From: a virus
DNA length: 64,000 bases
Direction: 5' to 3' (one strand)
IMG/VR virus record: IMGVR_UViG_3300020202_000062
Span: 1 to 64,000 of that record
The notes below the pieces were generated by a model. It worked only from the letters and a program-made list of their open reading frames with translations, was not told where the DNA came from and made no database searches. The first letter of the stretch is position 1; each line of letters opens with the position of its first letter. This document shows positions 1 through 64,000 of the stretch, in pieces. The translations under genes were made by a program, and so were the position numbers.

Positions 1-330
1 CAGGCAGCAAACGGTAGTACAATTCTTCTGGGTGTCTGGGATACTAACAAGAATGACTGGTTCGGACATCTTCAGATCTCCCCAGTCGGCCCTGTAAAGA
101 TCACAGACCCGTATTACCGTGACAGGGGTAACACAAACACTAACTGGGAACTAAGAGTAAGTCAGTTCTACGGTAAGCGTAACTGTGCCTTGGACGCGGC
201 AACAAAGGAAGTGGTCCTAAACCATCTCCGTAGTGGAATTGCCCAGTGGAAAGAGAAACTGGAGCAAGAGGCGGCCGAGAAGGCTGCTGAAAAACAAGAG
301 AAAAAGGAAGCAATAGCACATGGCATCTAA
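1..330 (+). CDS. Hypothetical protein, C-terminal part (5' truncated)
   Basis: An open frame enters from the left edge and ends at TAA 328-330. It encodes at least 109 residues, including GVWDTNKNDWFGHLQISPVG and a C-terminal Lys/Glu/Ala-rich helix (KEKLEQEAAEKAAEKQEKKE) that looks like a coiled coil. The next gene starts inside its last codons (ATG 320), the overlap style used across the window. No family was recognised. The start codon lies outside the window. Confidence 0.75.
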   Translation, partial: QAANGSTILLGVWDTNKNDWFGHLQISPVGPVKITDPYYRDRGNTNTNWELRVSQFYGKRNCALDAATKEVVLNHLRSGIAQWKEKLEQEAAEKAAEKQEKKEAIAHGI

Positions 331-517
331 TGACGGTAAGCGTCTTTACGAATACCACGTCCTAGATCGTTCAGGCGAGAACACCGTAACGGTAGTCGAG
401 CCAACCACGGTCTTGGCATCAAGCGAGAGCGTTGCCCGCAATCTAGCTGTTCGTGCAGTCCCTGAGGCTGCCGCAGAGCACCTAGAAAAGCTGGAGATCG
501 TAGTTCGCGCCCTCTAG
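320..517 (+). CDS. Small protein of a LYEY-type paralogous family
   Basis: This 65-residue protein contains KRLYEYHVLDR followed by VVEPTTVLASSESVARNLAVRAVP and ends in EIVVRAL. The layout recurs in the next gene (563-988) and in the minus-strand gene at 56922-57254, so these look like copies of one small alpha/beta domain. It overlaps the previous gene by 11 bases and is probably co-translated with it. The function is unknown. A phage structural or head-tail role would be a guess. Confidence 0.8.
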   Translation: MASNDGKRLYEYHVLDRSGENTVTVVEPTTVLASSESVARNLAVRAVPEAAAEHLEKLEIVVRAL

Positions 518-562
518 TCGATAGACAAGAACTACTTAGTCTAACGACGAATAGGAGAAATC

Positions 563-988
563 GTGAACGACGGTAAGCAGTTATACGAGTACGCTGTACT
601 CCACCGCGATCCCGAGGGTCCTACCGAAGTAGTCCTTGAGCCAACCCACGTGTTGGCCAAGGACGAAAAGGTTGCCCGCATGATCGCAATCCGTGAGGTA
701 CCAGCCGACAAGGTGGAAGCCCTTGAGGAGATGGAAGTTCTTGTAAGCCCGTTCGCGGGTGGGTCAAGGACCGCCAATGCTTCGCTGGACAGCACAGTGT
801 CATCCTTTGTCGAGGGTGCTGGTGGTAAGGTAACGACGGTAGAATTCCGGTACGGTGGACAGACTCACCGTCTCCTGAAGGCTAACGTCAGCGGTGGCGT
901 AGGCTACTGCCCCATTGACCTGCTTCAGGCAGGCAACTGGGACCTTGCTGCTACGGTAGCCAAGGCTGCATTCGACAACGGGGTTTAG
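563..988 (+). CDS. LYEY-family protein with C-terminal extension
   Basis: The protein has 141 residues and starts at GTG 563 behind AGGAG (553-557). Residues 1-65 repeat the LYEY domain of the preceding gene (KQLYEYAVLHRDPEGP, then THVLAKDEKVARMIAIREVP, then EVLVSPF). A C-terminal domain of about 75 residues follows (VTTVEFRYGGQTHRLLKANV). The homologous minus-strand gene at 56.9 kb ends exactly at the domain boundary (VIVRPF) but has an extension in the -1 frame. A perfect terminator follows this gene. The function is unknown. Confidence 0.85.
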   Translation: MNDGKQLYEYAVLHRDPEGPTEVVLEPTHVLAKDEKVARMIAIREVPADKVEALEEMEVLVSPFAGGSRTANASLDSTVSSFVEGAGGKVTTVEFRYGGQTHRLLKANVSGGVGYCPIDLLQAGNWDLAATVAKAAFDNGV

Positions 989-990
989 TT

Positions 991-1018
991 GGAGGGGGCT
1001 TCGGCCCCCTTCTGCTAT
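991..1018 (+). terminator. Rho-independent terminator
   Basis: A 7-bp GC stem AGGGGGC/GCCCCCT (993-999 and 1004-1010) is closed by a TTCG tetraloop and followed by the pyrimidine-rich TTCTGCTATCT. It lies 2 bases after the stop of the LYEY gene and separates the left-edge genes from the NAD module. Confidence 0.85.
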
Positions 1019-1035
1019 CTCTTCTAGGAGATAAT

Positions 1036-1263
1036 ATGGAAAGAGATCCCGTTCAGATCAGGCGCATCTCAGACAAGATAGTCATGCTGTGGGAACTCAA
1101 TCCACAGTGGCGCATTGGAGAGTTGATCGACAATGCACATTTCCTCATCGAAGTAGAACACGGCGTAGATGAACTAGGTCGCGTATCCGATGAGCACATG
1201 GAAACAGCACTAGACGAACTCCTAGAGAGGAGCAAGAATGCCCCGAGTACTCGTAGTCGTTGA
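1036..1263 (+). CDS. Small conserved phage protein (DP-x-RI / LIDNA type)
   Basis: The protein has 75 residues and a strong AGGAG Shine-Dalgarno. The sequence MERDPVQIRRISDKIVMLWE, then NPQWRIGELIDNA, resembles the small YihD/DUF1040-like proteins (DP...RI...LW...NPxxRxxQLI.N) seen in bacteria and phages. That link is from memory of the pattern. Its last 26 bases overlap the nicotinamidase start, so it heads the NAD operon. The function is unknown. Confidence 0.8.
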   Translation: MERDPVQIRRISDKIVMLWELNPQWRIGELIDNAHFLIEVEHGVDELGRVSDEHMETALDELLERSKNAPSTRSR

Positions 1264-1837
1264 TGTACAGAATGACTTCTGCGAAGGCGGATCTCTTGCT
1301 GTGTCTGGTGGTACAAAGGTAGCACAACGAATCACTGATTTCGTTAATGCTTCTGGCGATAGATATGACTCGATTCTAGCAACTCGCGATTGGCATCCGG
1401 CTAATTGGCGTGAGATTGGATTCGGGCACTTCAGCGACGACCCCGACTACAAGGACACCTGGCCTCCACATTGTGTGGAGAAGACCTATGGTGCAGAGTT
1501 CCATCCTGACCTGCAAGTAACATTCCATGCAGAGTTCAAGAAGGGACAAGACGCAGCGGCCTATTCAGGCTTTGAAGGCAACTGGTCTCTGATGGGACGC
1601 CCATTCGGTATGGGTGAGTGGCTGGAGAACAACAGGATCACTCACGTTGACGTATGTGGTCTAGCCTTCGACTACTGTGTCAAGGCGACAGCACTAGATT
1701 CGGTAAGGTCAGGATACAGCACTGCTGTCATCACAGATCTAACCGCCTATGTGCATATGAACTCCTACGATTTGGCAGTCAATGAAATGATGATCGAAGG
1801 AGTCACCCTACAGACGGCGGCTTATTCGCTTTCCTAA
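1238..1837 (+). CDS. pncA: Nicotinamidase / isochorismatase-family amidohydrolase
   Basis: This 199-residue cysteine hydrolase probably deamidates nicotinamide to nicotinate. Visible PncA features are the N-terminal VVVDVQNDFCEGGSLAV with the catalytic Asp, the metal-site segment RDWHPANW, and DVCGLAFDYCVKATALDS carrying the nucleophilic Cys. PnuC, NadR-like and NAMPT-like genes follow, so it belongs to a nicotinamide/NAD cassette. PncA and NAMPT draw on the same nicotinamide pool but lead to nicotinate and NMN respectively, so having both is notable. An isochorismatase activity is less likely given the neighbours. Confidence 0.93.
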   Translation: MPRVLVVVDVQNDFCEGGSLAVSGGTKVAQRITDFVNASGDRYDSILATRDWHPANWREIGFGHFSDDPDYKDTWPPHCVEKTYGAEFHPDLQVTFHAEFKKGQDAAAYSGFEGNWSLMGRPFGMGEWLENNRITHVDVCGLAFDYCVKATALDSVRSGYSTAVITDLTAYVHMNSYDLAVNEMMIEGVTLQTAAYSLS

Positions 1838-1854
1838 CACTAAGGTAAACTACC

Positions 1855-2574
1855 ATGTTTGCTGCGGAATTTAGTCTAACCCAGTTGTTTACTGGGCCAC
1901 TAGAGTTCTTCGCGTTCATTACTTCTATTGCATGTGTGTGGCTTATCACAATCAAGAAGCCGCACCGAGTTGGAATCGGCAACTGGACTCTATTCCATTT
2001 CGACTTCAACTGGAACTGGCCGATCGGCATCATAACTTCGGTACTCTACTTCTTCATCTTCTGGAAGTACCACCTGTGGATGAATGCAATCCTTCAGATC
2101 TTCTACGTCCTCAGCGGTTTCTGGGGATGGTATCGATGGCTCAAGGGCTTCGATAAGAAGGATGAGATTCCGATCAAGCGTTTCGATACACCGAAAAGAA
2201 AGCCTGAGAATGGCTGGGGCTATGCTCAACATGCGTTGACGGGTTTCTGTATTGTGGCACTAGTTGCCATTTGCTATCCAGCCATGGTTCACTTCAAGGA
2301 TGCTGCTCCCTTCTGGGATAGCGTCCTGTTTGCAATGTCGGTCGTGGCACAGTTCGTCATGACCTGGAAGTACAAGGAACACTGGAAGATCTGGTTCGTT
2401 GAAGACATCATTGCGGTGTTCGTCTTCTGGAATCTAGGTCTTGGTGCAACGTCAGTCCTCTACGGTCTGTTCGCAATCAATGCAGTCCGTGGCATGGTGA
2501 CGTGGCGACAGATGGAAGCCGCAGAGCATCAAGGTAGGATGTCTCGCTATGCCGATAGTGATGGAAGAGCATAA
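1855..2574 (+). CDS. pnuC: Nicotinamide riboside/mononucleotide transporter PnuC
   Basis: This 239-residue polytopic membrane protein should facilitate uptake of nicotinamide riboside. About seven hydrophobic segments are visible, with the diagnostic FWGWYRWLKG loop and a Trp-rich substrate region (NWTLFHFDFNWNWPIGIITS). It sits between pncA and the NadR-like gene, which would trap imported riboside by phosphorylation. Its 3' end overlaps a small zinc-ribbon gene. Confidence 0.95.
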   Translation: MFAAEFSLTQLFTGPLEFFAFITSIACVWLITIKKPHRVGIGNWTLFHFDFNWNWPIGIITSVLYFFIFWKYHLWMNAILQIFYVLSGFWGWYRWLKGFDKKDEIPIKRFDTPKRKPENGWGYAQHALTGFCIVALVAICYPAMVHFKDAAPFWDSVLFAMSVVAQFVMTWKYKEHWKIWFVEDIIAVFVFWNLGLGATSVLYGLFAINAVRGMVTWRQMEAAEHQGRMSRYADSDGRA

Positions 2575-2755
2575 GGTAGAAGACCGTCCAGACACCTGCC
2601 CCGTCTGCAACACTAAGACGGTGGCAGGTGATCTGAGATCCTCAGTTTACATCTGGAATTGTGATGACTGTGGTGATTACTGGTCTTGTATACCTTGTGC
2701 CAAAGAAGACAGCAAGCGCCACGTAAAGGAACGCAAAGATGCCGAAGCCGTATAA
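2549..2755 (+). CDS. Zinc-ribbon protein
   Basis: The protein has 68 residues. Two CxxC pairs (CPVC, CDDC) are followed by CIPC, consistent with one treble-clef or ribbon zinc site and extra cysteines. It overlaps pnuC by 26 bases and the NadR-like gene by 17. ATG 2561 is a possible alternative start, but only ATG 2549 has a GGAT-type Shine-Dalgarno. The role in the NAD operon is unknown. Confidence 0.75.
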   Translation: MPIVMEEHKVEDRPDTCPVCNTKTVAGDLRSSVYIWNCDDCGDYWSCIPCAKEDSKRHVKERKDAEAV

Positions 2756-3764
2756 CGTAGGTGTTACAGCAGGCAAGTTCTATCCACCACACATGGGTCA
2801 TCACGGGTTGATTGATGAACTTTCCAGTCAGTGCGACGTTGGCTATGTTCTTGTTGTTTATCGCCATGACGAGAAGCCCGATATAGACCTTCGTCTCAAG
2901 TGGCTAGAGACTGAGCACGCGGGTCAAGGTAACCTAGTCTTCATCCCCGTGTCTGACATTCCTGGGCATGATGATGATTCAGTCGCATGGGCTAGGTATA
3001 CTCGCGAAGTTCTTCCTGAAGGAATTGCAATCGATGCGGTGTTCACTTCCGAGAACTATGGTGACACATGGGCAGCCGAACTGGGCTGCAAGCATGTCCA
3101 GTTTGATCTAGCGCGTGAGTCTTGGCCGGTGTCAGGGACTGCCGTTCGACTCGATCCTTATTCTAACTGGGAGTACCTCGGTTGGGATGCGAGACAGTAC
3201 TACGCCATGCGAGTCTGTATCGTAGGTGGCGAGTCAGTGGGCAAGTCAACAATGACTGAGCGCCTAGCAAAATACTTCCGAACCAAGAGTGTTGAGGAGT
3301 ATGGTCGCACCTATGTCGAGCGGCATGGAGTAGACCCTAAGGATCCAGTCATATGGCCTGCGATCCTACACAACCAGCCTCGCCTAGAAGATGAGGCTGC
3401 CTATGCCTCCAATGGTCTGGTGTTCTGCGATACAGACCTGATCACCACCATGATTTGGTATGAGCGTTGGGTGCACGACGGTAAGCAATTGTCGGCAGAA
3501 AAAGATCCCATGTATTGGGCTATCTATCGAGAGGCTGCGCGCCGCAGGTACGATCTTTACATCCTACTTCACCACGAAGATACAGACTGGGTGCAGGATG
3601 GGACCAGAACTGAGTCGGAACATCGCGCTTGGTTCACCAATCGAATCAAAGAAGAACTACTCTTTCACGCATGTCCACTCCGAGAAATCAAGGGTGGAAC
3701 ATGGGATGAGAAGTTCGAAGAAGCAAAGAACTACGTCTTTAGCAAATGGAAGATGCCACGATGA
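2739..3764 (+). CDS. nadR: NadR-like bifunctional NMN adenylyltransferase / ribosylnicotinamide kinase
   Basis: The protein has 341 residues. Residues 1-150 form a nucleotidyltransferase of the NMNAT type (GKFYPPHMGHHGLI with the HxGH signature at 18-21, and VSGTAVR matching the ISSTxxR motif at 131-137). Residues 157-340 form a P-loop kinase (GGESVGKST at 163-171). It lacks the N-terminal HTH of enterobacterial NadR, so it is probably purely enzymatic. It would convert NR to NMN and NMN to NAD, completing salvage with the NAMPT-like gene that overlaps by ATGA. Confidence 0.93.
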   Translation: MPKPYNVGVTAGKFYPPHMGHHGLIDELSSQCDVGYVLVVYRHDEKPDIDLRLKWLETEHAGQGNLVFIPVSDIPGHDDDSVAWARYTREVLPEGIAIDAVFTSENYGDTWAAELGCKHVQFDLARESWPVSGTAVRLDPYSNWEYLGWDARQYYAMRVCIVGGESVGKSTMTERLAKYFRTKSVEEYGRTYVERHGVDPKDPVIWPAILHNQPRLEDEAAYASNGLVFCDTDLITTMIWYERWVHDGKQLSAEKDPMYWAIYREAARRRYDLYILLHHEDTDWVQDGTRTESEHRAWFTNRIKEELLFHACPLREIKGGTWDEKFEEAKNYVFSKWKMPR

Positions 3765-5011
3765 CAGAACGTTTACCCGTAGAGACTTTTGACATTCCTG
3801 TCAGTGAAATTCGTCGGGGTTATAGGTCTGCCATCTACTTCAATCGGTCCAAGAAGGTACTTGAGCAGATCTCAACTGTTCCTTGCCCGAATGTAACGAT
3901 GCAGGTGTTTCAGAAAAAAGATGCTATCCTATGTGGCATCGATGAGGCTATCGCTGTTCTGAAGACATGCGCTGGACGGTGGAGTGATCTCGCTAAGGCT
4001 GAGAAACTCTTCGACGCTTACATGACTCACAAACTTCTTGCGCGGAAGTATCAGGCCACTAAGCACTTTGACAGGGCCGCTGACCAGTTGGCTAGCATGA
4101 TCTGGACAGAAGGACTTCTGGATGATCTGTGGGTGCCAAGTTGGGATAGGCTCGATGTAAAGGCATTGCATGATGGTGATGAGATCTCACCATGGGAACC
4201 GGTGATGCACATTGAAGGTCCTCTTGCGGATATTGTTCACCTTGAATCTGTTTACCTTGGTCTTCTGGCCAGACGAACAAAGGTTGCAACCAACGTTAAC
4301 CGCACGGTCACAGCCGCCAACGGGAAGCCGGTACTGTTCTTCGCAGATCGATTTGACCACTATGCAACACAAGGTGGAGATGGATACGCCGCTCATGTGG
4401 GTGGTGCTACATCAGTCGCATCCGATGCTATGGGTGCTTGGTGGGGCGACCACGGTATCGGCACCATGCCGCATGCTCTGATCGCAGCCTTTGATGGTGA
4501 TGTGGTCTGGGCTTCTAAGGCTTTCTCGAAGGTACTTCCTGAGGTGCCTCTGGTTGCTCTGGTCGACTTCAACAACGACTGTGTATATGACGCACTAGCA
4601 TGTGCTAAGGAGTTTGGCGATCGGCTTTATGCTGTTCGCCTAGACACTAGCGAGAACATGGTAGATCGTTCGATCTCACACATGAGCGAATACACTGCTG
4701 ACTATGCTGGCGGTATCACCTGGAAGTCTCCTGGCGATTATAAGCCAACTGGTGTCAACCCTCATCTCGTATGGAATGTACGTGAGGCGCTGGATAACGG
4801 TGGCTACGAGCATGTAAAGATCATTGTGTCAGGTGGTTTCGGGGTTGATAAGATCACAGCGTTTGAAGCAGATCATGTGCCGGTAGATTCCTATGCTGTT
4901 GGGTCGTCACTTCTTCAGGGGTCTTTTGACTTCACTGCTGACGTGGTCGACCCAGTATCAAAGGCTGGTCGCTGGTATCGAGAAAATGATCGACTGGAAA
5001 TAGTAGAATGA
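3761..5011 (+). CDS. nadV: Nicotinamide phosphoribosyltransferase (NAMPT/NadV-like)
   Basis: This PRTase-fold enzyme of about 416 residues is predicted to make NMN from nicotinamide and PRPP. Recognisable parts are RSAIYFNRSKKVLE near the N terminus, GGATSVASDAMGAWWGDHGI, GTMPHALIAAF, and the phosphate-binding VSGGFGVDKI near the C terminus. The start is taken as ATG 3761 (ATGA overlap with nadR) because GGAAG lies 8 bases upstream. The in-frame ATG 3746 has no ribosome-binding site. Nicotinate phosphoribosyltransferase is the alternative. NAMPT plus NMNAT is the minimal pathway described for phage NAD rebuilding. Confidence 0.88.
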   Translation: MTERLPVETFDIPVSEIRRGYRSAIYFNRSKKVLEQISTVPCPNVTMQVFQKKDAILCGIDEAIAVLKTCAGRWSDLAKAEKLFDAYMTHKLLARKYQATKHFDRAADQLASMIWTEGLLDDLWVPSWDRLDVKALHDGDEISPWEPVMHIEGPLADIVHLESVYLGLLARRTKVATNVNRTVTAANGKPVLFFADRFDHYATQGGDGYAAHVGGATSVASDAMGAWWGDHGIGTMPHALIAAFDGDVVWASKAFSKVLPEVPLVALVDFNNDCVYDALACAKEFGDRLYAVRLDTSENMVDRSISHMSEYTADYAGGITWKSPGDYKPTGVNPHLVWNVREALDNGGYEHVKIIVSGGFGVDKITAFEADHVPVDSYAVGSSLLQGSFDFTADVVDPVSKAGRWYRENDRLEIVE

Positions 5012-5199
5012 CACCAGGAGTTCTGACGCTTATCTTCATGGGTATAGTCATTGGTGTACAGGCGCTCATTTGGGTGCTATATCGCGCATACCACTGGCAC
5101 AAGAACACTTCACAACGCAATGCTGATGATGCTATGTTTGGTGTCTGCATCACGTTGTTTATGGGAATCGTATGGATAGCACTTCTGCTATTACTATAG
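5008..5199 (+). CDS. Small two-helix membrane protein
   Basis: The protein has 63 residues with an N-terminal hydrophobic segment (GVLTLIFMGIVIGVQALIWV), a polar middle (HWHKNTSQRNADD), and a second segment (ITLFMGIVWIALLLLL). It has an ATGA overlap with the NAMPT-like gene and is the last gene before tRNA-Gln. The function is unknown. Confidence 0.75.
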   Translation: MTPGVLTLIFMGIVIGVQALIWVLYRAYHWHKNTSQRNADDAMFGVCITLFMGIVWIALLLLL

Positions 5200-5207
5200 A
5201 AGTTCCT

Positions 5208-5281
5208 TCGGGGGTCGTCTAACGGTAAGACAATGGACTTTGGATCCATGAATGAGCGTTCGATTCGTTCCCCCCGAGCCA
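5208..5281 (+). tRNA. tRNA-Gln(TTG)
   Basis: The cloverleaf has acceptor TCGGGGG/CCCCCGA, D-arm GTCTAACGGTAAGAC, 7-base anticodon loop CTTTGGA (anticodon TTG), T-arm GAGCG-TTCGATT-CGTTC, discriminator G and encoded CCA. Confidence 0.93.
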
Positions 5282-5282
5282 T

Positions 5283-5357
5283 TCGGAGGTAGTTCAATGG
5301 TAGAACGTCGCCCTCTGGAGGCGAATGTTGGGGGTTCGAGCCCTCCCCTCCGAGCCA
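5283..5357 (+). tRNA. tRNA-Gln(CTG)
   Basis: Acceptor TCGGAGG/CCTCCGA, D-arm GTTCAATGGTAGAAC, anticodon stem TCGCC/GGCGA with loop CTCTGGA (CTG), encoded CCA. The last A of CCA is the first base of the next gene's ATG. The suppressor-type tRNA at 45598 shares its D-arm, the variable loop ATGTT and most of the anticodon arm. Confidence 0.93.
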
Positions 5358-5740
5358 TGAGAACAAAGATCACTGTTAAGCGAGTCCATAACCTTTCCTA
5401 CGAAGAGTATAGGGAGTGCTATAAGGCTAACTACGGTAGCAATGGTTCTATCCGAGATGATCTCGTAGATTTTCGATACAACCGCAAGATTCAGGCTCAT
5501 GTCCTGATGCTACGCGATGATGCCAACCGGCTAATGGCGTGGGCTTTGGTTGATTTCAAGGAAAGCCACCCTACTATTCAGATCTGGGTCAAGGGTCCAT
5601 ATCGTCGCAAGGGTTATGGCGCTCGGCTATTCAAAAAGGCTGAGAATAGATGGGGTACTCCGTATGTATTTCCACATAATGATGTCGCTTCTTCTTTCTT
5701 TCAAAAGATGGAAGTCCCCGCAGACCTCAAGATATACTAA
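5357..5740 (+). CDS. GNAT-family N-acetyltransferase
   Basis: The protein has 127 residues. The acetyl-CoA-binding motif A is visible as KGPYRRKGYGARLFKKAENR, preceded by the strands LMAWALVDF and PTIQIWVKG. The start ATG 5357 uses the terminal A of the upstream tRNA-Gln CCA (CCATGAG), so tRNA 3' processing should destroy this start codon. Upstream in-frame codons lie inside the tRNA. The acetylated substrate is unknown. Confidence 0.82.
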   Translation: MRTKITVKRVHNLSYEEYRECYKANYGSNGSIRDDLVDFRYNRKIQAHVLMLRDDANRLMAWALVDFKESHPTIQIWVKGPYRRKGYGARLFKKAENRWGTPYVFPHNDVASSFFQKMEVPADLKIY

Positions 5741-5901
5741 TGCCAAATCCTAAGCGTCTACCACTGAAGACATGCTCTCGATGCGGTGTTCAGAGCAGGA
5801 CTGTAGAGCGTGTCAAGAGAGCCAACAACGCACTACTGTGTGCTGAATGTATCATTGATGGAATACTGGACGTGTGGGAAGCGGATATAGATGCTGATTG
5901 A
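5740..5901 (+). CDS. Small zinc-ribbon protein
   Basis: The protein has 53 residues and starts in TAATG (stop of the GNAT gene). CSRCG near residue 12 and CAEC near residue 34 form a four-cysteine zinc site. ATG 5891 of the next gene overlaps its end. The function is unknown. Confidence 0.75.
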   Translation: MPNPKRLPLKTCSRCGVQSRTVERVKRANNALLCAECIIDGILDVWEADIDAD

Positions 5902-6106
5902 TGTCAACTTCAAGTGGTCAGACGAGCACGGTAGGTGTCAAGACTGTGGTCGTCCAGCGGCGTACAAAGTTCTAGGTATGTACCAGAGAGCCGACAGACC
6001 CGGAAGCGAGAACACTTTCGAGAAGATGTGTGCTGTCTGTGCCGCATACAATGTATGGGAATCTGGTAACTCTTATCGGTTAGAGTATCTGTTCGATCCG
6101 AACTAG
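5891..6106 (+). CDS. Small Cys-rich zinc-binding protein
   Basis: The protein has 71 residues. CQDCGRPAAY and CAVCAAYN form a zinc ribbon, and polar ends complete the protein. It overlaps the preceding zinc-ribbon gene by 11 bases and is followed by tRNA-Leu. The function is unknown. Confidence 0.78.
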   Translation: MLIDVNFKWSDEHGRCQDCGRPAAYKVLGMYQRADRPGSENTFEKMCAVCAAYNVWESGNSYRLEYLFDPN

Positions 6107-6111
6107 GTTTC

Positions 6112-6191
6112 GGGCCAGTGGCGCAATTGGCTGACGCGCATGACTCAAAATCATGTCCTTCGGGATGTGGGTTCGAATCCCACCTGGCTCA
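6112..6191 (+). tRNA. tRNA-Leu(CAA)
   Basis: Acceptor GGGCCAG/CTGGCTC, anticodon stem CATGA/TCATG with loop CTCAAAA (CAA), class II variable arm TCCTTCGGGA, T-loop TTCGAA. No CCA is encoded. Confidence 0.9.
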
Positions 6192-6203
6192 CTTGGAGAA
6201 GAA

Positions 6204-6710
6204 GTGTTAGTAGTAGACAAATGGCTAAGTCGACATGTCGACTGGTCTGAGGATCCTGTAACCTTCGAATCCCTCGAGAAGGATCCAGTAGGTGCACCTA
6301 TCACTCCTATCAATCTCTTTCAATTGCTAAACCTAGAAGAAGATCTGAGATCTCTGTTCCTCAAGACTGGTTTGGTTAAGTCTAACTCGGACATTAAGCG
6401 CCTGATCAAGCAGAATGGCCTTAGGGTCAACGGTGTTACAATATTAGAAGAGAATCTAACCTCAACTCTGTTGACATTGTTTTCTGCTGATCACCCAACA
6501 AAGATGCGACCTACGGTCGTGCTTCGTAGAGGGAAGTCAGATCTCTGGGTGTTCGAGATTGCTTCAACCAACAAGACTCCTACCTTTGTGATCTGTAAGG
6601 GTCAAGAACTCAGCAAACTGAAGTGGCTCAAGTTTTGGCAATGGCGCAAGCGTTGGGAGTGTCATTGGTCTAAGTGGCCATGCTATGAATGTGCTTATGG
6701 AGCAAAATGA
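6204..6710 (+). CDS. Free-standing S4-like RNA-binding protein
   Basis: The protein has 168 residues and starts at GTG 6204, 5 bases after GGAG; an upstream ATG in the same frame lies inside the tRNA. The middle, LFLKTGLVKSNSDIKRLIKQ followed by NGLRVNGVTI, matches the S4 fold known from the C terminus of tyrosyl-tRNA synthetase (GLVKS.SEARRLI.Q.GV.VNG). No synthetase catalytic domain is present. The C terminus is Trp/Lys-rich with CYEC. It probably binds tRNA or other structured RNA, fitting its place among tRNA genes. Confidence 0.8.
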   Translation: MLVVDKWLSRHVDWSEDPVTFESLEKDPVGAPITPINLFQLLNLEEDLRSLFLKTGLVKSNSDIKRLIKQNGLRVNGVTILEENLTSTLLTLFSADHPTKMRPTVVLRRGKSDLWVFEIASTNKTPTFVICKGQELSKLKWLKFWQWRKRWECHWSKWPCYECAYGAK

Positions 6711-6967
6711 AGAACTACGTAGCAGAACTATCCCAAGCGTGGAAAAATAACTACCCTTCTTGTGCAACCTATTCTGAGTATAATTGCTATCTCATAGAAT
6801 ACGTATGTGATGTGTCGGATGGTCACGGAATCAGTGCGCCTAAGGGTATGAGGTTCTGGTGGCGCAGCAAGACCATAACCGAGAGTAATTCCAATAGGTA
6901 CAAGTTAGTCTATGACGGTAGGTTAGACATCTCCTATGACGTACCTACATGCAAAAGGAAAGCCTGA
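6707..6967 (+). CDS. Small protein of a CKRK-tailed family
   Basis: The protein has 86 residues. ATG 6707 gives the ATGA overlap and has GGAG 6 bases upstream. It begins MKNYVAELSQAWK, contains GMRFWWRSKTIT and YKLVYDGRLDI, and ends TCKRKA. Proteins at 39340 and 39710 share the MxNY/aromatic core and a C(K/R)RK tail, indicating a small paralogous family. The function is unknown. Confidence 0.75.
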   Translation: MKNYVAELSQAWKNNYPSCATYSEYNCYLIEYVCDVSDGHGISAPKGMRFWWRSKTITESNSNRYKLVYDGRLDISYDVPTCKRKA

Positions 6968-7125
6968 TGGTAGCAGTATTGGTGATCAGCCTCATTCTGA
7001 TGTTCTTCGTATGCGTTATAGAGGACGACGCAGAAGTAGGTTGGAACCTACTTACTTTATGGCTGGTTATATGCGGGTTCTTTTTCTTGTTGGCAACGGT
7101 AGGGATTGCACTAAATGACAATTGA
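6967..7125 (+). CDS. Small two-TM membrane protein
   Basis: The protein has 52 residues and starts in TGATG. VAVLVISLILMFFVCVI and LLTLWLVICGFFFLLATVGI are separated by an acidic loop (EDDAEVG). It overlaps the sirtuin start by 11 bases. A membrane role next to an NAD-consuming enzyme is only a positional hint. Confidence 0.7.
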   Translation: MVAVLVISLILMFFVCVIEDDAEVGWNLLTLWLVICGFFFLLATVGIALNDN

Positions 7126-7846
7126 TGCTTCGAAGTTTCAGAAGATCGCTGTAGTTACTGGTGCGGGCATCTCAGCCCCCAGTGGGCTACCGACGTTCCG
7201 AGGTAAGGACGACAGTCTTTGGAACGACGAAGACTTCATGAACAAGTCCCACATCAACTACATCCGTTCTCATGTAGATCATGTAGATGAGATGTGGGGA
7301 TATTGGCGGCCATTCCGTGAAGGTTTAGCGACAGTCGAGCCAAACCCGGCACACTACGCTCTGGCCATCGCTGGTGAGCGTCAGCAGATCACGATCGGCA
7401 CGCAGAACATCGACGGCCTACATCAGAAGGCTGGATCTCATAACGTCTATGAACTGCACGGAACACTGTTCGAAGATAAGTGTCTAGATGAGTGCCAAGA
7501 GAATGAGTTCGGTAACTGGAACGTGAATGCTTGGCCCGCTGGTGAACATGATGCATGTCCAGAGTGTGGCGGTCCAATCCGACCTAACGCAGTGTTCTTT
7601 GGTGAGTTTCTACCACAGCGAGTAGTAGCAGCAGTAGAGAAGGCTGTCATTGAGTGTGACCTCTTTATGATGGTAGGTACATCTGGCATCGTATACCCAG
7701 TCGCCGGATATGTAGATGTAGCCTCCAAGTGGGGTAAGCCGACTCTCCTGGTCAACGATCAAGAGTGGGATCATCCTTATCCGTTTACTGAAAAGATCTT
7801 TGGCGACTGCGCCGAGATTCTTCCGGAGTTGTTCGGTGTCAACTAG
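7115..7846 (+). CDS. Sir2-family NAD-dependent deacylase (sirtuin)
   Basis: The protein has 243 residues. NAD-binding GAGISAPSGLPTFRG (16-30), TQNIDGLHQKAG, the catalytic His in VYELHGTLF, and a zinc module (KCLDEC, then CPECGGPI) are followed by VFFGE and MVGTSGIVYPVAG. This is the standard sirtuin order and length. It would consume NAD to deacylate proteins and release nicotinamide, which the nearby NAMPT-like gene could recycle. It could modify host proteins, or be an NADase. The catalytic residues look intact. Confidence 0.93.
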   Translation: MTIDASKFQKIAVVTGAGISAPSGLPTFRGKDDSLWNDEDFMNKSHINYIRSHVDHVDEMWGYWRPFREGLATVEPNPAHYALAIAGERQQITIGTQNIDGLHQKAGSHNVYELHGTLFEDKCLDECQENEFGNWNVNAWPAGEHDACPECGGPIRPNAVFFGEFLPQRVVAAVEKAVIECDLFMMVGTSGIVYPVAGYVDVASKWGKPTLLVNDQEWDHPYPFTEKIFGDCAEILPELFGVN

Positions 7847-8009
7847 TACTACTCTTGGGGTATTCAAAGAGTCTATCGATGGAGCAACAGAAACTGTGAA
7901 CACCACGGGCGGAACAACATTCTTAGAGATACTCATACCAGGCTTAATCCTATTGGGGTTGATTGTCTGGTCTCTAGTTGAGTACACAAAGAATCACAAC
8001 GACGACTAA
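7836..8009 (+). CDS. Single-TM small protein
   Basis: The protein has 57 residues and starts at GTG 7836, with GGAG 7 bases upstream inside the sirtuin end. A polar Thr-rich N terminus (TETVNTTGGTT) precedes one membrane segment (FLEILIPGLILLGLIVWSLV) and a short charged tail. The function is unknown. Confidence 0.7.
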   Translation: MSTSTTLGVFKESIDGATETVNTTGGTTFLEILIPGLILLGLIVWSLVEYTKNHNDD

Positions 8010-8025
8010 GACTCAGCCCCTACAA

Positions 8026-8102
8026 GGGGCGTGAGGCAGCTGGTTGAGCCGCCATTCTTATAAAATGGGATTACGAGACGGGTTCGATTCCCGTACGCCC
8101 TA
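8026..8102 (+). tRNA. tRNA-Ile(TAT)
   Basis: Acceptor GGGGCGT/ACGCCCT, D-arm GGCAGCTGGTTGAGCC, anticodon stem CCATT/AATGG with loop CTTATAA (anticodon TAT), T-arm ACGGG-TTCGATT-CCCGT. No CCA is encoded. It would read the rare AUA codon without the usual lysidine-modified CAT tRNA. Confidence 0.87.
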
Positions 8103-8114
8103 CTCGGAGTACAA

Positions 8115-8372
8115 ATGTTTCTTATCTATTACCTCCTAATCGGCATTGTGCTGTTGCCTTTGTTTGGTAGGTGGGCAATGTACATTGATCGCCTAGATCG
8201 AGGCGCATCTTCATCTGTTGATGGGGACTTGGTTTTTGTTGTGCTCGTCATGGGTGGACTTCTGTGGCCCTTGGGATTCCTTTTGTTCATTGGCTTACAT
8301 ATCTATGTTGCGGCCTCTATAGCACCTAAAGAAAATCTTATGAGTCGATTTATCTTCGGGAGAAAGAAATGA
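8115..8372 (+). CDS. Small membrane protein (about three TM segments)
   Basis: The protein has 85 residues. FLIYYLLIGIVLLPLFG, LVFVVLVMGGLLWPLGFLLF and FIGLHIYVAASIAP are hydrophobic; the end (FIFGRKK) is basic. CGGAG precedes the ATG and the ATGA overlaps the next gene. The function is unknown. Confidence 0.75.
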   Translation: MFLIYYLLIGIVLLPLFGRWAMYIDRLDRGASSSVDGDLVFVVLVMGGLLWPLGFLLFIGLHIYVAASIAPKENLMSRFIFGRKK

Positions 8373-8584
8373 AGGTCTGCGATGTGTGCATGCAGAAGGG
8401 TGATCTTAAAGATGTCGAGTGCCAACTAATTGTTGGTAGCGATGTCACCAGGATCCGATCTACCGAAGTCTGTCCAACCTGTATCGGCAAACTGCGATGG
8501 TCCTTCGATGGGGGCATCAAAAAGATGGCAGAGTTCAAACAGGTCGAGGAACGTTACTATGACCGTCTCTGGTCTAAAAAGTAA
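8369..8584 (+). CDS. Small zinc-ribbon protein
   Basis: The protein has 71 residues. CDVCMQKG and CPTCIGK, about 30 residues apart, form a four-cysteine ribbon resembling other phage YgiT/rubredoxin-like mini-proteins. Its stop TAA abuts tRNA-Ser. The function is unknown. Confidence 0.78.
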   Translation: MKVCDVCMQKGDLKDVECQLIVGSDVTRIRSTEVCPTCIGKLRWSFDGGIKKMAEFKQVEERYYDRLWSKK

Positions 8585-8672
8585 GGAAAGTTGGCCGAAC
8601 GGTAAGGCACCGGATTGCTAATCCGAGATCTCTCGCAAGGGGGAACAGGTTCAACTCCTGTACTTTCCGCCA
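8585..8672 (+). tRNA. tRNA-Ser(GCT)
   Basis: Acceptor GGAAAGT/ACTTTCC, anticodon loop TTGCTAA (GCT), long variable arm typical of serine tRNAs (TCTCTCGCAAGGGGG), T-loop TTCAACT, discriminator G and CCA. Confidence 0.9.
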
Positions 8673-8673
8673 C

Positions 8674-8788
8674 GGGACGTGAGCGACAGGGTCGTCGCGG
8701 GGCACCGCGTCTACGGGTTCGATTCCCGTTCGGTCCACTTCTTGGGCCGCTCTGGGCAGAGTAGGGGTTCGAGTCCCCCACGTTCCAC
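8674..8788 (+). pseudogene. Degenerate or nested tRNA remnants
   Basis: The acceptor-like GGGACGT (8674-8680) pairs with ACGTTCC about 100 bases downstream, and two T-arm-like blocks (ACGGG-TTCGATT-CCCGT, and GGGG-TTCGAGT-CCCC) lie between. Neither block has a normal 7-base anticodon loop: the first offers only a 4-base loop in CGCGG-GGCA-CCGCG. This looks like two tRNA genes merged by deletion, or one tRNA with an insert. Confidence 0.5.
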
Positions 8789-8789
8789 T

Positions 8790-8879
8790 GGAGGGTTGAC
8801 AGAAATGGCAATCGTGCCGGTCTTGAAAACCGAGGCCTCTCGCAAGGGAGTGGGGGTTCGAATCCCTTGCCCTCCGCCA
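8790..8879 (+). tRNA. tRNA-Ser(TGA)
   Basis: Acceptor GGAGGGT/GCCCTCC, anticodon loop CTTGAAA (TGA), long variable arm (CCTCTCGCAAGGGAG), T-loop TTCGAAT, discriminator G, CCA at 8877-8879. The final A starts the next gene's ATG. Confidence 0.9.
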
Positions 8880-9091
8880 TGAGAAAAGAAAATGCAGTCA
8901 TCATAGAACCAGATGGTTCGTTTGAGCGACCGTTTACAGACAAACGAGATCCACGGATCGAACTGGGCCATCATTTCAAGCGGGGCGACATGATCTATGT
9001 CGTATCGCACATTAGTCACGACGGTATGATTATGGATCCTCCAAAAGGAAACAAAATCTACGTCCGTTATTATTATCCATGGGAAACCTAA
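8879..9091 (+). CDS. Hypothetical protein starting in tRNA CCA
   Basis: The protein has 70 residues beginning MRKENAVIIEPDGSFER, with KRGDMIYVVSHISHDG and an aromatic end (VRYYYPW). The ATG shares its A with the CCA of tRNA-Ser (CCATGAG), the same arrangement as the GNAT gene at 5357 and the gene at 12382. No family was recognised. Confidence 0.7.
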   Translation: MRKENAVIIEPDGSFERPFTDKRDPRIELGHHFKRGDMIYVVSHISHDGMIMDPPKGNKIYVRYYYPWET

Positions 9092-9092
9092 A

Positions 9093-9386
9093 ATGGCATT
9101 CGACTACATCTATATCTCGACCGATCTTAAGGTTCTAGGGCGCAAAGTCCAAGACGAGTATCATACTGAAGATGGTGGGCAGATGCTCGGCAGGGGTGGA
9201 TCTATTGAGCGCTGTATGGAGATTGCTAACTACTGGTTGCGTTGCGAACCAATTCCCTACGGAGTGAAGTATAGTACCGACTTAGAGATCCCTATGGTGA
9301 TTCAGCGCGAGACTACCACTATGCCAATAGAAGAATGGCTAGAGCAGATGGCCGACATACGAGCACAGTTTAATAAAGTTGGCTGA
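9093..9386 (+). CDS. Hypothetical protein
   Basis: The protein has 97 residues, begins MAFDYIYISTDLKVLGRKVQ and contains SIERCMEIANYWLRCEPIPYG and EEWLEQMADIRAQF. It is a soluble mixed alpha/beta protein with no recognised family. It starts 1 base after the previous stop and overlaps the next frame by 8 bases. Confidence 0.75.
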   Translation: MAFDYIYISTDLKVLGRKVQDEYHTEDGGQMLGRGGSIERCMEIANYWLRCEPIPYGVKYSTDLEIPMVIQRETTTMPIEEWLEQMADIRAQFNKVG

Positions 9387-9567
9387 GATATTCGAACTAG
9401 TTCAGTTAAATAGATATGGGCGCACGGATATCCTCATTGTGGGCGGCAATAAAGACGGCCTTACTAAACTGCGACGTAAACATGGATACGGGGATAGTTG
9501 GGTACGAGACTACACCGGCAAACCAGTCGAGTTCCCTAAGCGAGGACAGTCCTCTCGCCAACGGTGA
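9379..9567 (+). CDS. Hypothetical protein (TTG start)
   Basis: The protein has 62 residues (MAEIFELVQLNRYGRTDILI). TTG 9379 is the only plausible start and its ribosome-binding site is weak. The last 13 bases form one arm of a long hairpin RNA (9555-9641), so translation should compete with that fold. No family was recognised. Confidence 0.55.
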   Translation: MAEIFELVQLNRYGRTDILIVGGNKDGLTKLRRKHGYGDSWVRDYTGKPVEFPKRGQSSRQR

Positions 9568-9641
9568 GTAGTATAGATAAGTTTTCTCTGAAGCTTTGAT
9601 AGCTTCCGTCTATCTGGGTAGAGTACTCACGTCTCTGGCGA
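9555..9641 (+). ncRNA. Putative structured RNA, long multi-part hairpin
   Basis: The region has nested perfect stems TCGCCA/TGGCGA (9555-9560, 9636-9641), GTGAGTA/TACTCAC (9564-9570, 9624-9630), AGATA/TATCT (9575-9579, 9611-9615) and GAAGC/GCTTC (9590-9594, 9602-9606), the last with a 7-base loop TTTGATA. No T-arm or known RNA family was recognised, and no gene occupies 9568-9682. Confidence 0.5.
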
Positions 9642-9682
9642 AGAACTTCGACTAGTTGACAGTTTATCACACGGGACCAAAC

Positions 9683-9853
9683 ATGGCCATTAAGATCAAG
9701 GCAGAAAAACCGACCTATCGGATATACTGTGAAGAGTGCAACAAGAGTCACGGTGGTCTCACTCTCGAAGAAGCAAAGAAGAATGCCGCATGGCACAACG
9801 GTTACCATAACGATGAGTTAGACATAATCCGAATACTTTCAAGCCATCGATAG
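9683..9853 (+). CDS. Small protein with CxxC
   Basis: The protein has 56 residues: MAIKIKAEKPTYRIYCEECN, then GGLTLEEAKKNAAWHNGYHND. One CEEC pair plus histidines could bind zinc. ATG 9683 is chosen over an upstream TTG, which has no Shine-Dalgarno. The function is unknown. Confidence 0.65.
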   Translation: MAIKIKAEKPTYRIYCEECNKSHGGLTLEEAKKNAAWHNGYHNDELDIIRILSSHR

Positions 9854-9860
9854 TAATCTA

Positions 9861-9932
9861 GCACCTCTAGCTCAATGGCAGAGCTACGGACTTTTAATCC
9901 GTTGGTTCTGGGTTCGAATCCCAGGGGGTGTA
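9861..9932 (+). tRNA. tRNA-Lys(TTT)
   Basis: Acceptor GCACCTC/GGGGTGT (with G-U pairs), D-arm GCTCAATGGCAGAGC, anticodon stem ACGGA/TCCGT with loop CTTTTAA (TTT), T-arm CTGGG-TTCGAAT-CCCAG. No CCA. Confidence 0.92.
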
Positions 9933-9935
9933 CTT

Positions 9936-10100
9936 ATGGAAGATAATGTATGTCTCGTCTGTAGCAAGACGATTATAGGTATCGGCGTAAACGTCAAGAA
10001 CTGCTGGTGGAGAGTTGGAGACAACGGCCAGATGGAACAAGCCAATGAAGATGGCCTTGTTTGCCTGCGTTGCCTACGAAAAGAACTTGCGGAGGCGTAA
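9936..10100 (+). CDS. Small zinc-ribbon protein
   Basis: The protein has 54 residues. CLVCSK at residues 6-9 and CLRCLRK near residue 43 give a CxxC...CxxC ribbon. Its TAA overlaps the next ATG (TAATG). The function is unknown. Confidence 0.72.
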   Translation: MEDNVCLVCSKTIIGIGVNVKNCWWRVGDNGQMEQANEDGLVCLRCLRKELAEA

Positions 10101-10276
10101 TGTCTCTACGTGAGCACTTCACTGAAGACGGCAGGCCAAAGACGGGCTTCAGAGACGAGCAAGTAGTTGCAGAGGCTGTAGAGAACATTCGAGAGTTCGA
10201 GCCAGACAAAAACATCGACTATTACACCTGCTCATTCTGTGGCGAATACCACATCGGAACTTGGAAGAAGAAATGA
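10100..10276 (+). CDS. Small zinc-knuckle-like protein
   Basis: The protein has 58 residues with FTEDGRPKTGFRDEQVVAEA and a C-terminal YYTCSFCGEYHIGTW that carries CxxC plus His. ATG 10100 (TAATG) is used; upstream in-frame codons lie in the previous gene. The function is unknown. Confidence 0.72.
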   Translation: MSLREHFTEDGRPKTGFRDEQVVAEAVENIREFEPDKNIDYYTCSFCGEYHIGTWKKK

Positions 10277-10446
10277 TCATCAATACGCTGATTACATTAG
10301 GTATATTTGCAGCGCTTGCTCTAGTGATCACCCTCATGATCATATGGCCTCCACTCATACTTGGGATAGCGGCTGCTCCTGCGTTTATGATGGTGTACTT
10401 ATTTGTAGATGAGGAAAGGAGAGGGCGTGCACGACGATCTAGGTGA
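10273..10446 (+). CDS. Small two-TM membrane protein
   Basis: The protein has 57 residues. Hydrophobic IINTLITLGIFAALALVITL and IIWPPLILGIAAAPAFMMVY are followed by an Arg-rich tail (EERRGRARRSR). ATG 10273 forms an ATGA overlap and has GGAAG upstream. It overlaps the Thg1-like gene by 20 bases. Confidence 0.7.
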   Translation: MIINTLITLGIFAALALVITLMIIWPPLILGIAAAPAFMMVYLFVDEERRGRARRSR

Positions 10447-11191
10447 TCGGATGAAACGGTACGAGCATGTGACTCGCGCCTACCTTCCTCGCCGTACATA
10501 TACAATCGTTCGTGTAGATGGTCGCGCTTTCCACACCCTCACCAAGGGCTGTGAACGTCCGTATGACGAGAATCTAGCGGACTACATGGATCTGACTGCT
10601 GTGGCTCTCTGCAAAGAGATGGCAGGTGCACAGTTTGCATTCGTGCAGTCTGATGAGATCTCTGTTCTTCTGACAGATTTTGCTTCGACGCACACTGAGC
10701 CTTGGTTCGGCGGCAATATCCAGAAGATCTGTTCCATCTCAGCAGCAGTAGCAACCGCCGCGTTCAACAACTATTGGTGGCCTGCTGCGCCATGGCAGGA
10801 CTTTAGAGGTACTGCTTATTTCGATTCCCGTGTATTCACCATACCTGACCCAACCGAAGTGCACAACTACTTCGTTTGGCGACAGAAGGATGCTACACGG
10901 AATTCGATCTCAATGGCCGCACAGTCCCATTTCAGCCACGCTGAATTGCAAGGACTGTCTTCTGATGCACTGCAAGAAAAGATGTGGGTAGAAAAAGATG
11001 TCAACTGGAACAACTATCCAGTAGGCTTCAAGCGCGGTCGTTTGATCCGCAAGGTGTCGTACGAGCGAGTGATTCCCGCAGTGAATGGTGCACCTGAAAA
11101 GGTTGTTCCATCGTGGCGCTGGGCTTCGACTGAGCCAGATGTATTTACGGCATCAGAACAATTAAAGGAACTTATTCCTTCATACTCTTGA
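10427..11191 (+). CDS. thg1: Thg1-like tRNA 3'-5' polymerase / tRNA-His guanylyltransferase family
   Basis: The protein has 254 residues. MHDDLGDRMKRYE, RRTYTIVRVDGRAFHTLTKG with metal-binding Asp residues, and FVQSDEISVLLTDF are the palm-domain signatures of Thg1/TLP enzymes, which add nucleotides to the 5' end of tRNA in the 3'-5' direction. GTG 10427 with GGAG 5 bases upstream is preferred to ATG 10409. With tRNA genes around it and an RNA ligase at 40 kb, it may repair or edit tRNA 5' ends. The substrate is inferred. Confidence 0.92.
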   Translation: MHDDLGDRMKRYEHVTRAYLPRRTYTIVRVDGRAFHTLTKGCERPYDENLADYMDLTAVALCKEMAGAQFAFVQSDEISVLLTDFASTHTEPWFGGNIQKICSISAAVATAAFNNYWWPAAPWQDFRGTAYFDSRVFTIPDPTEVHNYFVWRQKDATRNSISMAAQSHFSHAELQGLSSDALQEKMWVEKDVNWNNYPVGFKRGRLIRKVSYERVIPAVNGAPEKVVPSWRWASTEPDVFTASEQLKELIPSYS

Positions 11192-11212
11192 GATCTATGA
11201 TACTATAGATCT
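11191..11212 (+). repeat. Perfect inverted repeat before tmRNA
   Basis: AGATCTAT (11191-11198) and ATAGATCT (11205-11212) form an 8-bp arm pair with a 6-base spacer. It lies between the thg1 stop and the tmRNA 5' end. It could be a processing hairpin or an operator. It lacks a U-tract, so it is not a standard terminator. Confidence 0.6.
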
Positions 11213-11217
11213 CTCAC

Positions 11218-11592
11218 GGGGCCGACAGGCATCGACTTCGGTAAACTGAGTATCGATTTGCAACCCGAGTTCGTTGACAGACTCGTTAAACAGTTGACAA
11301 AAAACAAATGCAGATGAGAACCTGCTAGTTGCTGCCTAGTCTTCGGATTAGTAAACAGTAACTCTGTTAGTCCAAGAGACCGAACGGGGCTTGATCCAAA
11401 TGCCTGGCAACAGAATTGGATTTGACAAGCGGGAAAGACCCTTGACTCTGAGGAAAAGACTCCAGTGACTTCTAGGAATGAGACTAGACGAACGAGACCC
11501 GCTCGGTGCTAGCGTCAAGGCAGAACTCGGGAATGGTTGTATCGGAAAGATATGATGGCCGAAACACGGGGGTTCGATTCCCCCCGGCTCCA
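11218..11592 (+). ncRNA. ssrA: tmRNA (SsrA RNA)
   Basis: The 5' end GGGGCCGACAGGCATCGACT and 3' end with T-arm (TTCGATT loop) plus CGGCTCC form the tRNA-like domain; acceptor GGGGCCG pairs with CGGCTCC. A tag frame ends at TAG 11337-11339 and reads ADENLLVAA for the last nine codons. It stays open back to CAA 11298, so the resume codon lies within 11298-11312. Length is about 375 bases. It rescues stalled ribosomes and tags products for proteolysis. No CCA is encoded. Confidence 0.93.
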
Positions 11593-11595
11593 CTT

Positions 11596-11718
11596 ATGAT
11601 AGAAAAAGAGCAATATCAAGGTCCGGATGGTGGGTACTCTTCTATCGAAGATGTACGAAACGAAACTCGGGCTAGGTTTTTCAAGAGCAACGAGGAAGAC
11701 GATGTGCAAAGCGAATGA
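11596..11718 (+). CDS. Very small acidic protein
   Basis: The protein has 40 residues: MIEKEQYQGPDGGYSSIEDV, then RNETRARFFKSNEEDDVQSE. The start ATG is 4 bases after tmRNA and no strong Shine-Dalgarno is visible; upstream in-frame codons are inside tmRNA. It overlaps the next mini-gene by 17 bases. Confidence 0.5.
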   Translation: MIEKEQYQGPDGGYSSIEDVRNETRARFFKSNEEDDVQSE

Positions 11719-11788
11719 TTGCAAGAACTTAGCAGTAGGATTAGGTCTATGTTCGAAGCATCTAGCAGAGCACTTCAAGGGTCTGTAG
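11702..11788 (+). CDS. 28-residue Cys-containing mini-protein
   Basis: ATG 11702 follows GAGGAAG. The product is MCKANDCKNLAVGLGLCSKH, then LAEHFKGL. C2, C7, C17 and H20 could form one zinc site. It ends inside the acceptor stem of the following tRNA. It is a small-protein candidate and needs expression evidence. Confidence 0.45.
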   Translation: MCKANDCKNLAVGLGLCSKHLAEHFKGL

Positions 11789-11854
11789 CCCAATGGCAGA
11801 GGCACATGCCTTAGGAGCATGCAAGTGTGGGTTCGAATCCCACCAGACCTACCA
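11779..11854 (+). tRNA. tRNA with Leu anticodon TAG and short variable loop
   Basis: Acceptor GGGTCTG/CAGACCT, anticodon stem CATGC/GCATG with loop CTTAGGA (TAG, reads CUA), variable loop of only 5 bases (CAAGT), T-arm GTGGG-TTCGAAT-CCCAC, discriminator A and CCA. Bacterial leucine tRNAs normally have a long variable arm, so its charging identity is uncertain. Confidence 0.85.
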
Positions 11855-11856
11855 AT

Positions 11857-11930
11857 GGACGTGTCGCCAAGCGGTCTAAGGCACCGGCTTTACACGCCGA
11901 CATCCGCAGGTTCGAATCCTGCCACGTCTA
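11857..11930 (+). tRNA. tRNA-Val(TAC)
   Basis: Acceptor GGACGTG/CACGTCT, D-arm GCCAAGCGGTCTAAGGC, anticodon loop TTTACAC (TAC), T-arm GCAGG-TTCGAAT-CCTGC. No CCA. Confidence 0.9.
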
Positions 11931-11932
11931 CT

Positions 11933-12151
11933 ATGGGATTTAGAATAATCGAACCTAAACAAGTACCGCATAATTGCGAACGACCCAATCTGCTTAGCGG
12001 TACGTTCTCAAGAGATGGTAAAATGTATTCTGTCGGAACAAAGATCGAATGTGATGTTTGTGATGCAGTATGGGAAATAAAGAGTTGGTATCAATACAAC
12101 GAATCTGGGTACCAGTGGCAGAAGATCAAACAAGGTAGGCTAGACTACTAA
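11933..12151 (+). CDS. Small protein with CxxC
   Basis: The protein has 72 residues. MGFRIIEPKQVPHNCERPNL, KIECDVCDAVWEI and a C-terminal SGYQWQKIKQGRLDY suggest a zinc-ribbon-like fold, loosely similar to the protein at 26734 (SYECDLCKKSHGF). ATG 11933 follows the tRNA by 2 bases. The function is unknown. Confidence 0.7.
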   Translation: MGFRIIEPKQVPHNCERPNLLSGTFSRDGKMYSVGTKIECDVCDAVWEIKSWYQYNESGYQWQKIKQGRLDY

Positions 12152-12155
12152 CATT

Positions 12156-12226
12156 GCACCGGTGCCCGAGCGGCTAGGGGGCGGTTTGCAACACCGACTA
12201 CGTGGGTTCGAATCCCGCCTGGTGCT
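12156..12226 (+). tRNA. tRNA-Cys(GCA)
   Basis: Acceptor GCACCGG/CTGGTGC, anticodon loop TTGCAAC (GCA), T-loop TTCGAAT, discriminator T (U73 is the usual CysRS identity base). No CCA. Confidence 0.9.
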
Positions 12227-12243
12227 CTAAAAAGGTATGGTCT

Positions 12244-12300
12244 CCTATAGTTGGTTACTATAGGCACAGTCCGTGGAGAATTCACCACCTCGCGATGGAC
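12244..12300 (+). other. Two adjacent RNA hairpins between tRNAs
   Basis: CCTATAGT/ACTATAGG (12244-12251, 12257-12264) has a TGGTT loop. GTGG/CCAC (12273-12276, 12285-12288) is nested in GTCC/GGAC (12269-12272, 12297-12300). No reading frame or tRNA explains 12227-12304. It may be a processing element or an eroded tRNA. Confidence 0.45.
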
Positions 12301-12304
12301 ACAA

Positions 12305-12382
12305 CTACCCGTAGCGCAGTTTGGTCAGCGCGCCTGCTTTGGGAGCAGGAGGCCGCAGGTTCGAATCCTGCCGGGTAGACCA
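12305..12382 (+). tRNA. tRNA-Pro(TGG)
   Basis: Acceptor CTACCCG/CGGGTAG, anticodon stem CCTGC/GCAGG with loop TTTGGGA (TGG), T-arm GCAGG-TTCGAAT-CCTGC, discriminator A, CCA 12380-12382. The last A is also the A of the next ATG. Confidence 0.93.
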
Positions 12383-12525
12383 TGACAATTAGATTGAATC
12401 GTAACCGATACCCCTATTCAAGCAGTGCGCTTCGGAGATGGGGTCCTATTGCTGCTATAGTGGTGATCGTAGCAATCATCACAGCAGTAGTCCTCGCCGG
12501 TGGATCATCTATTCATAGATCCTGA
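12382..12525 (+). CDS. Single-TM small protein starting in tRNA CCA
   Basis: The protein has 47 residues: a basic N terminus (MTIRLNRNRYPYSSSALRRW) and one TM helix (GPIAAIVVIVAIITAVVLAG), then SSIHRS. The ATG is formed with the last A of tRNA-Pro (CCATGAC), the third such case in the window. The function is unknown. Confidence 0.65.
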   Translation: MTIRLNRNRYPYSSSALRRWGPIAAIVVIVAIITAVVLAGGSSIHRS

Positions 12526-12567
12526 AGGCTCATACGTCTTCACGTGTCCAGGCCCGTATAGGTAGAA

Positions 12568-12894
12568 ATGGAAAGTCCAGAAGAGATCCTATCCGACTAC
12601 ATTGTTAAGAAGTCTGGCTGGGACGACAACGCACACACGCGCAAGTTTGGGTGCACTGTCACAGCATCTAATGTAGTCGTCGGTACGGATGGTGACGGGT
12701 GCTGTGAGATGTGCTACAGTGAATACGCTGCGATCTTCTATGATCTAGAGTGCACGTGTCCAGCACAGGTGCCACAGAAGAAGAACCCAGAGAAGATGAC
12801 GGCCAACACAAACCGTGTCAACTTTAAGCGGGCATCGTTTAGTGCATACGACTTTCCGCTGCTTGATCTAGTCAACCATGTTCTAAGGACATAA
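12568..12894 (+). CDS. Cys-rich hypothetical protein
   Basis: The protein has 108 residues. EEILSDYIVKKSGWDDNAH precedes a Cys cluster (GDGCCEMCYSEYA, then ECTCPAQVPQKK) and a C-terminal SAYDFPLLDLVNHVLRT. It probably binds zinc. AGGTAG precedes ATG 12568. No family was recognised. Confidence 0.78.
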   Translation: MESPEEILSDYIVKKSGWDDNAHTRKFGCTVTASNVVVGTDGDGCCEMCYSEYAAIFYDLECTCPAQVPQKKNPEKMTANTNRVNFKRASFSAYDFPLLDLVNHVLRT

Positions 12895-12903
12895 ATAACA
12901 CGA

Positions 12904-12976
12904 TCCGGTAGGGCGGGACGGTGACCGCACCTGGCTCATAATCAGGATAATGTGGGTTCGATTCCCATTGCCGGTA
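12904..12976 (+). tRNA. tRNA with CAT anticodon (Met or Ile2)
   Basis: D-arm GCGG/CCGC, anticodon stem CCTGG/TCAGG with loop CTCATAA (CAT), T-loop TTCGATT. Acceptor TCCGGTA/TGCCGGT leaves the 1-72 pair open (T-T), a feature associated with initiator tRNA. It lacks the initiator GGG/CCC stem pairs, so it may be an elongator Met or lysidine-type Ile tRNA. Confidence 0.8.
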
Positions 12977-12983
12977 CTAAAAT

Positions 12984-13008
12984 CCCCAAGTGACCATTCA
13001 CAAGGGGG
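12984..13008 (+). promoter_or_regulatory. Hairpin masking a ribosome-binding site
   Basis: CCCC (12984-12987) pairs with GGGG (13004-13007), and GTGA/TCAC is nested around CCAT. The 3' arm contains AAGGGGG, the Shine-Dalgarno for ATG 13015. It could reduce hemerythrin translation unless melted. Confidence 0.5.
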
Positions 13009-13014
13009 TTATAT

Positions 13015-13425
13015 ATGACTAGTGATATTGTAGATCTGATCCGAATGGATCATAAAGCCGTAGAGGAACTCTTCGCAAAAGTGAGGACATGTCACTCTAG
13101 GCCAGACAAACTGCACCTAGCGGATAAGATCGCTATGGAACTCATGAAGCACATGGCTGCTGAAGAGAATGTAGTTTACCCCCATCTTCCTTTCGAAATG
13201 CGCCAACATGCTAAAGAAGAGCATTGTGACGCTCGTGAGTTCATCGACCGCATAATAACTGGCGTAGGTGATCTAGATACAACTCTAGAATCACTACACG
13301 AAGCCATTGTACATCATGTGGAAGAAGAAGAAACTGACATGATTCCGTGGTTGTGCAACAATCGCGAGCATCTAGACCTAGACAGTATGGGTGTCAAGTT
13401 CGAAGAGTTCAAGAAGGGGGTGTAA
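13015..13425 (+). CDS. Hemerythrin-like HHE cation-binding protein
   Basis: The protein has 136 residues and is all helical. DLIRMDHKAVEELFAKV, ELMKHMAAEENVVYPHL, AKEEHCDAREFIDRI and HEAIVHHVEEEETDMIPWL supply the spaced His/Glu ligands of the HHE fold, which binds a di-iron centre or senses oxygen or nitric oxide. A start after AAGGGGG is clear. It is unusual cargo for a phage and may act in redox or iron protection. The function in infection is unknown. Confidence 0.9.
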   Translation: MTSDIVDLIRMDHKAVEELFAKVRTCHSRPDKLHLADKIAMELMKHMAAEENVVYPHLPFEMRQHAKEEHCDAREFIDRIITGVGDLDTTLESLHEAIVHHVEEEETDMIPWLCNNREHLDLDSMGVKFEEFKKGV

Positions 13426-13487
13426 TGAATATCATTGCAGTCATTCTCATTGTTCTTCTAATCCTGATTCTTTTAGGCGCTCTGTAG
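13425..13487 (+). CDS. 20-residue single-TM peptide
   Basis: ATG 13425 is in TAATG and has GGGGG 5 bases upstream. The product MNIIAVILIVLLILILLGAL is one membrane helix with no soluble part. The spacing and coupling to the hemerythrin gene support translation, but length alone makes it tentative. Confidence 0.5.
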   Translation: MNIIAVILIVLLILILLGAL

Positions 13488-13498
13488 AGAGGTAAGTT

Positions 13499-13825
13499 GT
13501 GCCCGATTGTAGGCGAAAGCCAAAGCGTTCTTGTATCAATTGCGGCACAACTTACGTAGTGGATTTCTGCTGCGAGAAGGAAGCGCAGATAACCTGTCTA
13601 GATTGCTTCTATAAGGTATGCGAAGTGGGCATAGCCGAACAGAAGAAAAAGAAGAAGGATATCTGGAAGATGGCATTTGACGATGTCGTCAAATCTGGTA
13701 AAATAGTCTACAAGAACGACTATATCAAGGATTACACTACGTTACAGATTCCAAATGAGTATCTCTACGCACACTGGAATAGTGCGACAACAAATACTAC
13801 GTCAACGTTTGTAAATCCTTACTAA
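13499..13825 (+). CDS. Zinc-ribbon protein
   Basis: The protein has 108 residues and starts at GTG 13499 with AGAGG upstream. CRRK, CINCGTTYVV, CCEKEAQ and CLDCFYKVC form a zinc-binding N-terminal half, followed by a Lys-rich segment (QKKKKKDIWKMAFDDVV). It precedes the initiator-like tRNA. The function is unknown. Confidence 0.75.
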   Translation: MPDCRRKPKRSCINCGTTYVVDFCCEKEAQITCLDCFYKVCEVGIAEQKKKKKDIWKMAFDDVVKSGKIVYKNDYIKDYTTLQIPNEYLYAHWNSATTNTTSTFVNPY

Positions 13826-13836
13826 TACAAGATCGA

Positions 13837-13914
13837 CGCGGAGTGGTAGCAGTCTGGTAGCTCGCTAGCCTCATAAGCTAGAGGTCGCAGGTTCAAATCC
13901 TGCCTCCGCCACCA
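13837..13914 (+). tRNA. Initiator-like tRNA-Met(CAT)
   Basis: Acceptor CGCGGAG/CTCCGCC with an open C1-C72 pair, D-arm with TCTGGTAG, T-loop TTCAAAT and variable AGGTC closely follow bacterial initiator tRNA. The anticodon stem is CTAGC/GCTAG around CTCATAA, so the three G-C pairs required for efficient initiation are missing. CCA is encoded. Confidence 0.88.
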
Positions 13915-13933
13915 TTTTAAGGGATATTACTAA

Positions 13934-14371
13934 ATGGGTATAAAGGGTAAGATCAAGTATCATGCCCATTTCGGCAAATTAGCCCTAGAACGCAGAATGA
14001 ATAGGAACCGGCCCCCGAGGCCGGTTTCTTCATTTAGCCTTATTTACGATACCTACGACTACAACAAAAAAGACGGCTCTGTCCGTCAACGACGAATTAT
14101 CCTAGATAGCGCCAGATGGCGAAATTGTACTTTGGGTGATTTGCTCGATTTCTACAAATGTTCGGGTTTCCGGCCAAAATCACATTTGGTACATGGAACA
14201 CATTTGTCGTATGGGACCGTAGTGGCTCTAGATGTGCCACCGAGCGTAGGGCCTCAGATCGTAAAATCGACACCTTTGCTACGAGACACAATCATCGATG
14301 ATGTCTTTTTGTCGCATAAGAGCGTTTCTGTTTTCGTGAACAATGCAGTCCTAGACTTACCTGTCGACTAA
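13934..14371 (+). CDS. Hypothetical protein with terminator in its 5' coding region
   Basis: The protein has 145 residues: a basic N terminus (GIKGKIKYHAHFGKLALERR) and then a beta-rich region (LIYDTYDYNKKDGSVRQRRI). Codons 25-34 contain a perfect terminator hairpin. No family was recognised. A start after the hairpin cannot be excluded but no good codon with a ribosome-binding site was found. Confidence 0.6.
   Translation: MGIKGKIKYHAHFGKLALERRMNRNRPPRPVSSFSLIYDTYDYNKKDGSVRQRRIILDSARWRNCTLGDLLDFYKCSGFRPKSHLVHGTHLSYGTVVALDVPPSVGPQIVKSTPLLRDTIIDDVFLSHKSVSVFVNNAVLDLPVD
14006..14035 (+). terminator. Terminator/attenuator inside coding sequence
   Basis: AACCGGCC (14006-14013) and GGCCGGTT (14019-14026) form a perfect 8-bp stem with loop CCCGA, followed by TCTTCATTT. 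It closes tRNA cluster I but lies within the 13934 frame. Confidence 0.8.
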
Positions 14372-14469
14372 ATATATAGGTTTTTATAGGTCCTATATAG
14401 TAGAAATCGGGAAAAAAATTTGATGGGCCAAATGGCTTATGTAAATCCGATTTTGATTTTGGGGAAAGA
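14372..14469 (+). promoter_or_regulatory. AT-rich intergenic region with palindrome
   Basis: This gene-free gap after cluster I holds TATAGG-T-CCTATA (14385-14397), an operator-like palindrome, and AAATCGG/CCGATTT arms further on. No -35/-10 pair with good spacing was found, so a promoter is likely by position but not proven. Confidence 0.4.
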
Positions 14470-14748
14470 ATGGACTGTTCAAGTTGTGGCCAGCGCCTTA
14501 CAGGCGACCCGTGCTACTCAGTCTTCATGGTAGATTACTTCGGTAAAGGTACTGGCATGTGGGGGCATTACTGCTCTGCGACGTGCGTCTTCCGTGATGT
14601 AGGTAACGTACTTATGAATGAAGTAAAGAAAGAACAAAGAGAAGAAGAAGATCAGATCGAGATGGAACTTGCTATGTCAGACATAGAAGAATGTGCTGTA
14701 GCAAGCCTTGATCTAGCAAGCGTTCTTGCAGGCGACGAATTTGGGTAG
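14470..14748 (+). CDS. Zinc-finger protein with acidic helical tail
   Basis: The protein has 92 residues. CSSCGQRL, then CYSV and HYCSATCVFRD give a treble-clef-like site, followed by EVKKEQREEEDQIEMELAMS and DIEECAVASLDLASVLAGDE. GGGGAAAG lies upstream of the ATG. The function is unknown. Confidence 0.78.
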   Translation: MDCSSCGQRLTGDPCYSVFMVDYFGKGTGMWGHYCSATCVFRDVGNVLMNEVKKEQREEEDQIEMELAMSDIEECAVASLDLASVLAGDEFG

Positions 14749-14751
14749 GTA

Positions 14752-15351
14752 ATGGACACTCGTAATGTAGCCGACCAGTACAAAGGGTGGGAAGAAGATC
14801 TCATCAAGAAGGATCTTCAGTCGAAGTCTTTCCCATTCTCTGTGTGCATGTTGCAGTTGCAGGGCGACTTTAACATGGGGACTGTTGTTCGTAATGCCAA
14901 CGTCTTCGGTGCAGAGAAGGTCTTCTATGTCGGTAACAAGAAGTGGGATCGTCGCGGCGCAGTAGGAACATACCACTACACTGAAGTAGAGTGGTGGGAT
15001 AACTGGGAAGACCTAGCAGATGGCATCTGGACAACACATCTAGTGGTTGCACTAGAAGACCGTGCTTATGCCGAGGCTATCTGTGATCAGAGCGATCGCC
15101 AGAAGGTCTATGATCTCGATGAATTCAATTGGGCAATAACGCCGGTCGAAGATAGTCCGTTCTTGATGATCTTCGATAAGGTCTTGATGCTAGTTGGTGA
15201 AGAGGGTGCCGGTATCCCAGAAGAGATACTTAAGCGCGCCGACTATGTAGTATCAATCCCGCAGTTCGGATCAGTCAGGTCCTTGAACGCGGGTGTAGCA
15301 AGTGGCATTGCCATGTACGATTTCGTTAGTAAATACAAGAGGAATATATAA
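14752..15351 (+). CDS. SpoU/TrmH-family RNA 2'-O-methyltransferase
   Basis: The protein has 199 residues. SPOUT motif 1 (GDFNMGTVVRNANVFGA), motif 2 (LVGEEGAGIPEEIL) and motif 3 (IPQFGSVRSLNAGVASGIAM) are all present, giving the SAM-binding trefoil knot. It probably methylates a ribose in tRNA or rRNA. A tRNA target, such as the wobble base or position 18, is suggested by the adjacent tRNA clusters. Confidence 0.93.
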   Translation: MDTRNVADQYKGWEEDLIKKDLQSKSFPFSVCMLQLQGDFNMGTVVRNANVFGAEKVFYVGNKKWDRRGAVGTYHYTEVEWWDNWEDLADGIWTTHLVVALEDRAYAEAICDQSDRQKVYDLDEFNWAITPVEDSPFLMIFDKVLMLVGEEGAGIPEEILKRADYVVSIPQFGSVRSLNAGVASGIAMYDFVSKYKRNI

Positions 15352-15352
15352 A

Positions 15353-15733
15353 ATGTGGAACTCACCAGAGAAGACTAGCGCACAGTGGAAGGCCGATCCT
15401 TTCGGCGTATATGACATCAACCTTGATGTTGTAACGACCCCTGAGGCTACCGTTGCAGTACTGAGTGGCATTATCAACGGCGAGGCTTATACCTGGAATG
15501 GTGTATCAAAGCGTTTCCCTGGTGATCGTTACATCCCAGCCATCGGTATCAAGATTGCTGTAGGCCGTGCGTTCGCTCGTGCAGCCAAGCAGATGCTCAA
15601 GCAGGGCAACGGCCTTGTCAAGAACATGGACGATAATCGGGAGCGCCAGGCCGAACAAGCCAAGGCCCAGAAGGCATCGCCTCGCTACCACCGCGTCTCA
15701 CGTCGTCGTGAGCGTTCATCTTCGGCAGTTTAA
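15353..15733 (+). CDS. Hypothetical basic-tailed protein
   Basis: The protein has 126 residues. MWNSPEKTSAQWKADPFGVY, then VSKRFPGDRYIPAIGIKIAV, and a C-terminal basic tail (SPRYHRVSRRRERSSSAV) that suggests nucleic acid binding. ATG 15353 lies behind AGAGGAAT. It has no recognised family. Confidence 0.8.
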   Translation: MWNSPEKTSAQWKADPFGVYDINLDVVTTPEATVAVLSGIINGEAYTWNGVSKRFPGDRYIPAIGIKIAVGRAFARAAKQMLKQGNGLVKNMDDNRERQAEQAKAQKASPRYHRVSRRRERSSSAV

Positions 15734-15766
15734 ATATATAACTACGCTTAAGGATTCCTACTAGAG

Positions 15767-16960
15767 ATGACTGATACAATCATTAGCAAGTACATGGGCG
15801 ACATGAACGTCCAGGTACCGTGGGCCATGGAGAACGACTACGACTCCATCCCCACTAACTTGATGACCGCACAGGTTTCTAGTAGGAACCTCAAGCACAT
15901 GAGTTTCTTCAGTGTATCCGTTGAGGAAAACACCTTCACTTATGATTCTATTGCGAATCGTGATGAGTGGAACGTGGTCTTTTCTATCGGATACAATCAG
16001 AACTCTGAGGTTGCGTACTACGTTGAGATGGTGGGCGTCGATGCCGTAATGGTCATTCGATTCCGCCAGAACAAACTCAACTTCACTATGGCAGCCGACT
16101 CTGAGCAGACTGCCTCTGGCGTAGAGGCATGGGTGCGTGAGGCTTATCCTCAGCCCAAGATCCAGCGCAAGTCTGACAGTGTGCCTCTGGCATTCTGGTC
16201 GCAGTCTCCTCATGGTTTCATCAAGCGCGATAAGAAGATCGTTCCTCTCGTATGGGAAGAGATCCGCGGCAACTACACCGCAGAGGCGAGGAAGCAGGTT
16301 GATAACCTCGTTGCAGTACATCCACCTCTTGATGGTGGTCGCCTTCTTCTTTGGCACGGGCCTCCCGGTACGGGCAAGTCTTCTGCTATCCGTTCTCTCA
16401 TTCACCATTGGCTGCCTTGGTGTAATGCGTCTTACGTAGTAGATCCTGAGATGTTCTTCGGTTCAGCCGAGTACATGCTCAACGTCTTGCTTTCATCTAC
16501 CAACAAGCAGTACGACATCTATGATGAGGACTACGACGAAGACGAAGAAGAGGAGACTCGCTTCATCCTTCAGGGTGAGGAGCGTTGGAACCTTCTTATC
16601 ATCGAGGACGCTGATGAGTTTCTCGTGGCCGATGCTAAGGAGCGCACCGGTCAGGCTCTATCGCGACTACTGAACATGAGCGATGGTCTCATCGGCCAGG
16701 GCCTAAACTTCCTCTGCCTTATCACTACTAACGAACCGATCGCCAACATCCACCAGGCTGTTTCGCGTGAGGGTCGTTGCATGGCTAACATCAACTTCCC
16801 CGCACTTCCTCGTGACGAGGCTGAGGCATGGTTGGGTCAGAAGATCCCCGCATCTGTCGGCGGAACTGAGTTCCCTCTCGCTAAGTTGTTTGACATGCGC
16901 CGTGAACTAAGCCAGATCAAGACGGAAGTCAAGACCTACTCGACAGGAGTGTACCTGTAG
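15767..16960 (+). CDS. AAA+ ATPase
   Basis: The protein has 397 residues. An N-terminal domain of about 190 residues precedes an AAA core with Walker A HGPPGTGKSSAIRSL (near 197-211), an acidic insertion (YDEDYDEDEEEETRF), Walker B LLIIEDADEFLV, sensor-1 ITTNEP and an arginine-finger region (SREGRC). It is BCS1/CDC48-like in motif order. The substrate is unknown. It may act with the protein-tagging genes downstream, or in DNA metabolism. Confidence 0.88.
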   Translation: MTDTIISKYMGDMNVQVPWAMENDYDSIPTNLMTAQVSSRNLKHMSFFSVSVEENTFTYDSIANRDEWNVVFSIGYNQNSEVAYYVEMVGVDAVMVIRFRQNKLNFTMAADSEQTASGVEAWVREAYPQPKIQRKSDSVPLAFWSQSPHGFIKRDKKIVPLVWEEIRGNYTAEARKQVDNLVAVHPPLDGGRLLLWHGPPGTGKSSAIRSLIHHWLPWCNASYVVDPEMFFGSAEYMLNVLLSSTNKQYDIYDEDYDEDEEEETRFILQGEERWNLLIIEDADEFLVADAKERTGQALSRLLNMSDGLIGQGLNFLCLITTNEPIANIHQAVSREGRCMANINFPALPRDEAEAWLGQKIPASVGGTEFPLAKLFDMRRELSQIKTEVKTYSTGVYL

Positions 16961-17118
16961 TGCCTTGTCTCACCGAAGAAGAAACCGTAGTCGATCCAAT
17001 CAAAGAGATTCGCAGCAAAGTGATCGAGATGCTAGACAAGTTCAGCGGTCAGGAACTTTGCAGCAGTGATACGGTCTGCGATGACCTTTTAGACATACTA
17101 CTGTTAACGGACGATTAA
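16960..17118 (+). CDS. Small acidic protein
   Basis: The protein has 52 residues and starts at GTG 16960 overlapping the ATPase stop (TAGTG). MPCLTEEETVVDPIKEIRSK, then VIEMLDKFSGQELCSSDTVC, then DDLLDILLLTDD. It is predicted helical. The function is unknown. The tight placement between two genes supports it. Confidence 0.6.
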   Translation: MPCLTEEETVVDPIKEIRSKVIEMLDKFSGQELCSSDTVCDDLLDILLLTDD

Positions 17119-17454
17119 ATGGGACTTAAAGTACTCGACAACAAAGTGCAGCCAGACGGGGAACTAAGTACGCTCTCCGAACTGGCTGCGCTTATCTTCG
17201 GCCAGTACGCTGTAAGCGATTACAACAGTAACTTCAGTGTACTGAACGCCAAGTGCTGTGCGCTCATGTACTATGTGCTGACGGGCAAGGAAGCACCAAA
17301 GCCAGTCTACAATGCCAATAAGATCTCCAGGTGGGATCTTGAAAAGGTTATGCGGCTTTATGCCATGGCTCCTGATGACATCAAGGAGAGAATGGATCCC
17401 CAGATCGAGGTCTGGAAGAAGGAAGTCTACGGTGACCCTTACGCAAAAAGTTGA
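17119..17454 (+). CDS. Hypothetical protein
   Basis: The protein has 111 residues: MGLKVLDNKVQPDGELSTLS, then ALMYYVLTGKEAPKPVYNAN and RLYAMAPDDIKERMDPQIEV. It is a soluble helical protein without a recognised family. The ATG directly follows the previous TAA. Confidence 0.8.
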   Translation: MGLKVLDNKVQPDGELSTLSELAALIFGQYAVSDYNSNFSVLNAKCCALMYYVLTGKEAPKPVYNANKISRWDLEKVMRLYAMAPDDIKERMDPQIEVWKKEVYGDPYAKS

Positions 17455-17695
17455 TGTCTTTTTCACTATCGAGATACACGATCGAACTAGGCCCTATTCC
17501 AGCGTGCATAACTGGGACTTCAAGATCTTGCTTGGTGATGTTGACCTCTACTACAGTGATCTGTATTATGATTCGATAGCAGACGCACAGGCCGTAGCAG
17601 AACGCCTCTTAGCAAAGGCAATCACAGGTCATGCTAAACTGGATCACGAATCAGAAAGAGAACTCTTCGACGCATGTACGTACAGGTATTTGTAG
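17432..17695 (+). CDS. Hypothetical protein
   Basis: The protein has 87 residues and starts at GTG 17432, with GGAAG 6 bases upstream inside the previous gene. MTLTQKVDVFFTIEIHDRTR, DFKILLGDVDLYYSDLYYDS and ERLLAKAITGHAKLDHE suggest an alpha/beta fold. The function is unknown. It overlaps both neighbours. Confidence 0.72.
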   Translation: MTLTQKVDVFFTIEIHDRTRPYSSVHNWDFKILLGDVDLYYSDLYYDSIADAQAVAERLLAKAITGHAKLDHESERELFDACTYRYL

Positions 17696-18129
17696 ACGGC
17701 GCTTCCAGAGGGCAAGGTCAGAAAAAGGTGGGTGAAGCAGCGTGTGCTGCTGTGGTTTTCCGGAACCGCAAAAGAATTACTCACTATGCTCGGGGCTTAG
17801 GTAAGCGCAGTAACAATGAAGCAGAGTACGAAGCCCTACTCTTGGGTCTATTGATGTGTGCTATGGCAGACCTCAAGGATCCTGTAATCTATTCAGACTC
17901 TGCTGTAGTTGTGAACCAGGTCACCGGCAGGTGGGAGTGTAAGAATCCCAACCTGCTGCCACTACTGATGTCGATCAAAGATATCCAAAGTGAGTTCAGG
18001 TTTCGGCTGGAACAAGTCCCACGCAACATGGTCTATGTTGCCGATGAACTATGTAACGAGTTCTTAGATAATTTAGATGAGCAGAAGAGGCTCATCGTAC
18101 CTAAGAAACAAATCATTAAATCTAACTAG
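17674..18129 (+). CDS. rnhA: Ribonuclease HI
   Basis: The protein has 151 residues. VFVDGASRGQGQKKVGEAAC supplies the first catalytic Asp, RSNNEAEYEALLLGL the Glu, and VIYSDSAVVVNQVTGRWE the second Asp. The C-terminal part (VADELCNEFLD) corresponds to the last Asp helix. This is the standard RNase H order. It would remove RNA from RNA-DNA hybrids during phage replication. Confidence 0.9.
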   Translation: MYVQVFVDGASRGQGQKKVGEAACAAVVFRNRKRITHYARGLGKRSNNEAEYEALLLGLLMCAMADLKDPVIYSDSAVVVNQVTGRWECKNPNLLPLLMSIKDIQSEFRFRLEQVPRNMVYVADELCNEFLDNLDEQKRLIVPKKQIIKSN

Positions 18130-18134
18130 AGGTC

Positions 18135-18776
18135 ATGGTGTCTGCCAACCCTTACGCACACTTTGAAGACGACGACGAACTATTGGGCGTCAACACAGCA
18201 GCGACCCAGCACAACGGTGCTGTATTTGAACTCCGTGGCCCTCATGGTGAAGATCTTCCTGAAGAAATGCAGGAAGCGCTACAGAAATACCTGGGCTATA
18301 GCATCCCAGTACGATCAGAGACGGTCCCTCTGATCTTCCGTGCAATCACGGGAGTGTACGACTTCTTTGCGAACTTCGCAGACTATTCGACACAAGGACC
18401 GCTGCTAGCCGCCCTGGCAGAAGTAGTTGACGATCTAACAGACGGTAAACTCGGAGAGGTTTACAATCTGATCGAAGCCGAGCGTAAGATCCTTTACACT
18501 TGGGCCATCGAGAAGTTCCTTATTGCCATACTTCCCGAAGATGGGAACTGGGGTAAGGATCTCGCAGGAGATGCGAGCAATGAAGAAGTCGCGATGTATT
18601 TCGAGACTTACTTAGATGCTGTGCGCTTCGTTCGATCGAAGGCTAGTTCTATTTATTACAATCTATGTTCTAAACTCAATCGCCAGCCCGATGAAGGACT
18701 GGTCAACACTGGTATCTATTCTAAGCGTGATGAGATTCGTTACATCACACTGAACAAGCCACCAGTGGCACGTTAA
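18135..18776 (+). CDS. Hypothetical helical protein
   Basis: The protein has 213 residues: MVSANPYAHFEDDDELLGVN, RGPHGEDLPEEMQEALQKYL and AVRFVRSKASSIYYNLCSKL. It is mainly helical with an acidic N terminus. AGAGGTC precedes ATG 18135. No family was recognised. Confidence 0.82.
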   Translation: MVSANPYAHFEDDDELLGVNTAATQHNGAVFELRGPHGEDLPEEMQEALQKYLGYSIPVRSETVPLIFRAITGVYDFFANFADYSTQGPLLAALAEVVDDLTDGKLGEVYNLIEAERKILYTWAIEKFLIAILPEDGNWGKDLAGDASNEEVAMYFETYLDAVRFVRSKASSIYYNLCSKLNRQPDEGLVNTGIYSKRDEIRYITLNKPPVAR

Positions 18777-18799
18777 AACACAAAGGAACAAGAAGATAA

Positions 18800-19090
18800 A
18801 TGGCTAACACAGCATCGGTCCGGATCCTTCCGACCACAAACAACAACGCACGACGCTCACTTACTGAGGCTGGCATCAACAGCATCCTCGGTGACATCCT
18901 TGATTCAATGATCAAGTACCCCAAGCAGAGCACTGAAGAGCGTGCCTCAGAGACAGCACGTATCGCACGCAAGCGTAAGGTAACTAACCTTCAGGTTGCT
19001 GCCATCCGTGCCAACCTTTCACGTGGTACTTACGGTAACGTCCGCACTCTTATGAGGAACCGCAAGAACAGCCTCTCAGCATCTGCATAG
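18800..19090 (+). CDS. Small basic protein, possible DNA-binding
   Basis: The protein has 96 residues: SVRILPTTNNNARRSLTEAG, then ARIARKRKVTNLQVAAIRAN and RGTYGNVRTLMRNRKNSLSA. It is strongly basic with helix-turn-helix-like spacing. It lies immediately upstream of WhiB. A nucleoid-like or regulatory role is an inference from charge and position. Confidence 0.8.
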   Translation: MANTASVRILPTTNNNARRSLTEAGINSILGDILDSMIKYPKQSTEERASETARIARKRKVTNLQVAAIRANLSRGTYGNVRTLMRNRKNSLSASA

Positions 19091-19100
19091 AGCATCGTAG

Positions 19101-19478
19101 GTGACGGTGGATATCAGTTGGGAAGAATACAAAGATAAGCTGTATCGTTCTCGGTTAGACTGGCAGAACGATTCAGCCTGTCGGAGTATCGAAACAGCAA
19201 AGATGTATCCGTCATCTGAAAAGAATCAGGGGGTAGTTGCAGAGACAATCTGCGCTCCCTGCCCGGTTCGACTGAACTGTCTCGTCTATGCACTAGCATA
19301 TGACGAGCAGTTCGGTGTATGGGGTGGCACTACGGAAAAAGAACGAGCCAAGTTCCAGAAGGAACTTAAGGAGTTCACCACCCTATCTGTAAGAAGGAAG
19401 AACCTAGAGTCAATGGCTGCGCGTCACGTAGGTATTGCAGAGGTCTCCTCTCTTGCGGTGCAAGTAGTTAATGCTTAA
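19101..19478 (+). CDS. whiB: WhiB-family iron-sulfur transcriptional regulator
   Basis: The protein has 125 residues. Four cysteines, C27, then C51xxC54 and C60 (ICAPCPVRLNC), bind the 4Fe-4S cluster. GVWGGTTEKERAK is the WhiB signature turn. WhiB proteins are confined to actinobacteria and their phages and act with the primary sigma factor. It may reprogram host transcription. GTG 19107 is an alternative start. Confidence 0.93.
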   Translation: MTVDISWEEYKDKLYRSRLDWQNDSACRSIETAKMYPSSEKNQGVVAETICAPCPVRLNCLVYALAYDEQFGVWGGTTEKERAKFQKELKEFTTLSVRRKNLESMAARHVGIAEVSSLAVQVVNA

Positions 19479-19484
19479 TTAGAA

Positions 19485-19597
19485 GGATTGAATGTAGGTT
19501 AGAGAGTTATACATTTATACACAGCGGACTCATAAACCTCATTCAATCCGTCGACCTAAGTCTACTTTCTGAAACTGTAACTTCAACAGAAATAGAC
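19485..19597 (+). ncRNA. Tandem long hairpins, putative structured RNA or 5' leader
   Basis: Hairpin 1: GGATTGAATG-(T)-AGGTT (19485-19500) pairs with AACCTCATTCAATCC (19535-19549), 15 bp with one bulge. Hairpin 2: GTCTA-(C)-TTTCTG (19560-19571) pairs with CAGAAATAGAC (19587-19597), 11 bp with one bulge. Both fill the gene-free gap before ATG 19607. Confidence 0.6.
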
Positions 19598-19606
19598 AGG
19601 CAACAC

Positions 19607-19882
19607 ATGGTCAACAATACAGAGCTGGAACAGACAATCAGATCCAAGATAGAGACCTACGTTTCTATCGCCTACAAGGCTTTGACGGCTGGTCCGGCTA
19701 TCGGCGGAAGTAAGACGACAGAAGAGTACATCATCAGGTTCATCACTAGAGTGACTGAAGAGTACGTAGTGAAACTATTGACACGTTTTGCTATCAGTTT
19801 GAGTACTGCTTTCTGGTCTATAAAAGAACTATTTGACTACATTAACAATCGACGGGCACGGAAAGACTTAGTGCTCGTCTAA
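19607..19882 (+). CDS. Hypothetical helical protein
   Basis: The protein has 91 residues: NNTELEQTIRSKIETYVSIA, then TEEYIIRFITRVTEEYVVKL and FWSIKELFDYINNRRARKDL. It is amphipathic and probably all-helical. The structured leader upstream suggests post-transcriptional control. The function is unknown. Confidence 0.78.
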   Translation: MVNNTELEQTIRSKIETYVSIAYKALTAGPAIGGSKTTEEYIIRFITRVTEEYVVKLLTRFAISLSTAFWSIKELFDYINNRRARKDLVLV

Positions 19883-19910
19883 CGAGAGTTGTTCGAAAGA
19901 GCCTACCATC

Positions 19911-20336
19911 ATGAGTGGTTACACCGATACTCGTCCAGAGGATAGCGGAGTGATAGAAACGTTCACCTTTTCAACCAAGTTGATTCCAGATACTAAGGCA
20001 AACATTGACCTTCAATTAGAAGCGTTAAATGCTCGCCTTGAGAACCTGGTAGACAAGTGTAAGGTAGACTATCAAGACGGTAGGTACCCAATTCTCGCGA
20101 AAATCTTGGATGTAAGTCGCGATCGCACCGAACTGGAGCGCCTATCAAAGGGGCTCCAGATCGTGGCGTCGTTCATCGAAGAGTTTGACGTACTTCGTGA
20201 GCGACAGAATGTATTAGCAATGGCCCAGAAGGATCCAGGTTGGTTCGCTGCTGCCTTTGGCGACTTTGATAAAGACATCAACCATTTTCTAGATGTCATA
20301 ACTCAAGATGATGAGACTTTAACTAGCGAGGAATAG
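19911..20336 (+). CDS. Hypothetical coiled-coil-like protein
   Basis: The protein has 141 residues: SVIETF-like N terminus, then DLQLEALNARLENLVDKCKV, RTELERLSKGLQIVASFIEE and FDKDINHFLDVITQDDETLT. It is mostly helical. Its TAG overlaps the GTG start of the E2-like gene, so it heads the ubiquitin-like gene set. The function is unknown. Confidence 0.8.
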   Translation: MSGYTDTRPEDSGVIETFTFSTKLIPDTKANIDLQLEALNARLENLVDKCKVDYQDGRYPILAKILDVSRDRTELERLSKGLQIVASFIEEFDVLRERQNVLAMAQKDPGWFAAAFGDFDKDINHFLDVITQDDETLTSEE

Positions 20337-21892
20337 TGAAAACTGAGATCGTACTAGGTGCTGATGGCGTCCGTAAGGATGTCGACATGGGCACGGTGTC
20401 ACAGAGTGACTTCCGCGACATGGCCAGCACCTATAAGGAACTTTCAAAGATTGCTCTCTTCGATACTGGTATCCTACCCTTGCTAGGATCAGGTGTCCTA
20501 GCAATCCGCCATTGCCTCAATCATACACAGATTGTAGTCCAGCATGCTCCTGGAAAATACTACATCAACTGGTGTGACAACGAAGGTGATGAAGATGTAC
20601 AGACATACTACTTGGCTCAGCCATGGCGTATCGTTATCGGTGATATCAAGGACGACGAACTCTTAGGTGCTCGTACCTTCTATTCGCCTCACCCAATCCA
20701 GACATTAGAGCAGCCGCTCTATCACGTCAACCTACCTAACATCAACTGTGAAGGCTACGGCTATGCCTCTGAGCCTTATGGTGGGAACGGTGTAGGTTGG
20801 ATTTGCCTCTACCACACTGGTAGTTGGCACAACCTAACGATGGGTGAGAGGATCCGTGCTCTCATCGAGCGTGCCTCAGGCGTAGAAGTCTACAACGATG
20901 GCAACATGAGCGAGACAGACGGTCCTCGCTTTTACTTTAAGAACGAAAAGCCAGAATACGTTTGCTCCCCCGATGCCTGGCAGAAGAAGTCAGATGAAGA
21001 AGGATTTGAGTGGACGCTGGATGAGGATCTTTGGATTCCTGTCCTGGTTACTGGACGAGACAAGCAAGATCGGCACGACCCTGAGGGTGTACCGCTGACT
21101 CTAGAGATGGCAATGTATGGTGGCTATCGTGCGTACTACGAGGAGAATCTAGTACCGAAGCCAGTCAATGCATTTGGCCGCGACGATCTAGAGAATCCAA
21201 CGGGCAAGGAACTATTCAAGCATATCTCAAGCGCAGTATCCAAGGCGAACATCGCAACAACTGGACCCGTCAAGCCACAGGTAGTCGCGGTAGAGGAAGT
21301 TCTAGCAGAGAACATCTGCAAGTGCTGCGAAGAAGACGAAATTGATGACTACGACTTTGTTGTCATCCATGATGGCACTAAGATCTGCTCCAGATGTGCG
21401 AACGAAGGTTGCTACGTACCTTGCGAAGAGTGCCATGACTACTTCCACTACAAGTCTGCTAAGCCCTTCAGTGAGGATGAAGAACTCTGGGCGTGTAATG
21501 ATCACGCACACCTATTAGACACATGCTCTGGCTGTGGTGCATACTGGTGGAAGAATCCAGGTGCTGGAATTGATGACTGGAGACACTGCATAGACTGTGC
21601 CGTTCCTGTCGACTGTTCAAGCTGCGGTAACGTCGTTGCTGATTGTGATATCATCGTTGTAGAGGCTAAGGCTTCTCCAGACGATGAGCACACAATGGAG
21701 TTCTCTCTCTGTCACTCCTGTGCAGGTAGCACTAAGACCTGTGCATGTAATGTCTTGGTCAACGCCAAAGACACCGGCCCACTAAACGGCCTGTCGGTAT
21801 GTCAGCCATGCGTCGTGAATGACGATGAAGGCATCCCTTCTTATGTCCCACAGTCTGCCGTGAATGTCACGTTGACTACTACTACTTCCTAA
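20336..21892 (+). CDS. E2-like (UBC-fold) protein fused to multiple zinc ribbons
   Basis: The protein has 518 residues and a GTG start with GAGGAAT upstream. Residues 85-200 contain PWRIVIGDIKDD, LYHVNLPNINCEG (125-139) and GVGWICLYH (152-160), matching the E2 core order P-x-I/L-xHPNI...G-xICL; C157 is the candidate thioester cysteine. Residues 325-495 hold at least eight CxxC-type pairs (CSRC, CEEC, CSGC, CIDC, CSSC, CHSC, CQPC) and may form RING-like or ribbon zinc modules. JAB, E1-like and Ubl genes follow. The E2 call is pattern-based and needs structure prediction. Confidence 0.6.
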   Translation: MKTEIVLGADGVRKDVDMGTVSQSDFRDMASTYKELSKIALFDTGILPLLGSGVLAIRHCLNHTQIVVQHAPGKYYINWCDNEGDEDVQTYYLAQPWRIVIGDIKDDELLGARTFYSPHPIQTLEQPLYHVNLPNINCEGYGYASEPYGGNGVGWICLYHTGSWHNLTMGERIRALIERASGVEVYNDGNMSETDGPRFYFKNEKPEYVCSPDAWQKKSDEEGFEWTLDEDLWIPVLVTGRDKQDRHDPEGVPLTLEMAMYGGYRAYYEENLVPKPVNAFGRDDLENPTGKELFKHISSAVSKANIATTGPVKPQVVAVEEVLAENICKCCEEDEIDDYDFVVIHDGTKICSRCANEGCYVPCEECHDYFHYKSAKPFSEDEELWACNDHAHLLDTCSGCGAYWWKNPGAGIDDWRHCIDCAVPVDCSSCGNVVADCDIIVVEAKASPDDEHTMEFSLCHSCAGSTKTCACNVLVNAKDTGPLNGLSVCQPCVVNDDEGIPSYVPQSAVNVTLTTTTS

Positions 21893-21903
21893 GGATCATT
21901 TAA

Positions 21904-23133
21904 GTGAGTGAACCATTCGTAGCAGTTCCCATGGAGGAACTCAATTACTTCTGGGTCATCGAAGATGAGGTACCTTGCTTCATCGGTGACGTAGAAGACA
22001 TCACCAAGCACGCCGACACCTACGGTTATGAGATCTACTACGTTCTCGCTAACCGTGAGGTGACTACGAAGGGGGCAAACAATGTCGTCCATACTTCGTA
22101 CGAGCCAAGCACCTGGAAGGTTATCAACACCTTTGTCGGTCGCGCCATAGTCCCAGCAGATGGTGAAATCGCTCTTACTACTCTTGAGACCAACGCATGG
22201 TACAGCCTGCCGAAGATCCCGTGGGAACTAGTTCAGCGCATCGACACATTCTTCCGTGCAGTTGACAAGAAGCACTCGACTGAGTCTATTGTCATCCTCA
22301 CCTTTGATTCGACTAAGGACGATTCATCTGGTTGGGGTGTCTTGGTACCAAACCAGGAGAACTCAGCCGTAGATTGTGATTACGATCCCACCAGTGTGGC
22401 CGAGGCTAAGTCTGAGGCTGGCGAGCACATCAACATCGTAGGCTCAGTACATAGCCATCCCGATATGTCAGCCTATGCATCACACACTGACCACAAGGAT
22501 CAGGCCACCTTCCCTGGTATTCACATCACGCACGGCTGGTCTAACAAGACCGGTGGCGTTACTGAATACCACATCGAGTTCATGATGGGTGGTTACACCT
22601 GGGAGTTCAAGCCAGAGCAGGTATTCGCCAACATGCCACAGCCCGAGATCGTCGTAGACGAAGAGATCGAGGAGTGGATGTCTAAGGTGAAGCCAGCGAC
22701 GAAGACCTTCCCAAAAGCTGGGAGTGGCACCTTTGGCTCGACTTCTAGCCCTGGCGGCCACTCTTCGGGCTCTGGTAACGCTGCGCTAACTCGCATCACG
22801 TTACCCTCCGATGCTCCTAGCCTTGATGATACGATCATCATTGGTGAGATTGCTAGGGACTCGCGTAACTGCTTGCTTTGTGATGGGCTACTAATCGGTC
22901 CAGAACTGGACAAGCGTCGTTGCTTGTCTTGCCACTCGTATCTGCTTCTCCCAGAAGAGACCATCGCCAACCTCCTTGAGGTTCAGGCTGAGTATAAACT
23001 CTTCGCATGGGAGATCGATCCTAGCCAGAAGCCAGATAAGGCTATTGTCATTTGGCGGAAGACCGAGGATGGCAAGAACGTATACGAGAATGTCTACACT
23101 CCTGAATCTGAGTCAACCCTGGGAAAATCCTAA
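21904..23133 (+). CDS. JAB/JAMM metalloprotease (deubiquitinase-like), zero-frame product
   Basis: The protein has 409 residues and a GTG start behind AAGGAT. The JAMM site is intact: E127 (TESIVILTF), then VGSVHSHPDMSAYASHTDHK with H183, H185, S189 and D196. This is the zinc peptidase fold that removes ubiquitin-like tags. A Ser/Pro linker and a ribbon (NCLLCDG, then CLSCHSYLLL) follow. The last codons CTG GGA AAA TCC TAA contain an in-frame GGGAAAA slippery heptamer (23121-23127) that would join it to a 216-residue zinc-rich extension. It is placed between E2-like and E1-like genes. Confidence 0.87.
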   Translation: MSEPFVAVPMEELNYFWVIEDEVPCFIGDVEDITKHADTYGYEIYYVLANREVTTKGANNVVHTSYEPSTWKVINTFVGRAIVPADGEIALTTLETNAWYSLPKIPWELVQRIDTFFRAVDKKHSTESIVILTFDSTKDDSSGWGVLVPNQENSAVDCDYDPTSVAEAKSEAGEHINIVGSVHSHPDMSAYASHTDHKDQATFPGIHITHGWSNKTGGVTEYHIEFMMGGYTWEFKPEQVFANMPQPEIVVDEEIEEWMSKVKPATKTFPKAGSGTFGSTSSPGGHSSGSGNAALTRITLPSDAPSLDDTIIIGEIARDSRNCLLCDGLLIGPELDKRRCLSCHSYLLLPEETIANLLEVQAEYKLFAWEIDPSQKPDKAIVIWRKTEDGKNVYENVYTPESESTLGKS

Positions 23134-23196
23134 GGTGGCTCTCTAGGACAGGTGGATCCTCCGAGGGTCGGGAATATCTTTCCGGTCCCGGAGGGT
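23121..23196 (+). promoter_or_regulatory. Putative -1 programmed frameshift site with downstream stem-loop
   Basis: The slippery sequence is G-GGA-AAA (23121-23127), in phase with the JAB frame and 3 bases before its TAA. A 16-bp stem with one bulged A follows: ATCCTCCG/CGGAGGGT (23156-23163, 23189-23196) and GGGTCGGG/TCCGGTCC (23165-23172, 23181-23188), with G-U pairs. The 28-base spacer is longer than usual. Confidence 0.65.
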
Positions 23197-23777
23197 CTAT
23201 CCTAGACGTAGGCTTCTGCGTAGAGTGCGGCGAACTGACCGAAGGTGATGGTCCAGAAGACAGTCTATGCCCTAGTTGCTGGAAAGAACTACGCCCAGCA
23301 CAAGAAGCATTTGATTGGGAGTTTCAGTGCGATGAATGTCAAGAGCCTGTGGAGTTTGCTTCACTTCTCTGTCGCTCATGCAAGTATGTATTCCCAACTG
23401 ACCACTGGACTGGTTGGACTAACCTTAGTGCAGAGGCAGTAAGACAAGCAGAGCCACCTCCCTTCGAAATAGATCCATCAGAGATCTACGACTATATGTT
23501 GTGCTGTAACGAGTCCCAGTGGGATTGTCAGTGCGAAGGCAGACAGAAGATCTCCTGGGATATGCGGAATGATGTTCCCAGAGAAGTCATGCAGAGTGCA
23601 TACAAACTAAACTCCAGTTGTATGGGGTGCGAGTTCTACTACACCCCAGCCTGCATGCCCTTCCGTGCCTGGATAAAGAACACATTGCTCACCGGCGAAG
23701 TCGGTGTACAAATCACTACTTGTAGCGCCTTCAAAGCAGATGAGACCTATGGTGCATATGCTTTTGAGTATGTATAA
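23127..23777 (+). CDS. Zinc-rich -1 frame extension of the JAB protein
   Basis: This is a 216-codon open frame entered by a -1 slip at 23127 (ATC CTA AGG). It has no ATG, GTG or TTG before codon 75 (GTG 23349), yet the part before that codon already encodes clear zinc ribbons: GFCVECGELTEGDG, LCPSCWKEL, FQCDECQEPVEF. It continues with LLCRSCKYVF, MLCCNESQWDCQCEGRQK and a later Cys set (SSCMGCEFYY). The full fusion would be about 624 residues. If frameshifting does not occur, only a 142-residue protein from GTG 23349 could be made. Confidence 0.7.
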   Translation: MLRWLSRTGGSSEGREYLSGPGGSILDVGFCVECGELTEGDGPEDSLCPSCWKELRPAQEAFDWEFQCDECQEPVEFASLLCRSCKYVFPTDHWTGWTNLSAEAVRQAEPPPFEIDPSEIYDYMLCCNESQWDCQCEGRQKISWDMRNDVPREVMQSAYKLNSSCMGCEFYYTPACMPFRAWIKNTLLTGEVGVQITTCSAFKADETYGAYAFEYV

Positions 23778-23814
23778 AAACTCAGGGAAGGCATTAAGAA
23801 AGGTACTCTAAACC

Positions 23815-24585
23815 ATGCGCGATCCCTATCGTACCATTGTGGTAGGTTGTGGGGGTATCGGCACCTGGCTGATCGAAGGTCTGTGTCGACAGATCTCAGC
23901 ATCAGCCCCTGGTTCTGGCATCATCCTAATTGACGGCGATTCATTCGAAGAGAAGAATCGTGAGCGTCAGTTGTTCAATGGTGCTGGCAACAAGGCAGTG
24001 GTGCTTGCCCGAAACCTCACACCACAATTCCAGAACCTCATGATCGTTGGTCAGCCCTGGTGGGTTGTCGGTGGTGAGGTATCTGGTGAGCCTGAAGAGG
24101 CATCAGATGACGGGACCGTGGTGACACGAGTACCTGCCAAGAAGATTCTTCAGAACGGCGATGTAGTCTATGCTGTTGTCGACAACAACGCAGCACGTAA
24201 GGTGTTGCTTGAAGCGGCAATGGAGATCGACAACATTGATGTGTTCTGTGCCGGTAATGATGACATGTACTACGGTTCAGTCTATCACTACCAGAGGCGA
24301 GATGGCCGTGACATCACGGTCAATCCGCTAGAAAATCACCCGGAGTATGCTGATCCTCAGGATCGGAACCCCGGTGAAATGAGTTGCCAGGAGCGCGCTG
24401 AACTAGATAGTGGTACTCAGCTCGTGGCAACCAACATGGCCGTTGCGGCTTGGCTGCTCGGTCGTAATCATAAGAGCATTCTTATGGGTGACGAACCGGA
24501 TGTGACTCAGATCTATTTCGATCTAGGTCATGGGCTAGCCCAATCGAATGATCGACGTATTGAATACGCCACAACGGCATCCTAA
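23815..24585 (+). CDS. ThiF/MoeB/E1-like ubiquitin-activating enzyme
   Basis: The protein has 256 residues. The nucleotide-binding VVGCGGIGTWLIEGLCRQ (9-26), ILIDGDSFEEKNRERQLF (37-54, with the E1 Asp and Arg finger) and VVDNNAARKVL match the adenylating Rossmann fold that activates Ubl C termini. C191 in GEMSCQERAEL is a candidate catalytic cysteine. It lies between the JAB and Ubl genes, as in prokaryotic Ubl gene neighbourhoods (PRTRC-type). It would adenylate the 24615 protein. Confidence 0.88.
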   Translation: MRDPYRTIVVGCGGIGTWLIEGLCRQISASAPGSGIILIDGDSFEEKNRERQLFNGAGNKAVVLARNLTPQFQNLMIVGQPWWVVGGEVSGEPEEASDDGTVVTRVPAKKILQNGDVVYAVVDNNAARKVLLEAAMEIDNIDVFCAGNDDMYYGSVYHYQRRDGRDITVNPLENHPEYADPQDRNPGEMSCQERAELDSGTQLVATNMAVAAWLLGRNHKSILMGDEPDVTQIYFDLGHGLAQSNDRRIEYATTAS

Positions 24586-24614
24586 CCTAGGTTAAACTAC
24601 AGGAGATATATCTA

Positions 24615-24875
24615 ATGGAAATGGCTTCAGGCCCTCAGAAGAAGGCCACAGCAGCAGCGGCACAGCCGACGAAGATTCAGTTCGGCTTCTTCACACTGAC
24701 TGGTAACCAGTACGCTGGCAAGACCATCGGTGAGATCCGCGCACAGCGTGGTCCAATGTGGCAGATGCCCGAAGACACCGTCGCTATGATCGGTGGTCAG
24801 AAGGTTGATGACACTCGCGTTCTAGCAGAAGGCGATCAGTTGGAGTTCCACCGCAAGGCCGGTGAGAAGGGCTAG
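24615..24875 (+). CDS. Ubiquitin-like beta-grasp protein (MoaD/PRTRC-C-like)
   Basis: The protein has 86 residues with AGGAG upstream. After an Ala-rich lead, IQFGFFTLTGNQYAGKTIGE, TVAMIGGQKVDDTRVLAEGD and QLEFHRKAGEKG match the MoaD/ThiS pattern (VNGxxVxxDxVLxxGDxxxF). The C terminus is AGEKG rather than Gly-Gly; the last Gly could still be activated. It directly follows the E1-like gene. It is the likely modifier of this system. Confidence 0.75.
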   Translation: MEMASGPQKKATAAAAQPTKIQFGFFTLTGNQYAGKTIGEIRAQRGPMWQMPEDTVAMIGGQKVDDTRVLAEGDQLEFHRKAGEKG

Positions 24876-24892
24876 TCTCTTCATTAGTAGGA

Positions 24893-24932
24893 CTGAGGGT
24901 AGGGTTGGGGCGAATGGCAGCCCTACCCTCAG
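24893..24932 (+). other. Perfect 12-bp hairpin after the Ubl gene
   Basis: CTGAGGGTAGGG (24893-24904) pairs perfectly with CCCTACCCTCAG (24921-24932) around a 16-base loop. The downstream sequence is A-rich rather than U-rich, so it may stabilise or attenuate the Ubl transcript rather than terminate it. Confidence 0.65.
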
Positions 24933-24956
24933 AAATACATATTCCTAAGGCTTACT

Positions 24957-26129
24957 ATGACTTCACAATCTCTTGCTATAAATCGTTTTTTTAAAGAGCA
25001 GCCAGATTGTATGGCGCACAGTCGGAACGCAGACGAACTGAAAGAACGATTCGAAGCGTTAGTTGCAGTGCCAAAGAATACTACAAAGACTGGCACCGCC
25101 AAAGATAGGCTAGCAGTCTTCGCTAGCAAGGGACTAGCCGAAGGTACTCATTGGTTCAATATGGGTAAGGTGTTCGAACACAACTTCGCTCGCACATACC
25201 CTAACCCGACCATCAAGTACTGGCTAGAGAAACAAGTTGGCATTCCATCAGACCAGTGCCAACTGGCCTTCATGGACAACGGTGACATCTTCCTGTTTAA
25301 GATTGAACCCAAGAACATTGAAGCAGTAAAGATCAAAGCACTGCCTACGCTCGACGGCAAGGCTGTAGACTTCTCGGTGCAAGAGCGTCCTAAGAAGCGC
25401 GCCGCTGTCGACCCAAGGTTTGGGGACATGCCTGATGTATCTGGTATGGCAATCTGTATGCCTAATTATCATGGCGGTGATACTCCGTCTGATATCACGC
25501 GTCTCCATAATGCAGGCTTTCCGCACCGCCGTATCGTTGCGGTTGAGAAAGATAAGACAGTATATGGTAGACTTTACGAACAAGTGCGGGGGCTGGGAGT
25601 AATCACAGTCAACCAAGATGTCGAAGAAGTTGTATGGGATCTCGCTAACGACGGCGACCGTGTCTCATGCTACTACGCAGACTACTGTGGTCAGTTCACC
25701 AAGAAGGTTCTCCATGGCTTCGAAGGCTTGATGGGTAATCTTACTGACAACGCACGCGTTATGGCAACCTTCAGTCGCTGTCATGACTCAGTCAAGTTCG
25801 ATGATATCTATGGTCCGCTAATGTTTGAGAAGTTAGCGAAGATGCGTAAGCGCCACTTCTTTCCATCAGAAGCATATGCTACACCAGCAGCGTGCTTGTG
25901 GATAACGCTTGTGATCAACCACGCACTCGGTTTAACAGCAGAGCAGTTTGCTAACCGTGTCACTATGCCTACTCCTAAGACTGGTTATTATGTAGAGGTC
26001 AAGTCTATTGACTACTATGCTGACTCGGTTCCCATGGAGTTTTCGACCTTCGATCTTCGTAAGGTTGACGATCCAGCAGATCATCTGCCAGATATGATCA
26101 GGGATTTGATGATTTCGTTCAGTGCATAG
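24957..26129 (+). CDS. Hypothetical protein, possible Rossmann-like enzyme
   Basis: The protein has 390 residues. Motif-like stretches are GFPHRRIVAVEKDKTVYGRL, GVITVNQDVEEVVWDLANDG and RVSCYYADYCGQF, which resemble the strand-acid-residue pattern of class I methyltransferases. The catalytic motif is not clear. It follows the Ubl gene in the same direction. The function is unresolved. Confidence 0.75.
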   Translation: MTSQSLAINRFFKEQPDCMAHSRNADELKERFEALVAVPKNTTKTGTAKDRLAVFASKGLAEGTHWFNMGKVFEHNFARTYPNPTIKYWLEKQVGIPSDQCQLAFMDNGDIFLFKIEPKNIEAVKIKALPTLDGKAVDFSVQERPKKRAAVDPRFGDMPDVSGMAICMPNYHGGDTPSDITRLHNAGFPHRRIVAVEKDKTVYGRLYEQVRGLGVITVNQDVEEVVWDLANDGDRVSCYYADYCGQFTKKVLHGFEGLMGNLTDNARVMATFSRCHDSVKFDDIYGPLMFEKLAKMRKRHFFPSEAYATPAACLWITLVINHALGLTAEQFANRVTMPTPKTGYYVEVKSIDYYADSVPMEFSTFDLRKVDDPADHLPDMIRDLMISFSA

Positions 26130-26168
26130 TGGTATACTAGACCTCACCACAAATATGAGAGGTTTAGT

Positions 26169-26687
26169 ATGGCAACAGTTCAGAAGATTCTGGAGGCGAA
26201 GCGCGCTCTAGATGAACTTCTTGGTCCTGAGTTGACTGAGATCATCGAGGCTATGAAAGAAGAGCCCGGTCCAAAGAACAAGTACTTTGTTGAGATCCCT
26301 TCCGGTGAGAAGGTTGACTACTCCATCGAAGAGATGATGGCTCTAGTTGCCGTCACGTCTAACCGATATCAGCGAGCGGCTCGTGCAGCAGGTCTGGCAA
26401 GATCACTCTTCAAGATCTCTGAAGCACGGTATAAGTTGAAGTTTAAGACTTCACTCACAGGTAAGAACACAGCAGAGCGTGAAGCCAACGCAATGGAAGC
26501 TGCCACTCAGGAGTTTCTGGCACTAGCAGTTGTAGAATCCTGTGTTGAATTAGCTGAATCACTGGAGTCAGCAGCAAAGATGGCTAATGAATCTGCCAAG
26601 AAGATCTTGGATAAGATCCAGACGATGTATGTTGCTCAGCGTCGTGAAGAAAAAGGTGCCTACCGAGAAAGTGATTTTGGTAGATAA
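26169..26687 (+). CDS. Hypothetical helical protein
   Basis: The protein has 172 residues: VQKILEAKRALDELLGPELT, RAARAAGLARSLFKISEARY, KLKFKTSLTGKNTAEREANA and LAESLESAAKMANESAKKIL. It is almost all helix. A recombination-mediator (UvsY-like) role is conceivable from composition only. AGAGG precedes the ATG. Confidence 0.78.
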   Translation: MATVQKILEAKRALDELLGPELTEIIEAMKEEPGPKNKYFVEIPSGEKVDYSIEEMMALVAVTSNRYQRAARAAGLARSLFKISEARYKLKFKTSLTGKNTAEREANAMEAATQEFLALAVVESCVELAESLESAAKMANESAKKILDKIQTMYVAQRREEKGAYRESDFGR

Positions 26688-26693
26688 CTATGC

Positions 26694-26722
26694 TACAATA
26701 GTATATGTATGAATACATGTAT
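26694..26722 (+). promoter_or_regulatory. Putative operator/promoter region
   Basis: A TACAAT -10-like hexamer (26694-26699) precedes the perfect 10-bp palindrome ATACATGTAT (26713-26722), which is preceded by the offset ATGTAT. No convincing -35 at 17 bases was found. It is a possible binding site for a regulator of the genes from 26734. Confidence 0.35.
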
Positions 26723-26733
26723 AAAGGTGGCTA

Positions 26734-26991
26734 ATGGTGGTTAATCCTACTTACTACGGTGAATATCGGTCAAGCACGGTGTCTCAGACAGGCTGCATCA
26801 AGCAGTTCGTGACGACACCTGGTTCAAATCTACTCTTCCCGCCACAGGTCAGTTACGAATGTGATCTGTGTAAGAAGTCACATGGTTTCAGGCTGGTCCG
26901 AACATGGTCAGTCTCCACCGAGCGCCAAATCAAGCAATTTGAGAAGTATTGTCAAGATCACAAGATGGATCAAGACGTACCGCTTAACTAA
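26734..26991 (+). CDS. Small zinc-ribbon-like protein
   Basis: The protein has 85 residues: MVVNPTYYGEYRSSTVSQTG, then VSYECDLCKKSHGFRLVRTW and RQIKQFEKYCQDHKMD. One CxxC pair plus a later Cys/His could bind zinc. AAAGGTGG lies 3 bases upstream. A terminator follows. The function is unknown. Confidence 0.76.
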   Translation: MVVNPTYYGEYRSSTVSQTGCIKQFVTTPGSNLLFPPQVSYECDLCKKSHGFRLVRTWSVSTERQIKQFEKYCQDHKMDQDVPLN

Positions 26992-27013
26992 GTCTTTATC
27001 TATAACTACAGCG

Positions 27014-27043
27014 AAGGGACCAGCATCGTCTGGTCCTTTTGTA
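27014..27043 (+). terminator. Rho-independent terminator
   Basis: GGACCAG (27017-27023) and CTGGTCC (27030-27036) with loop CATCGT, extended by flanking A-T/G-U pairs and followed by TTTTGTATTT. It lies 25 bases after the 26734 gene. Confidence 0.88.
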
Positions 27044-27059
27044 TTTGAGAGGAAGTTTT

Positions 27060-28643
27060 GTGAGTCTAGCAGAACATCTGCATGTTGGTACTCCCCTGGT
27101 CTGGGTTGAAACAGATGAGCCTGACCGTATTACTGACATGATCGTGGCTCATTCACAGCGCCCCGTATTCCGTATCGATCCTTTCGAGGGTGTACTGGTC
27201 TACAAGAGGGGTCAATGGCGCAAGGTTCTGTTCAGTAACAACGGCGCTATGGATCTCTCCTGGAGATTCGAGGATGCAATCGCACACGTCTACAAAGAGC
27301 GTGGTGTATTCATCATCACCAATGCTCACAAGGTAGCAGAAGAAATCCCAGACCTGCTTCTGGGCGGTACGGCACAGTATCGTAGAGCATTCTACGATAA
27401 CAACAAAGATGACCTACCCTTGCAGTTGATCCTCCTCTCATGTGGTATGGATATCCCACCGGAGATTGCACGACACGCAGCAGTAGTGCCATCTTCTCTG
27501 CCTAACACAGCAGAACTAGCATACATCGTCACGCACATCTCTAATGAGGCTAACGAACCAGTTCTACCTGAGGCTGCTGACCTTACGCCTATCACTAGGG
27601 CTGGTCTAGGTCTCACCGAGTCTGAGTTCGTCCAGGCTTGTGTCCTATCTCTACGTGAGAGGGGCATCATCGATGCTGAGCACATCAACAATTTCAAGCG
27701 TGCCAAGGTTTCCTATGGTGGCATGCTTGAGATCCGTCGCCCTGAGATCAACTTCGATATGATCGGTGGCCTAGATCTGGCGAAGGAAACAATCAAGGCA
27801 GCAGTATGGGCGTGGCACAACCCGGAGCAGGCAGCAGAGTTTGGTGTATCACCTCTGCGCCGTATGCTTATGGTTGGTGTACCGGGCACTGGTAAGTCAG
27901 CGATCTGTGAGGCTACGGCCAATGAACTAGATCTAGAACTTGCAGTGCTCGGCGTAAGCAAGATGATGAGCAAGTGGATCGGTGAGTCTGAGTCCAACAT
28001 GCGTCGGGCTTTCGCTCAACTAGGAGCACTGAAGCCTGTTGTAGCATGGGATGATGAGTTCGGTCGATCAATGTCTGGCGGCGGTACGTCGAACGACGGA
28101 GGAACCACCGACCGTGTACACGGCGAGTTCCTTACTGGTCTACAAGAACTACCTGACGAAGTGTTCTACATGGCCGCCGCCAACCAAATCACAGGTCTAG
28201 CACCTGAGATCCTTCGAGCAGATCGTTTCGATAAGATCATGTTCGTGGGCTTCCCTACCGAAGAAGAACGTCAGAGCATCTTCGGTATCCACCTAGGTGA
28301 CCGTGCCTCTGAGCACAACCTAGAAGAACTTGCGGGGGCTACACGCTCCTTCACTGGCGCAGAGATCAAGGCACTTCTAAAGGAAGTTCGTAACAAGATC
28401 TCTGGTCCACAACGCCGACACATCACAGACGAAGACATTCTTCAGTTCGTTCCGAAGCAGAAGAACCGTATGTGGATCCGGCACAAACAAGACATCATAG
28501 CCATGTATCGACGTGCATTAGATGAATGGGATTGGGCATCCTCTGGCCAGTTGGCTGAGGCTCAAGACGTTATCAATGATCGTTTCGATGCTGGAGTACA
28601 TACCAAGAAACTAGCAAACGTTCAAGTTAAGAGATGGGCATAG
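27060..28643 (+). CDS. AAA+ unfoldase/segregase-like ATPase (CDC48/FtsH type)
   Basis: The protein has 527 residues and starts at GTG 27060 behind GAGAGGAAG. The N-terminal half (1-225) is a separate alpha/beta region. The AAA module has FDMIGGLDLAKETIKAAVW, Walker A MVGVPGTGKSA (271-281), pore-like SKMMSKWIGESE, Walker B VVAWDDEFGRS, and arginine finger LRADRFDKIM. This layout is typical of proteins that unfold tagged substrates. It sits in the Ubl region, so it could extract modified proteins. That link is by context only. Confidence 0.88.
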   Translation: MSLAEHLHVGTPLVWVETDEPDRITDMIVAHSQRPVFRIDPFEGVLVYKRGQWRKVLFSNNGAMDLSWRFEDAIAHVYKERGVFIITNAHKVAEEIPDLLLGGTAQYRRAFYDNNKDDLPLQLILLSCGMDIPPEIARHAAVVPSSLPNTAELAYIVTHISNEANEPVLPEAADLTPITRAGLGLTESEFVQACVLSLRERGIIDAEHINNFKRAKVSYGGMLEIRRPEINFDMIGGLDLAKETIKAAVWAWHNPEQAAEFGVSPLRRMLMVGVPGTGKSAICEATANELDLELAVLGVSKMMSKWIGESESNMRRAFAQLGALKPVVAWDDEFGRSMSGGGTSNDGGTTDRVHGEFLTGLQELPDEVFYMAAANQITGLAPEILRADRFDKIMFVGFPTEEERQSIFGIHLGDRASEHNLEELAGATRSFTGAEIKALLKEVRNKISGPQRRHITDEDILQFVPKQKNRMWIRHKQDIIAMYRRALDEWDWASSGQLAEAQDVINDRFDAGVHTKKLANVQVKRWA

Positions 28644-29264
28644 ATGGCAGACGTAGACGAATTAGGATTTAGTTTAGACGGCTTGGACGATCCCCCTGCT
28701 GCGCCACCGCAACAGCAGCAGGCTTTTGAAAAGGATCTGTACAAGAAGTGGTTCAGGACCAAGGACCGTGCAGGTTTCGTAAGCCTTCGACCATTCTTCA
28801 AGGCCGGTAAGGTTGTTATAGATATTGGTAAGGCTGATCCTAATTCGTCTGCTTTGCTCTCTTCTTCAGAGGCATACGTAGACGTAGTTCAGTTAGGCAC
28901 ATACCTGCGTGCGATTGTTGAAGGTCGCGCCGCGAAACTGTATCCCAAGAGCGATTACCTCAAGGTAGATACTGACGAAGGTCTAACGATCTTCGGTGGT
29001 AAGGGTACATTGAGTCGAGTCTTTAAGGCTCATCACTGGCCAGGCAAAGATAAGGGCACCTATGACTCTTCTGCGTTCCAGTGGAAGGTTGGTCATTTCG
29101 AAGGTAAAGAATCCTCAAACGGTTTGATCATGCCTGATTGGCAGAAGCCGAAGTCTGTTGATAGTATTAAGGTTACACGCACAGATATCGCAGAGATCTC
29201 ATACACTCTCGACATAGCGTTGCAAGCCTATGCTGTACAGAACAAGGATTGGTTACAAACATAA
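28644..29264 (+). CDS. Hypothetical protein
   Basis: The protein has 206 residues: MADVDELGFSLDGLDDPPAA with a Gln run, then GFVSLRPFFKAGKVVIDIGK, EAYVDVVQLGTYLRAIVEGR and DIAEISYTLDIALQAYAVQN. The beta-rich core with charged edges could be an OB-type nucleic-acid binder, but no motif confirms this. It starts right after the ATPase stop. Confidence 0.78.
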   Translation: MADVDELGFSLDGLDDPPAAPPQQQQAFEKDLYKKWFRTKDRAGFVSLRPFFKAGKVVIDIGKADPNSSALLSSSEAYVDVVQLGTYLRAIVEGRAAKLYPKSDYLKVDTDEGLTIFGGKGTLSRVFKAHHWPGKDKGTYDSSAFQWKVGHFEGKESSNGLIMPDWQKPKSVDSIKVTRTDIAEISYTLDIALQAYAVQNKDWLQT

Positions 29265-29650
29265 TGAGTCACGGAGAAGACATCCCCGCAAACTTCAGAG
29301 ACATCGAGGTTCTACGAAACCAGGTCACTGAAGCACTGAACAACTTCGCTAAGAACACAGCGAGTCGCTTCACTGAAATCGAAGAAAGATTAGAAGAAGC
29401 AGACAAGGTTGTTTCTGCTTTAGCCATGGGCTATGCGGAGATGGCTGTAATCCTCGACGCTGTAATTGCTCATGTTGGAACTAAGTCTCCCGATGAGCGT
29501 AAGGCTTTCTTGGAGTCGATAGAGTCAGGACGCAAGCAGATGCTGGGCGTCTTTTCGGAGTATGCAAATGTCGTGGAACGAACAGATCCAAGAACTGCCT
29601 CAACCATTCAAGACATGGTTAAGGAACAGCAAACTCCTACCTCCGATTAA
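29264..29650 (+). CDS. Hypothetical helical protein
   Basis: The protein has 128 residues from ATG 29264 in TAATG: MSHGEDIPANFRDIEVLRNQ, SRFTEIEERLEEADKVVSAL and IESGRKQMLGVFSEYANVVE. It is mostly coiled-coil-like helices. The function is unknown. Confidence 0.78.
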   Translation: MSHGEDIPANFRDIEVLRNQVTEALNNFAKNTASRFTEIEERLEEADKVVSALAMGYAEMAVILDAVIAHVGTKSPDERKAFLESIESGRKQMLGVFSEYANVVERTDPRTASTIQDMVKEQQTPTSD

Positions 29651-29876
29651 CTCAGTAGCACTCCTGGTGGTGGATGAGAATCTTAAGTTCTTGTCCACCT
29701 CCTTGGAGTTTTGTTCTGTTGCCTTCGGAGTAGCCAAGAAGATGTTCCCAGAGGCTAAGTCTATGCTGACTGTCTCTGGTCCTGAGTATCAATTGATCAT
29801 GTCGGGCGAAATAGAATTGCACGACATCAAACTACGACAAGAAAAAGATGAAGTCAACAGTTCAAATAGCCAATGA
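29568..29876 (+). CDS. Hypothetical protein
   Basis: The protein has 102 residues. ATG 29568 is preferred to ATG 29562 because GGAG (29557-29560) then has 7-base spacing. MSWNEQIQELPQPFKTWLRN, INSVALLVVDENLKFLSTSL and FPEAKSMLTVSGPEYQLIMS. It overlaps the previous gene by 83 bases. No family was recognised. Confidence 0.7.
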   Translation: MSWNEQIQELPQPFKTWLRNSKLLPPINSVALLVVDENLKFLSTSLEFCSVAFGVAKKMFPEAKSMLTVSGPEYQLIMSGEIELHDIKLRQEKDEVNSSNSQ

Positions 29877-30357
29877 AATCCTAACGCATCTAGTGGTGCG
29901 ATCCAGTAGTTCTTGGGCTGCTGCCCTACACGATCTGATGCTGTCTGAGGAAGCCACAAAATACACCGCTGCCCTCGCCCGTAAGTACAATACAGAGAAC
30001 GCCCGTACTTACACCAAAGGTTTCGCAGACCTGCATGCACAACTGCCCAATATCAGCAAGGAAGACTTCAAGGAGGCAACTTCTTTACTGAAGGAACGTG
30101 GCAAGATCGTTCAGTATGGCAAGGGTAAAGGTGTAGCCATCATCATTCTGGACAGCACTACAATCCCAGAAGAAGAGGGATGGATTAGGCCTGATGATTT
30201 CAGTGCGCTACTCAAAGCAGCAGCATCGTACGTGCCAGAGATGGAGCGGATGCAAATTGAGGTTACCAGGCTACGGTCAGACCTAGAAGAAGCAAACGAA
30301 ACTATCGCTGCTCTACAAGAGCAAGTAAAACTAAACTATCTTACAACTTGGAGTTAG
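29848..30357 (+). CDS. Hypothetical protein with C-terminal coiled coil
   Basis: The protein has 169 residues. STVQIANEILTHLVVRSSSS, a winged-helix-like stretch SLLKERGKIVQYGKGKGVAI, and a C-terminal heptad region (MERMQIEVTRLRSDLEEANE). It may bind nucleic acid through the winged-helix-like part. This is tentative. Confidence 0.76.
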   Translation: MKSTVQIANEILTHLVVRSSSSWAAALHDLMLSEEATKYTAALARKYNTENARTYTKGFADLHAQLPNISKEDFKEATSLLKERGKIVQYGKGKGVAIIILDSTTIPEEEGWIRPDDFSALLKAAASYVPEMERMQIEVTRLRSDLEEANETIAALQEQVKLNYLTTWS

Positions 30358-30363
30358 ACTCTA

Positions 30364-31260
30364 ATGCCTAGCATGGACGAACTCATCGAACTATATAACT
30401 CGGTGTCAGATGAGGAAGAAGTAGCAGCACCCAGCGAAGTTGACTGGGCCGCGATTCCTACAATCCTAATGGATGGGGCTGTAGATTATGCGGTCGATGA
30501 AGTAAAAGTAGAAGAAGAGCCTCTTCCAGAGTACTTCATCAATCCCATCTTCGATACCGATCACCCAGATTGTGGGTATGCACTAGTTGATGAAGAAAAC
30601 CCTATGCTTATCCATGTCCATCTAGCCGAAGGCTATGAGAGTACGGGCGTAAATGTGGCTCGTCTGCATGAGAAAGTGCAGGATGGGCAGAAGAAGTTTT
30701 CATCGTCCGCAGTCCTACGTACAAAGTTCGACCCGGCTAAGCAGGTGTCCTGTAAGTGGTTGGTGCCCAGTGTCGAGGCAGTGCAGATAGATAAGGCCGT
30801 CCTACCAGAGGACTACCCATACGATCGAGAGCCAGACTACCCGATCTGTATGAATCCTGCCATCAAGAAAAAGGTCAGCGTCAACATCCCCCCGTGCATG
30901 CACGCTGATCAGCCGCAGAACCAGTGTGATGGATACGAATCATCTAAGTGGACTAAGGTTCGAGAGACCCAAGTCGCCACTCCATCAGGTCTTTACACCT
31001 TGACAATAGAAACTCGTCTAAGCGGTGAAGCGGTACCTACAGCAAGAGTACTCCATACGAACAATGGTGCCACGATTCCAGTTCAGATCGTAGTCCTAAG
31101 GGCATCTGACTTTGATGAAGACTTCATCACGGTAGTGAATCAGTTCTTCGATGGATACATTCTAGAAAGCGAACCTATCGAAACTCATGAGGTCGAGATA
31201 GAAACTACAACTGTTGCTAAAGAAAAGGTAAAGTACCTTGAATACGTTCTCTCCTTCTGA
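30364..31260 (+). CDS. Hypothetical acidic protein
   Basis: The protein has 298 residues: MPSMDELIELYNSVSDEEEV, FINPIFDTDHPDCGYALVDE, then LYTLTIETRLSGEAVPTARV and DFDEDFITVVNQFFDGYILE. It is beta-rich with acidic termini. It directly precedes and overlaps the first of three E2-like genes, so it may partner them. The function is unknown. Confidence 0.78.
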   Translation: MPSMDELIELYNSVSDEEEVAAPSEVDWAAIPTILMDGAVDYAVDEVKVEEEPLPEYFINPIFDTDHPDCGYALVDEENPMLIHVHLAEGYESTGVNVARLHEKVQDGQKKFSSSAVLRTKFDPAKQVSCKWLVPSVEAVQIDKAVLPEDYPYDREPDYPICMNPAIKKKVSVNIPPCMHADQPQNQCDGYESSKWTKVRETQVATPSGLYTLTIETRLSGEAVPTARVLHTNNGATIPVQIVVLRASDFDEDFITVVNQFFDGYILESEPIETHEVEIETTTVAKEKVKYLEYVLSF

Positions 31261-32152
31261 CACGTCATTCAAACTCTCCATCAATCCAACGACTACAACT
31301 CTAGAGCACCCGATGGTAATGGGCGCTAGAGTTTCGGTTCCTACACAGTCGTTGGCAGAGGCTTTCTTTACGGCAACCGACCAGGATACTGATCTTCTTC
31401 CTCCTGTTACTCGTTACGTGTCGCCGGACTACCGTAGTTTCATCATCGAGCGCTCGCCCACGATGCAGAGGATCAAGGCCAAGAACGGTGTGCTCGATTC
31501 TGAGAGAGAGTACAAGGAATTCGAGATCCCAATTCCGTGGATGTACTACGCCATCGCCTTCTCTGATGATCAGCATCAGGAACTAGCGGAGTTCAGAATC
31601 TATTGCCGGACTGAGCAGATCTATCACCCCGATGAAGTTCTAGCATACCTCCCTCTCCCCAACTGTTACTCATGGGGTGAGGTGTGTCTTGGCGAGAACT
31701 ACATCGAGGAGGCTCTTCACGATGCTCGCGATGGCAATCTATCTTCAAAGATCAACGCATTGATCACGGCTTTCTGGGGGTCAGGTTTCAACCTTGACAC
31801 CATTGAGTTCGCTGAGGCAGGCAAAACTCCTGACGCTCTTGCTGAAGCAATGAAGAATCGCGACAATCCAGAACTAGAGTACCGAGACTATAACGACAGC
31901 AGCAAAATCTTAGACTACTTTGAGAATTGGTCTAAGATGTCGATGGAAGAGTTATTGTCGCTGGAATTCTACCAAGCTAAGGTATCAGTCATCTCTCCGG
32001 ATAATGGTAACTACACCACTGAAGTAGAGCATAACAGTATCAGTAGTATCATTAGGAGATGGGCCAGCTCAAGACAGATAGGCTGGACTTCTGGCGAGAC
32101 TCCGTTTCTAGACTACATGCGAAATCTGGTCGTAAGGATTCCGACACAATGA
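31238..32152 (+). CDS. E2-like protein, tandem paralogue 1
   Basis: The protein has 304 residues with a TTG start overlapping the previous gene; the in-frame ATG 31313 is an alternative. LLPPVTRYVSPDYRSFIIER, PIPWMYYAIAFSDDQ, and YLPLPNCYSWGEVCLG (137-152, candidate Cys150) follow the layout of prokaryotic E2 proteins of the PRTRC-B type. TAFWGSGFNLDTIEFAE follows. The next two genes share the same order of motifs, indicating tandem duplication. Confidence 0.62.
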   Translation: MNTFSPSDTSFKLSINPTTTTLEHPMVMGARVSVPTQSLAEAFFTATDQDTDLLPPVTRYVSPDYRSFIIERSPTMQRIKAKNGVLDSEREYKEFEIPIPWMYYAIAFSDDQHQELAEFRIYCRTEQIYHPDEVLAYLPLPNCYSWGEVCLGENYIEEALHDARDGNLSSKINALITAFWGSGFNLDTIEFAEAGKTPDALAEAMKNRDNPELEYRDYNDSSKILDYFENWSKMSMEELLSLEFYQAKVSVISPDNGNYTTEVEHNSISSIIRRWASSRQIGWTSGETPFLDYMRNLVVRIPTQ

Positions 32153-33009
32153 ACATAACGGTCCAAGACAAAGATGGAGTGTCTACCATCACCTATGGTT
32201 GGGCTGATGGTGCTACCGAAACTATCTCGGTAAATTCAAGAGCATTGATGGTAGAGTGCAGCCGTAATCTATGGCCAACAGAGGGGTTCTTACCTGCTGC
32301 GGTTCGTTGGATGAGCAAGAATCGGGACATAGTCCTGTTCGAGCGCCCGCCAATGCACGTAACAGTGGACATGGCATACGAGCGGCAAGAGTTAGCCGAG
32401 ATGGAAGGTACTCAGCGCGAAGTATTTCATCTTCCCATTCCTTGGACCTTGTATCTCGTACAGTTCAACTATGTATATGATCCAATTCAGATCAACGTGT
32501 TTACAAGACCAGGGCCTATTACGTCACTAGATGAAGAGATCTATCTTCTACCTCTACCGAACTTCTATATGAATGGTAAGTTGTGCAATCCAACTACACC
32601 TAAGGCTGAAGTTTTCTCTCCCGATATTCACACAGGTATCCAGAGAGCATTCAATATGGTATGGAACTCTGGTTACAACCAAGACCTGTACGATTTGATG
32701 AACATGGCACGAGATCTGCATCTCCCAGCCCATGGAGGGTACGGTGACTCATCCTACCTTCGTGCTTGGGAGTCCCTGAGTCTGTCTGAAGTTCTTGAGG
32801 CAGAATTTCCTTATGTGTTCACGTTTGATGATTTCGAAGAAGAAGAATACGACGAAAACGACGATCCTGTTACGGGCTACGGCAACAACGATGCTAAGTC
32901 ATTGCGTGATATGATCGAATACATTCAGAACTATAGCAAGTCGGTCAACAACCCATACAAATTCTCTACTACGCTAGTGAACATCGCTAGCCAACTATCC
33001 AATACCTAG
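32149..33009 (+). CDS. E2-like protein, tandem paralogue 2
   Basis: The protein has 286 residues from ATG 32149 (ATGA overlap; AAGGA upstream). FLPAAVRWMSKNRDIVLFER, LPIPWTLYLVQFNYVYDPIQ, and LLPLPNFYMNGKLC (133-146, candidate Cys146), then FNMVWNSGYNQDLYD, align with the neighbours. The acidic C-terminal part (DFEEEEYDENDDP) is distinct. It probably diverged after duplication. Confidence 0.64.
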   Translation: MNITVQDKDGVSTITYGWADGATETISVNSRALMVECSRNLWPTEGFLPAAVRWMSKNRDIVLFERPPMHVTVDMAYERQELAEMEGTQREVFHLPIPWTLYLVQFNYVYDPIQINVFTRPGPITSLDEEIYLLPLPNFYMNGKLCNPTTPKAEVFSPDIHTGIQRAFNMVWNSGYNQDLYDLMNMARDLHLPAHGGYGDSSYLRAWESLSLSEVLEAEFPYVFTFDDFEEEEYDENDDPVTGYGNNDAKSLRDMIEYIQNYSKSVNNPYKFSTTLVNIASQLSNT

Positions 33010-33017
33010 GAGTACAA

Positions 33018-33908
33018 GTGCAGCGTCAAGTAACGGTCTCTCGACCGGCAGGCTCTCGTGGTCTAAAGGTTGAGAACAGACTCCTCAACGGGACCTACCC
33101 TTCAGACGCTGATATGAGAGACGTAGTTGATGTTCCTGAAGTCCAGTTTCTGGAGTCACTTCAGGTAACACATGACGCGAATCTCCTACCCCCTGGTGTA
33201 TTGTGGATGTCGGCTGATGGTAAGTCCTTACTTATCCATGAGCCCCCAGCACGCAAGAGAATCAGCATGAGATGGGGAGCACTGGGTGAGTTCACGATTC
33301 CACTATCGAACTACGACCTACCCATGCCAGACCTAGTCTATGGTATCTCGCCAGCATCAAATGGCCTGCCTCATGTGAGTCATATATGGGCTGCTGAGTC
33401 TCGACCAGAAAGTTGGGAGTCCAGACTATATTGGATACCACTCCCTAATATGTGGCATACTGGTGCTATCTGTACGCATACTTTGCTTGCGGCAGAATCA
33501 GATGCGCCGTATCACTGGATGGTTAACTTAGCAATCAATGAGTTTTGGTCCTCTATCTTCAACCTCGACGTAGAGGTCTACCGAGAGAACCCACTCTATT
33601 GCTACATGCGTGACATCGTCAATGAGCCAATAGACTATCATGGTTGCGACTGCGATTACGAAGACTGTGAGGATCAGGGTGAACCCATCTACGGTGAATG
33701 GTTCGACAATCCCTACAGATTCTGGGAGTCATTGGAACTCAATGAGGTCTGGCGAAGGTTCGATGGCTACTGGCAGAGAAGTCATCGCCTGTATCAGGCA
33801 AAAGAGTTGATCAAGAACAACAGCGGCGAGTATGCTTTCGGTGGATCCGAGGCAGAGCGCCTGATGGCTGTGATGATTGCCAAAAGTTACGAAAATACTA
33901 TGGTCTAG
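33018..33908 (+). CDS. E2-like protein, tandem paralogue 3
   Basis: The protein has 296 residues and a GTG start with GGAG upstream. NLLPPGVLWMSADGKSLLIH, MPDLVYGISPASNG, and YWIPLPNMWHTGAICTH (138-154, candidate Cys152), then INEFWSSIFNLDVEVY, repeat the pattern of the two preceding genes. A Cys-containing acidic insert (CDCDYEDCEDQGE) is unique to this copy. It is the last gene before a strong promoter. Confidence 0.64.
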   Translation: MQRQVTVSRPAGSRGLKVENRLLNGTYPSDADMRDVVDVPEVQFLESLQVTHDANLLPPGVLWMSADGKSLLIHEPPARKRISMRWGALGEFTIPLSNYDLPMPDLVYGISPASNGLPHVSHIWAAESRPESWESRLYWIPLPNMWHTGAICTHTLLAAESDAPYHWMVNLAINEFWSSIFNLDVEVYRENPLYCYMRDIVNEPIDYHGCDCDYEDCEDQGEPIYGEWFDNPYRFWESLELNEVWRRFDGYWQRSHRLYQAKELIKNNSGEYAFGGSEAERLMAVMIAKSYENTMV

Positions 33909-33910
33909 TA

Positions 33911-33939
33911 TTGACGTTTTTGCGCGATTCCTCTATACT
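33911..33939 (+). promoter_or_regulatory. Sigma70-type promoter
   Basis: TTGACG (33911-33916), a 17-base spacer and TATACT (33934-33939) closely match the housekeeping consensus. It drives the MerR-like regulator, SSB and uracil-DNA glycosylase genes; transcription should start near 33946. Confidence 0.85.
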
Positions 33940-33973
33940 AAAGATGTAAAGATTAGTATAAAGGATGATATAG

Positions 33974-34276
33974 ATGGCGCAACAATCAAGCAGCAAAGAG
34001 CCTCTCTTCACTAGAGGGGATGTCGCCAAGATTCTAAATGTCACGCCTCTTACGATAGCGAACCGAGAGAAGACGAAGAAGTATCCTGAACCTAGGAGAG
34101 ATCTGAATAACTATCGGGTCTATTCGTTGAACGACGTTCTGAATCTACAACTGTTAACATACAATGCTCTAGATCCCAAGACGGTAATCGCTGTCATGTT
34201 CGACAAAGGTTACAAGGATCTTAAGGAATCTATGAAGATTATCGACGGAGCATTAGATAAAAGAGTGGGGGCATAG
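33974..34276 (+). CDS. MerR-like HTH protein
   Basis: The protein has 100 residues. LFTRGDVAKILNVTPLTIAN, REKTKKYPEPRRDLNNYRVY and SLNDVLNLQLLT give the winged-helix MerR pattern, including the pre-wing YRVYS segment. No effector domain follows. It has its own consensus promoter and may autoregulate. It resembles phage excisionase or MerR adapters. Confidence 0.8.
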   Translation: MAQQSSSKEPLFTRGDVAKILNVTPLTIANREKTKKYPEPRRDLNNYRVYSLNDVLNLQLLTYNALDPKTVIAVMFDKGYKDLKESMKIIDGALDKRVGA

Positions 34277-34473
34277 TGGAACAGGTTAGTGATGAGCCAG
34301 AGGCTCAAACCTATCCAGAAGAAATAGAAACAGCCATCGTTGGCTTGGTAATAACCCTATGCAACCAAAAGTCCTTGTCCATTGGTATGGATGCGGCGAA
34401 ACGAGAAGTGATCAATCTTCTCGAACGGATAGTTACGGGTTTAGCAACAAGTAACGAGACTGATAAAGGATGA
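34276..34473 (+). CDS. Hypothetical small protein
   Basis: The protein has 65 residues and starts at GTG in TAGTG: MEQVSDEPEAQTYPEEIETA, then IVGLVITLCNQKSLSIGMDA and REVINLLERIVTGLAT. It is helical and acidic. The function is unknown. Confidence 0.7.
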   Translation: MEQVSDEPEAQTYPEEIETAIVGLVITLCNQKSLSIGMDAAKREVINLLERIVTGLATSNETDKG

Positions 34474-34480
34474 ATATAGA

Positions 34481-34897
34481 ATGTTAGATCCAAAAAACAA
34501 CTGGACCGGTGTTGGTGGCGTCGTAGCAGACCCAGAGGTAATCAACGGCTCGATTCTCAAGATTCGAGTAGCAGTCGATTACGCTGGATCAGAGCGTGAC
34601 TCCAAGAACACCTCCGGTTACTTTGACGTTGTGTACTACCTGAACAACGAAGACAATGCACGCAATGCCAAGTGGGTTAAGTCCCAGGTTGAGGCAGGCA
34701 ACATCAAGAAGGGTTCACAGTTAGCCATTCTTGGTCGTCTAGTTCAGGAACGTTGGGAGAAGGACGGTAGCAAGGGTCAGCGTGTGGTAATCACCGCAGA
34801 AGCCCTAACCTATGCATCAAGTTCTAAGCCTGCTGGTGAGTCATCAACAGCATCAGCCGGAACTTCTAGTGTAGCAAGCCTGCCTGACGACTTCTAA
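34481..34897 (+). CDS. ssb: Single-stranded DNA-binding protein
   Basis: The protein has 138 residues. The OB-fold strands NWTGVGGVVADPEV, LKIRVAVDYAG, SGYFDVVYYL and GSQLAILGRLVQERWEK are followed by a Ser/Ala-rich linker and the acidic tail SLPDDF, which recruits partner proteins. It would coat replication intermediates. It is adjacent to uracil-DNA glycosylase. Confidence 0.9.
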   Translation: MLDPKNNWTGVGGVVADPEVINGSILKIRVAVDYAGSERDSKNTSGYFDVVYYLNNEDNARNAKWVKSQVEAGNIKKGSQLAILGRLVQERWEKDGSKGQRVVITAEALTYASSSKPAGESSTASAGTSSVASLPDDF

Positions 34898-34898
34898 A

Positions 34899-35651
34899 AT
34901 GGCGTCAGAAGAGTTCGATGAACAAGAGGTTATCAATCTGATAGCCCAGGCTCTGGCTGATGGAGGTGCAAGTGCTCTACAGCCAGAGCGAACTCTTCCA
35001 CTAGCCTTCAATGACAGCAGGTTATTGGAAGTTCTGGCAACAAGGCTTCCTAAGTATGTACCTGTTCCAGACGTGCAAGTCATACTAGATGAACTACGAG
35101 ATGAACTGTACTCGGATGTAAATCTAGGCACATTGAAACAACTCCATATCATAGCGAAGAACTGTAGAAGATGTCCCGCTATGATCCCAGAGCCGCAAAT
35201 GCCACAATGGAACCTAGTGGATCCAGATGTGGTTTTTGTTTTAGATCAGCCAACTAATCACAAAGAGTCTATAGATCTCTTCGTATCAACACTGAAAAAG
35301 GTTGGCTTCTCCTCCTCGCGAATTATGTTGACCTATGTCAACCGCTGCTCGATGCAATCACGACAGCGTCCAGGCGCTGAGGAAATCAAGAAGTGTACTC
35401 CGTATCTGTTTGCTGAGTTGCAAATAGTCCGTCCGAAGTTGATCATGCCCCTAGGTCTTGTGCCTACAGCGGCGATCCTAGGAACAGATGTCAAGTTAGC
35501 AGATGAGCGAGGACATCTCTGTTGGCTAGGCCCTTGGGCGATTCTTCCTACCGTCAGTCCGTCTTACGTACTGAAGGGTGGAGGACACATCAAGGAGAAT
35601 TTTGAACAGGACATGCAACAAGCCTTTAACTACCTTTACGGAGAGAAATAG
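34899..35651 (+). CDS. Uracil-DNA glycosylase, family 4/5-like
   Basis: The protein has 250 residues. An N-terminal helical extension (1-85) precedes NCRRCPAMIPEPQ with paired cysteines of the Fe-S type, PDVVFVLDQPTNHKES, YVNRCSMQSRQRPGAEEIKK, PKLIMPLGLVPTAAILG and LPTVSPSYVL. It would excise uracil from DNA. An alternative is a related glycosylase with another substrate. The Cys set supports family 4. Confidence 0.85.
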   Translation: MASEEFDEQEVINLIAQALADGGASALQPERTLPLAFNDSRLLEVLATRLPKYVPVPDVQVILDELRDELYSDVNLGTLKQLHIIAKNCRRCPAMIPEPQMPQWNLVDPDVVFVLDQPTNHKESIDLFVSTLKKVGFSSSRIMLTYVNRCSMQSRQRPGAEEIKKCTPYLFAELQIVRPKLIMPLGLVPTAAILGTDVKLADERGHLCWLGPWAILPTVSPSYVLKGGGHIKENFEQDMQQAFNYLYGEK

Positions 35652-36001
35652 TGTCAGAAGAAGAATTTAATGCGTTAGTTCAGAAAGACGTACGTCATGG
35701 ATGTACAGAAGATGAACTTAACGTACTCAAGGCGAACTTACGTGAGTGGCTCTCAGAACTAAACGCACTTAAGCGAGACGTTGAAGTCCAGTTAGGCGCA
35801 CAGAAGTCTAGAGTCTCGGCCACCCATGCAGAGATGCTCGAAAATGGATCATCTAAGGCTGATTGGCTGAAGTATAAGTCCAAAGAAGACTCATGGCGAA
35901 CAAGCGCAGTTCGATTTATGGTGTCAGTAGAGCAACGGATGCTACACGTCAAGAATCTACGAGCCGCAGCAAACGGTAACACGAAGGTAATGACTGCTTA
36001 A
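35651..36001 (+). CDS. Hypothetical coiled-coil protein
   Basis: The protein has 116 residues and a GTG start in TAGTG: SEEEFNALVQKDVRHGCTED, NLREWLSELNALKRDVEVQL and MVSVEQRMLHVKNLRAA. It is a highly charged helical protein. The function is unknown. Confidence 0.76.
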   Translation: MSEEEFNALVQKDVRHGCTEDELNVLKANLREWLSELNALKRDVEVQLGAQKSRVSATHAEMLENGSSKADWLKYKSKEDSWRTSAVRFMVSVEQRMLHVKNLRAAANGNTKVMTA

Positions 36002-36354
36002 TGTATAGACTGTCTGACATTTCAAAGAGTGGCAATACAGTGCCGTCTAATATGTCGGACACAATGTACAATGAGTTGAAACGAAACTCTATGGGCTGGC
36101 GCTACTACTCAGGCAAGCCCATAGAACCCATAGCGGAAGCATTCATAAACATGCACGCTGCGCTAAACTCTTCTCTGGGTTATGTCTATGGCCCACGTCC
36201 TGCTTTTATAATAAGATCTGATAGAATTGAAGGCTTGATCTATGCCAACGGAGCAGTTGTGTTAGGTCGCCACAACAATTATTTAGAGTTCTGGATCGCA
36301 GAAGATACCGCAAAGCTGTTCAGGTATCCAGACCCAGAATCTTTTACTAATTAA
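36001..36354 (+). CDS. Hypothetical protein
   Basis: The protein has 117 residues: MYRLSDISKSGNTVPSNMSD, YVYGPRPAFIIRSDRIEGLI and YANGAVVLGRHNNYLEFWIA. It is beta-rich and soluble. The ATG overlaps the preceding TAA. It lies just before tRNA cluster II. Confidence 0.75.
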   Translation: MYRLSDISKSGNTVPSNMSDTMYNELKRNSMGWRYYSGKPIEPIAEAFINMHAALNSSLGYVYGPRPAFIIRSDRIEGLIYANGAVVLGRHNNYLEFWIAEDTAKLFRYPDPESFTN

Positions 36355-36360
36355 CTTCAT

Positions 36361-36433
36361 CCGGGTGTAGCTCAGCGGATAGAGCAACCGCCTTCTAAGC
36401 GGTAGGTCGGGGGTTCGAATCCCTCCACCTGGG
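36361..36433 (+). tRNA. tRNA-Arg(TCT)
   Basis: Acceptor CCGGGTG/CACCTGG, D-arm GCTCAGCGGATAGAGC, anticodon stem ACCGC/GCGGT with loop CTTCTAA (TCT), T-loop TTCGAAT, discriminator G. No CCA. Confidence 0.93.
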
Positions 36434-36455
36434 CGCGAAACTAGAGGAGACGCGA

Positions 36456-36794
36456 ATGGTATATGATTACGACGAACAGTATGAGCACGGTAGAATCTCA
36501 GGGCCAGTGGTCGTGGATTTCTACGCTACATGGTGCCCGCCATGTAAAGCAATGTCGCCCATCTTGGAAGAGTTATCTAACGAGATGAACGAAGTCACAT
36601 TCCTCAAAGTGGATGTTGACACACACGAAGACCTAGTCAGACAGTATGAGATTCGATCTATGCCCACGTTCGTGGTACTGTACGATCAGGTTGAGATAGA
36701 CAGGATGATCGGTGCAACGTCAAAGGACAAGTTCCAAGAGTGGATAAGGGACTGCATCGACATAGAAGAAATCACACCCAGCCCAGACTTTTAA
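36456..36794 (+). CDS. Thioredoxin
   Basis: The protein has 112 residues. VVVDFYATWCPPCKAMSPIL carries the redox CPPC site (normal thioredoxin has CGPC). KVDVDTHEDLVRQYEIRSMP with the cis-Pro, and FVVLYDQVEIDRMIG complete the fold. It would reduce disulfides for phage or host enzymes. AGAGGAG precedes ATG 36456. Confidence 0.92.
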   Translation: MVYDYDEQYEHGRISGPVVVDFYATWCPPCKAMSPILEELSNEMNEVTFLKVDVDTHEDLVRQYEIRSMPTFVVLYDQVEIDRMIGATSKDKFQEWIRDCIDIEEITPSPDF

Positions 36795-36806
36795 AGGATA
36801 AACTTA

Positions 36807-37028
36807 ATGGCTGACAAACTAACCAAGGCCCAGAAGAGCGTCGATGGCGCTCTTTCTTCATTCCGCAAGGCTCACGCTGCACTAGAGAAGGCAGAGGCTT
36901 CACTCGATACTGAGGCCGAGAAGATCGCTGCCCAGATCGCAGACCTTCAGGCCAAGGCAGAGGCTGCTCAGGCACAGAAGGAGCGCACTGCTGCCGTCAA
37001 GGAAAAGATTGCGGAGTTCGTAGTCTAG
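36807..37028 (+). CDS. Small coiled-coil protein
   Basis: The protein has 73 residues, nearly all Ala/Lys/Glu/Gln heptads (SSFRKAHAALEKAEASLDTE, then AEKIAAQIADLQAKAEAAQA). It is likely a long helix that oligomerises. The function is unknown. AAAGGATAAAC lies upstream. Confidence 0.78.
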   Translation: MADKLTKAQKSVDGALSSFRKAHAALEKAEASLDTEAEKIAAQIADLQAKAEAAQAQKERTAAVKEKIAEFVV

Positions 37029-37453
37029 TGCCACAACCATCTATCGATATCGGTGGATGGGAACACGTCGGAAACTGTTACGTAGACGCGGGTCTCATTT
37101 GGATAGGAGACCCGTGCTACGTAATGGGCGACGATGCATCCAGCCGCGTAACTGACTGGTCAGAGTTTTGTGACAAATTGTTTGCTTGTGAAGTGGACAA
37201 CGTCGCAAAACCTCTAGGCGAAGGCACTGGCATTACAGTCGGTTCTGGGTATGGTGATGGCGAATATGCTGTCTATGTCCAGCGCAGCGACGGACGTATC
37301 GCACGTGCAATGATTGAGTTCATTGGTATGGACGACTACTACCTAGAGGACGACGAAGATCCTGAATGGGATCATGCTAAATGCGGAGAGTGTGGTGACT
37401 ACCTGGATGAGGTAGGATACTGCCCTAACTGCGAGCCAGAAGAACAATTCTAG
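37028..37453 (+). CDS. Conserved phage-type protein with zinc-ribbon tail
   Basis: The protein has 141 residues with a GTG start in TAGTG. CYVDAGLIWIGDPCYVMGDD and TVGSGYGDGEYAVYVQRSDG are typical of a phage protein family seen elsewhere. The C terminus adds KCGECGDYLDEVGYCPNCEP, a four-Cys ribbon. The function is unknown. Confidence 0.82.
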   Translation: MPQPSIDIGGWEHVGNCYVDAGLIWIGDPCYVMGDDASSRVTDWSEFCDKLFACEVDNVAKPLGEGTGITVGSGYGDGEYAVYVQRSDGRIARAMIEFIGMDDYYLEDDEDPEWDHAKCGECGDYLDEVGYCPNCEPEEQF

Positions 37454-37458
37454 TTCTC

Positions 37459-37529
37459 GTCTCCGTAGTATAGAGGTAGAACAGATCTCTCCTAAAGATC
37501 AGGCCTGGGTTCGACTCCCAGCGGAGATG
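37459..37529 (+). tRNA. tRNA-Arg(CCT)
   Basis: Acceptor GTCTCCG/CGGAGAT, anticodon stem GATCT/AGATC with loop CTCCTAA (CCT), T-arm CTGGG-TTCGACT-CCCAG, discriminator G. The D-arm is short (GTATAGAGGTAGAAC). Confidence 0.88.
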
Positions 37530-37531
37530 CT

Positions 37532-37741
37532 ATGATAAAATGTGACTGGAACGGCCACCACGACAAGGGATATGATCCCGACACCCTTTGTCATGGTCAA
37601 TCTATATTTGAATTGATCGATCCACCCATGACATATCAAATCTGTATAGATCACGCAGAAGCCGCCGAAAGGTATGTGGAACGTTCTGGTGGTAGATCCC
37701 GCATCGATAGCAAGCCTCAGTGTAGACGTGCAAAAGCCTAG
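37532..37741 (+). CDS. Small Cys/His protein
   Basis: The protein has 69 residues: MIKCDWNGHHDKGYDPDTLC, then HGQSIFELIDPPMTYQICID, HAEAAERYVERSGGRS. C4, H9/H10, C20/H21 and C38/H41 resemble zinc ligands. The start is 3 bases after tRNA-Arg. The function is unknown. Confidence 0.7.
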   Translation: MIKCDWNGHHDKGYDPDTLCHGQSIFELIDPPMTYQICIDHAEAAERYVERSGGRSRIDSKPQCRRAKA

Positions 37742-37871
37742 AAGTCTTTCAGATCTAATGAATGAGAGAGAAGAACTAGAGTGCTGCCTGCATTGTCAGG
37801 AAAACATCCTTGAGTTCTTCCGCCGAAACCCTACTTTCCTTGAGTATTTGATTACCGAGTGTGAGACATGA
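37728..37871 (+). CDS. Small Cys-containing protein
   Basis: The frame ends at TGA 37871; the start is uncertain. GTG 37728 (47 residues) limits overlap, while ATG 37674 and ATG 37758 are in the same frame. NEREELECCLHCQENILEFF has a CCxxC motif. It is coupled to the next gene by ATGA. Confidence 0.55.
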   Translation: MQKPRSLSDLMNEREELECCLHCQENILEFFRRNPTFLEYLITECET

Positions 37872-38017
37872 AAACCGTAGGCTACGATTGTACTTATTGT
37901 GGACTATTCATCCCTTCACTGGACGTACATTGTCCTCATGATGAAGAGTGTCCGAACCACGACTGGTGTCAATGTGACAACTATGCCCATTCTGAATGTT
38001 GCCCCGAGTGCATATGA
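37868..38017 (+). CDS. Cys-rich mini zinc protein
   Basis: The protein has 49 residues with ten cysteines: CTYCGLFI, HCPHDEECPNHDWCQCDNYA and CCPECI. It probably binds two or more zinc ions. ATGA overlaps lie on both sides. The function is unknown. Confidence 0.68.
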   Translation: MKTVGYDCTYCGLFIPSLDVHCPHDEECPNHDWCQCDNYAHSECCPECI

Positions 38018-38157
38018 GGATACTAGAAGGCATTAGATACTGCTCTATCTATGGCGGCATCGTGGAATGGGAAGAGGGCGAAGAAGCAGGCTGTCACTGG
38101 TGTGGCCCTGATACTTTCTTTGATCAGAATCATTCTGAAGTAGCAGTCCTAGAGTAA
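38014..38157 (+). CDS. Small hypothetical protein
   Basis: The protein has 47 residues: MRILEGIRYCSIYGGIVEWE, then EGEEAGCHWCGPDTFFDQNH. CHWC plus C10 may bind zinc. It starts by an ATGA overlap and ends 6 bases before a tRNA. The function is unknown. Confidence 0.6.
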   Translation: MRILEGIRYCSIYGGIVEWEEGEEAGCHWCGPDTFFDQNHSEVAVLE

Positions 38158-38163
38158 CACCCC

Positions 38164-38235
38164 GCCTCCTTAGTATAATGGCTATTACAGTTGCCTTGTA
38201 AGCTCCAGATCTCAGTTCGATTCTGGGAGGAGGCT
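38164..38235 (+). tRNA. tRNA-Thr(TGT), weak anticodon stem
   Basis: Acceptor GCCTCCT/AGGAGGC, D-arm GTATAATGGCTATTAC like that of tRNA-Thr(GGT) at 46626, loop CTTGTAA (TGT). The anticodon stem GTTGC/GCTCC has two mismatches in five pairs. T-arm CTCAG-TTCGATT-CTGGG. Confidence 0.75.
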
Positions 38236-38258
38236 CTCCCTAGTAAGAGAAAGATAGT

Positions 38259-38543
38259 ATGCAAATACTTGTTGTTGAAGACAAGCACGACACTTCTTAT
38301 TATGCGGCTGATACTGAAGAACACCTTTATGCTGCGGCCCTTAAGATAGTTAAAGAACGTTATAGCGATGGATGGTATTACTCTATGGGGGACGAAGTAG
38401 CATGGCTGCATAAAGCTCTTGATGGAAATAATCCACAAGAGTGTGGCATGGCTGCTTGGAGACTCCTCAAGGCTCGCAGGGATTATGAATATGAGAGATG
38501 TTATCTAGATGACGTATTCGTGGTGGAACCCGCAAATGTCTAG
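38259..38543 (+). CDS. Hypothetical protein
   Basis: The protein has 94 residues: MQILVVEDKHDTSYYAADTE, HLYAAALKIVKERYSDGWYY and GMAAWRLLKARRDYEYERCY. It is soluble alpha/beta. No family was recognised. AGTAAGAGAAAG lies upstream of ATG 38259. Confidence 0.74.
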   Translation: MQILVVEDKHDTSYYAADTEEHLYAAALKIVKERYSDGWYYSMGDEVAWLHKALDGNNPQECGMAAWRLLKARRDYEYERCYLDDVFVVEPANV

Positions 38544-38757
38544 GCGATCCAAGCGCAAGGCAGCAGAGAGAGCAGCAAGAGAGTGGGATAGGGAATACGA
38601 GAAGTGGTGGATGGAGCAGTTTGCTCAAGGCTACTCTCTCGGTCCTAGCATTCCCAAAGAACAGCAGATTGCAGAAGTGAATGCGATTGCTGTAGAGATT
38701 TTCGGCGGAAGATACTATTGCATCGGAGATGACGTTGAGTTCACGCTTAGTTCCTAA
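38536..38757 (+). CDS. Hypothetical basic-N-terminus protein
   Basis: The protein has 73 residues. ATG 38536 with GGAAC upstream is preferred to ATG 38509. MSRRSKRKAAERAAREWDRE, YEKWWMEQFAQGYSLGPSIP and FGGRYYCIGDDVEF. The start is basic and helical. The function is unknown. Confidence 0.68.
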   Translation: MSRRSKRKAAERAAREWDREYEKWWMEQFAQGYSLGPSIPKEQQIAEVNAIAVEIFGGRYYCIGDDVEFTLSS

Positions 38758-38965
38758 CGAACCCACGTATGATGAAGTCCCAGTAGACATCTATGACCAA
38801 CTAGAAGACATAGATAACGCTCCTTATTTTGACGAAGACGGAGATTTGATCTACTATCCATATGAAGACGATTACAACGAGTACTTCTCGTACGATGACG
38901 ATGAGTACCTGGGCGCTGAGGATGACTATCCTTACGACTGGGTCGATCCATATGGAGATACATAA
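38729..38965 (+). CDS. Highly acidic Tyr/Asp-rich protein
   Basis: The protein has 78 residues: YDQLEDIDNAPYFDEDGDLI, YYPYEDDYNEYFSYDDDEYL, GAEDDYPYDWVDPYGDT. About a third of residues are Asp/Glu. It could be a DNA mimic or a disordered linker; nothing proves either. The start is ATG 38729 or TTG 38735. Confidence 0.6.
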   Translation: MTLSSRLVPNEPTYDEVPVDIYDQLEDIDNAPYFDEDGDLIYYPYEDDYNEYFSYDDDEYLGAEDDYPYDWVDPYGDT

Positions 38966-38968
38966 CTA

Positions 38969-39343
38969 ATGGCATTCCTGGTTAGACTAGAAAAAGAAGA
39001 TGCAGAGTGGCTCGCCAATCTAATGGCGACAGGTATTGAAAAAGCCAGTCGGCTAGAGGGCGGTTGGGCCAACCACATCGAACGACTCTTGGCTATCCAG
39101 ACTGCATTAGAAGAGAAAGATAAGGCAGATCATCAACCTGGCGATAAGGTTGAGCGAACTCGCCGGACTAAAGAGGAGATCGAGGCAGAGAAGCGACAGG
39201 CACTCTGCCCCGATCATCCTAAGAACCAACTCAAGAAGCGCCCTAGCACGGATTGTGATGGATGCTGGAGTGCCTACGAGCGCCTAGAGCCTATGAAGTA
39301 TGAGGCCGCACGCAGATCCTACGAGGCTTCAAAGAGGAAATGA
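38969..39343 (+). CDS. Hypothetical protein with Cys motif
   Basis: The protein has 124 residues: MAFLVRLEKEDAEWLANLMA, VERTRRTKEEIEAEKRQALC and STDCDGCWSAYERLEPMKYE. CDGC and an upstream Cys/His may form a zinc site within a charged helical protein. The function is unknown. Confidence 0.76.
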   Translation: MAFLVRLEKEDAEWLANLMATGIEKASRLEGGWANHIERLLAIQTALEEKDKADHQPGDKVERTRRTKEEIEAEKRQALCPDHPKNQLKKRPSTDCDGCWSAYERLEPMKYEAARRSYEASKRK

Positions 39344-39615
39344 TGAAGAACTATATCGTAGATGAAGAATCCAGGAAATGGATCGAAAGCAACTACGGTA
39401 AGGGCTGCGAATATGCCTCTCCTGCCTATAGGGACAGTGCTCCTTACCTATTGGAGCGGGTTAAACAAGATCCCTATGGATACGGTCACGTCGGAATGCG
39501 GATGTGGTATGACACTCTACCCGGTAGCCAGAGTCAATGGAAATTGCTTTACGACGGCGGAACTGATACTATCATAGAGCCTTTCGATATTAAATTACAG
39601 TGTAGGCGTAAGTAA
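39340..39615 (+). CDS. CRRK-tailed family protein
   Basis: The protein has 91 residues: MMKNYIVDEESRKWIESNYG, GHVGMRMWYDTLPGSQSQWK and LLYDGGTDTIIEPFDIKLQC, then RRK. The MKNY start, GMR-W-aromatic core, LLYDG and C-terminal CRRK parallel the gene at 6707. ATGA overlap upstream. The function is unknown. Confidence 0.76.
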   Translation: MMKNYIVDEESRKWIESNYGKGCEYASPAYRDSAPYLLERVKQDPYGYGHVGMRMWYDTLPGSQSQWKLLYDGGTDTIIEPFDIKLQCRRK

Positions 39616-39620
39616 GTTCT

Positions 39621-39696
39621 GCGGCATTGGTGTTAATGGTTAGCATGTCAGTCTTCCAAACTGAAGGTAGGGGTTCGAATCCCCTATGCCGCTCCA
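39621..39696 (+). tRNA. tRNA-Gly(TCC)
   Basis: Acceptor GCGGCAT/ATGCCGC, anticodon stem TCAGT/ACTGA with loop CTTCCAA (TCC), T-arm AGGGG-TTCGAAT-CCCCT, discriminator T, CCA encoded. Confidence 0.93.
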
Positions 39697-39709
39697 AAGG
39701 AACAGGTTT

Positions 39710-40057
39710 GTGAATAATATAGTAGAATTAAAGGACACTCTTAGAGAGTGTCTTTCTTTTTGCCCGGACGACTACAGGGGTCCTGTATCCTTACATTCGA
39801 AGCCCGATGGTGCGAGTCTGTTTATCGTTTGGAATGGCGCATACTTTCCCACTATGAACCTACGCAGGGGTGTCTGTGGCTGGATTAGATCATATGATCT
39901 CTCCAATAATATCTGGAATCTCATCGGTCTCTATGACGAGAAGACTGGCCTTGTCAAGTGGACGGATAGCCAAGGTTATGTATATGGTTCTGTAGACGCA
40001 TTCCACAACATGGTATTCGGTAAGGGTAGACTGTCATGCAAGAGGAAAGTAAGTTAG
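39710..40057 (+). CDS. CKRK-tailed family protein with 5' terminator hairpin
   Basis: The protein has 115 residues from GTG 39710 behind AAAGGAACAGG. PDDYRGPVSLHSKPDGASLF, GVCGWIRSYDLSNNIWNLIG, LYDEKTGLVKWTDSQGYVYG and RLSCKRKVS. Codons 9-17 contain a complete terminator. It is related by its aromatic core and tail to the genes at 6707 and 39340. The function is unknown. Confidence 0.74.
   Translation: MNNIVELKDTLRECLSFCPDDYRGPVSLHSKPDGASLFIVWNGAYFPTMNLRRGVCGWIRSYDLSNNIWNLIGLYDEKTGLVKWTDSQGYVYGSVDAFHNMVFGKGRLSCKRKVS
39734..39761 (+). terminator. Terminator/attenuator inside coding sequence
   Basis: GACACTC (39734-39740) and GAGTGTC (39746-39752) around TTAGA are followed by TTTCTTTTT. It lies 24 bases into the 39710 frame, just after tRNA-Gly, as does the one at 14006 after the tRNA-Met. 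Confidence 0.85.
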
Positions 40058-40731
40058 TTAAGTATCCTCGTACCATGCACCTACCGTGGTCTCCTGGCTT
40101 ACAAAACGATGACAGAGTGATAGAAGATCTGTCAGTCCTAGAATCTTGTGACGATGTAGTAGTCACAGAGAAGATGGATGGAGAGAATACTACTCTCTAT
40201 TGCGATACGGCTCATGCTAGGTCTTTGACGAGCGGCCCGCATCCATCTCGCGCCAAAGTCAAAGAACTCTGGCAAAGTCTCCGTTGGGATATTCCCCCAG
40301 GTATGCGTATCTGTGGTGAGAATATGTACGCAAAGCATTCAATCTATTATGACAGCCTCAGATCCTACTTCCTCGTCTTCAATATCTGGCTCGGAGATGT
40401 ATGTCTCTCCTGGGAAGATACAATTCTCTGGTGTGGACTTCTCGGACTCGATACAGTCCCTGTCCTATACCGTGGCAAATGGAACGAATCAGTCTGGTCC
40501 GATCCATATCATGCCGAGCGGTGGATTCGTCAAGGGCGAGATGATCATGACGGTGGCTCCGAGCGGGAAGGATTTGTTGTCCGACTGGCTGAAGAAATAC
40601 GGCTTGACGACTTCGGAAGAAGTGTGGCCAAGTATGTACGCAAAGGTCACGTACAAACAGACGAACACTGGATGTCGCAGGAAATCACGCCAAATAAACT
40701 AAGTGCGAACGTAGATAAAGATATCTACTAA
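40036..40731 (+). CDS. RNA ligase (T4 Rnl-like nucleotidyltransferase)
   Basis: The protein has 231 residues. Motif I VVTEKMDGENTTLY with the adenylated Lys, GMRICGENMYAKHSIYYDSL, and REGFVVRLA matching motif IV, then SVAKYVRKGHV for motif V, define a covalent nucleotidyltransferase. It is likely an ATP-dependent RNA ligase that seals cleaved tRNA. It sits inside tRNA cluster II, which supports a tRNA-repair role against anticodon nucleases. Confidence 0.88.
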   Translation: MQEESKLVKYPRTMHLPWSPGLQNDDRVIEDLSVLESCDDVVVTEKMDGENTTLYCDTAHARSLTSGPHPSRAKVKELWQSLRWDIPPGMRICGENMYAKHSIYYDSLRSYFLVFNIWLGDVCLSWEDTILWCGLLGLDTVPVLYRGKWNESVWSDPYHAERWIRQGRDDHDGGSEREGFVVRLAEEIRLDDFGRSVAKYVRKGHVQTDEHWMSQEITPNKLSANVDKDIY

Positions 40732-40762
40732 TCCTACATAAACCTATCAAGGCGGTGATGAT

Positions 40763-41026
40763 ATGGAATTTGTAGGAACTTTTGGTGTTGATGACTATAG
40801 CGCACGTACTATCGAGGAACGTTTTGAGATCGATGGCTGGTTACAGTTCCATGGTATCCTGCCACTCAAAGTGCAGAGTATTCGCATCGAAGATAACCAC
40901 ATTATAGTCAACGAATATTACTTGTCATCTGAGAATAAGATGATGTACGATCGTAAGACTAAAGAAGTCGCTACTACTGAGCGTATGTATCGACTTAAGA
41001 AGGACCCTCCATTCTGGAAGGAATGA
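40763..41026 (+). CDS. Hypothetical protein
   Basis: The protein has 87 residues: MEFVGTFGVDDYSARTIEER, DGWLQFHGILPLKVQSIRIE and YDRKTKEVATTERMYRLKKD. It is beta-rich. No family was recognised. AGGCGG lies upstream. Confidence 0.74.
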   Translation: MEFVGTFGVDDYSARTIEERFEIDGWLQFHGILPLKVQSIRIEDNHIIVNEYYLSSENKMMYDRKTKEVATTERMYRLKKDPPFWKE

Positions 41027-41027
41027 T

Positions 41028-41153
41028 ATGTTCAAGTGTTCTGCATTGGGTCATAATTGGGTACCATTATGGTCAGGTATGGGTAGGCGTGGATGCTTGA
41101 GGTGCGGTAAGATATCTGAGGAGATCCCTAATGCACAGAAAAAACGCAAGTAA
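41028..41153 (+). CDS. Small zinc-ribbon protein
   Basis: The protein has 41 residues: MFKCSALGHNWVPLWSGMGR, then RGCLRCGKISEEIPNAQ. C4/H9 with CxxC form a classic mini ribbon. The start is 1 base after the previous stop. The function is unknown. Confidence 0.66.
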   Translation: MFKCSALGHNWVPLWSGMGRRGCLRCGKISEEIPNAQKKRK

Positions 41154-41185
41154 CCAATCGCAGGGATCGATTTAATCCCACTCAT

Positions 41186-41260
41186 TCCGGGGTAGTTCAG
41201 TGGTAGAACGGGTGACTGTTAATCACCATGTGGGGGGTTCGATTCCTCCCCCTGGAGCCA
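41186..41260 (+). tRNA. tRNA-Asn(GTT)
   Basis: Acceptor TCCGGGG/CCCTGGA, D-arm GTTCAGTGGTAGAAC, anticodon stem GGTGA/TCACC with loop CTGTTAA (GTT), T-loop TTCGATT, discriminator G and CCA. Confidence 0.93.
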
Positions 41261-41277
41261 AGTAGAATAGGATAGGT

Positions 41278-41460
41278 ATGTCTGCTAGAATCCATGTTTT
41301 CTGTAAGAAGCATAGCTGTTATATCGTTACCCATGAAGGACAGTTGAACATCAAACATCCGTTTGACCTACAGGACAGACGAGATATGTGGTGTCCTTAC
41401 TCTACCGAAAAGAACATGTGCGCCAACGATCCAAACGATTGGCGATTCATAATTACATAG
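41278..41460 (+). CDS. Small Cys/His-rich protein
   Basis: The protein has 60 residues: MSARIHVFCKKHSCYIVTHE, then DLQDRRDMWCPYSTEKNMCA. C9, H12, C14, C40 and C49 could bind zinc. AGGATAGGT precedes the ATG. The function is unknown. Confidence 0.68.
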   Translation: MSARIHVFCKKHSCYIVTHEGQLNIKHPFDLQDRRDMWCPYSTEKNMCANDPNDWRFIIT

Positions 41461-41465
41461 ATCAA

Positions 41466-41540
41466 GGTCCAGTGGTGAACTGGCGTATATCACACTAGTC
41501 TGTCGAACTAGAGTAGGGGGATCGATACCCCTCTGGACCG
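41466..41540 (+). tRNA. tRNA-Asp(GTC)
   Basis: Acceptor GGTCCAG/CTGGACC, anticodon stem CTAGT/ACTAG with loop CTGTCGA (GTC), discriminator G. The T-loop is ATCGATA instead of TTCRANN, a deviation at a conserved position. Confidence 0.86.
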
Positions 41541-41543
41541 CTT

Positions 41544-41597
41544 GGTATTGGAAGCATTAAGCGTCTTCCGACTCGAAACGGAATCTTATCCAATACC
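41544..41597 (+). other. tRNA-like mini hairpin
   Basis: GGTATTGG/CCAATACC (41544-41551, 41590-41597) forms a perfect 8-bp acceptor-like stem enclosing TTCCG/CGGAA (41566-41570, 41579-41583). There is no T-arm. A similar 8-bp element lies at 44606-44659. It may be a processing signal or an armless tRNA-like RNA. Confidence 0.45.
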
Positions 41598-41604
41598 ATA
41601 TCAA

Positions 41605-41678
41605 GCGGGTGTATCTCGGCGGTTAGAGCAACTGAATTTTAATCAGTTGGTCGGGGGTTCAAATCCCTTACGTATCGC
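41605..41678 (+). pseudogene. tRNA-Lys(TTT)-like gene with poor acceptor stem
   Basis: Anticodon stem ACTGA/TCAGT with loop ATTTTAA (TTT), T-loop TTCAAAT and D-arm remnants are clear. The ends GCGGGTG and GTATCGC pair only at 3-4 positions, so charging is doubtful. Confidence 0.55.
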
Positions 41679-41690
41679 GCGAGGTGGCTT

Positions 41691-41810
41691 ATGTTTATGA
41701 GAAACTTACGAATGTGGTTTTATGAAACTCTCATAGTTTGGGCATTCAAGAAACTTGGCTCTGATCAGTACATAAACTACAAAGAAAAAGTAAAGATCAC
41801 TAAAATCTAG
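41691..41810 (+). CDS. Small hydrophobic/basic protein
   Basis: The protein has 39 residues: MFMRNLRMWFYETLIVWAFK, then KLGSDQYINYKEKVKITKI. An amphipathic N-terminal helix precedes a basic tail. GAGGTGG precedes ATG 41691. The stop overlaps the next tRNA by one base. Confidence 0.6.
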   Translation: MFMRNLRMWFYETLIVWAFKKLGSDQYINYKEKVKITKI

Positions 41811-41885
41811 CACGTGTAGCTCAGTGGCTAGAGCAGACGGCTCTTAACCGTAAGGTCGCGGGTTCGAATCCCTCCACGTGTACCA
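41810..41885 (+). tRNA. tRNA-Lys(CTT)
   Basis: Acceptor GCACGTG/CACGTGT, D-arm GCTCAGTGGCTAGAGC, anticodon loop CTCTTAA (CTT), T-loop TTCGAAT, discriminator A and CCA. Confidence 0.93.
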
Positions 41886-41901
41886 AAAGAACAGGAAAAC
41901 C

Positions 41902-42420
41902 ATGTCGCAACTATACGATCCCACAAGAATCGACCTGAAATTAGATCCGTTCGAGATGCGGATGACAGGTACAGCAAGGCACGGAATGGTGCCCTTCGAT
42001 GTACCTTACATCTCAGAGATCGCAGACAATCTATTCCAGGGCGGATGTGCTAACGATCTACTACTGCCTGAGAACATCAAGCATGTAGTGTCGCTGTACA
42101 AATGGGAAGCATATTCCTGCGAACATGAGTTAGATTCTGTAACTGTCGTTACTATGTACGATTCAACGTCCACACCAATCAATAGAGATCAGGTTGTGGC
42201 ACTGGCAAACTGGGTGAATGTCTGTCGTAAGACTGGACCTACCTTAGTTCATTGTCAGGCTGGTTTGAATAGGTCTTCTTTGGTCGCGGCGCTTGCCCTG
42301 ATCTTGGGGGATGGTTTGACTCCTGAGGAAGCAATTGCTACCCTCAAGGAGAGGAGATCACCTGCTTGCTTATGCAATCATGTGTTCACTGAATGGCTAC
42401 TTGAAGAGAAGTATAAGTAG
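41902..42420 (+). CDS. Dual-specificity protein phosphatase-like
   Basis: The protein has 172 residues. The cysteine phosphatase loop LVHCQAGLNRSSLVAALAL (HCxxGxxRS) is intact, preceded by the general-acid segment VTMYDSTST. ISEIADNLFQGGCAND is the usual N-terminal DSP beta strand. ATG 41902 after CAGGAAAA is chosen because an upstream GTG lies in the tRNA. It may dephosphorylate protein or RNA ends. The substrate is unknown. Confidence 0.9.
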   Translation: MSQLYDPTRIDLKLDPFEMRMTGTARHGMVPFDVPYISEIADNLFQGGCANDLLLPENIKHVVSLYKWEAYSCEHELDSVTVVTMYDSTSTPINRDQVVALANWVNVCRKTGPTLVHCQAGLNRSSLVAALALILGDGLTPEEAIATLKERRSPACLCNHVFTEWLLEEKYK

Positions 42421-42427
42421 TCAACAC

Positions 42428-42501
42428 GGGCTTGTAGTTCCAATTGGCAGAACAGCTCCTTTGCACGGAGAAGGTTGGGGGTTCGAATCCCCCCTGGTCC
42501 A
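42428..42501 (+). tRNA. tRNA-Ala(TGC)
   Basis: Acceptor GGGCTTG/CTGGTCC (one T-T mismatch), anticodon stem GCTCC/GGAGA with loop TTTGCAC (TGC), T-arm GGGGG-TTCGAAT-CCCCC, discriminator A. No CCA. The usual G3-U70 alanine identity pair is present. Confidence 0.86.
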
Positions 42502-42565
42502 CGGGGTAGTAGTCGATGAAAGCAGAGCGTACGGCTGCATGAGGTTGCTATACCCAGTATTTCTT

Positions 42566-42621
42566 GGGCTAGTCGCATTGGTAAATACTAGTTGTTGCGG
42601 GTTCGAATCCCGTCTAGTCCA
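42566..42621 (+). pseudogene. Truncated tRNA lacking the anticodon arm
   Basis: A perfect acceptor GGGCTAG/CTAGTCC and T-arm GCGGG-TTCGAAT-CCCGT are separated by only 24 bases that cannot hold both D and anticodon arms. Bases 42502-42565 before it contain GGGTA/TACCC and GCAG/CTGC helices but no gene. Confidence 0.6.
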
Positions 42622-42623
42622 CT

Positions 42624-42845
42624 GTGGTGCCTTTAGGTTGGAGTCACACAAGATTAACCGAAGCACAATTGCATGGTAAAGTGACCTGTAAATCATGCAG
42701 CCACACAATACGGGTCGATAAAGTTGCGGCTGAGATCGACAGTTGGCGGAGTCCGCAAAACTCACGGTCAACAACATGGTCTATTCGTCTAGTGGTTAAG
42801 ACGCCAGATTCTCAATCTGGAAACGGGGTTTCGACTACCCCATAG
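42624..42845 (+). CDS. Uncertain small protein running through tRNA-Glu
   Basis: The frame has 73 codons from GTG 42624. The first part (GKVTCKSCSHTIRVDKVAAE) looks like a real zinc-binding protein, but the last 22 codons read tRNA-Glu. Either the gene overlaps the tRNA or it lost its stop. No Shine-Dalgarno was found. Confidence 0.35.
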   Translation: MVPLGWSHTRLTEAQLHGKVTCKSCSHTIRVDKVAAEIDSWRSPQNSRSTTWSIRLVVKTPDSQSGNGVSTTP

Positions 42846-42849
42846 ACTG
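42778..42849 (+). tRNA. tRNA-Glu(CTC)
   Basis: Acceptor GGTCTAT/ATAGACT, D-arm GTCTAGTGGTTAAGAC, anticodon stem CCAGA/TCTGG with loop TTCTCAA (CTC), T-arm GGGGT-TTCGACT-ACCCC, discriminator G. Confidence 0.92.
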
Positions 42850-42852
42850 CTT

Positions 42853-42963
42853 ATGGAAGAATATGAATGCGATCAAGAATGTGCCGTCCACTTTGATGGG
42901 TGTGACGGCTTTTGTGATCATCTCGACGGTCACGTAAACGGATGCTGGAGAAAAAGTGACTAA
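42853..42963 (+). CDS. Cys/His-rich mini-protein
   Basis: The protein has 36 residues: MEEYECDQECAVHFDGCDGF, then CDHLDGHVNGCWRKSD. Five Cys and three His residues suggest zinc binding. It starts 3 bases after tRNA-Glu and overlaps the next start. Confidence 0.55.
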   Translation: MEEYECDQECAVHFDGCDGFCDHLDGHVNGCWRKSD

Positions 42964-43102
42964 GGGTACTGGCAACAAGACAGAGATGTCGATAAACTGG
43001 GACTACTCAGAAAAAGCAAAGCGATGCCCAAAGGCATACAAGATCGTGAAGGGTCAATACCTTCGCGGTGGCCGCGGGGTAAAGAACATCTTCGGAAAGT
43101 AA
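42956..43102 (+). CDS. Small basic protein
   Basis: The protein has 48 residues and starts at GTG 42956 with GGAG 6 bases upstream: MTKGTGNKTEMSINWDYSEK, AKRCPKAYKIVKGQYLRGGR. It is strongly basic. It may bind nucleic acid. The function is unknown. Confidence 0.62.
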   Translation: MTKGTGNKTEMSINWDYSEKAKRCPKAYKIVKGQYLRGGRGVKNIFGK

Positions 43103-43106
43103 TACA

Positions 43107-43895
43107 ATGCGAATCATGATGGCAGGCGACACACATAGCAACTTTGAGCAGTGGGAGTACCTATTCCCCATCGCTAAGGACCTTAACGTTGATGTCATCA
43201 TGCAACTCGGAGACTTTGGATACTGGGCGCACACCAAGGGTGGACTTAACCACCTTGATGCTCTACACGATCTTGCTGTAGAGTACGATATCCCAATCTA
43301 CTGGCTGGATGGCAACCACGAGAACCATGTGCACCTACGGGTGAACAGGATCGCAGTATGGAATATGTTCTGTCTTATGGCAGGCGTAGATCCTGGGCCA
43401 TTCGTCCCGATCCGCGGCACGCATATTGTGCACACGCCGCGGGGTGCAACCTGGGAGTGGGACGGCGTTAAGTTCCTAGCAGTTGGCGGTGCGTTCAGTA
43501 TCGACAGAGGCTGGAGAGATGTTGGGGAGTCCTTCTGGTTTGAAGAGGAACTCACTGACGCTGAAGCAGACTATGCTTCTAGAGTTGGGAAGGTCGATGT
43601 GCTGGTGTCACACGACGTTCCGATGGGCACGGATATGGCGTACATGTTCATCCGACAGGGTAGGTCGTACAGACCTATTCCGCAGGCTGAACCTAACCGC
43701 CGACGCTTGAGGCAGGTGGTCGAGGCCACGAAGCCTAACTACATATACCATGGCCATTACCATATCTGCTATAAGAACTACCTCGAACTTAATAGCGGAC
43801 ACACCATTGTCGTCATGGGCCTCGGTGCTGATGGGATGGAACAGGATTCCTGGACTATTCTTGACACTGAGGACTTGACAAATCCGGTTGGATAG
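43107..43895 (+). CDS. Metallophosphoesterase
   Basis: The protein has 262 residues. MAGDTHSNFEQW, MQLGDFGYW, LDGNHENH, VLVSHDVPM and YHGHYHICY give all five metal-binding blocks of calcineurin-like phosphoesterases. It could hydrolyse cyclic or di-nucleotides, nucleic-acid ends or phosphoproteins. The substrate is unknown. A promoter for the next gene overlaps its 3' end. Confidence 0.92.
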   Translation: MRIMMAGDTHSNFEQWEYLFPIAKDLNVDVIMQLGDFGYWAHTKGGLNHLDALHDLAVEYDIPIYWLDGNHENHVHLRVNRIAVWNMFCLMAGVDPGPFVPIRGTHIVHTPRGATWEWDGVKFLAVGGAFSIDRGWRDVGESFWFEEELTDAEADYASRVGKVDVLVSHDVPMGTDMAYMFIRQGRSYRPIPQAEPNRRRLRQVVEATKPNYIYHGHYHICYKNYLELNSGHTIVVMGLGADGMEQDSWTILDTEDLTNPVG

Positions 43896-43903
43896 TTTAC
43901 TAT
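43875..43903 (+). promoter_or_regulatory. Sigma70-type promoter
   Basis: TTGACA (43875-43880), a 17-base spacer, TACTAT (43898-43903). It lies at the end of the phosphoesterase gene and would start transcripts near 43910, just ahead of the Pth2-like gene and tRNA block. Confidence 0.78.
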
Positions 43904-43935
43904 CAATAGACCGATGAGAAAAGGAAACACAAGAA

Positions 43936-44277
43936 ATGGAAAACACGTAGATTTCTAAACTGTATGTCATCACAAGATCAGACTTCAGTTGCGGCTATCA
44001 AGTAGCACAGTCTGTTCACGGTGGCATGGCATGGGCTATGGAAAAGTCCCATTTGCTAGATGAATGGTCAGGGACTGTAGTCTGTGTAACAGTAGAGTCT
44101 GAAGCCGATCTATATTGGTGGGCTTCTGAACTCGAATTACGTGGTCAAGAGGTATCCATTTTTAGAGAGCCAGACATTGGTGATCAACTAAGTTGCATTG
44201 CTGTTCTTCTGAATCAGGAGCAGGCACAGTGGCTTTGTAGGTTGCCCTTGGCTGGCTCTTGTGGTTTACCACCATAG
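43936..44277 (+). CDS. pth2: Peptidyl-tRNA hydrolase Pth2-like, with early in-frame TAG
   Basis: From codon 5 the frame reads ISKLYVITRSDFSCGYQVAQ, then SVHGGMAWAMEKSHLLDEWS, VVCVTVESEADLYWWASELE and FREPDIGDQL, the Pth2 pattern (VxRxDLxxGYxAAQxxHA...FxEPDL). ATG 43936 is followed by GAA AAC ACG and then TAG (43948-43950). The next conventional start, ATG 44026, would delete the conserved first strand and His region. Intact protein needs UAG suppression or an AUU start at 43951. A CTA-anticodon tRNA lies at 45598. It would recycle peptidyl-tRNA. An annotation from 44026 would give 83 residues. Confidence 0.75.
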
Positions 44278-44303
44278 GTATCGTCTCCGAAAGGAGGTGA
44301 TAC
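44278..44303 (+). promoter_or_regulatory. GNRA-capped hairpin sequestering a perfect Shine-Dalgarno
   Basis: GTATCGTCTCC (44278-44288) pairs over all 11 positions with GGAGGTGATAC (44293-44303) around a GAAA tetraloop. The 3' arm is the full anti-16S match AAAGGAGGTGAT for ATG 44307, so translation should require opening of the hairpin. Confidence 0.75.
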
Positions 44304-44306
44304 AGT

Positions 44307-44600
44307 ATGACTGAAATGGAACTTAAGGCTGAAGTAGCATCACTCCGAAATGAGTTAGCAACACTTCGTGACCTGATTGCAGGCGGCGATCTAGCGTCTG
44401 GCGTAAACCGCCTAGCACAAAAGATCGAACGTCAGCGTCAGGCTCTTGATAGACTGCACACCCGTGTGGTCAATCAGCGTTTCCACCTTCGCACTCTCGA
44501 TGAGTTAGGCCGCGGTCTAACCAAGGATGAGTACGAAACGGCTCGTGCAGCAGTGACTAACGAGCAGGTTAAGGATCGTCTAGTAGGCGTCATCGCTTAA
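44307..44600 (+). CDS. Coiled-coil protein under hairpin control
   Basis: The protein has 97 residues: MTEMELKAEVASLRNELATL, LAQKIERQRQALDRLHTRVV and GLTKDEYETARAAVTNEQVK. It is a long heptad helix. It has the best ribosome-binding site in the window, buried in a hairpin. The function is unknown. Confidence 0.8.
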   Translation: MTEMELKAEVASLRNELATLRDLIAGGDLASGVNRLAQKIERQRQALDRLHTRVVNQRFHLRTLDELGRGLTKDEYETARAAVTNEQVKDRLVGVIA

Positions 44601-44605
44601 CCAAT

Positions 44606-44659
44606 AGTGCCAGGTCAGACAGATCTAACGTAAAGTCGAGAATTGTAACTGCTGGCACT
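44606..44659 (+). other. tRNA-like mini hairpin
   Basis: AGTGCCAG/CTGGCACT (44606-44613, 44652-44659) is a perfect 8-bp stem with a 38-base interior, the same size as the element at 41544. It directly precedes a tRNA. No gene overlaps it. Confidence 0.42.
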
Positions 44660-44662
44660 CTC

Positions 44663-44762
44663 GCCCCGGTAGCTTAACGGTAAAGCAGCGGATAAAGAGA
44701 CTCAGTATCTCACGGTTTGGGTCTCTCCGTCGATGGTGGTTCGAATCCACCCTGGGGCACCA
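44663..44762 (+). tRNA. tRNA with 26-base insertion in the anticodon loop
   Basis: Acceptor GCCCCGG/CTGGGGC, D-arm GCTT/AAGC, anticodon stem GCGGA/TCCGT, variable CGAT, T-arm GGTGG-TTCGAAT-CCACC, discriminator A and CCA are all normal. The anticodon loop is 33 bases and contains GAGAC/GTCTC, or alternatively a mini arm GAGA-CTCAGTA-TCTC whose centre is CAG. The anticodon is unresolved; Leu(CAG) with a long variable arm is one reading. Confidence 0.68.
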
Positions 44763-44763
44763 T

Positions 44764-44831
44764 GGAAGAAATAGTGTAACCCGGTAGCACAGGCGACGGC
44801 CAGGCGAGGTTCGAATCCTCATCTTCCACCA
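44764..44831 (+). pseudogene. tRNA-like gene with collapsed anticodon arm
   Basis: Acceptor GGAAGA/TCTTCC, D-arm GTGT-AACCCGGTA-GCAC and T-arm GAGG-TTCGAAT-CCTC with CCA are present. The anticodon region is only GGC-GACG-GCC (3-bp stem, 4-base loop), so decoding is unlikely. Confidence 0.55.
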
Positions 44832-44832
44832 C

Positions 44833-44939
44833 GCCCCGATAGCTTAGTGGGAAAGCCTCTTTCTGGATCCTGTGAGGCTAGCAGGGAAAGGTTAGAGTAG
44901 CGCGCAAACACGGAGGTTCGATTCCTCCTCGGGGTACCA
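44833..44939 (+). tRNA. tRNA-like gene with extended anticodon-arm insertion
   Basis: Acceptor GCCCCGA/TCGGGGT, D-arm GCTT/AAGC, T-arm GGAGG-TTCGATT-CCTCC, discriminator A and CCA. Between D and T arms are 55 bases with CTCT/AGAG, CTTTC/GAAAG and CCTG/CAGG helices around TGAGGCTAG. No normal anticodon loop can be assigned. Confidence 0.58.
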
Positions 44940-44940
44940 A

Positions 44941-45082
44941 GAGCCTGTAGTGCACGCCGAAGCGTGACGTAACATGAGTAGCCATACGAATCCTAGGCCA
45001 CCCTTATGGCGAGGGGTGTTACGGTAGTGGGAGCACGACCGCCAGAAAGCGGTTAGGATGGGTTCGAATCCCATCAGGTTCA
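44941..45082 (+). tRNA. tRNA-like gene with structured D-loop insertion
   Basis: Acceptor GAGCCTG/CAGGTTC and T-arm ATGGG-TTCGAAT-CCCAT are perfect. The D-stem GTGC/GCAC encloses 79 bases holding CACGC-CGAA-GCGTG and nested CGTAACA/TGTTACG and GCCATA/TATGGC helices. The anticodon stem ACCGC/GCGGT has a 6-base loop CAGAAA without U33. Confidence 0.6.
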
Positions 45083-45083
45083 C

Positions 45084-45398
45084 ATGAAAACTAAAATAGA
45101 CAGAGACCTTTTATCAGAGTTAACAACCAGTACAGAACTTGAAGGCTGGACAGTGCTTCAGGATAAACACCTTCGCAACAAGAGGTGGACTGAACAGCGG
45201 CGCATCGTCCTAACCAATCCAGAGTTCCCTGGCATATGGGCTTTCGATTATGAAATTGGACTTACCGAGATGCAGGACTTCTCTTGGTATGACCACTACC
45301 CAGAAGAGATAGAGTTGTTCCAGGTTGTACCTAGAACAGAAACGGTAATGGTGTATGAAAAAGCCCCTGTGGAAGAGCACGATAGTAATCTGGACTGA
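45084..45398 (+). CDS. Hypothetical protein
   Basis: The protein has 104 residues: MKTKIDRDLLSELTTSTELE, RRIVLTNPEFPGIWAFDYEI and EMQDFSWYDHYPEEIELFQV. It is soluble alpha/beta. It starts one base after the tRNA discriminator. No family was recognised. Confidence 0.74.
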   Translation: MKTKIDRDLLSELTTSTELEGWTVLQDKHLRNKRWTEQRRIVLTNPEFPGIWAFDYEIGLTEMQDFSWYDHYPEEIELFQVVPRTETVMVYEKAPVEEHDSNLD

Positions 45399-45552
45399 GT
45401 TCGATCCATACGATACAGAGATCGACACTCTAGCGTGGCACGCAATGGAAGGCGACGGGTATTGTTCGCGCCACATTGCAGATCACATAGCAGATCCAGA
45501 GTCAGATCCCGATTGGGATGGAACAGAATTCTTCTGGGATCCAGAAGAGTAA
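45355..45552 (+). CDS. Hypothetical acidic protein
   Basis: The protein has 65 residues: MKKPLWKSTIVIWTEFDPYD, then TEIDTLAWHAMEGDGYCSRH and SDPDWDGTEFFWDPEE. It overlaps the previous gene by 44 bases. It is acidic at the C terminus. The function is unknown. Confidence 0.7.
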   Translation: MKKPLWKSTIVIWTEFDPYDTEIDTLAWHAMEGDGYCSRHIADHIADPESDPDWDGTEFFWDPEE

Positions 45553-45555
45553 GGC

Positions 45556-45593
45556 TTGAGGTAGGGTGTTCGGGTGTGTGCGCCCTGCCTCAA
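45556..45593 (+). other. 13-bp hairpin upstream of the suppressor-type tRNA
   Basis: TTGAGGTAGGGTG (45556-45568) pairs with CGCCCTGCCTCAA (45581-45593), including two T-G pairs. No U-tract follows, so it may be a processing or partial termination element. Confidence 0.6.
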
Positions 45594-45597
45594 ATTT

Positions 45598-45669
45598 GCT
45601 TCGGTAGTTCAATGGTAGAACAGCGCCCTCTAAAAGCGTATGTTGAGGGTTCGAATCCCTTCCGAGGCG
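45598..45669 (+). tRNA. Amber-suppressor-type tRNA (anticodon CTA), Gln-like body
   Basis: Acceptor GCTTCGG/CCGAGGC, D-arm GTTCAATGGTAGAAC and variable ATGTT identical to tRNA-Gln(CTG) at 5283, T-arm GAGGG-TTCGAAT-CCCTT. The anticodon loop is CTCTAAA, giving CTA that reads UAG. The stem GCGCC/AGCGT has one C-A mismatch next to the loop. No CCA is encoded. Confidence 0.85.
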
Positions 45670-45674
45670 CTCAA

Positions 45675-45858
45675 GATCACGTAGCTCAGGTGGATAGAGC
45701 AGCGCAAAAACGGAGGCGTGGTATCTAGAGAAGGTTTGCGGATGCACCGGGACCGGGCCGCATGCAGTAATGTATGTGGTTGGGGAACCTTAGCCCCCGG
45801 CAGGGAAGCGCGTTATCCTAACTCTAGCGTTGCGGAGGTTCGAGTCCTCCCGTGATCA
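45675..45858 (+). tRNA. tRNA-like gene with about 110-base structured insertion in the anticodon arm
   Basis: Acceptor GATCACG/CGTGATC, D-arm GCTCAGGTGGATAGAGC and T-arm GGAGG-TTCGAGT-CCTCC flank an anticodon arm GCGC/GCGT whose loop contains CTAGAG/CTCTAG, AAGGTT/AACCTT and TGCGG/CCGCA helices. An intron-like insertion is likely; the anticodon cannot be read until exact junctions are known. Confidence 0.6.
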
Positions 45859-45859
45859 C

Positions 45860-46033
45860 ATGAAAACATATCAAGATATATTCGAAAGCATTGTCGCATT
45901 ACTTGATGCTCCTGTTACAGATGACCCGGTGGACATTCTCAAGTTAATCGCGGCAGAGTGTGAATATCCAGGTGAGTACACCTACTTTGATAACAAGGGT
46001 CAGTGGGTAAGATACCCTATAGAAGGCGAGTAA
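45860..46033 (+). CDS. Hypothetical small protein
   Basis: The protein has 57 residues: MKTYQDIFESIVALLDAPVT, then DDPVDILKLIAAECEYPGEY. It starts one base after the tRNA discriminator (CACATGAAAAC), like the gene at 45084. It is helical and acidic. The function is unknown. Confidence 0.68.
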   Translation: MKTYQDIFESIVALLDAPVTDDPVDILKLIAAECEYPGEYTYFDNKGQWVRYPIEGE

Positions 46034-46034
46034 A

Positions 46035-46259
46035 ATGAATTTAGTTACCTGCACATGCGGTAATGATCAGATCATAATCGTAACTCCCGCAGTTCATAAG
46101 TCTAGCGAAGAGATTGAAATCGTAGACAACGGATATCAAGCCTGGAACAGTGACTCTAGTTGGGAAATATCTGACGAAGACGGAGCAAGGTTTGTTTGCG
46201 AAGAATGCGACCATTCTTGGAAAGTTGATCGTCCAGTTACTTGGGAGTGGATTAACTAG
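46035..46259 (+). CDS. Small zinc-ribbon protein
   Basis: The protein has 74 residues. TCTCGNDQIII and RFVCEECDHSWKV provide a CxC...CxxC ribbon. The start is 1 base after the previous stop. The function is unknown. Confidence 0.75.
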   Translation: MNLVTCTCGNDQIIIVTPAVHKSSEEIEIVDNGYQAWNSDSSWEISDEDGARFVCEECDHSWKVDRPVTWEWIN

Positions 46260-46538
46260 ATGAGTATGTCTACTAGAGTAGAAGCCTACAAAGATCCAGA
46301 AGACGAGAAGTACATACAGTACAAAGCCATCTGGGATGCATGTAGAGAAGCATACGTTCAGGTCCCTGATGAAGTGATGAGTTACTTCGGATATGAAACA
46401 CCTGATGAGCATGGTGTAAGGGTGAACTTAAAGCATGAGAAATTCTCTGATCGTGATTCGGTAAGTGATGGTATTATCATCAAGGTAGCAGACATACCTA
46501 AAGATGTAACTGTCATTAGGTTTGTGAACAGTTACTAA
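46260..46538 (+). CDS. Hypothetical protein
   Basis: The protein has 92 residues: MSMSTRVEAYKDPEDEKYIQ, AIWDACREAYVQVPDEVMSY and GIIIKVADIPKDVTVIRFVN. It is soluble. No family was recognised. It ends before the last tRNA block. Confidence 0.74.
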   Translation: MSMSTRVEAYKDPEDEKYIQYKAIWDACREAYVQVPDEVMSYFGYETPDEHGVRVNLKHEKFSDRDSVSDGIIIKVADIPKDVTVIRFVNSY

Positions 46539-46548
46539 TTAGTGACAA

Positions 46549-46621
<73 letters not shown>

Positions 46622-46625
46622 CCGC

Positions 46626-46701
46626 GCAGGGATAGTATAACGGTTCATTACATATCTATGGTACAGATATAATCAGGGTTCGATTCCCTGTTCCTGCTCC
46701 A
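46626..46701 (+). tRNA. tRNA-Thr(GGT)
   Basis: Acceptor GCAGGGA/TTCCTGC, anticodon stem TATCT/AGATA with loop ATGGTAC (GGT), T-loop TTCGATT, discriminator T and CCA. Confidence 0.9.
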
Positions 46702-46702
46702 A

Positions 46703-46778
46703 GGACCAGTAGCTCAGCCAGGCTTAGAGCATCCGTCTGATACACGGAAGGCCGGGGGTTCGAATCCCTCTTGGTCCA
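46703..46778 (+). tRNA. tRNA-Ile(GAT)
   Basis: Acceptor GGACCAG/TTGGTCC, D-arm GCTCAGCCAGGCTTAGAGC, anticodon stem TCCGT/ACGGA with loop CTGATAC (GAT), T-loop TTCGAAT, discriminator A. No CCA. Confidence 0.92.
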
Positions 46779-46782
46779 CTTG

Positions 46783-46812
46783 AAGGTCACGTTTATTCGT
46801 GGCCTTTTTCTA
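46783..46812 (+). terminator. Rho-independent terminator of tRNA cluster II
   Basis: AAGGTCACG (46783-46791) pairs with CGTGGCCTT (46798-46806) around TTTATT, followed by a U-rich tract. It closes the block of tRNAs. Confidence 0.88.
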
Positions 46813-46846
46813 TTTGTCCCCGTAGGTTTCTTTTTTAGGGCGCACA

Positions 46847-47509
46847 TTGACTAGCACATTTGTAATCCCAGACAGGTTGTACTTCTACTCTGAGCGTGTA
46901 GCGACTCAGAAGGTTGACGAGAAGCAGAAGTATGGCAAGGAGAACATCTCCGATGCGGTAGATCCTACTGAGGCCAACCTTATATCTTCTCTTCTTGAGA
47001 ATGGCAATCACGCGCCGGTCATTGATTTCGACTACCCGATCGAAGTCATCCCAAGCACTACGCTGGGACACTTCCATCTCTACATTCATAAAGAAGTAGA
47101 GTGGAACAAATACAAGAACGTACTTAATGCACTTGCCAATGCTGATCTTATAGAAAAAGGTTACGCCAAGGCATCAATGCATAAAGGTTTTAGTGCAGTG
47201 CGCCCACCTGGCGTGCAAAAGTTGAACGCACCAGAGGTATCAGATACTCTTGGTGAGTTGGCTAAGGCTAAGCGCCGCAACTTTGAACTAGAACTTGAAC
47301 TAACCAAACTGCAAGGGCAAGTAGCAATGCTCAAGGCTCAGTTGGGCCAGCAGGGTGAGCATACGTGCAAGTGGGACTGTGGCTACAGTACAGACGTGCT
47401 GACAGATCTCAACTACCATTACTTTGCTTACTGTCCTTTAGCAGAACAACAAACACCACCACCTGGAGAGGAGGCGAAACGCAATGGCACTATACAGGAC
47501 GCTTTTTAA
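46847..47509 (+). CDS. Hypothetical protein with coiled coil and zinc-like end
   Basis: The protein has 220 residues and a TTG start after AGGG. VDPTEANLISSLLENGNHAP, a heptad stretch (RRNFELELELTKLQGQVAML), and HTCKWDCGYSTDVLTDLNYH with Cys/His residues. It overlaps the nucleotidyltransferase gene. The function is unknown. Confidence 0.72.
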   Translation: MTSTFVIPDRLYFYSERVATQKVDEKQKYGKENISDAVDPTEANLISSLLENGNHAPVIDFDYPIEVIPSTTLGHFHLYIHKEVEWNKYKNVLNALANADLIEKGYAKASMHKGFSAVRPPGVQKLNAPEVSDTLGELAKAKRRNFELELELTKLQGQVAMLKAQLGQQGEHTCKWDCGYSTDVLTDLNYHYFAYCPLAEQQTPPPGEEAKRNGTIQDAF

Positions 47510-48158
47510 GGGAATCTGTGGGTCTATAGCCTACGGATTAAACCACGCAGACAGCGACGTAGATGAACGTGGCGTGTTCGCCTACCCTACCAATGTGGTC
47601 CTCGGGCTGGACATGCCAGCCGAAACCATCGAAGTACATGAGCCTGACGTGTGCCTACATGAGGTTGGGAAGTTCTTGCGCCTTGCAAGGGCGAACAACC
47701 CTAACATCCTAGAGATGTTCTGGCTCGAAGAGTATACAGAAATGACCCCTGAGGGCTATATGCTTCTCGGTGCTCGTGACATCTTCTTGTCTCAGAAGGT
47801 TCGTAAGACTTATGCGGGCTACGCTATGTCCCAGATCCATAGGCTAGAAGTCAGAGCAGAGAAGGGTGACGCATCCTTTGGGTCAGACCTTCGTAAGCGA
47901 TACTCTAAGCACGCGCGACATTGCTTCAGGTTAATTCAACAAGGGCGTATGATCCTTGAGACTGGTAAACTTGTCGTCAAGGTACCTAACCGAGATGAAC
48001 TGTTTGCCATAGGTGAGATGGAACCAGAAGCATTGATTGCGCGATTCAATGAAGAGTACGAAGACTTCAAGAACGTCAAATCTGACCTCCCAGAGGAACC
48101 AGACAGCGATAAGATCAATGAACTTCTTCTGAAGATCAGGCGACTGAACTACTCATGA
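47484..48158 (+). CDS. Predicted nucleotidyltransferase (Pol-beta superfamily)
   Basis: The protein has 224 residues. ICGSIAYGLNHADSDVDERG is the GS...DxD active site of the minimal/YcgL-type nucleotidyltransferases. A helical part follows (EVGKFLRLARANNPNILEMF), then SKHARHCFRLIQQGRMILET. It could adenylylate RNA or protein. The substrate is unknown. Confidence 0.84.
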   Translation: MALYRTLFKGICGSIAYGLNHADSDVDERGVFAYPTNVVLGLDMPAETIEVHEPDVCLHEVGKFLRLARANNPNILEMFWLEEYTEMTPEGYMLLGARDIFLSQKVRKTYAGYAMSQIHRLEVRAEKGDASFGSDLRKRYSKHARHCFRLIQQGRMILETGKLVVKVPNRDELFAIGEMEPEALIARFNEEYEDFKNVKSDLPEEPDSDKINELLLKIRRLNYS

Positions 48159-48433
48159 AGCGCATCATACATATCAACCAGCACAACATCAAGGCTAACG
48201 CTAAGAACGGGAGTGATCTACCCGTGATCACAGTCAAGACATACAAGTCCAATGACTATGGTCACGAGGTAGACATTCTCGACGCCGTGGGTAGAGTTGT
48301 GGCTAGGATCGTATACCCAGATAAACCTTTAGCCTGCGGCGCTAGAGTGTGGATAGAGACCGAGAACGATGTCAGAATCAGAACAAGAACTACCCAATCT
48401 AAACAACTGGGTAATGACAGCAGCATTTCGTAA
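48155..48433 (+). CDS. Hypothetical protein
   Basis: The protein has 92 residues: MKRIIHINQHNIKANAKNGS, DLPVITVKTYKSNDYGHEVD and ILDAVGRVVARIVYPDKPLA. It is beta-rich. ATGA overlap upstream. No family was recognised, but the pattern resembles a small phage beta-barrel. Confidence 0.74.
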   Translation: MKRIIHINQHNIKANAKNGSDLPVITVKTYKSNDYGHEVDILDAVGRVVARIVYPDKPLACGARVWIETENDVRIRTRTTQSKQLGNDSSIS

Positions 48434-48833
48434 AGAAGTTGTAACGATTGGTACGAAAATCTTTTGGCGTGATTACGTCTGGGAATCAGAGCAGGTAACT
48501 CTCTTCGATGACGGCTCCTACGAAATGGATCAGGTCATCTCCACAGTCTCAGAAGTAAGTAAGAAGTTCTTGCCTGGGCATTGCTGGTACAGGGTCAATA
48601 CCGAATGGGATTACGATTCCACCTATAGGTATGAATATGTCTCTGGATGGCGAAAGCAGACCGAAACAGAGCACAAAGATTACCTGAAACGCCTAGCCGC
48701 TCAGAAAGAGGCCGAGAAGAAGCGTGCGGCCAAAGAACGCGAACGCACTAAGAAGGCAAGAGCGCAACTAGAAGCAGAAGAACGAAAGACGTTAGAAAAG
48801 CTGCTAAAGAAATACGGAAAAGAAATACAATGA
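48369..48833 (+). CDS. Hypothetical protein with charged coiled-coil tail
   Basis: The protein has 154 residues: SESEQELPNLNNWVMTAAFR, then RYEYVSGWRKQTETEHKDYL, and a Lys/Glu/Ala tail (RLAAQKEAEKKRAAKERERT). It overlaps the preceding gene by 65 bases. The function is unknown. Confidence 0.74.
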   Translation: MSESEQELPNLNNWVMTAAFRKEVVTIGTKIFWRDYVWESEQVTLFDDGSYEMDQVISTVSEVSKKFLPGHCWYRVNTEWDYDSTYRYEYVSGWRKQTETEHKDYLKRLAAQKEAEKKRAAKERERTKKARAQLEAEERKTLEKLLKKYGKEIQ

Positions 48834-49411
48834 CCATATGGTTTACCAGTGACCTTCACTTCGGTCACGCTAACATAATCAAGTACTGTAACCGACCGTT
48901 TGAGTCTGTGGATCACATGAACCAGGAACTCATCCGGCGCTGGAACGAGAAGGTCCAGCCAGAGGATACGGTATGGGTGCTAGGTGACGTGGCTATGGGC
49001 AAGTTGAAGGAAACGGTTCCACTGGTCGCTCAACTAAATGGCGACAAGCATCTGGTTGCTGGTAACCATGACGGCTGCTGGAAGTACCACAAGAAGGCTG
49101 ACAAAATGGCAGCCCTCTACTTCGATGCCGGGTTCCGAAGCATATGGACCGAAGCATGGTCGACTCTTCCTTTCGGGGATAAAGACATAAAGTTTCAGAT
49201 GCACCACTTCCCCTTTGTCGGAGATAGTCACGACACTGATAGATACAGTGAGATGCGCCCGATCGATAAGGGTCAGATACTTCTTCATGGTCACGTACAC
49301 GATGCCTGGAAGGCAAAGCCACGCATGGTGAATGTGGGCTGTGACGTATGGGGCTACGCTCCTGTTACATTCGATCAACTGATGAGCGCAATCGCAGAAT
49401 GTGAAGACTAA
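48830..49411 (+). CDS. Metallophosphoesterase (UDP/YfcE-like class)
   Basis: The protein has 193 residues. FTSDLHFGHANIIKYC, VWVLGDVAMG, LVAGNHDG and LLHGHVHDAW are the metal-binding blocks; PFESVDHMNQELIRRWNEKV is typical of phage-encoded members. ATGA overlap upstream. It is a second phosphoesterase, distinct from the one at 43107. The substrate is unknown. Confidence 0.9.
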   Translation: MTIWFTSDLHFGHANIIKYCNRPFESVDHMNQELIRRWNEKVQPEDTVWVLGDVAMGKLKETVPLVAQLNGDKHLVAGNHDGCWKYHKKADKMAALYFDAGFRSIWTEAWSTLPFGDKDIKFQMHHFPFVGDSHDTDRYSEMRPIDKGQILLHGHVHDAWKAKPRMVNVGCDVWGYAPVTFDQLMSAIAECED

Positions 49412-49521
49412 TGATAGTAATTGATATCGTGTTTATGACTGTAGTGCTAATGTTCTGTGTTGCTTTCGCCCTTGGTTTGGCCATCTTAATCAAGATGCTC
49501 TGGCAGGAGTTGATGAAATGA
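49411..49521 (+). CDS. 36-residue membrane peptide
   Basis: It starts in TAATG: MIVIDIVFMTVVLMFCVAFA, then LGLAILIKMLWQELMK. It has one long membrane helix. Its end is coupled to the next gene by ATGA. The function is unknown. Confidence 0.6.
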   Translation: MIVIDIVFMTVVLMFCVAFALGLAILIKMLWQELMK

Positions 49522-49718
49522 AAGACTTGTATATGGTCGTCTGGTCTGGGGGGTATGAAGCCCCTCAGTACCAGGTGCTAGACACAGACATTGCTGCTTG
49601 GGCACTAGCACAGTCGTGGGCAGACGATATGGACGACGAAAGTGATTGGATTGATGTTCTACGCATCAACGGATCAGATCTTTCAGTAGAACGATTAGGT
49701 GAATTCCTTGAGCGATAA
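49518..49718 (+). CDS. Hypothetical small protein
   Basis: The protein has 66 residues: MKDLYMVVWSGGYEAPQYQV, LAQSWADDMDDESDWIDVLR. GGAG lies upstream. It is an acidic alpha/beta protein. The function is unknown. Confidence 0.7.
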   Translation: MKDLYMVVWSGGYEAPQYQVLDTDIAAWALAQSWADDMDDESDWIDVLRINGSDLSVERLGEFLER

Positions 49719-49863
49719 AGACGATTCATTTCAGGTAATGTTCCCCGGCAGCTACAGACCTGCCCTAGAACGTTGGCTTTCTAGCCTCAACAGAGAACTG
49801 GTCAAGTACCCTTTCACTGAAGATGATGACCTTCCCACTTACTTCCTGGGACTGCCAAAATGA
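49708..49863 (+). CDS. Hypothetical small protein (TTG start)
   Basis: The protein has 51 residues from TTG 49708 with AGGTGA 6 bases upstream: MSDKDDSFQVMFPGSYRPAL, ERWLSSLNRELVKYPFTEDD. It overlaps both neighbours. No family was recognised. Confidence 0.6.
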   Translation: MSDKDDSFQVMFPGSYRPALERWLSSLNRELVKYPFTEDDDLPTYFLGLPK

Positions 49864-50117
49864 CCTGGGTTGTCATAGAACAAGATGAAGGGCTAATGGT
49901 CGACTACCGTGCCCAGGCTGATATTGAAGTTCTGTTCATTGACTACGATGAGTCAAAACAGAACAAAGAGTACGCCAAAGAGAAGATGATCGATATCTTA
50001 ATCGGGCACTACGAAGAGATTCCTTCCTCTATTCTGGATGGAGTTGCCAAATGCTTAGAAAAGCAACATCCCGGACTCCGTGCGGAAATCTTTAGAGAAA
50101 TAGAAGGGAACATATGA
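49860..50117 (+). CDS. Hypothetical protein
   Basis: The protein has 85 residues: MTWVVIEQDEGLMVDYRAQA, DIEVLFIDYDESKQNKEYAK and GVAKCLEKQHPGLRAEIFRE. ATGA overlaps on both sides. It is a soluble acidic protein. The function is unknown. Confidence 0.74.
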   Translation: MTWVVIEQDEGLMVDYRAQADIEVLFIDYDESKQNKEYAKEKMIDILIGHYEEIPSSILDGVAKCLEKQHPGLRAEIFREIEGNI

Positions 50118-50716
50118 ATTACTTTGCGTGGTTTGATACAGAAACTACAGGACTGGATGACGACGCAGCACTCCTAGAAGTTGGCTTCGTTTTAACTGAC
50201 TCAGATCTGAACATCTTATGGCAGAAAGACTGGCTCACGGAGACTATTAAGACCTGTATGTTTGGTCCTGTCGATGGAGTCAGAGAAGAGCAGGCTCTCT
50301 GTAATGACTTTGTGCGAGAGATGCACAACAAGAACAATCTATGGGGCGATAGAATGACCAAGCCTCTAACAATGCCAGGAGCCATGCAAGAAGAGATTGC
50401 CACCAAGATCTACGAGTTGGGCATCGAGGCAAAAGAAGTTCCCATGGCAGGCAGTACGGTCGGATTCGATCGCGCCACTCTCAAAAGAGAGATACCCAAT
50501 CTAGAATCCATGTTTCACTACCGCAGTATAGATGTATCAAGCATCAAAGAACTAGCCAAAGTATGGAACCCAAGCGTGTATCGGCTCCGTCCGGGCCAAG
50601 ACGAATCCAAGAAAGAACACAGAGCCTTAGCTGATGTGTTAACCTCTATCGAAGAATTAAAGCACTACCGTAACCTCTTCTTCTTTCGTCAAGTATCTAG
50701 CGTATTAGGAAACTAA
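50114..50716 (+). CDS. Oligoribonuclease-like DEDDh 3'-5' exonuclease
   Basis: The protein has 200 residues. YFAWFDTETTGLDDDAALLE holds the DxE of Exo I, GSTVGFDRATLKREIPNLES Exo II, and SKKEHRALADVLTSIEEL the HxxxxD of Exo III. The MFHYRSIDVSSIKELAKVWN segment is typical of Orn. It would degrade short RNA or DNA to nucleotides for reuse. Confidence 0.9.
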   Translation: MNYFAWFDTETTGLDDDAALLEVGFVLTDSDLNILWQKDWLTETIKTCMFGPVDGVREEQALCNDFVREMHNKNNLWGDRMTKPLTMPGAMQEEIATKIYELGIEAKEVPMAGSTVGFDRATLKREIPNLESMFHYRSIDVSSIKELAKVWNPSVYRLRPGQDESKKEHRALADVLTSIEELKHYRNLFFFRQVSSVLGN

Positions 50717-50917
50717 ATGCCGCAAATGATCTATATTGCATTCTGGTGTGACTATGGCGACTGGGCTTTTGATACAGATGAAGAGACCGGTGGTTGGCTA
50801 GGCTTCTCAACTGAAGAAGCGTGCCAAAAGAGGATCGATTATCTCAACGAGCGTGACGGGACCTATCGTGGTTCACCTCGCTGGAGCATTGAAGAGATAG
50901 AGGTTCGCAATGCCTGA
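50717..50917 (+). CDS. Hypothetical small protein
   Basis: The protein has 66 residues: MPQMIYIAFWCDYGDWAFDT, DEETGGWLGFSTEEACQKRI. It follows the exonuclease stop directly. It is acidic. The function is unknown. Confidence 0.7.
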   Translation: MPQMIYIAFWCDYGDWAFDTDEETGGWLGFSTEEACQKRIDYLNERDGTYRGSPRWSIEEIEVRNA

Positions 50918-51311
50918 TATCATCAAGCCTACAGGAGACTACTTCTGGCAGTGTGGTGAGTGTGGTGTTCAGAGTCCTGAGGGCTCTGGTCTCTCCACCG
51001 AATATGATGCACAGCGTAGTTTATGGGCACACTACGATGAAGAGCATGAACTTCTTTGCGAACGCTGCGGCTACCCCGATAGTGGTGAATGGGGCGGACT
51101 ATTTCCCCTTACCGTAGAAGTAGGTGCATCGCATGAAGAAGGCTGGGAAAAATGGCAGCAATTCATGTGCGCCGACTGCTGGGATGAGATGCGAGATGAA
51201 CTAGAAAAGTTTGTCTATGAAGTATGGGGCATCGACAAGAAGAAACGCTTCGGCGGATGGTCTTTCCATGCCGAGTGGGAAGAGCGTGAGAACTCTAGGT
51301 ACAGATTATGA
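50910..51311 (+). CDS. Zinc-ribbon protein
   Basis: The protein has 133 residues. WQCGECGVQSPEG, LLCERCGYPDSG and MCADCWDEMRDE give three CxxC units, likely two zinc sites. The C terminus (KRFGGWSFHAEWEERENSRY) is charged. The function is unknown. Confidence 0.78.
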   Translation: MPDIIKPTGDYFWQCGECGVQSPEGSGLSTEYDAQRSLWAHYDEEHELLCERCGYPDSGEWGGLFPLTVEVGASHEEGWEKWQQFMCADCWDEMRDELEKFVYEVWGIDKKKRFGGWSFHAEWEERENSRYRL

Positions 51312-51442
51312 GAATATCTATATGGTGGCATAAACTAAAGGGCCACACCCTAGAGATGCGTAAGGTATCGGTGCCGCTCTTTGATATTTCTGCTCGTGGC
51401 GAACTATGGATCTGCTCGTGTAAGAAAAGATGGGCGCTATGA
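51308..51442 (+). CDS. Small basic protein
   Basis: The protein has 44 residues: MRISIWWHKLKGHTLEMRKV, then ELWICSCKKRWAL. CSC plus His may coordinate metal. ATGA overlaps at both ends support it. The function is unknown. Confidence 0.6.
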   Translation: MRISIWWHKLKGHTLEMRKVSVPLFDISARGELWICSCKKRWAL

Positions 51443-51708
51443 CCTTCGAAGAAGAAGTCGACGCAGTCACCCCCGAAGAAGTGGGTATGGCCATCCTTAA
51501 GATGTTCAACGCTCTTCTGTTACTGTATAAGTTCGACGGCACGGTGCCCTCCTGGGATCCCGAGGCGGAACCAATTCAGGTCCCCTTTGCGGATACTGTA
51601 GACGAAGCAGTAGAGGCTTTCGATAAGCCTGCTCTTCGTCGCAAGTTAACACAATTACTATGGCCGAACGGATACAGGAACAGTGGCATACAAAGTCAAG
51701 GATCTTAA
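51439..51708 (+). CDS. Hypothetical protein
   Basis: The protein has 89 residues from ATG 51439 (ATGA): MTFEEEVDAVTPEEVGMAIL, KMFNALLLLYKFDGTVPSWD and EAFDKPALRRKLTQLLWPNG. It is helical. No family was recognised. Confidence 0.72.
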   Translation: MTFEEEVDAVTPEEVGMAILKMFNALLLLYKFDGTVPSWDPEAEPIQVPFADTVDEAVEAFDKPALRRKLTQLLWPNGYRNSGIQSQGS

Positions 51709-51964
51709 AGATCTACTAGAGGGCCTACCAGACGATATGATGGTCGTCCTGTCTAGTGATGGAGAGGGAAACTCTTTTAGTCCCTTAAGTGGATACTGGG
51801 ATGAAGGTTACTACATCCCGGATAGCACTTGGAGTGGCGATGTTCGTTCCCTTGAGGATATGGAGGATGAACACGACGAAGATTATTACGACGATGAAGA
51901 TCAGCCCGAGTTCAAACTGCCAGAAGACGCACAGAAAGTACTGGTCCTATGGCCTACGAACTAA
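51683..51964 (+). CDS. Hypothetical acidic protein
   Basis: The protein has 93 residues with a GTG start behind AGGAAC: MAYKVKDLKDLLEGLPDDMM, VVLSSDGEGNSFSPLSGYWD and MEDEHDEDYYDDEDQPEFKL. It has an N-terminal fold like small phage domains of the pattern LxxLPDDxxVxLSxD. The function is unknown. Confidence 0.74.
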   Translation: MAYKVKDLKDLLEGLPDDMMVVLSSDGEGNSFSPLSGYWDEGYYIPDSTWSGDVRSLEDMEDEHDEDYYDDEDQPEFKLPEDAQKVLVLWPTN

Positions 51965-52137
51965 CTGACGAGGATCTACTTAGCCTCAAGTACACAGCCA
52001 TGGACATGGCAGAATACGAAGATGATAGTTGGTCATGTTGCGGCGAAGAACGTAGAGACCGAGTCTACAATTGGGAAGAAGTTGTTTCAGTTGTCATTAG
52101 GGAATACGAAAACATCAAGGCTAAAAATGCTGGTTGA
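51949..52137 (+). CDS. Hypothetical small protein
   Basis: The protein has 62 residues: MAYELTDEDLLSLKYTAMDM, AEYEDDSWSCCGEERRDRVY. It contains a CC pair and is helical and acidic. It overlaps the preceding gene by 16 bases. The function is unknown. Confidence 0.68.
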   Translation: MAYELTDEDLLSLKYTAMDMAEYEDDSWSCCGEERRDRVYNWEEVVSVVIREYENIKAKNAG

Positions 52138-52276
52138 GTTCCTGATAGGCACTGTGTCTTTATTGGCCGGAAGTCTTATATATGTTCTCTGGATGCTATA
52201 TCAGATAGCATCCTTGAAATGGCATCGACACCCACATGACCCAAACACCTACAGATATATTCAAGGACCACGATGA
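52127..52276 (+). CDS. Single-TM small protein
   Basis: The protein has 49 residues from ATG 52127: VEFLIGTVSLLAGSLIYVLW is one membrane helix, followed by MLYQIASLKWHRHPHDPNTY. The alternative upstream starts are inside the previous gene. ATGA overlap downstream. Confidence 0.66.
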   Translation: MLVEFLIGTVSLLAGSLIYVLWMLYQIASLKWHRHPHDPNTYRYIQGPR

Positions 52277-52452
52277 ACACACCTAATTGCCCAGAGTGCG
52301 GTAACCCCATGGCCATCATGGGTAAAGGCGGCAATGAGAACAATGGCATGATCTGGTATTGTGACGGACCCAGTTGGGAACCACCGCGGCCAGGATGCTA
52401 CTACACAATGAGCGCCATGCAGGTTTCAACTTTCACTGGTGAGGTTTTCTAA
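52273..52452 (+). CDS. Small zinc-ribbon protein
   Basis: The protein has 59 residues: NCPECGNPMAIMGKGGNENN, then GMIWYCDGPSWEPPRPGCYY. It has a CxxC plus two later cysteines. TAATG coupling to the next gene. The function is unknown. Confidence 0.7.
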   Translation: MNTPNCPECGNPMAIMGKGGNENNGMIWYCDGPSWEPPRPGCYYTMSAMQVSTFTGEVF

Positions 52453-52679
52453 TGACCAAGTTCATCGAACTAAAGTGTCTTGTTTCAGACCCAGGAACCT
52501 TCAATCAAACCGAGAGAATGGTTTTAGTGTCTTTGGATCACATCTCTCACGTATTTCCTCATAGGAATCTCAAGGATAGATGTGTACTGGTCCTGAATAG
52601 TAGGATCAACATGGCCATAATGGAATCTTACAAAGATGTCACGAGAAAGTTAAAGAGGCTATCCCCTACTAAAGTCTAG
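52452..52679 (+). CDS. Hypothetical protein
   Basis: The protein has 75 residues: MTKFIELKCLVSDPGTFNQT, ERMVLVSLDHISHVFPHRNL and KDVTRKLKRLSPTKV. It is beta-rich. Its last codons form the 5' arm of a strong terminator. No family was recognised. Confidence 0.76.
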   Translation: MTKFIELKCLVSDPGTFNQTERMVLVSLDHISHVFPHRNLKDRCVLVLNSRINMAIMESYKDVTRKLKRLSPTKV

Positions 52680-52697
52680 GGGATAACCTCTTTTTTT
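52654..52697 (+). terminator. Strong rho-independent terminator
   Basis: AGAGG-C-TATCCCCTA (52654-52668) pairs with TAGGGGATA-A-CCTCT (52677-52691), 14 paired bases with one mismatch, followed by seven T. It ends the long plus-strand gene array at the convergence with minus-strand genes. Confidence 0.95.
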
Positions 52698-52719
52698 ATA
52701 TAAAACGGGGGGATGATAT

Positions 52720-52959
52720 TTACTCTTGCTGTTTATTCTCCTCGTGCACTAGCACCTGTGCGCCCACGACAATGCCGATTCCTGTCATTGTGAGAGCAAA
52801 GGCACTCATTTCATAGATGAGCAATTGTTCGCCGCTGAAGGGTCCGTATACCATGAGTGGCAATGACAAGAGTACTAGTATTACACCCATCCTGAGTTGA
52901 GCATGGGCCGATAGTGAATGTAGGAGCCAATTACCAACCTTGTCAATATACTTCATCAT
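52720..52959 (-). CDS. Small two-TM membrane protein, holin candidate
   Basis: The protein has 79 residues from ATG 52959 (TAATG overlap with the upstream gene): MMKYIDKVGNWLLHSLSAHA, then GVILVLLSLPLMVYG, and FALTMTGIGIVVGAQVLV. Two TM segments and a charged tail fit a holin-like protein; two genes away lies the amidase. The role is inferred from position. Confidence 0.68.
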   Translation of the reverse strand: MMKYIDKVGNWLLHSLSAHAQLRMGVILVLLSLPLMVYGPFSGEQLLIYEMSAFALTMTGIGIVVGAQVLVHEENKQQE

Positions 52960-53378
52960 TAGAAACAGACCCCCATCATACATACTACTGTACCGTCTGG
53001 TTGTTCTGGTTCTTCTGGGTCATCCGGCGCTGGCTCAGGTTCTGGTTCTGTCACCGGCGCTGGCTGCGTCGTCGGGGGAGTCTGCTCTTCTTGGACAGGA
53101 GCAGAGCGGCCAGAACCACTATCACTGTCCCTGACAATAAAAGTGACGTTGGACTCCTCTGAATCTTCTTCCTGTTCATCCGCAGTTTCCTCCTCTGTTG
53201 GGTTTACTGTGGTTGTGGTAGTTCCGATACCAACTTGCTCTAGTCTGTCTTGCGCTAGAGCAAGATCATTCTTGGTCTCTGCGTACCGGTTTCCCACTAT
53301 GTAGGAAGATACCATCATGAATATGATGAAGATAACTATCGCCAATTCTCGCTTTGGTGTCAGTACTGCGTGAGCCAT
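52959..53378 (-). CDS. Membrane-anchored Pro/Glu-rich protein
   Basis: The protein has 139 residues. LAIVIFIIFMMVSSYIVG is an N-terminal TM anchor, followed by a Thr-rich turn, an acidic region and a Pro/Glu repeat (PAPVTEPEPEPAPDDPEEPE). AGGAGGG lies upstream. It sits between the amidase and the holin candidate, so a lysis-accessory role is plausible. Confidence 0.74.
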   Translation of the reverse strand: MAHAVLTPKRELAIVIFIIFMMVSSYIVGNRYAETKNDLALAQDRLEQVGIGTTTTTVNPTEEETADEQEEDSEESNVTFIVRDSDSGSGRSAPVQEEQTPPTTQPAPVTEPEPEPAPDDPEEPEQPDGTVVCMMGVCF

Positions 53379-53459
53379 AATCGTACCCTCCTACTATGAC
53401 TAGTACTAACTAACTACCAATTCAATAGTTTTTTTAAACCTTCATCTTAGATGCCTGGC
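53379..53459 (-). promoter_or_regulatory. Gap before the minus-strand membrane gene
   Basis: On the minus strand, TTGAAT is followed by repeated TTAGTTAGTACTAG and then AGGAGGGTACGATT before ATG 53378. The Shine-Dalgarno is strong. A promoter is possible but the -10 element is weak. Confidence 0.35.
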
Positions 53460-54275
53460 TTACTTAAAGACGTATGTGCCACCATCTTCAGCAAAGAGGA
53501 CGTATCCGTAGTATACCCCAGAACTATTTGTCAGTAACTCGAAACCACAAATAGGCTTGTTTAGGGTAATTCCCTTTGATGGAACGTCTCCTCGTAGCAC
53601 ATTGTTTCCTGCTACCTGATTGTAGGCATGGACTGTTCCGTCTGGCTTTACAGCGATGAACGTAAGCCTTCCATTGCTCTGTAGTTGTGCTCCTGGAACC
53701 ATTCTAGCCCCAATGTACTGTCCTGTCATCATTGCCTCCTGTGGCGTCTTTGCTAGTCTAATTGCTACTTCTCTGCGGAAGTCGTTCATGTCGATACCAT
53801 ATGGATCGATTTTTCTGGTCGGTGCCCATTCCTTGTGGCCGCATGTATAACTGGCATCGTTTCCAATTCCATCCAGCATTGCTGCTACAATTCTGTAGTA
53901 TGCTTCCAACTGAACCAGTGGCCAAGGCTCACCCCTACCGTCGTTGGCTGCTTCGATCCCTAGCGCCTGAGTGTTTAGAGTGAAGCCCTTCCATGATCCG
54001 GCACCGGCATGGTTTGCCTTACCTGATGCCACCATGTAGGCGGTGCCATCGCGACCTAGATACACCTGACACAGCGGTCCTGGCAGGTCAGACCTTCCGA
54101 CCGTAACCAGCCTCAAGCCTGGGGCGCTCGCTGGCCCTGCGATAGCGTCATGGTGTACAATTACTACTTCTGGATTGAGTGTGGCATCGCCACGGGTCGT
54201 CCAGCCATCAACGAGTTGTACTTTAACACCGTACTCTCTCATCTTATCTGGAAGCCATAAAACTCTTCCGCTCAT
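53460..54275 (-). CDS. N-acetylmuramoyl-L-alanine amidase endolysin (Amidase_2)
   Basis: The protein has 271 residues. EVVIVHHDAIAG, KANHAGAG, GIEAANDGRGEPWPL and YTCGHKEWAPTRKIDPYGID carry the zinc ligands and catalytic residues of the PGRP/amidase fold (about 35-190). The C-terminal 80 residues (TFIAVKPDGTVHAYNQVAGN) form a beta-rich domain that may bind cell wall. AAGGGGAT precedes ATG 54275. It would cut peptidoglycan at lysis. Confidence 0.92.
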   Translation of the reverse strand: MSGRVLWLPDKMREYGVKVQLVDGWTTRGDATLNPEVVIVHHDAIAGPASAPGLRLVTVGRSDLPGPLCQVYLGRDGTAYMVASGKANHAGAGSWKGFTLNTQALGIEAANDGRGEPWPLVQLEAYYRIVAAMLDGIGNDASYTCGHKEWAPTRKIDPYGIDMNDFRREVAIRLAKTPQEAMMTGQYIGARMVPGAQLQSNGRLTFIAVKPDGTVHAYNQVAGNNVLRGDVPSKGITLNKPICGFELLTNSSGVYYGYVLFAEDGGTYVFK

Positions 54276-54328
54276 ATTTATCCCCTTCGTTCGAATACAC
54301 TACAGATAGTAACCACAAAGGTGGTATA

Positions 54329-55138
54329 ATGGTTGACATGAATACACGATACTTTGACCAAGAACAGCCAATTGTTGTGGGACTCTTAGGTAATGCTGGT
54401 GCCGGGAAGACTAGTACCGCAGATGCCATTGTTCCTCAATCTCTTATCGCTTCTGAGGGTGTCGTAAGGTGGGATCATTTAGTATTGGCTACGCCACTCT
54501 ATGAAATGGTTACGACCAAGCGAATGACCACTGGAGAGATAAAGGGTAAAGAGAGGCAACTATATGCTCTCCATGACCTACTGGTAGATCTATTCGGTGG
54601 CAGCCCACTATATGGTGCACCCGACTATGACGATTTAGTAGATCTAGTCCGCTACATCCAAGGTGTCCCAGTGCCACTAGAAGGCAAACCCAGGACATTC
54701 ATGCAGAGTGTAGCAACCCTGTGCCGAGAATATGATCCAGACTGCTTTGCTAACAGAGTTCGCAAGACAGTGATGAAGCAGAACCTCCACTATCAAGAAC
54801 AGGACCTATTCTATGCGGCGCTTGTTTCTGATGTCAGGTTCATCAATGAAGTAAGCATGATTAAGAAGCAGCCAAATGGCGTAGTTATCAAGTTAGATGC
54901 TTCGCCTGAAGTCCGTGCTGCAAGGATCGAGAAGCGTGACGGTAAGGCTATGACTGCCGAAGAGTTGAGCCATGAGTCTGAGAAACTCGACATCCCCGAA
55001 GAGATGATTGATCTTCATATTGACACCGATCCGATTGGGATCCAGGATGTTGCCACCGCCGTCAAAAAGGCGTTGTTTGACATCTTCCCTGGTTTCCAGG
55101 ATCTAACCGTAACAGAGGAAGAATTAACGAATGCCTAA
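54329..55138 (+). CDS. Deoxynucleoside monophosphate kinase-like
   Basis: The protein has 269 residues. VVGLLGNAGAGKTSTADAIV is the P-loop, followed by RTFMQSVATLCREYDPDCFA, and LVSDVRFINEVSMIKKQPNG with the DxRF motif of T4-type dNMP kinases. It would phosphorylate dNMPs for phage DNA synthesis. AAAGGTGG lies upstream of ATG 54329. It runs opposite to its neighbours. Confidence 0.85.
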   Translation: MVDMNTRYFDQEQPIVVGLLGNAGAGKTSTADAIVPQSLIASEGVVRWDHLVLATPLYEMVTTKRMTTGEIKGKERQLYALHDLLVDLFGGSPLYGAPDYDDLVDLVRYIQGVPVPLEGKPRTFMQSVATLCREYDPDCFANRVRKTVMKQNLHYQEQDLFYAALVSDVRFINEVSMIKKQPNGVVIKLDASPEVRAARIEKRDGKAMTAEELSHESEKLDIPEEMIDLHIDTDPIGIQDVATAVKKALFDIFPGFQDLTVTEEELTNA

Positions 55139-55475
55139 CCAGTCAGTAGATGCAGCAGAGCAGGTAGAAGGGAACTTTGTAATACAAGAGTTCGAACGTG
55201 TTCTGCCTAACATCGTAGTGTCAGGTGTGCCGATCCTTACATCGGGCATCAACCGCAAGATTAACATCGGCAACTATGAGAACATCGATGTGTTCGCCGC
55301 TATTTCATTACCACTCCCCGAGACGAGCCTAGAAGAAGTAGAGGCCCTTAAAGAGATTGTGGCTATGGCTGCGGAACTAGGATTCTCTATGATGGCTAAG
55401 GAAATCAACGCACGTTATGCGGCCATCAAAGAACTACAGTCGCCACGTAAGACAGAGGATGAAGCGGCTACTTAA
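55131..55475 (+). CDS. Hypothetical protein
   Basis: The protein has 114 residues: VIQEFERVLPNIVVSGVPIL, NIGNYENIDVFAAISLPLPE and AMAAELGFSMMAKEINARYA. It is alpha/beta. Coupled to the kinase by overlap. It converges with the minus-strand gene that ends at 55468. Confidence 0.76.
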   Translation: MPNQSVDAAEQVEGNFVIQEFERVLPNIVVSGVPILTSGINRKINIGNYENIDVFAAISLPLPETSLEEVEALKEIVAMAAELGFSMMAKEINARYAAIKELQSPRKTEDEAAT

Positions 55476-55623
55476 CCACTACAACAGTATCAACCTTCGT
55501 CTTTAGACGATTAGTTGTTTGCCTAAGGGAATGAGTTACACTTTCTAACTGTTCCCTTAGGCTTTTTAGTTCTTCTAGGTCTTTTTCAGGTGACTCAGTC
55601 TTAGGCTTATTCCAGATAAACAT
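55468..55623 (-). CDS. Small coiled-coil protein
   Basis: The protein has 51 residues from ATG 55623: MFIWNKPKTESPEKDLEELK, SLREQLESVTHSLRQTTNRL, KTKVDTVVVVK. It is a heptad helix. It starts 4 bases after the upstream stop; an earlier in-frame ATG lies inside that gene. The function is unknown. Confidence 0.66.
   Translation of the reverse strand: MFIWNKPKTESPEKDLEELKSLREQLESVTHSLRQTTNRLKTKVDTVVVVK
55521..55567 (+). terminator. Rho-independent terminator (plus strand)
   Basis: GCCTAAGGGAA (55521-55531) pairs perfectly with TTCCCTTAGGC (55552-55562) and is followed by TTTTT. It ends the two-gene plus-strand island and lies within the opposing minus-strand gene. Confidence 0.93.
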
Positions 55624-55627
55624 AAGG

Positions 55628-55966
55628 TTATACTCTCTTTCTGAGTTCCTTCCGATTATCAGAAATTTCCTCGACCACGTCATGCATCACTTGATTCAAC
55701 TGCACTAGGGCAGGAACGATTTCTTTTCTGATGTTTTCGTTTAGAGTTTTTACTTCTACTTGAAGTTCTGAGTTCTCTTGGCGTAGGCGATCACGTTCGC
55801 CTGTGGTAGTGAGTTTGTCGAAGATAACGAGCAGGAGCACAACGCCAAATGGGCCGCCATGTGTAATGTATGTGACCCAATCGATGTCTGCGGGAGAGCT
55901 AGCCTGACCAAGAATTGAGACTACTCCCCAAACTGCTGTAATTGCTAGCGAGATAGCATATACCAT
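55628..55966 (-). CDS. Two-TM holin-like membrane protein with coiled coil
   Basis: The protein has 112 residues. MVYAISLAITAVWGVVSILG and GPFGVVLLLVIFDKL are membrane segments, followed by a long heptad helix (RDRLRQENSELQVEVKTLNE). This order resembles some actinophage holins. The amidase lies 1.3 kb downstream. The role is inferred. Confidence 0.72.
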   Translation of the reverse strand: MVYAISLAITAVWGVVSILGQASSPADIDWVTYITHGGPFGVVLLLVIFDKLTTTGERDRLRQENSELQVEVKTLNENIRKEIVPALVQLNQVMHDVVEEISDNRKELRKRV

Positions 55967-55981
55967 TTGAGGTTCCTAACG

Positions 55982-56569
55982 TTAAGGTGTCTTTGGATAT
56001 ATTCTGAAATTTACTGTAGTCCAACTACGAGAGACACCATTCGGCTCATCTGCTGGAGTTTCAACTCCCGTTATACGCCAAACAACATACTCTTTACCTT
56101 GTTCAAAGAACACACTAGAACGTTCTTCCACTTCCTTAGGTATAACGTTCTGATATATTTTCTCTACACAGCCCGGATCTCTAGTGCCTATGCCTTCTCC
56201 ACTCGCATAAGCACCACCCGGAGGCTCTACCGAAACCCAGGAAGAGCGACCTTCTACAGTTACTGGGTTGTTTGTATTATTACACTTGGTACCCACAACC
56301 TCTACTGTATCTCCCAACCTTAGAGCAGGAACATCCACGCCTGGTAACCTGTTCATAACTTCTTGAACTGGATACTCTCCAAGTGGGTCATACTGATCTG
56401 GTTGCGCGCTTAGGCGCAAGAAATAAAGTTGCCCCACAATAAGTAGGGCCACCAGGAAGAGTCTCAGTGACCAGTTGGTTGCCTTTGGTGTAGAAGGAGT
56501 GCTGCTCTCCTTGCCACCGTTGTAAATTCTGTTGTACACAGCCTCTTCGGATGTTGCCCCTAATGACAT
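55982..56569 (-). CDS. Membrane-anchored hypothetical protein
   Basis: The protein has 195 residues. A Ser/Thr-rich cytoplasmic part precedes one TM helix (LRLFLVALLIVGQLYFLRLS), followed by an extracellular-type beta domain (DVPALRLGDTVEVVGTKCNN) with two cysteines. It may be a cell-surface or exclusion protein. No family was recognised. Confidence 0.76.
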   Translation of the reverse strand: MSLGATSEEAVYNRIYNGGKESSTPSTPKATNWSLRLFLVALLIVGQLYFLRLSAQPDQYDPLGEYPVQEVMNRLPGVDVPALRLGDTVEVVGTKCNNTNNPVTVEGRSSWVSVEPPGGAYASGEGIGTRDPGCVEKIYQNVIPKEVEERSSVFFEQGKEYVVWRITGVETPADEPNGVSRSWTTVNFRIYPKTP

Positions 56570-56613
56570 AGAAACTCCTAGACCAATAAGAAAAAGAAAC
56601 TACATACAATAGT

Positions 56614-56645
56614 AAAAGGGACAAGCCAAAAAAGAGCCTGTCCCT
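56614..56645 (-). terminator. Rho-independent terminator (minus strand)
   Basis: On the minus strand, AGGGACAGGCT and GGCTTGTCCCT pair over 11 positions around CTTTTTT, followed by TTTACT. It ends transcripts from the IMPDH-like and LYEY-family genes. Confidence 0.85.
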
Positions 56646-56718
56646 ATATAAATCTATCTAGCTATGACATGACTATTTTAGTAGAATCACCAAGATAGTA
56701 CTGTCCCAAGTCTAAGAT

Positions 56719-56925
56719 TTAAGCATCTGCCCTAAGTACGTCTGCCGCTGACCTGTATAGCGTAGTGCCCGATGGCGACCCATATGTAACAATTGGGTTT
56801 GTCGAGGAAGAATTAGAGGTCGTCCAAATTGCATTGGCATTCAGTGTACCTGAATTATCAATGGTAAAACCTGGGCTAGTCAATGTCTTTACACTACCGC
56901 TAGGAGTTGCGACAGACCTCTTTAG
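56719..56925 (-). CDS. -1 frame extension of the LYEY-family gene (tail-fibre-like)
   Basis: This is a 68-codon open frame entered at minus-strand base 56925 (CTA AAG AGG) after the slippery heptamer C-CCT-TTC (56931-56925), which overlaps the last sense codons of the 56922 gene. It reads PSGSVKTLTSPGFTIDNSGT, then IWTTSNSSSTNPIVTYGSPS and TTLYRSAADVLRADA, a pattern like phage tail or fibre C termini. No standard start precedes it except an internal TTG. Confidence 0.55.
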   Translation of the reverse strand, partial: LKRSVATPSGSVKTLTSPGFTIDNSGTLNANAIWTTSNSSSTNPIVTYGSPSGTTLYRSAADVLRADA

Positions 56926-57254
56926 AAAGGGCGAACGATTACCTCTACACGGGTTAGATCGTCTACGTACTCTTCTGGAATTGCACGTGCTGCCAGCAAT
57001 GTTGCGGCATTCTGGTCAGAAGCGAGAACGCGGGTTACGTCTACGATAAGATCTGACTTACCCTTCTCACCCTCTTCTGGATGCAGTACTACTGCGTATT
57101 CAAATAACTTCACTTTGTTTCCTCTTTTTGCTTTCTTTATACTGTCCCACCAATCAGGTGGCATAGCGTTCAATGTCTGTAGGAGTATGCTAGCCTGTAA
57201 AGCGGTTGCTTCACGGTCTCTTTGGCGTTGCGTAATTGTTCCACAAAACGACAT
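56922..57254 (-). CDS. LYEY-family protein
   Basis: The protein has 110 residues. The C-terminal 63 residues (KLFEYAVVLHPEEGEKG, then VDVTRVLASDQNAATLLAAR, ending VEVIVRPF) repeat the domain found at 320 and 563. The N-terminal half (TQRQRDREATALQASILLQT) is helical. An internal GTG at 57113 has the strong site GAGGAAAC and would yield the domain alone. It ends in a CCCTTTC slippery site. Confidence 0.8.
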   Translation of the reverse strand: MSFCGTITQRQRDREATALQASILLQTLNAMPPDWWDSIKKAKRGNKVKLFEYAVVLHPEEGEKGKSDLIVDVTRVLASDQNAATLLAARAIPEEYVDDLTRVEVIVRPF

Positions 57255-58268
57255 CTACTTAACCCTTATATCGTGTGGAGCAGATTCTATCACACCATGA
57301 GGGGTTACACCAATCAGTTGTGCTTTCTCTTTGAACTCTGGGAGCGTGTGTGCACCCACATAAGACATTGCACTTCTTAGTCCGCCCATCAGGTAGTTGA
57401 TAACTTCTTTTACTGAGCCTCTATATGGTACAAATCCACTGACACCCTCAGCATGTTCTCTGCCGCTGGCTTCTGTAGACGCCATGCCACGGTAAGCCTT
57501 GACCTTTTCACCATCCAGTTCGATCACCTCACCAGGGGCTTCATCGGTCCCTGCAAATAGACTACCGATCATAACCACATCTGCACCAGCGGCAAAGGCT
57601 TTGGCTAGGTCACCTGGGTTGCGGATTCCACCGTCAGCGATGATTGATACATCAGCAAACTTTGCGGCCTCAGCGCAATCCATAATAGCAGTAACCTGAG
57701 GCACACCTACGCCAGTCATGACGCGGGTAGAGCATGCTGCTCCTGGGCCAATGCCGACCTTAACAGCATGAGCACCTGCACTAGCCATTGAAAATACGGC
57801 CTTGCCTGTGGCTACATTACCGGCCACAATCCAGACATTGTCTGCGTACTTGTTTGCGATGTACTCTATTGTATGCAAAGCATGCTGGGAATGGCCATGG
57901 GCAATGTCGAAGACAATAGAAGAAACCCCAGCATCCACTAGAGCATCGATTCTGTCGTAATCTTTAACCCCTACGGCAGCGCCTACAGCGAGGCCATCGT
58001 CGGCTAGGAACTTAACCTTCTTCACTTGCTTCGCTGCGTACATGTTCCTATGGATAATACCTAAGCCACCGTTGTAAGCCATGGTTGCAGCCATCGCCCC
58101 TTCGGTTACTGTGTCCATGTTAGCAGAGATAAGTGGGATCTGAAGATGAACAAACTTATCGCCTGCCTTCATCTTGGATGAAACGTCGCAATTGCTTCTT
58201 GATGCCACGGTTGAAAACTCGGGCACGATAAGAACGTCATCGAATGACAATCCCATACGTAGTGACAT
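57255..58268 (-). CDS. IMP dehydrogenase / GMP reductase family enzyme
   Basis: The protein has 337 residues and no CBS domains. [33 protein letters not shown] with the catalytic Cys, [20 protein letters not shown] and [17 protein letters not shown] define the family. GMP reductase converts GMP to IMP; IMPDH converts IMP to XMP. The loop resembles GMP reductase slightly more. Both use purine nucleotides and NAD(P), linking it to the NAD module. Confidence 0.92.
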
Positions 58269-58300
58269 AGTTCTTCCTCTCTTTAACAGAGGTAAGTTTA

Positions 58301-59146
58301 TCAGATGAGACCCTCGGCTACAAGTGCTTCGCGCACCTTTAGTCCGATCTTCTTGAAGTGCTCACGAACTGTGTTGGGATGCTCTGTGATCCTGTGTGCT
58401 ATGTCGGATGATTTCTGACCATCTACATACTTCCACTTAAGTAGCTGACGCTCCTGCATATTGAGAATGTCGAACGGGAACATAGCAGTATCGCCTATGA
58501 CCCAGAACTCATCGATGTCCTCTGCTCCTATCAGATCCTCCGCTGAAGGCTCTGACGGCCCCTGGAAGCCCTGTGGCTTGTCGTCTGTCTCACCGTCGCC
58601 AAAGTCTTCATCTGTTATTAGTGGGAATGTATTACGACCGTTCTGGTCGATTAAGAATACGTCTACATTCCTCTTCAGCTTGTAGAAGAAATAGCGGTAT
58701 AAGAATCCACTGAACGGTACGTGACCTCCAGCCTTAGATTCCTTACGCTTGTAAATGCTCACACATTCAAAGAGTGTCATGTTAACAGTCTGACGGATAT
58801 CTTCTTCGTCACCGTAACGCTGCACCATGTAATGGATACCACGTACTGTCTCGTTTACATGCTTGTGTCCCTTGGCATTGAGTTTGTTCTTGCGAAGGTA
58901 CATACCAACCATCTTATCAGTAACATACAGGCTGATGAACTGGCGAGCATCGTAGTCGGACAGTTTGTACTTGGCGTAATAGATTAGATTGACCCATTTG
59001 GTCAAGAAATTGGCGAAGATGTCGAGTAGTTGCTGTTGCGCTACCCCATCCCCGGCTTTCACCCTAGCGATAAGAGCCTGCATCTCTTCTTCTTCTAGGT
59101 TGTAGTAGGTTTCCTTAAAGGCTGGCTTCTTTTTGACTTCGGGCAT
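58301..59146 (-). CDS. Sigma-factor-like transcription protein
   Basis: The protein has 281 residues. ATG 59146 with AAGGA upstream is chosen; an upstream ATG would overlap the HNH gene by 167 bases. The N-terminal helical region (RQTVNMTLFECVSIYKRKES, then HVPFSGFLYRYFFYKLKRNV) is sigma region 2-like. The C terminus (LNMQERQLLKWKYVDGQKSS, DIAHRITEHPNTVREHFKKI) is a region 4 helix-turn-helix. It may direct RNA polymerase to phage promoters. Confidence 0.82.
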   Translation of the reverse strand: MPEVKKKPAFKETYYNLEEEEMQALIARVKAGDGVAQQQLLDIFANFLTKWVNLIYYAKYKLSDYDARQFISLYVTDKMVGMYLRKNKLNAKGHKHVNETVRGIHYMVQRYGDEEDIRQTVNMTLFECVSIYKRKESKAGGHVPFSGFLYRYFFYKLKRNVDVFLIDQNGRNTFPLITDEDFGDGETDDKPQGFQGPSEPSAEDLIGAEDIDEFWVIGDTAMFPFDILNMQERQLLKWKYVDGQKSSDIAHRITEHPNTVREHFKKIGLKVREALVAEGLI

Positions 59147-59549
59147 CCCTGTATCCTTGGGCGTTAATGCGACTACACTCTCTACAGAATCTATGCCGCG
59201 CTGTATTGTAATAAGTATTATCTTCGGTGTATTCGTGCCCCTTAGGGCAGTGTGTGATGAGTCTCTTACCTCTAGAAACATTCTCTTTGCATGTTACCGC
59301 TTCTAGATGCTCTGGCCTTACACACTTCCTGTTCCTGCACAAATGATCAATATGCAATCCGTCTGGTATGGGTCCAAAAGACAATTCATACGATACTCTA
59401 TGAGCGTATTTGTTTTTTGACTTCCCATTCTCACGAACCATGAACTGACCGTAACCGGTAGGTTGACATGACGCCGTCCAAATCCAGCAGGCATCTGTTC
59501 TGTCTACCTTAGACCAAAATCTATCTGGCTTAGGCTTAGTGGTAGACAT
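59115..59549 (-). CDS. HNH endonuclease
   Basis: The protein has 144 residues from ATG 59549 (TAATG). RFWSKVDRTDACWIWTASCQ, KYAHRVSYELSFGPIPDGLH, IDHLCRNRKCVRPEHLEAV and CPKGHEYTEDNTYYNTARHR carry the HNH core and zinc pairs typical of phage homing or free-standing nucleases. It overlaps the sigma-like gene start. It may be mobile. Confidence 0.92.
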   Translation of the reverse strand: MSTTKPKPDRFWSKVDRTDACWIWTASCQPTGYGQFMVRENGKSKNKYAHRVSYELSFGPIPDGLHIDHLCRNRKCVRPEHLEAVTCKENVSRGKRLITHCPKGHEYTEDNTYYNTARHRFCRECSRINAQGYRDARSQKEASL

Positions 59550-60154
59550 TATTGGCCTTCCCATGTAGGTATACGATCTTTGTACTCTTTCCTCATATCC
59601 TGGTAATACATAAGGATTGGAATCCCTAGACGCTTGAAGAACTTATCTGCCTTAGTGCCCTTCTCGCAGATAGCATATAGTTTGGCAAACTCTTCGGGGT
59701 AATTCTCTTTAAACCCCATCAACTTAGAGAACGTGCCTGGCATAACGCGACCCTTTACCTCTACCCAGATCTCTTCTCCTTCATAGTCGAGTATGTGGAA
59801 GTCGGGTAGATAGGCCACAGCAGAATTCTTAGGTCTGTCGAATTCAAATAACTTACTCTCGTATTCCCACTTGATCTTATTCAACTTCAGAACTCTTGCA
59901 AAGTTCCTCTCCCATCCGCTACGATACACCGTCTTCCCCAGGTCTGGGGCAGTACCGGCTCCGATACGTCGGGGCTTGCTAGAAACTTTTACGGTTTTGA
60001 TTTGACTTTCCCTAGAGAGAGCGAGTATTCTGCTCCGCACTGAGGTTTCCGACCGGTTAGGAAGAATGAGGGCCAGATCTGAGACAGTAAGAAGTCCCGC
60101 ATTTCTGCGGATGATTTCATCTTCTCGTTTGGTCCACGCCCTTCTTCTAGCCAT
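59549..60154 (-). CDS. PD-(D/E)XK endonuclease with Myb-like N terminus
   Basis: The protein has 201 residues. RRAWTKREDEIIRRNAGLLT and SDLALILPNRSETSVRSRIL form an N-terminal SANT/HTH-like region. VYRSGWERNFARVLKLNKIK, YLPDFHILDYEGEEIWVEVK give the PD...ExK active site of EDxHD/Vsr-like nucleases. It is likely a free-standing homing or repair endonuclease. A consensus promoter lies upstream. Confidence 0.88.
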   Translation of the reverse strand: MARRRAWTKREDEIIRRNAGLLTVSDLALILPNRSETSVRSRILALSRESQIKTVKVSSKPRRIGAGTAPDLGKTVYRSGWERNFARVLKLNKIKWEYESKLFEFDRPKNSAVAYLPDFHILDYEGEEIWVEVKGRVMPGTFSKLMGFKENYPEEFAKLYAICEKGTKADKFFKRLGIPILMYYQDMRKEYKDRIPTWEGQ

Positions 60155-60189
60155 AGTGAGTATCCTTAAGTGTTAGTTAATATAACTAC

Positions 60190-60218
60190 AGAATACAGTA
60201 GTCACAGAAAAAAGTCAA
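60190..60218 (-). promoter_or_regulatory. Sigma70-type promoter (minus strand)
   Basis: On the minus strand, TTGACT (60218-60213), a 17-base spacer and TATTCT (60195-60190). It should drive the endonuclease, HNH, sigma-like and IMPDH-like genes. Confidence 0.8.
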
Positions 60219-60273
60219 AAAAAGATACATTTCAACTTGCAAAGACCCATATAAAGGTAGTAAAGTAACCGAC

Positions 60274-60483
60274 ATGAACACATTAGACAACTTCACATCA
60301 TCAATCGCAACCGAAATCCTAGACAATGTCTACACGACTTTGATTGACGCAGGACTCGACCCAGGTGTCGCTTACCAGCGTGCATTCAACTCAGACTATG
60401 ACTTTGCTCTAGACTTGGCAGAGAACCCAGTCTCAGCAGAAGAGGCCGAGGACGAGTTAGACGCTTGGGTTCCTAGCGTCTAA
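60274..60483 (+). CDS. Small acidic protein
   Basis: The protein has 69 residues: TLDNFTSSIATEILDNVYTT, VAYQRAFNSDYDFALDLAEN and SAEEAEDELDAWVPSV. It is a lone plus-strand gene between two minus operons, overlapping the next by 11 bases. The function is unknown. The upstream region has TATAAA but no certain -35. Confidence 0.72.
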   Translation: MNTLDNFTSSIATEILDNVYTTLIDAGLDPGVAYQRAFNSDYDFALDLAENPVSAEEAEDELDAWVPSV

Positions 60484-61273
60484 TCTCTACCCTTGAAGCC
60501 CTAGCCGTCCCTGTCGAACATACCCCGTTGTTAAAGTCACACCAGGAGCAGATTCGTTTATTAGACGTGGTATGAAAATGCCGTTTGTTTACAATCTCGG
60601 CAGTAATTTCCAACAACCTAGACTCAACTTCATCAAGGTCACTCCTGCTAAAGGTGTGGCCTTTTTGAGCGCCCGAGCGCAAGTAGTAAAGGTTGGCCGT
60701 AACGGGCTTGCCTCCGAAGATCTTGTCTGCTGCTAGAGCATAGATACCTAACTGTAGATTCTTGGGGGCTCCTTTTTTGGATACCTCATGCTTACCGGTC
60801 TTGTAGTCGGTGATGACAATCCTATCGTCGTACTCGTCTACACGGTCGATAAATCCGTTGATAAGAGCAGAGCCTACCACAATTGAGAACGGCATCTCTT
60901 TACTGTGAATGGGGATCTCATCGTCTTGATGGCGATCAGCAAACTCAGTAAGGATCTGCTTGCCTACCTCTATTAGTTCTTGGCCTACCTGATCGTCTGG
61001 ATCCCACTTAGGTACCTGGGCTTCAAACTCTTCCATCAGTTGTTCTAGAGTGAACTTCTCATTAGGCTGTAAACGTTCCTCTAGGGTGCTATGAACTATG
61101 TTACCAAGGGTAGCAGCAGCGCCGAACTGACGCGGCTCCTTAACGATGTAGGTGTAGTAATACTTAGCCCAGCATCCAAAACTACCGTAGACTGTCTCGA
61201 TCCTCGTGTTGCTCATGTCGATCAGGCTCAATCGCTCCAGATCGCTTACTTCCTCCAGCAGCCTTACTGCCAT
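60473..61273 (-). CDS. RecB/Cas4-like PD-(D/E)XK nuclease
   Basis: The protein has 266 residues. YGSFGCWAKYYYTYIVKEPR, ATLGNIVHSTLEERL, then NGFIDRVDEYDDRIVITDYK and the QLGIYALAAD segment are the Cas4/RecB nuclease order, with C-terminal cysteines (RICSWCDFNNGVC) that may hold an Fe-S cluster. ATG 61273 follows GGGAG. It could process DNA ends in replication or recombination. Confidence 0.88.
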   Translation of the reverse strand: MAVRLLEEVSDLERLSLIDMSNTRIETVYGSFGCWAKYYYTYIVKEPRQFGAAATLGNIVHSTLEERLQPNEKFTLEQLMEEFEAQVPKWDPDDQVGQELIEVGKQILTEFADRHQDDEIPIHSKEMPFSIVVGSALINGFIDRVDEYDDRIVITDYKTGKHEVSKKGAPKNLQLGIYALAADKIFGGKPVTANLYYLRSGAQKGHTFSRSDLDEVESRLLEITAEIVNKRHFHTTSNKRICSWCDFNNGVCSTGTARASRVEIRR

Positions 61274-61631
61274 ATGTTCTCCCTGTTAGGTACTCAACTA
61301 GTTTTGGATTGTTCTGTAGCGCATTTAGTAGTCCTGCTGTCATCGTGGATACGATACGCTCTTCTAGGCCCGAATCAAAGTTCTGTGGACCTCCAGCCTG
61401 CGCCCATACAACATGCAGTGTCTCATGCAGTAATGTATCCTGCATACACTCATGCGTCTGGTCTGGATCTAAGAGGATTCTTCCTCCCCTGTAGTCCATG
61501 TATCCAAAGACCTCATGCTCGTCATGTTTACGAGCGAACTCATAGTAGTCTTCCTTGTCGGAACTTACTTCAAACTTCATAGGCCCGACAACTAATGTCT
61601 TTGGGTGAGGTAATACTTCCTGCTTAGGCAT
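61182..61631 (-). CDS. Zincin-like metalloprotease (HExxH)
   Basis: The protein has 149 residues. DTLLHETLHVVWAQAGG holds the HExxH zinc motif after GGRILLDPDQTHECMQ. The size and motif match ImmA/IrrE or SprT-like short zincins. It overlaps the nuclease gene by 92 bases. The substrate is unknown. Confidence 0.84.
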   Translation of the reverse strand: MPKQEVLPHPKTLVVGPMKFEVSSDKEDYYEFARKHDEHEVFGYMDYRGGRILLDPDQTHECMQDTLLHETLHVVWAQAGGPQNFDSGLEERIVSTMTAGLLNALQNNPKLVEYLTGRTYGSKAAGGSKRSGAIEPDRHEQHEDRDSLR

Positions 61632-62172
61632 TCGCTTTCTCCAACTTCTCCTGGATGCGGTTGATCATAAAGTTCAAATTGAAATCTATATGATCTCGAT
61701 TTGCTTCAAGATAATCACAGATCACACCGTGCTTTTTCAGCAGGTTTTTGAGTGCTTCGTCAATGACAATTGCCTCTTCTTCTGTCTGTGTTCTACCTTT
61801 TGGATTGTAGGTCCTACTCTTATGTCTTTTCAAAAACACGTTGTAGTTGTTAAACGTATTGAAGGTATGTAACACAAACCTCTCAAACTCAGGACCCCAA
61901 TGCTTGCCGTATTCTAAGAGCAAGAAGAGTGGCGAGTCTGTAACGATGACATCTACCTTGTCATCTAGAATAAACTGCTTATGGTGCTGCTTCCCCAAGA
62001 GGTACAACTGATCCTTAAGGACTGCTATACTCTCTTCCCAAACCTTATGCTTGGCGAATTCCGAAACTAGCTCGCAGTTATAACCGCGCCACTTGAGTTC
62101 GGCAAACAACTGTGCTGCCGTAGTGCTCTTCCCTGTTCCGGGACCGCCATATAGGTTAACTACTAGGGCCAT
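61624..62172 (-). CDS. P-loop ATPase/kinase (AAA_28-like)
   Basis: The protein has 182 residues. VVNLYGGPGTGKSTTAAQLF is the P-loop; VDVIVTDSPLFLLLEYGKHW supplies a Walker B-like strand, followed by NVFLKRHKSRTYNPKGRTQT. It resembles small NadR-type nucleoside kinases. The substrate is unknown. It overlaps both neighbours. Confidence 0.86.
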   Translation of the reverse strand: MALVVNLYGGPGTGKSTTAAQLFAELKWRGYNCELVSEFAKHKVWEESIAVLKDQLYLLGKQHHKQFILDDKVDVIVTDSPLFLLLEYGKHWGPEFERFVLHTFNTFNNYNVFLKRHKSRTYNPKGRTQTEEEAIVIDEALKNLLKKHGVICDYLEANRDHIDFNLNFMINRIQEKLEKANA

Positions 62173-62293
62173 CTTCGTCCTCGTCTTCGAAGTCTTCGGG
62201 ATCTAAGATCTCGTTGGTCAGAGTGTTTAGGTAGCGGCCATCCTCTAATGCGACTAGGCCAGTTTTACCAATTTCCATGTAATCTTTTTCCAT
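62156..62293 (-). CDS. Small acidic protein
   Basis: The protein has 45 residues from ATG 62293 (TAATG): MEKDYMEIGKTGLVALEDGR, YLNTLTNEILDPEDFEDEDE, DGPSS. It is acidic at its C terminus. The function is unknown. Confidence 0.6.
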   Translation of the reverse strand: MEKDYMEIGKTGLVALEDGRYLNTLTNEILDPEDFEDEDEDGPSS

Positions 62294-62592
62294 TATATCA
62301 CCACCGATCCTAGCACAAGTAGAACACCGAGTAGCACCACAGTAGCAATGAATATCATTAGCCAATTGGGTCCACCACCCCCGAACATGCTGTGCTCTTC
62401 TTTTTCGTATAGTTTCATAACTTCCCTAAGGCCGTGGAACTCTGGCTCTCTAAACTCTAAGCCACAGCACCCTCCAGCCCTAAGGAAGTATCTGTTGTGC
62501 AGGTGAGGCTTGGTGTAGTGATAGATTCTCAACTGCACGTTAGACTCATCTGCGTCGTAATACGAGATTGAATCCGCTTCTACCTGGCTCAT
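62293..62592 (-). CDS. Tail-anchored membrane protein
   Basis: The protein has 99 residues from ATG 62592 (TAATG): MSQVEADSISYYDADESNVQ, RAGGCCGLEFREPEFHGLRE, and a C-terminal membrane helix (WLMIFIATVVLLGVLLVLGS). An earlier in-frame ATG lies in the upstream gene. The function is unknown. Confidence 0.72.
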   Translation of the reverse strand: MSQVEADSISYYDADESNVQLRIYHYTKPHLHNRYFLRAGGCCGLEFREPEFHGLREVMKLYEKEEHSMFGGGGPNWLMIFIATVVLLGVLLVLGSVVI

Positions 62593-62963
62593 TATTCGTT
62601 GTATACCTTGATGGGATTCCAGTTGGGATTGTCCAACTTCTCCTGCATGTCGGCAACATACGAATCCCAATCGCGTTCGTCTTCGGTCTTAGATTCTCTC
62701 TGAATCGATCCTCGGAACGGATTGCGACCATACTTAGTGATGATGACGCGGCCTTCCTGAGTCCTCCATCGGAGAACGCCCTGGGTGCACTGACAAAAGT
62801 CATCCAAGTGTGGATCGATCTTGCCGTTCATGTCGAATCTACCACTGCATGAGTTGGGTAGTGGGCATGCTGAAGTGCCCTTCTTACTGCATCTACCACA
62901 CGCTGTGCAAGTCTCCCAGCACCCCCGTGTAGAAGGATCTCTATATGTGCCTGGTGCGGCCAT
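62592..62963 (-). CDS. Cys-rich zinc-binding protein
   Basis: The protein has 123 residues. CWETCTACGRCSKKGTSACP is a zinc cluster, followed by DDFCQCTQGVLRWRTQEGRV and RDWDSYVADMQEKLDNPNWN. It lies directly downstream of the polymerase gene. The function is unknown. Confidence 0.76.
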   Translation of the reverse strand: MAAPGTYRDPSTRGCWETCTACGRCSKKGTSACPLPNSCSGRFDMNGKIDPHLDDFCQCTQGVLRWRTQEGRVIITKYGRNPFRGSIQRESKTEDERDWDSYVADMQEKLDNPNWNPIKVYNE

Positions 62964-62971
62964 CTGTACTC

Positions 62972-64000
62972 CTAAACCATATTCTCGATGTTATTGAGGG
63001 CAACGATGGTTTGCAGCCTATCTTCTACTTCGATAGAAGTGCTAGCCTTAAACTTGATCGTTACCCTGTGAGTCCCTTCGGGGTATTCGTAATACACCGG
63101 AGAGTCACCATTCACGCTATTGATTATAGCACTTATCTTGTGAATCTGCTGCTCTGTCAACTTAGAATTACCCTTCAAGAAGATGGGCCTGCTACCCCTT
63201 AGGTATGCGGCGTCCATCTTAGAGAAATCCAAGTAGTATATCTTGTAGATCGCACTCTCATCTTCGCCCTCCTTAGCAACCGTACCTTGTAGGATTCCGA
63301 TTTCGCCTGTCTGGAAGAAGTCCTCTGAGACCTTGTCGGCATTGTTGGGGAATACGATTACCTCAACCTCGCCGGTAAGATCACTGAACGTCAAGTAGTA
63401 CATCTTCTTGCCGCTCTTGGTTGTCTTCTTCTTTACTGATGTTATGATTCCGGCGACCTTCACAATACCCATCGTCTCTTCTAGGTCAGACAAGACTGTG
63501 TTGGTCTGGTTCTCTAGGTAATCCCACACCTCCAATAGAGGATGGTCTGTTACGTAGATGCCCAACTCATCCTTCTCGCGATTCAAGAGATCAATCTTGA
63601 TCTGCCTGTCTACTCTGGGCTGCTTGAACCAGTCAGGAATGATTTCGTCAAAGGCACCTGAGCCTGCAAGGTGGTCCATAGTTCTCTTATTGAGTAGGAC
63701 TGGATCACACTTACGTAGGAAGTCATAGATGCTCGTGTACTCCCTGTCTTCTTCTCTCAGCATGGCGTTAACCATAGCGTCACCCATACCTTCAATAGCG
63801 CCAAGACCAAAGAGAATCTGCTTCTCTCCTGAGACTGTGAAATCTCTCTCTGAGCGCCTGATAGATGGCGACTGAACCTCTAGACCTAGCCTTCTGCACT
63901 CGTTCAAGTAGAGCGACAACTTGTCCTTACTGTCCGTAACACTAGACAGTAGGGCGGCCATATACTCTTCTGGGTAATGAGTCTTCAGGTAGGCCGTAAC
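62972..64000 (-). CDS. dnaE: DNA polymerase III alpha subunit, C-terminal part (5' truncated)
   Basis: The frame runs off the right edge (VTAYLKTHYPEEYMAALLSS) and encodes at least 342 residues. RRSERDFTVSGEKQILFGLG, AIEGMGDAMVNAMLREEDRE (finger/HhH region), ELGIYVTDHPLLEVWDYLEN, and an OB domain (GIVKVAGIITSVKKKTTKSG) are typical of DnaE. It is the phage replicative polymerase. The active-site palm would lie outside the window. Confidence 0.95.
   Translation of the reverse strand, partial: VTAYLKTHYPEEYMAALLSSVTDSKDKLSLYLNECRRLGLEVQSPSIRRSERDFTVSGEKQILFGLGAIEGMGDAMVNAMLREEDREYTSIYDFLRKCDPVLLNKRTMDHLAGSGAFDEIIPDWFKQPRVDRQIKIDLLNREKDELGIYVTDHPLLEVWDYLENQTNTVLSDLEETMGIVKVAGIITSVKKKTTKSGKKMYYLTFSDLTGEVEVIVFPNNADKVSEDFFQTGEIGILQGTVAKEGEDESAIYKIYYLDFSKMDAAYLRGSRPIFLKGNSKLTEQQIHKISAIINSVNGDSPVYYEYPEGTHRVTIKFKASTSIEVEDRLQTIVALNNIENMV

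What the first reader, a model, noticed from the sequence alone, without database searches (positions are those of the whole stretch)
45598..45669. Amber-suppressor tRNA derived from the phage's own tRNA-Gln
Anticodon loop CTCTAAA gives CTA. The D-arm and variable loop are identical to the tRNA-Gln(CTG) at 5283, and the anticodon arm is clearly related, so a CTG to CTA change in a duplicate is likely. Many genes here end in TAG, so suppression would have to be partial or conditional.
Basis: partly seen in the sequence, partly recalled or inferred. Interest (0 to 1): 0.86.

Follow-up and report, generated by a model that had tools for sequence, protein, structure and literature searches.

The report
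Phage amber-decoding tRNA, code unchanged
This virus of bacteria carries a tRNA that could make ribosomes read through the stop codon TAG, yet it ends about a quarter of its own genes with TAG, so the tRNA is probably a weak or conditional tool, perhaps aimed at the host, rather than a sign of a changed genetic code.

Summary
Window 45598-45669 (+) is an intact tRNA gene with anticodon CTA (ARAGORN; Rfam 63.7 bits, cut-off 29). Its D-arm plus variable loop match only the phage's own tRNA-Gln(CTG) among 698 tRNAs compared, so descent from tRNA-Gln is well supported. It is not a simple CTG-to-CTA change: 20 of 72 positions differ and the acceptor stem is new (G1-C72 instead of the U1-A72 used in bacterial Gln pathways), so glutamine charging is doubtful. 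The phage keeps the standard code: TAG ends 36 of 148 predicted genes, with no sign of readthrough targets. Best reading: a weak or tuned amber suppressor in a non-recoded phage, possibly acting on host termination. Such tRNAs are known (XacN1, Zeta crAss-like phages); I found no description of the mismatch subclass. Charging and readthrough are untested. Five bases downstream lies an unannotated tRNA-like RNA with homologs in Streptomyces and relatives, perhaps more novel than the tRNA.

The parts
45598..45669 (+). CTA-anticodon tRNA gene (acceptor GCTTCGG/CCGAGGC, discriminator G73 at 45669, no encoded CCA)
   Evidence: ARAGORN; Rfam tRNA 63.7 bits; sequence
45630..45632 (+). anticodon CTA, inside loop CTCTAAA 45628-45634
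   Evidence: ARAGORN anticodon position 33
45627..45635 (+). C31 (45627) and A39 (45635): unpaired bottom of the anticodon stem, leaving 4 bp
   Evidence: recurrent in viral CTA tRNAs
5283..5357 (+). tRNA-Gln(CTG), likely parent of the tRNA body
   Evidence: 46 of 58 identical over the body (positions 8-65 of the gene); best of 25 phage tRNAs, next best 40 of 58; D-arm plus variable loop unique to the pair
45675..45858 (+). neighbouring tRNA-like RNA (context): acceptor, D and T arms kept, anticodon arm replaced by a short hairpin plus a conserved ~100-nt domain
   Evidence: homologs in Streptomyces phages and actinobacterial genomes; 23 of 49 predicted pairs with two-sided changes
10409..11191 (+). 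Thg1-like tRNA 5'-end guanylyltransferase (context)
   Evidence: Pfam PF04446, E 1.7e-30
40036..40731 (+). RNA ligase (context)
   Evidence: Pfam PF09414, E 6.6e-32
47484..48158 (+). RlaP RNA-repair nucleotidyltransferase (context)
   Evidence: Pfam PF10127, E 5.6e-23

Best explanation
The element is a genuine tRNA gene whose product is expected to decode UAG. It arose from a copy of the phage's own tRNA-Gln(CUG): the D-arm, variable loop and most of the anticodon arm were kept, three G-to-A changes (tRNA positions 36, 37 and 39) made the loop CUCUAAA and broke the C31-G39 pair, and the acceptor stem was remodelled so that it starts with G1-C72. The phage still uses UAG as a stop, so the tRNA is unlikely to be an efficient suppressor throughout infection. 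The most likely role is a weak, tuned or late-acting amber suppressor, causing low-level readthrough of UAG-terminated messages, host as well as phage, possibly to disturb host or defence proteins. Shown: the gene, the anticodon, the relation to tRNA-Gln, the standard code, and the recurrence of C31-A39 in viral CTA tRNAs. Inferred: expression, charging, amino acid, decoding, weakness and purpose.
For: Intact tRNA, Rfam 63.7 bits; CTA anticodon in a CTCTAAA loop, the loop of nearly all viral CTA tRNAs in the sample (partly by selection, since the scans fixed most of it). D-arm and variable loop shared only with own tRNA-Gln(CTG); the next best own tRNA is well below. TAG ends 36 of 148 genes, including some of the largest genes and DNA polymerase III alpha, and coding density does not rise when TAG is read as sense (0.89 to 0.91), so strong suppression would be costly. 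C31-A39 occurs in 29 of 120 viral CTA tRNAs and 0 of 578 others (Fisher p about 3e-24), also 0 of 89 others that share A36-A38. It is seen in 0 of 19 contigs that look TAG-recoded against 27 of 78 that do not (p 0.001; thresholds 0.08 to 0.15 give p 0.0006 to 0.017, rank test p 0.036), which fits a tuned subclass for standard-code phages. The C31-G39 pair is intact in the tRNA-Gln parent, so the mismatch is a derived change that converges on the class. Precedents: XacN1 carries two CUA suppressor tRNAs with no target found (PMC5852040); non-recoded Zeta crAss-like phages too (PMC12386605).
Against: No data on expression, CCA addition, charging or readthrough. No phage gene shows a readthrough target: same-frame neighbours after TAG are not enriched (7 of 19 against 12 of 38, p 0.77), and backup stops are not enriched. 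TAG use is higher, not lower, than in relatives without the tRNA (24% against 15%). The tRNA was not found in the related phage contigs examined, so conservation within the phage lineage is unsupported. That C31-A39 weakens suppression is not shown; unpinning the other end of the stem can raise readthrough (PMC13092985).
Confidence: 0.5

Rival explanations
1. Inactive relic: a tRNA-Gln copy that drifted after losing function, transcribed perhaps, but not charged or not used by ribosomes.
For: Gln identity pair U1-A72 lost, C31-A39 unpaired, no encoded CCA; not found in related contigs; sits among tRNA-like RNAs with abnormal anticodon arms.
Against: All other stems pair, the Rfam score is among the better ones of the array, the acceptor stem is fully paired although its sequence is new, and the mismatch follows a specific pattern found in independent viral CTA tRNAs rather than random decay. 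Many other tRNAs of this phage also lack an encoded CCA.
Confidence: 0.2
2. Defence role without decoding: the RNA serves as decoy or substrate in the fight over host tRNA-cutting enzymes.
For: The same region encodes tRNA repair enzymes: RNA ligase, RlaP, Thg1. Phage tRNAs that escape anticodon nucleases are proposed for mycobacteriophages (PMC10264068).
Against: A CUA tRNA cannot replace any sense tRNA; I know of no anticodon nuclease that would need this loop as bait.
Confidence: 0.13
3. Pre-emergence of a code change: a suppressor gained before TAG codons accumulate in genes, as proposed for some crAss-like phages.
For: Suppressor tRNAs ahead of recoding are described (PMC7886860).
Against: TAG is more frequent as a stop here than in relatives, the opposite of what clears the way for recoding; the C31-A39 class was not seen in contigs that look recoded.
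Confidence: 0.1
4. Programmed readthrough of a few phage genes, fusing neighbours that share a frame across TAG (for example 14470-14748 with the SpoU methylase, or 27039-28643 with 28644-29264).
For: Several adjacent genes are in the same frame across TAG.
Against: The frequency is what chance gives (p 0.77), and the downstream genes have their own start codons at or near the junction.
Confidence: 0.07

Closest known systems
CUA suppressor tRNAs of Xanthomonas phage XacN1 (PMC5852040)
   Same: Large phage, big tRNA array, CUA anticodon, TAG still a stop, no identified readthrough target
   Different: Different host group; anticodon-stem details of XacN1 not compared here
CTA suppressor tRNAs of non-recoded Zeta crAss-like phages (PMC12386605)
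   Same: Suppressor tRNA kept without TAG recoding; authors suggest an effect on host proteins
   Different: In the cases described there TAG is rare and followed shortly by another stop; here TAG ends 24% of genes with no extra backup stops
CTA suppressor tRNAs of TAG-recoded (code 15) phages (PMC9523058, PMC7886860)
   Same: Same loop CTCTAAA
   Different: Those phages have in-frame TAG; none of 19 contigs that look recoded has C31-A39
tRNAs with 4-bp anticodon stems that read stop codons (PMC13092985)
   Same: One end of the anticodon stem unpaired, C at position 34
   Different: The experimentally tested cases open the top pair 27-43; here the bottom pair 31-39 is open

Membership tests
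Phage-encoded amber suppressor tRNA | Complete tRNA cloverleaf | tested here: met
   one mismatch, 31-39
Phage-encoded amber suppressor tRNA | CUA anticodon with U33 in a 7-nt loop | tested here: met
   Loop CTCTAAA
Phage-encoded amber suppressor tRNA | Charged with an amino acid and reads UAG on the ribosome | not testable with these tools
   Needs tRNA-seq, charging assay and reporter
TAG-recoded phage (genetic code 15) | In-frame TAG in genes; coding density rises when TAG is read as sense | tested here: not met
   Density 0.89 to 0.91; 36 of 148 genes end in TAG
Glutamine-accepting tRNA (bacterial) | U1-A72 first pair, relied on by Gln amidotransferases and part of the bacterial Gln identity set (PMC9976931) | tested here: not met
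   G1-C72 here, U1-A72 in the parent tRNA-Gln
Glutamine-accepting tRNA (bacterial) | G73 discriminator and U35 | tested here: met
Pyrrolysine tRNA | Reduced D-loop and non-canonical T-loop (own knowledge), with PylRS | tested here: not met
   Canonical D-loop AATGGTA and T-loop TTCGAAT; PylRS was not searched for
YrlA Y RNA | Rfam RF02553 gathering score 69 | tested here: not met
   30.5 bits across the junction of two adjacent genes; a similar weak hit lies over two adjacent ordinary tRNAs in L007; no TROVE/Ro60 gene in the phage

The most novel reading that the evidence does not exclude
Viral amber tRNAs contain a distinct subclass marked by an open C31-A39 pair, found only in phages that keep the standard code. 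The open pair would tune how the tRNA reads stop codons (weaker on UAG, or extended to UAA as the 4-bp-stem hypothesis suggests), making it a modulator of termination, mainly of host genes, rather than a recoding tool.
Probability: 0.25. Interest if true: 0.7.

Novelty: new member of a known kind. Interest (0 to 1): 0.48.

Why it matters
Why phages with an ordinary code keep stop-codon-reading tRNAs is an open question raised in several papers (PMC5852040, PMC7886860, PMC12386605). In my sample the C31-A39 signature separates some of these tRNAs from those of recoded phages, and it can be tested by a one-base change at position 39 in an amber reporter. If the mismatch sets suppression strength or codon range, it would explain how a phage can carry an amber tRNA and still end a quarter of its genes with TAG.

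Tried and rejected
Genome-wide recoding of TAG: rejected. Programmed readthrough: same-frame neighbours across TAG not above chance. Backup stops after TAG: not enriched. Stop context: C after TAG is rare here (1 of 36 against 28 of 112 after other stops, p 0.003) and not rare in relatives lacking the tRNA, but it is a post-hoc test on small numbers and is not seen in other CTA-bearing standard-code contigs, so I give it no weight. Origin from tRNA-Arg(TCT), suggested by 83% similarity to that of Streptomyces phage Faust: less likely, because D-arm plus variable loop match only the own tRNA-Gln. A common parent isotype for the C31-A39 class: none found. Conservation in relatives: contigs related by major capsid protein did not match this tRNA; an exact pattern with D-arm, loop and variable loop found nothing else in viral contigs. 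Y RNA reading: junction artefact, no Ro60/TROVE gene. A first hand count of recoded contigs (0 of 22 against 28 of 76) was slightly off and is replaced.

Full report
What is there. The window is the first 64 kb of a 158,928-base virus record. ARAGORN finds 26 tRNAs and a tmRNA in it. At 45598-45669 lies a tRNA gene with anticodon CTA and loop CTCTAAA, supported by Rfam at 63.7 bits. Stems: GCTTCGG/CCGAGGC, GTTC/GAAC, GCGC(C)/(A)GCGT with C31-A39 unpaired, GAGGG/CCCTT; discriminator G73; no CCA encoded. 'tRNA-Pyl' in the program output only reflects the anticodon. No predicted gene overlaps it.

Origin. Against the phage's other tRNAs, the body (positions 8-65 of the gene) matches tRNA-Gln(CTG) at 46 of 58 sites; the next best own tRNA reaches 40. 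The D-arm GTTCAATGGTAGAAC occurs in 1 of 578 non-CTA tRNAs in my collection, namely this tRNA-Gln, and the variable loop ATGTT in 5; both together only in these two genes. But 20 of 72 positions differ. The anticodon arm gained three G-to-A changes, at tRNA positions 36, 37 and 39. The acceptor stem and discriminator match at only 6 of 14 sites... these are 14 of the 15 such positions scored by the script; a gapped alignment places TCGG/CCGA of the tRNA-Gln acceptor three pairs further in, as if the stem had slipped by three pairs (inference). The first pair changed from U1-A72 to G1-C72. Gln amidotransferases rely on U1-A72 and it is part of the bacterial Gln identity set, while G1-C72 belongs to Glu (PMC9976931). 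So the amino acid is open; Gln should not be assumed. The host is probably an actinobacterium (inference: an adjacent gene product has relatives only in actinophages, and the neighbouring RNA has relatives only in Actinobacteria and their phages); many actinobacteria make Gln-tRNA by the amidotransferase route (own knowledge).

Code. With a simple codon-usage gene finder, TAG ends 36 of 148 genes, TAA 89 and TGA 23. TAG enders include DNA polymerase III alpha (62972-66307; named from its sequence and PHROGs), the 2,792-residue product at 116036-124414 and other large genes. Coding density hardly changes if TAG is read as sense. Five related records without a CTA tRNA, fetched nearly whole, use TAG in 15% of genes. 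There is no excess of same-frame neighbours or backup stops after TAG. The phage uses the standard code and shows no adaptation to strong UAG suppression.

The mismatch. Two pattern scans of viral contigs, neither of which fixes bases 31 or 39, gave 120 distinct CTA tRNAs including this one. C31-A39 occurs in 29 of these and in 0 of 578 other tRNAs of the same records; other mismatches at 31-39 are no commoner in CTA tRNAs than elsewhere. Among 89 other tRNAs that share A36-A37-A38 it is also absent. At 85% identity the CTA tRNAs fall into 99 clusters, 17 of which have the feature. Splitting the 97 contigs of 3 kb or more by whether coding density rises by at least 0.10 when TAG is read as sense, 0 of 19 apparently recoded contigs carry it against 27 of 78 others (p 0.001); other thresholds from 0.08 to 0.15 give p 0.0006 to 0.017, and a rank test p 0.036. 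In this phage the parent tRNA-Gln has C31-G39, so the change to A39 is derived here and converges on the class.

How it may work. Loss of one terminal pair of the anticodon stem is known to alter stop-codon reading. According to PMC13092985, a top-pair opening makes a CUA variant of tRNA-Thr read UAG more efficiently, and lets a CUA variant of tRNA-Trp read UAA. Whether the bottom pair acts likewise is not known to me. Since strong suppression would extend 36 phage proteins, a weak or conditional suppressor is most economical. Authors of two crAss-like phage studies suggest that suppressor tRNAs impair host proteins, defence proteins included (PMC7886860, PMC12386605). The neighbourhood fits a phage invested in tRNA upkeep: RNA ligase, RlaP, Thg1 and a SpoU methylase. 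The purpose remains inference.

Comparison. Phage CUA tRNAs without recoding are known: XacN1 has two, with no target found (PMC5852040), and some Zeta crAss-like phages keep them. The finding is a new member of that kind. I found no description of the C31-A39 subclass, but the library searched holds open-licence papers only.

A neighbour worth attention. Five bases separate the tRNA from a tRNA-like RNA at 45675-45858, with acceptor, D and T arms but no anticodon loop; in its place are a hairpin with a loop such as AAAAACGGAG and a highly conserved domain, GGTTTGCGGATGCACCGGGACCGGGCC...GGTTGGGGAACCT...CCCCCGGCAGGGAAGCGCGTT. Homologs occur in Streptomyces phages, one soil viral contig, and nine Streptomyces, Streptosporangium, Planotetraspora and Herbidospora genomes. 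Of 49 predicted pairs, 23 show two-sided changes. It matches no Rfam family except as a stretched tRNA in one bacterial copy, and it is sporadic: in a pattern search of 198 genomes of the phylum only the centre genome matched. It is reported as noticed in passing.

Noticed in passing
window 45675-45858 (+); L005 and L006 about 2995-3186, L007 6052-6237, L269-L277: Unannotated tRNA-like RNA: tRNA acceptor, D and T arms, anticodon arm replaced by a covarying hairpin and a nearly invariant ~100-nt domain. Found in Streptomyces phages and as single genes in Streptomyces, Streptosporangium, Planotetraspora and Herbidospora; no Rfam family of its own. Candidate new RNA family.
   Followed up: partly
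window 44663-44762, 44763-44831, 44833-44939, 44941-45083 (+): Run of abutting tRNA-like sequences with abnormal anticodon or D arms: a 33-nt anticodon loop, a tiny anticodon arm, an expanded arm, and a long D-loop insert; the first three end in CCA. The second and fourth are read by eye. No match in annotated phages.
   Followed up: partly
window 10409-11191, 40036-40731, 47484-48158, 14752-15351 (+): tRNA repair and modification genes among the tRNAs: Thg1, RNA ligase, RlaP, SpoU methylase.
   Followed up: no
window 1238-5011 and 7115-7846 (+): Isochorismatase, NMN transporter, AAA_28 and phosphoribosyltransferase-type genes and a Sir2 protein: looks like NAD salvage, perhaps against NAD-depleting defences.
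   Followed up: no
window 57255-58268 (-): A 337-residue protein that reads like an IMP dehydrogenase (by eye; PHROGs says dehydrogenase).
   Followed up: no
CTA tRNAs among loci L100-L230: 13 of 29 C31-A39 CTA tRNAs also have an unpaired top pair 27-43, leaving three anticodon-stem pairs.
   Followed up: no
L104 8331-8486: Two adjacent, different CTA tRNAs in one viral contig, both with an A-C mismatch at 30-40.
   Followed up: no
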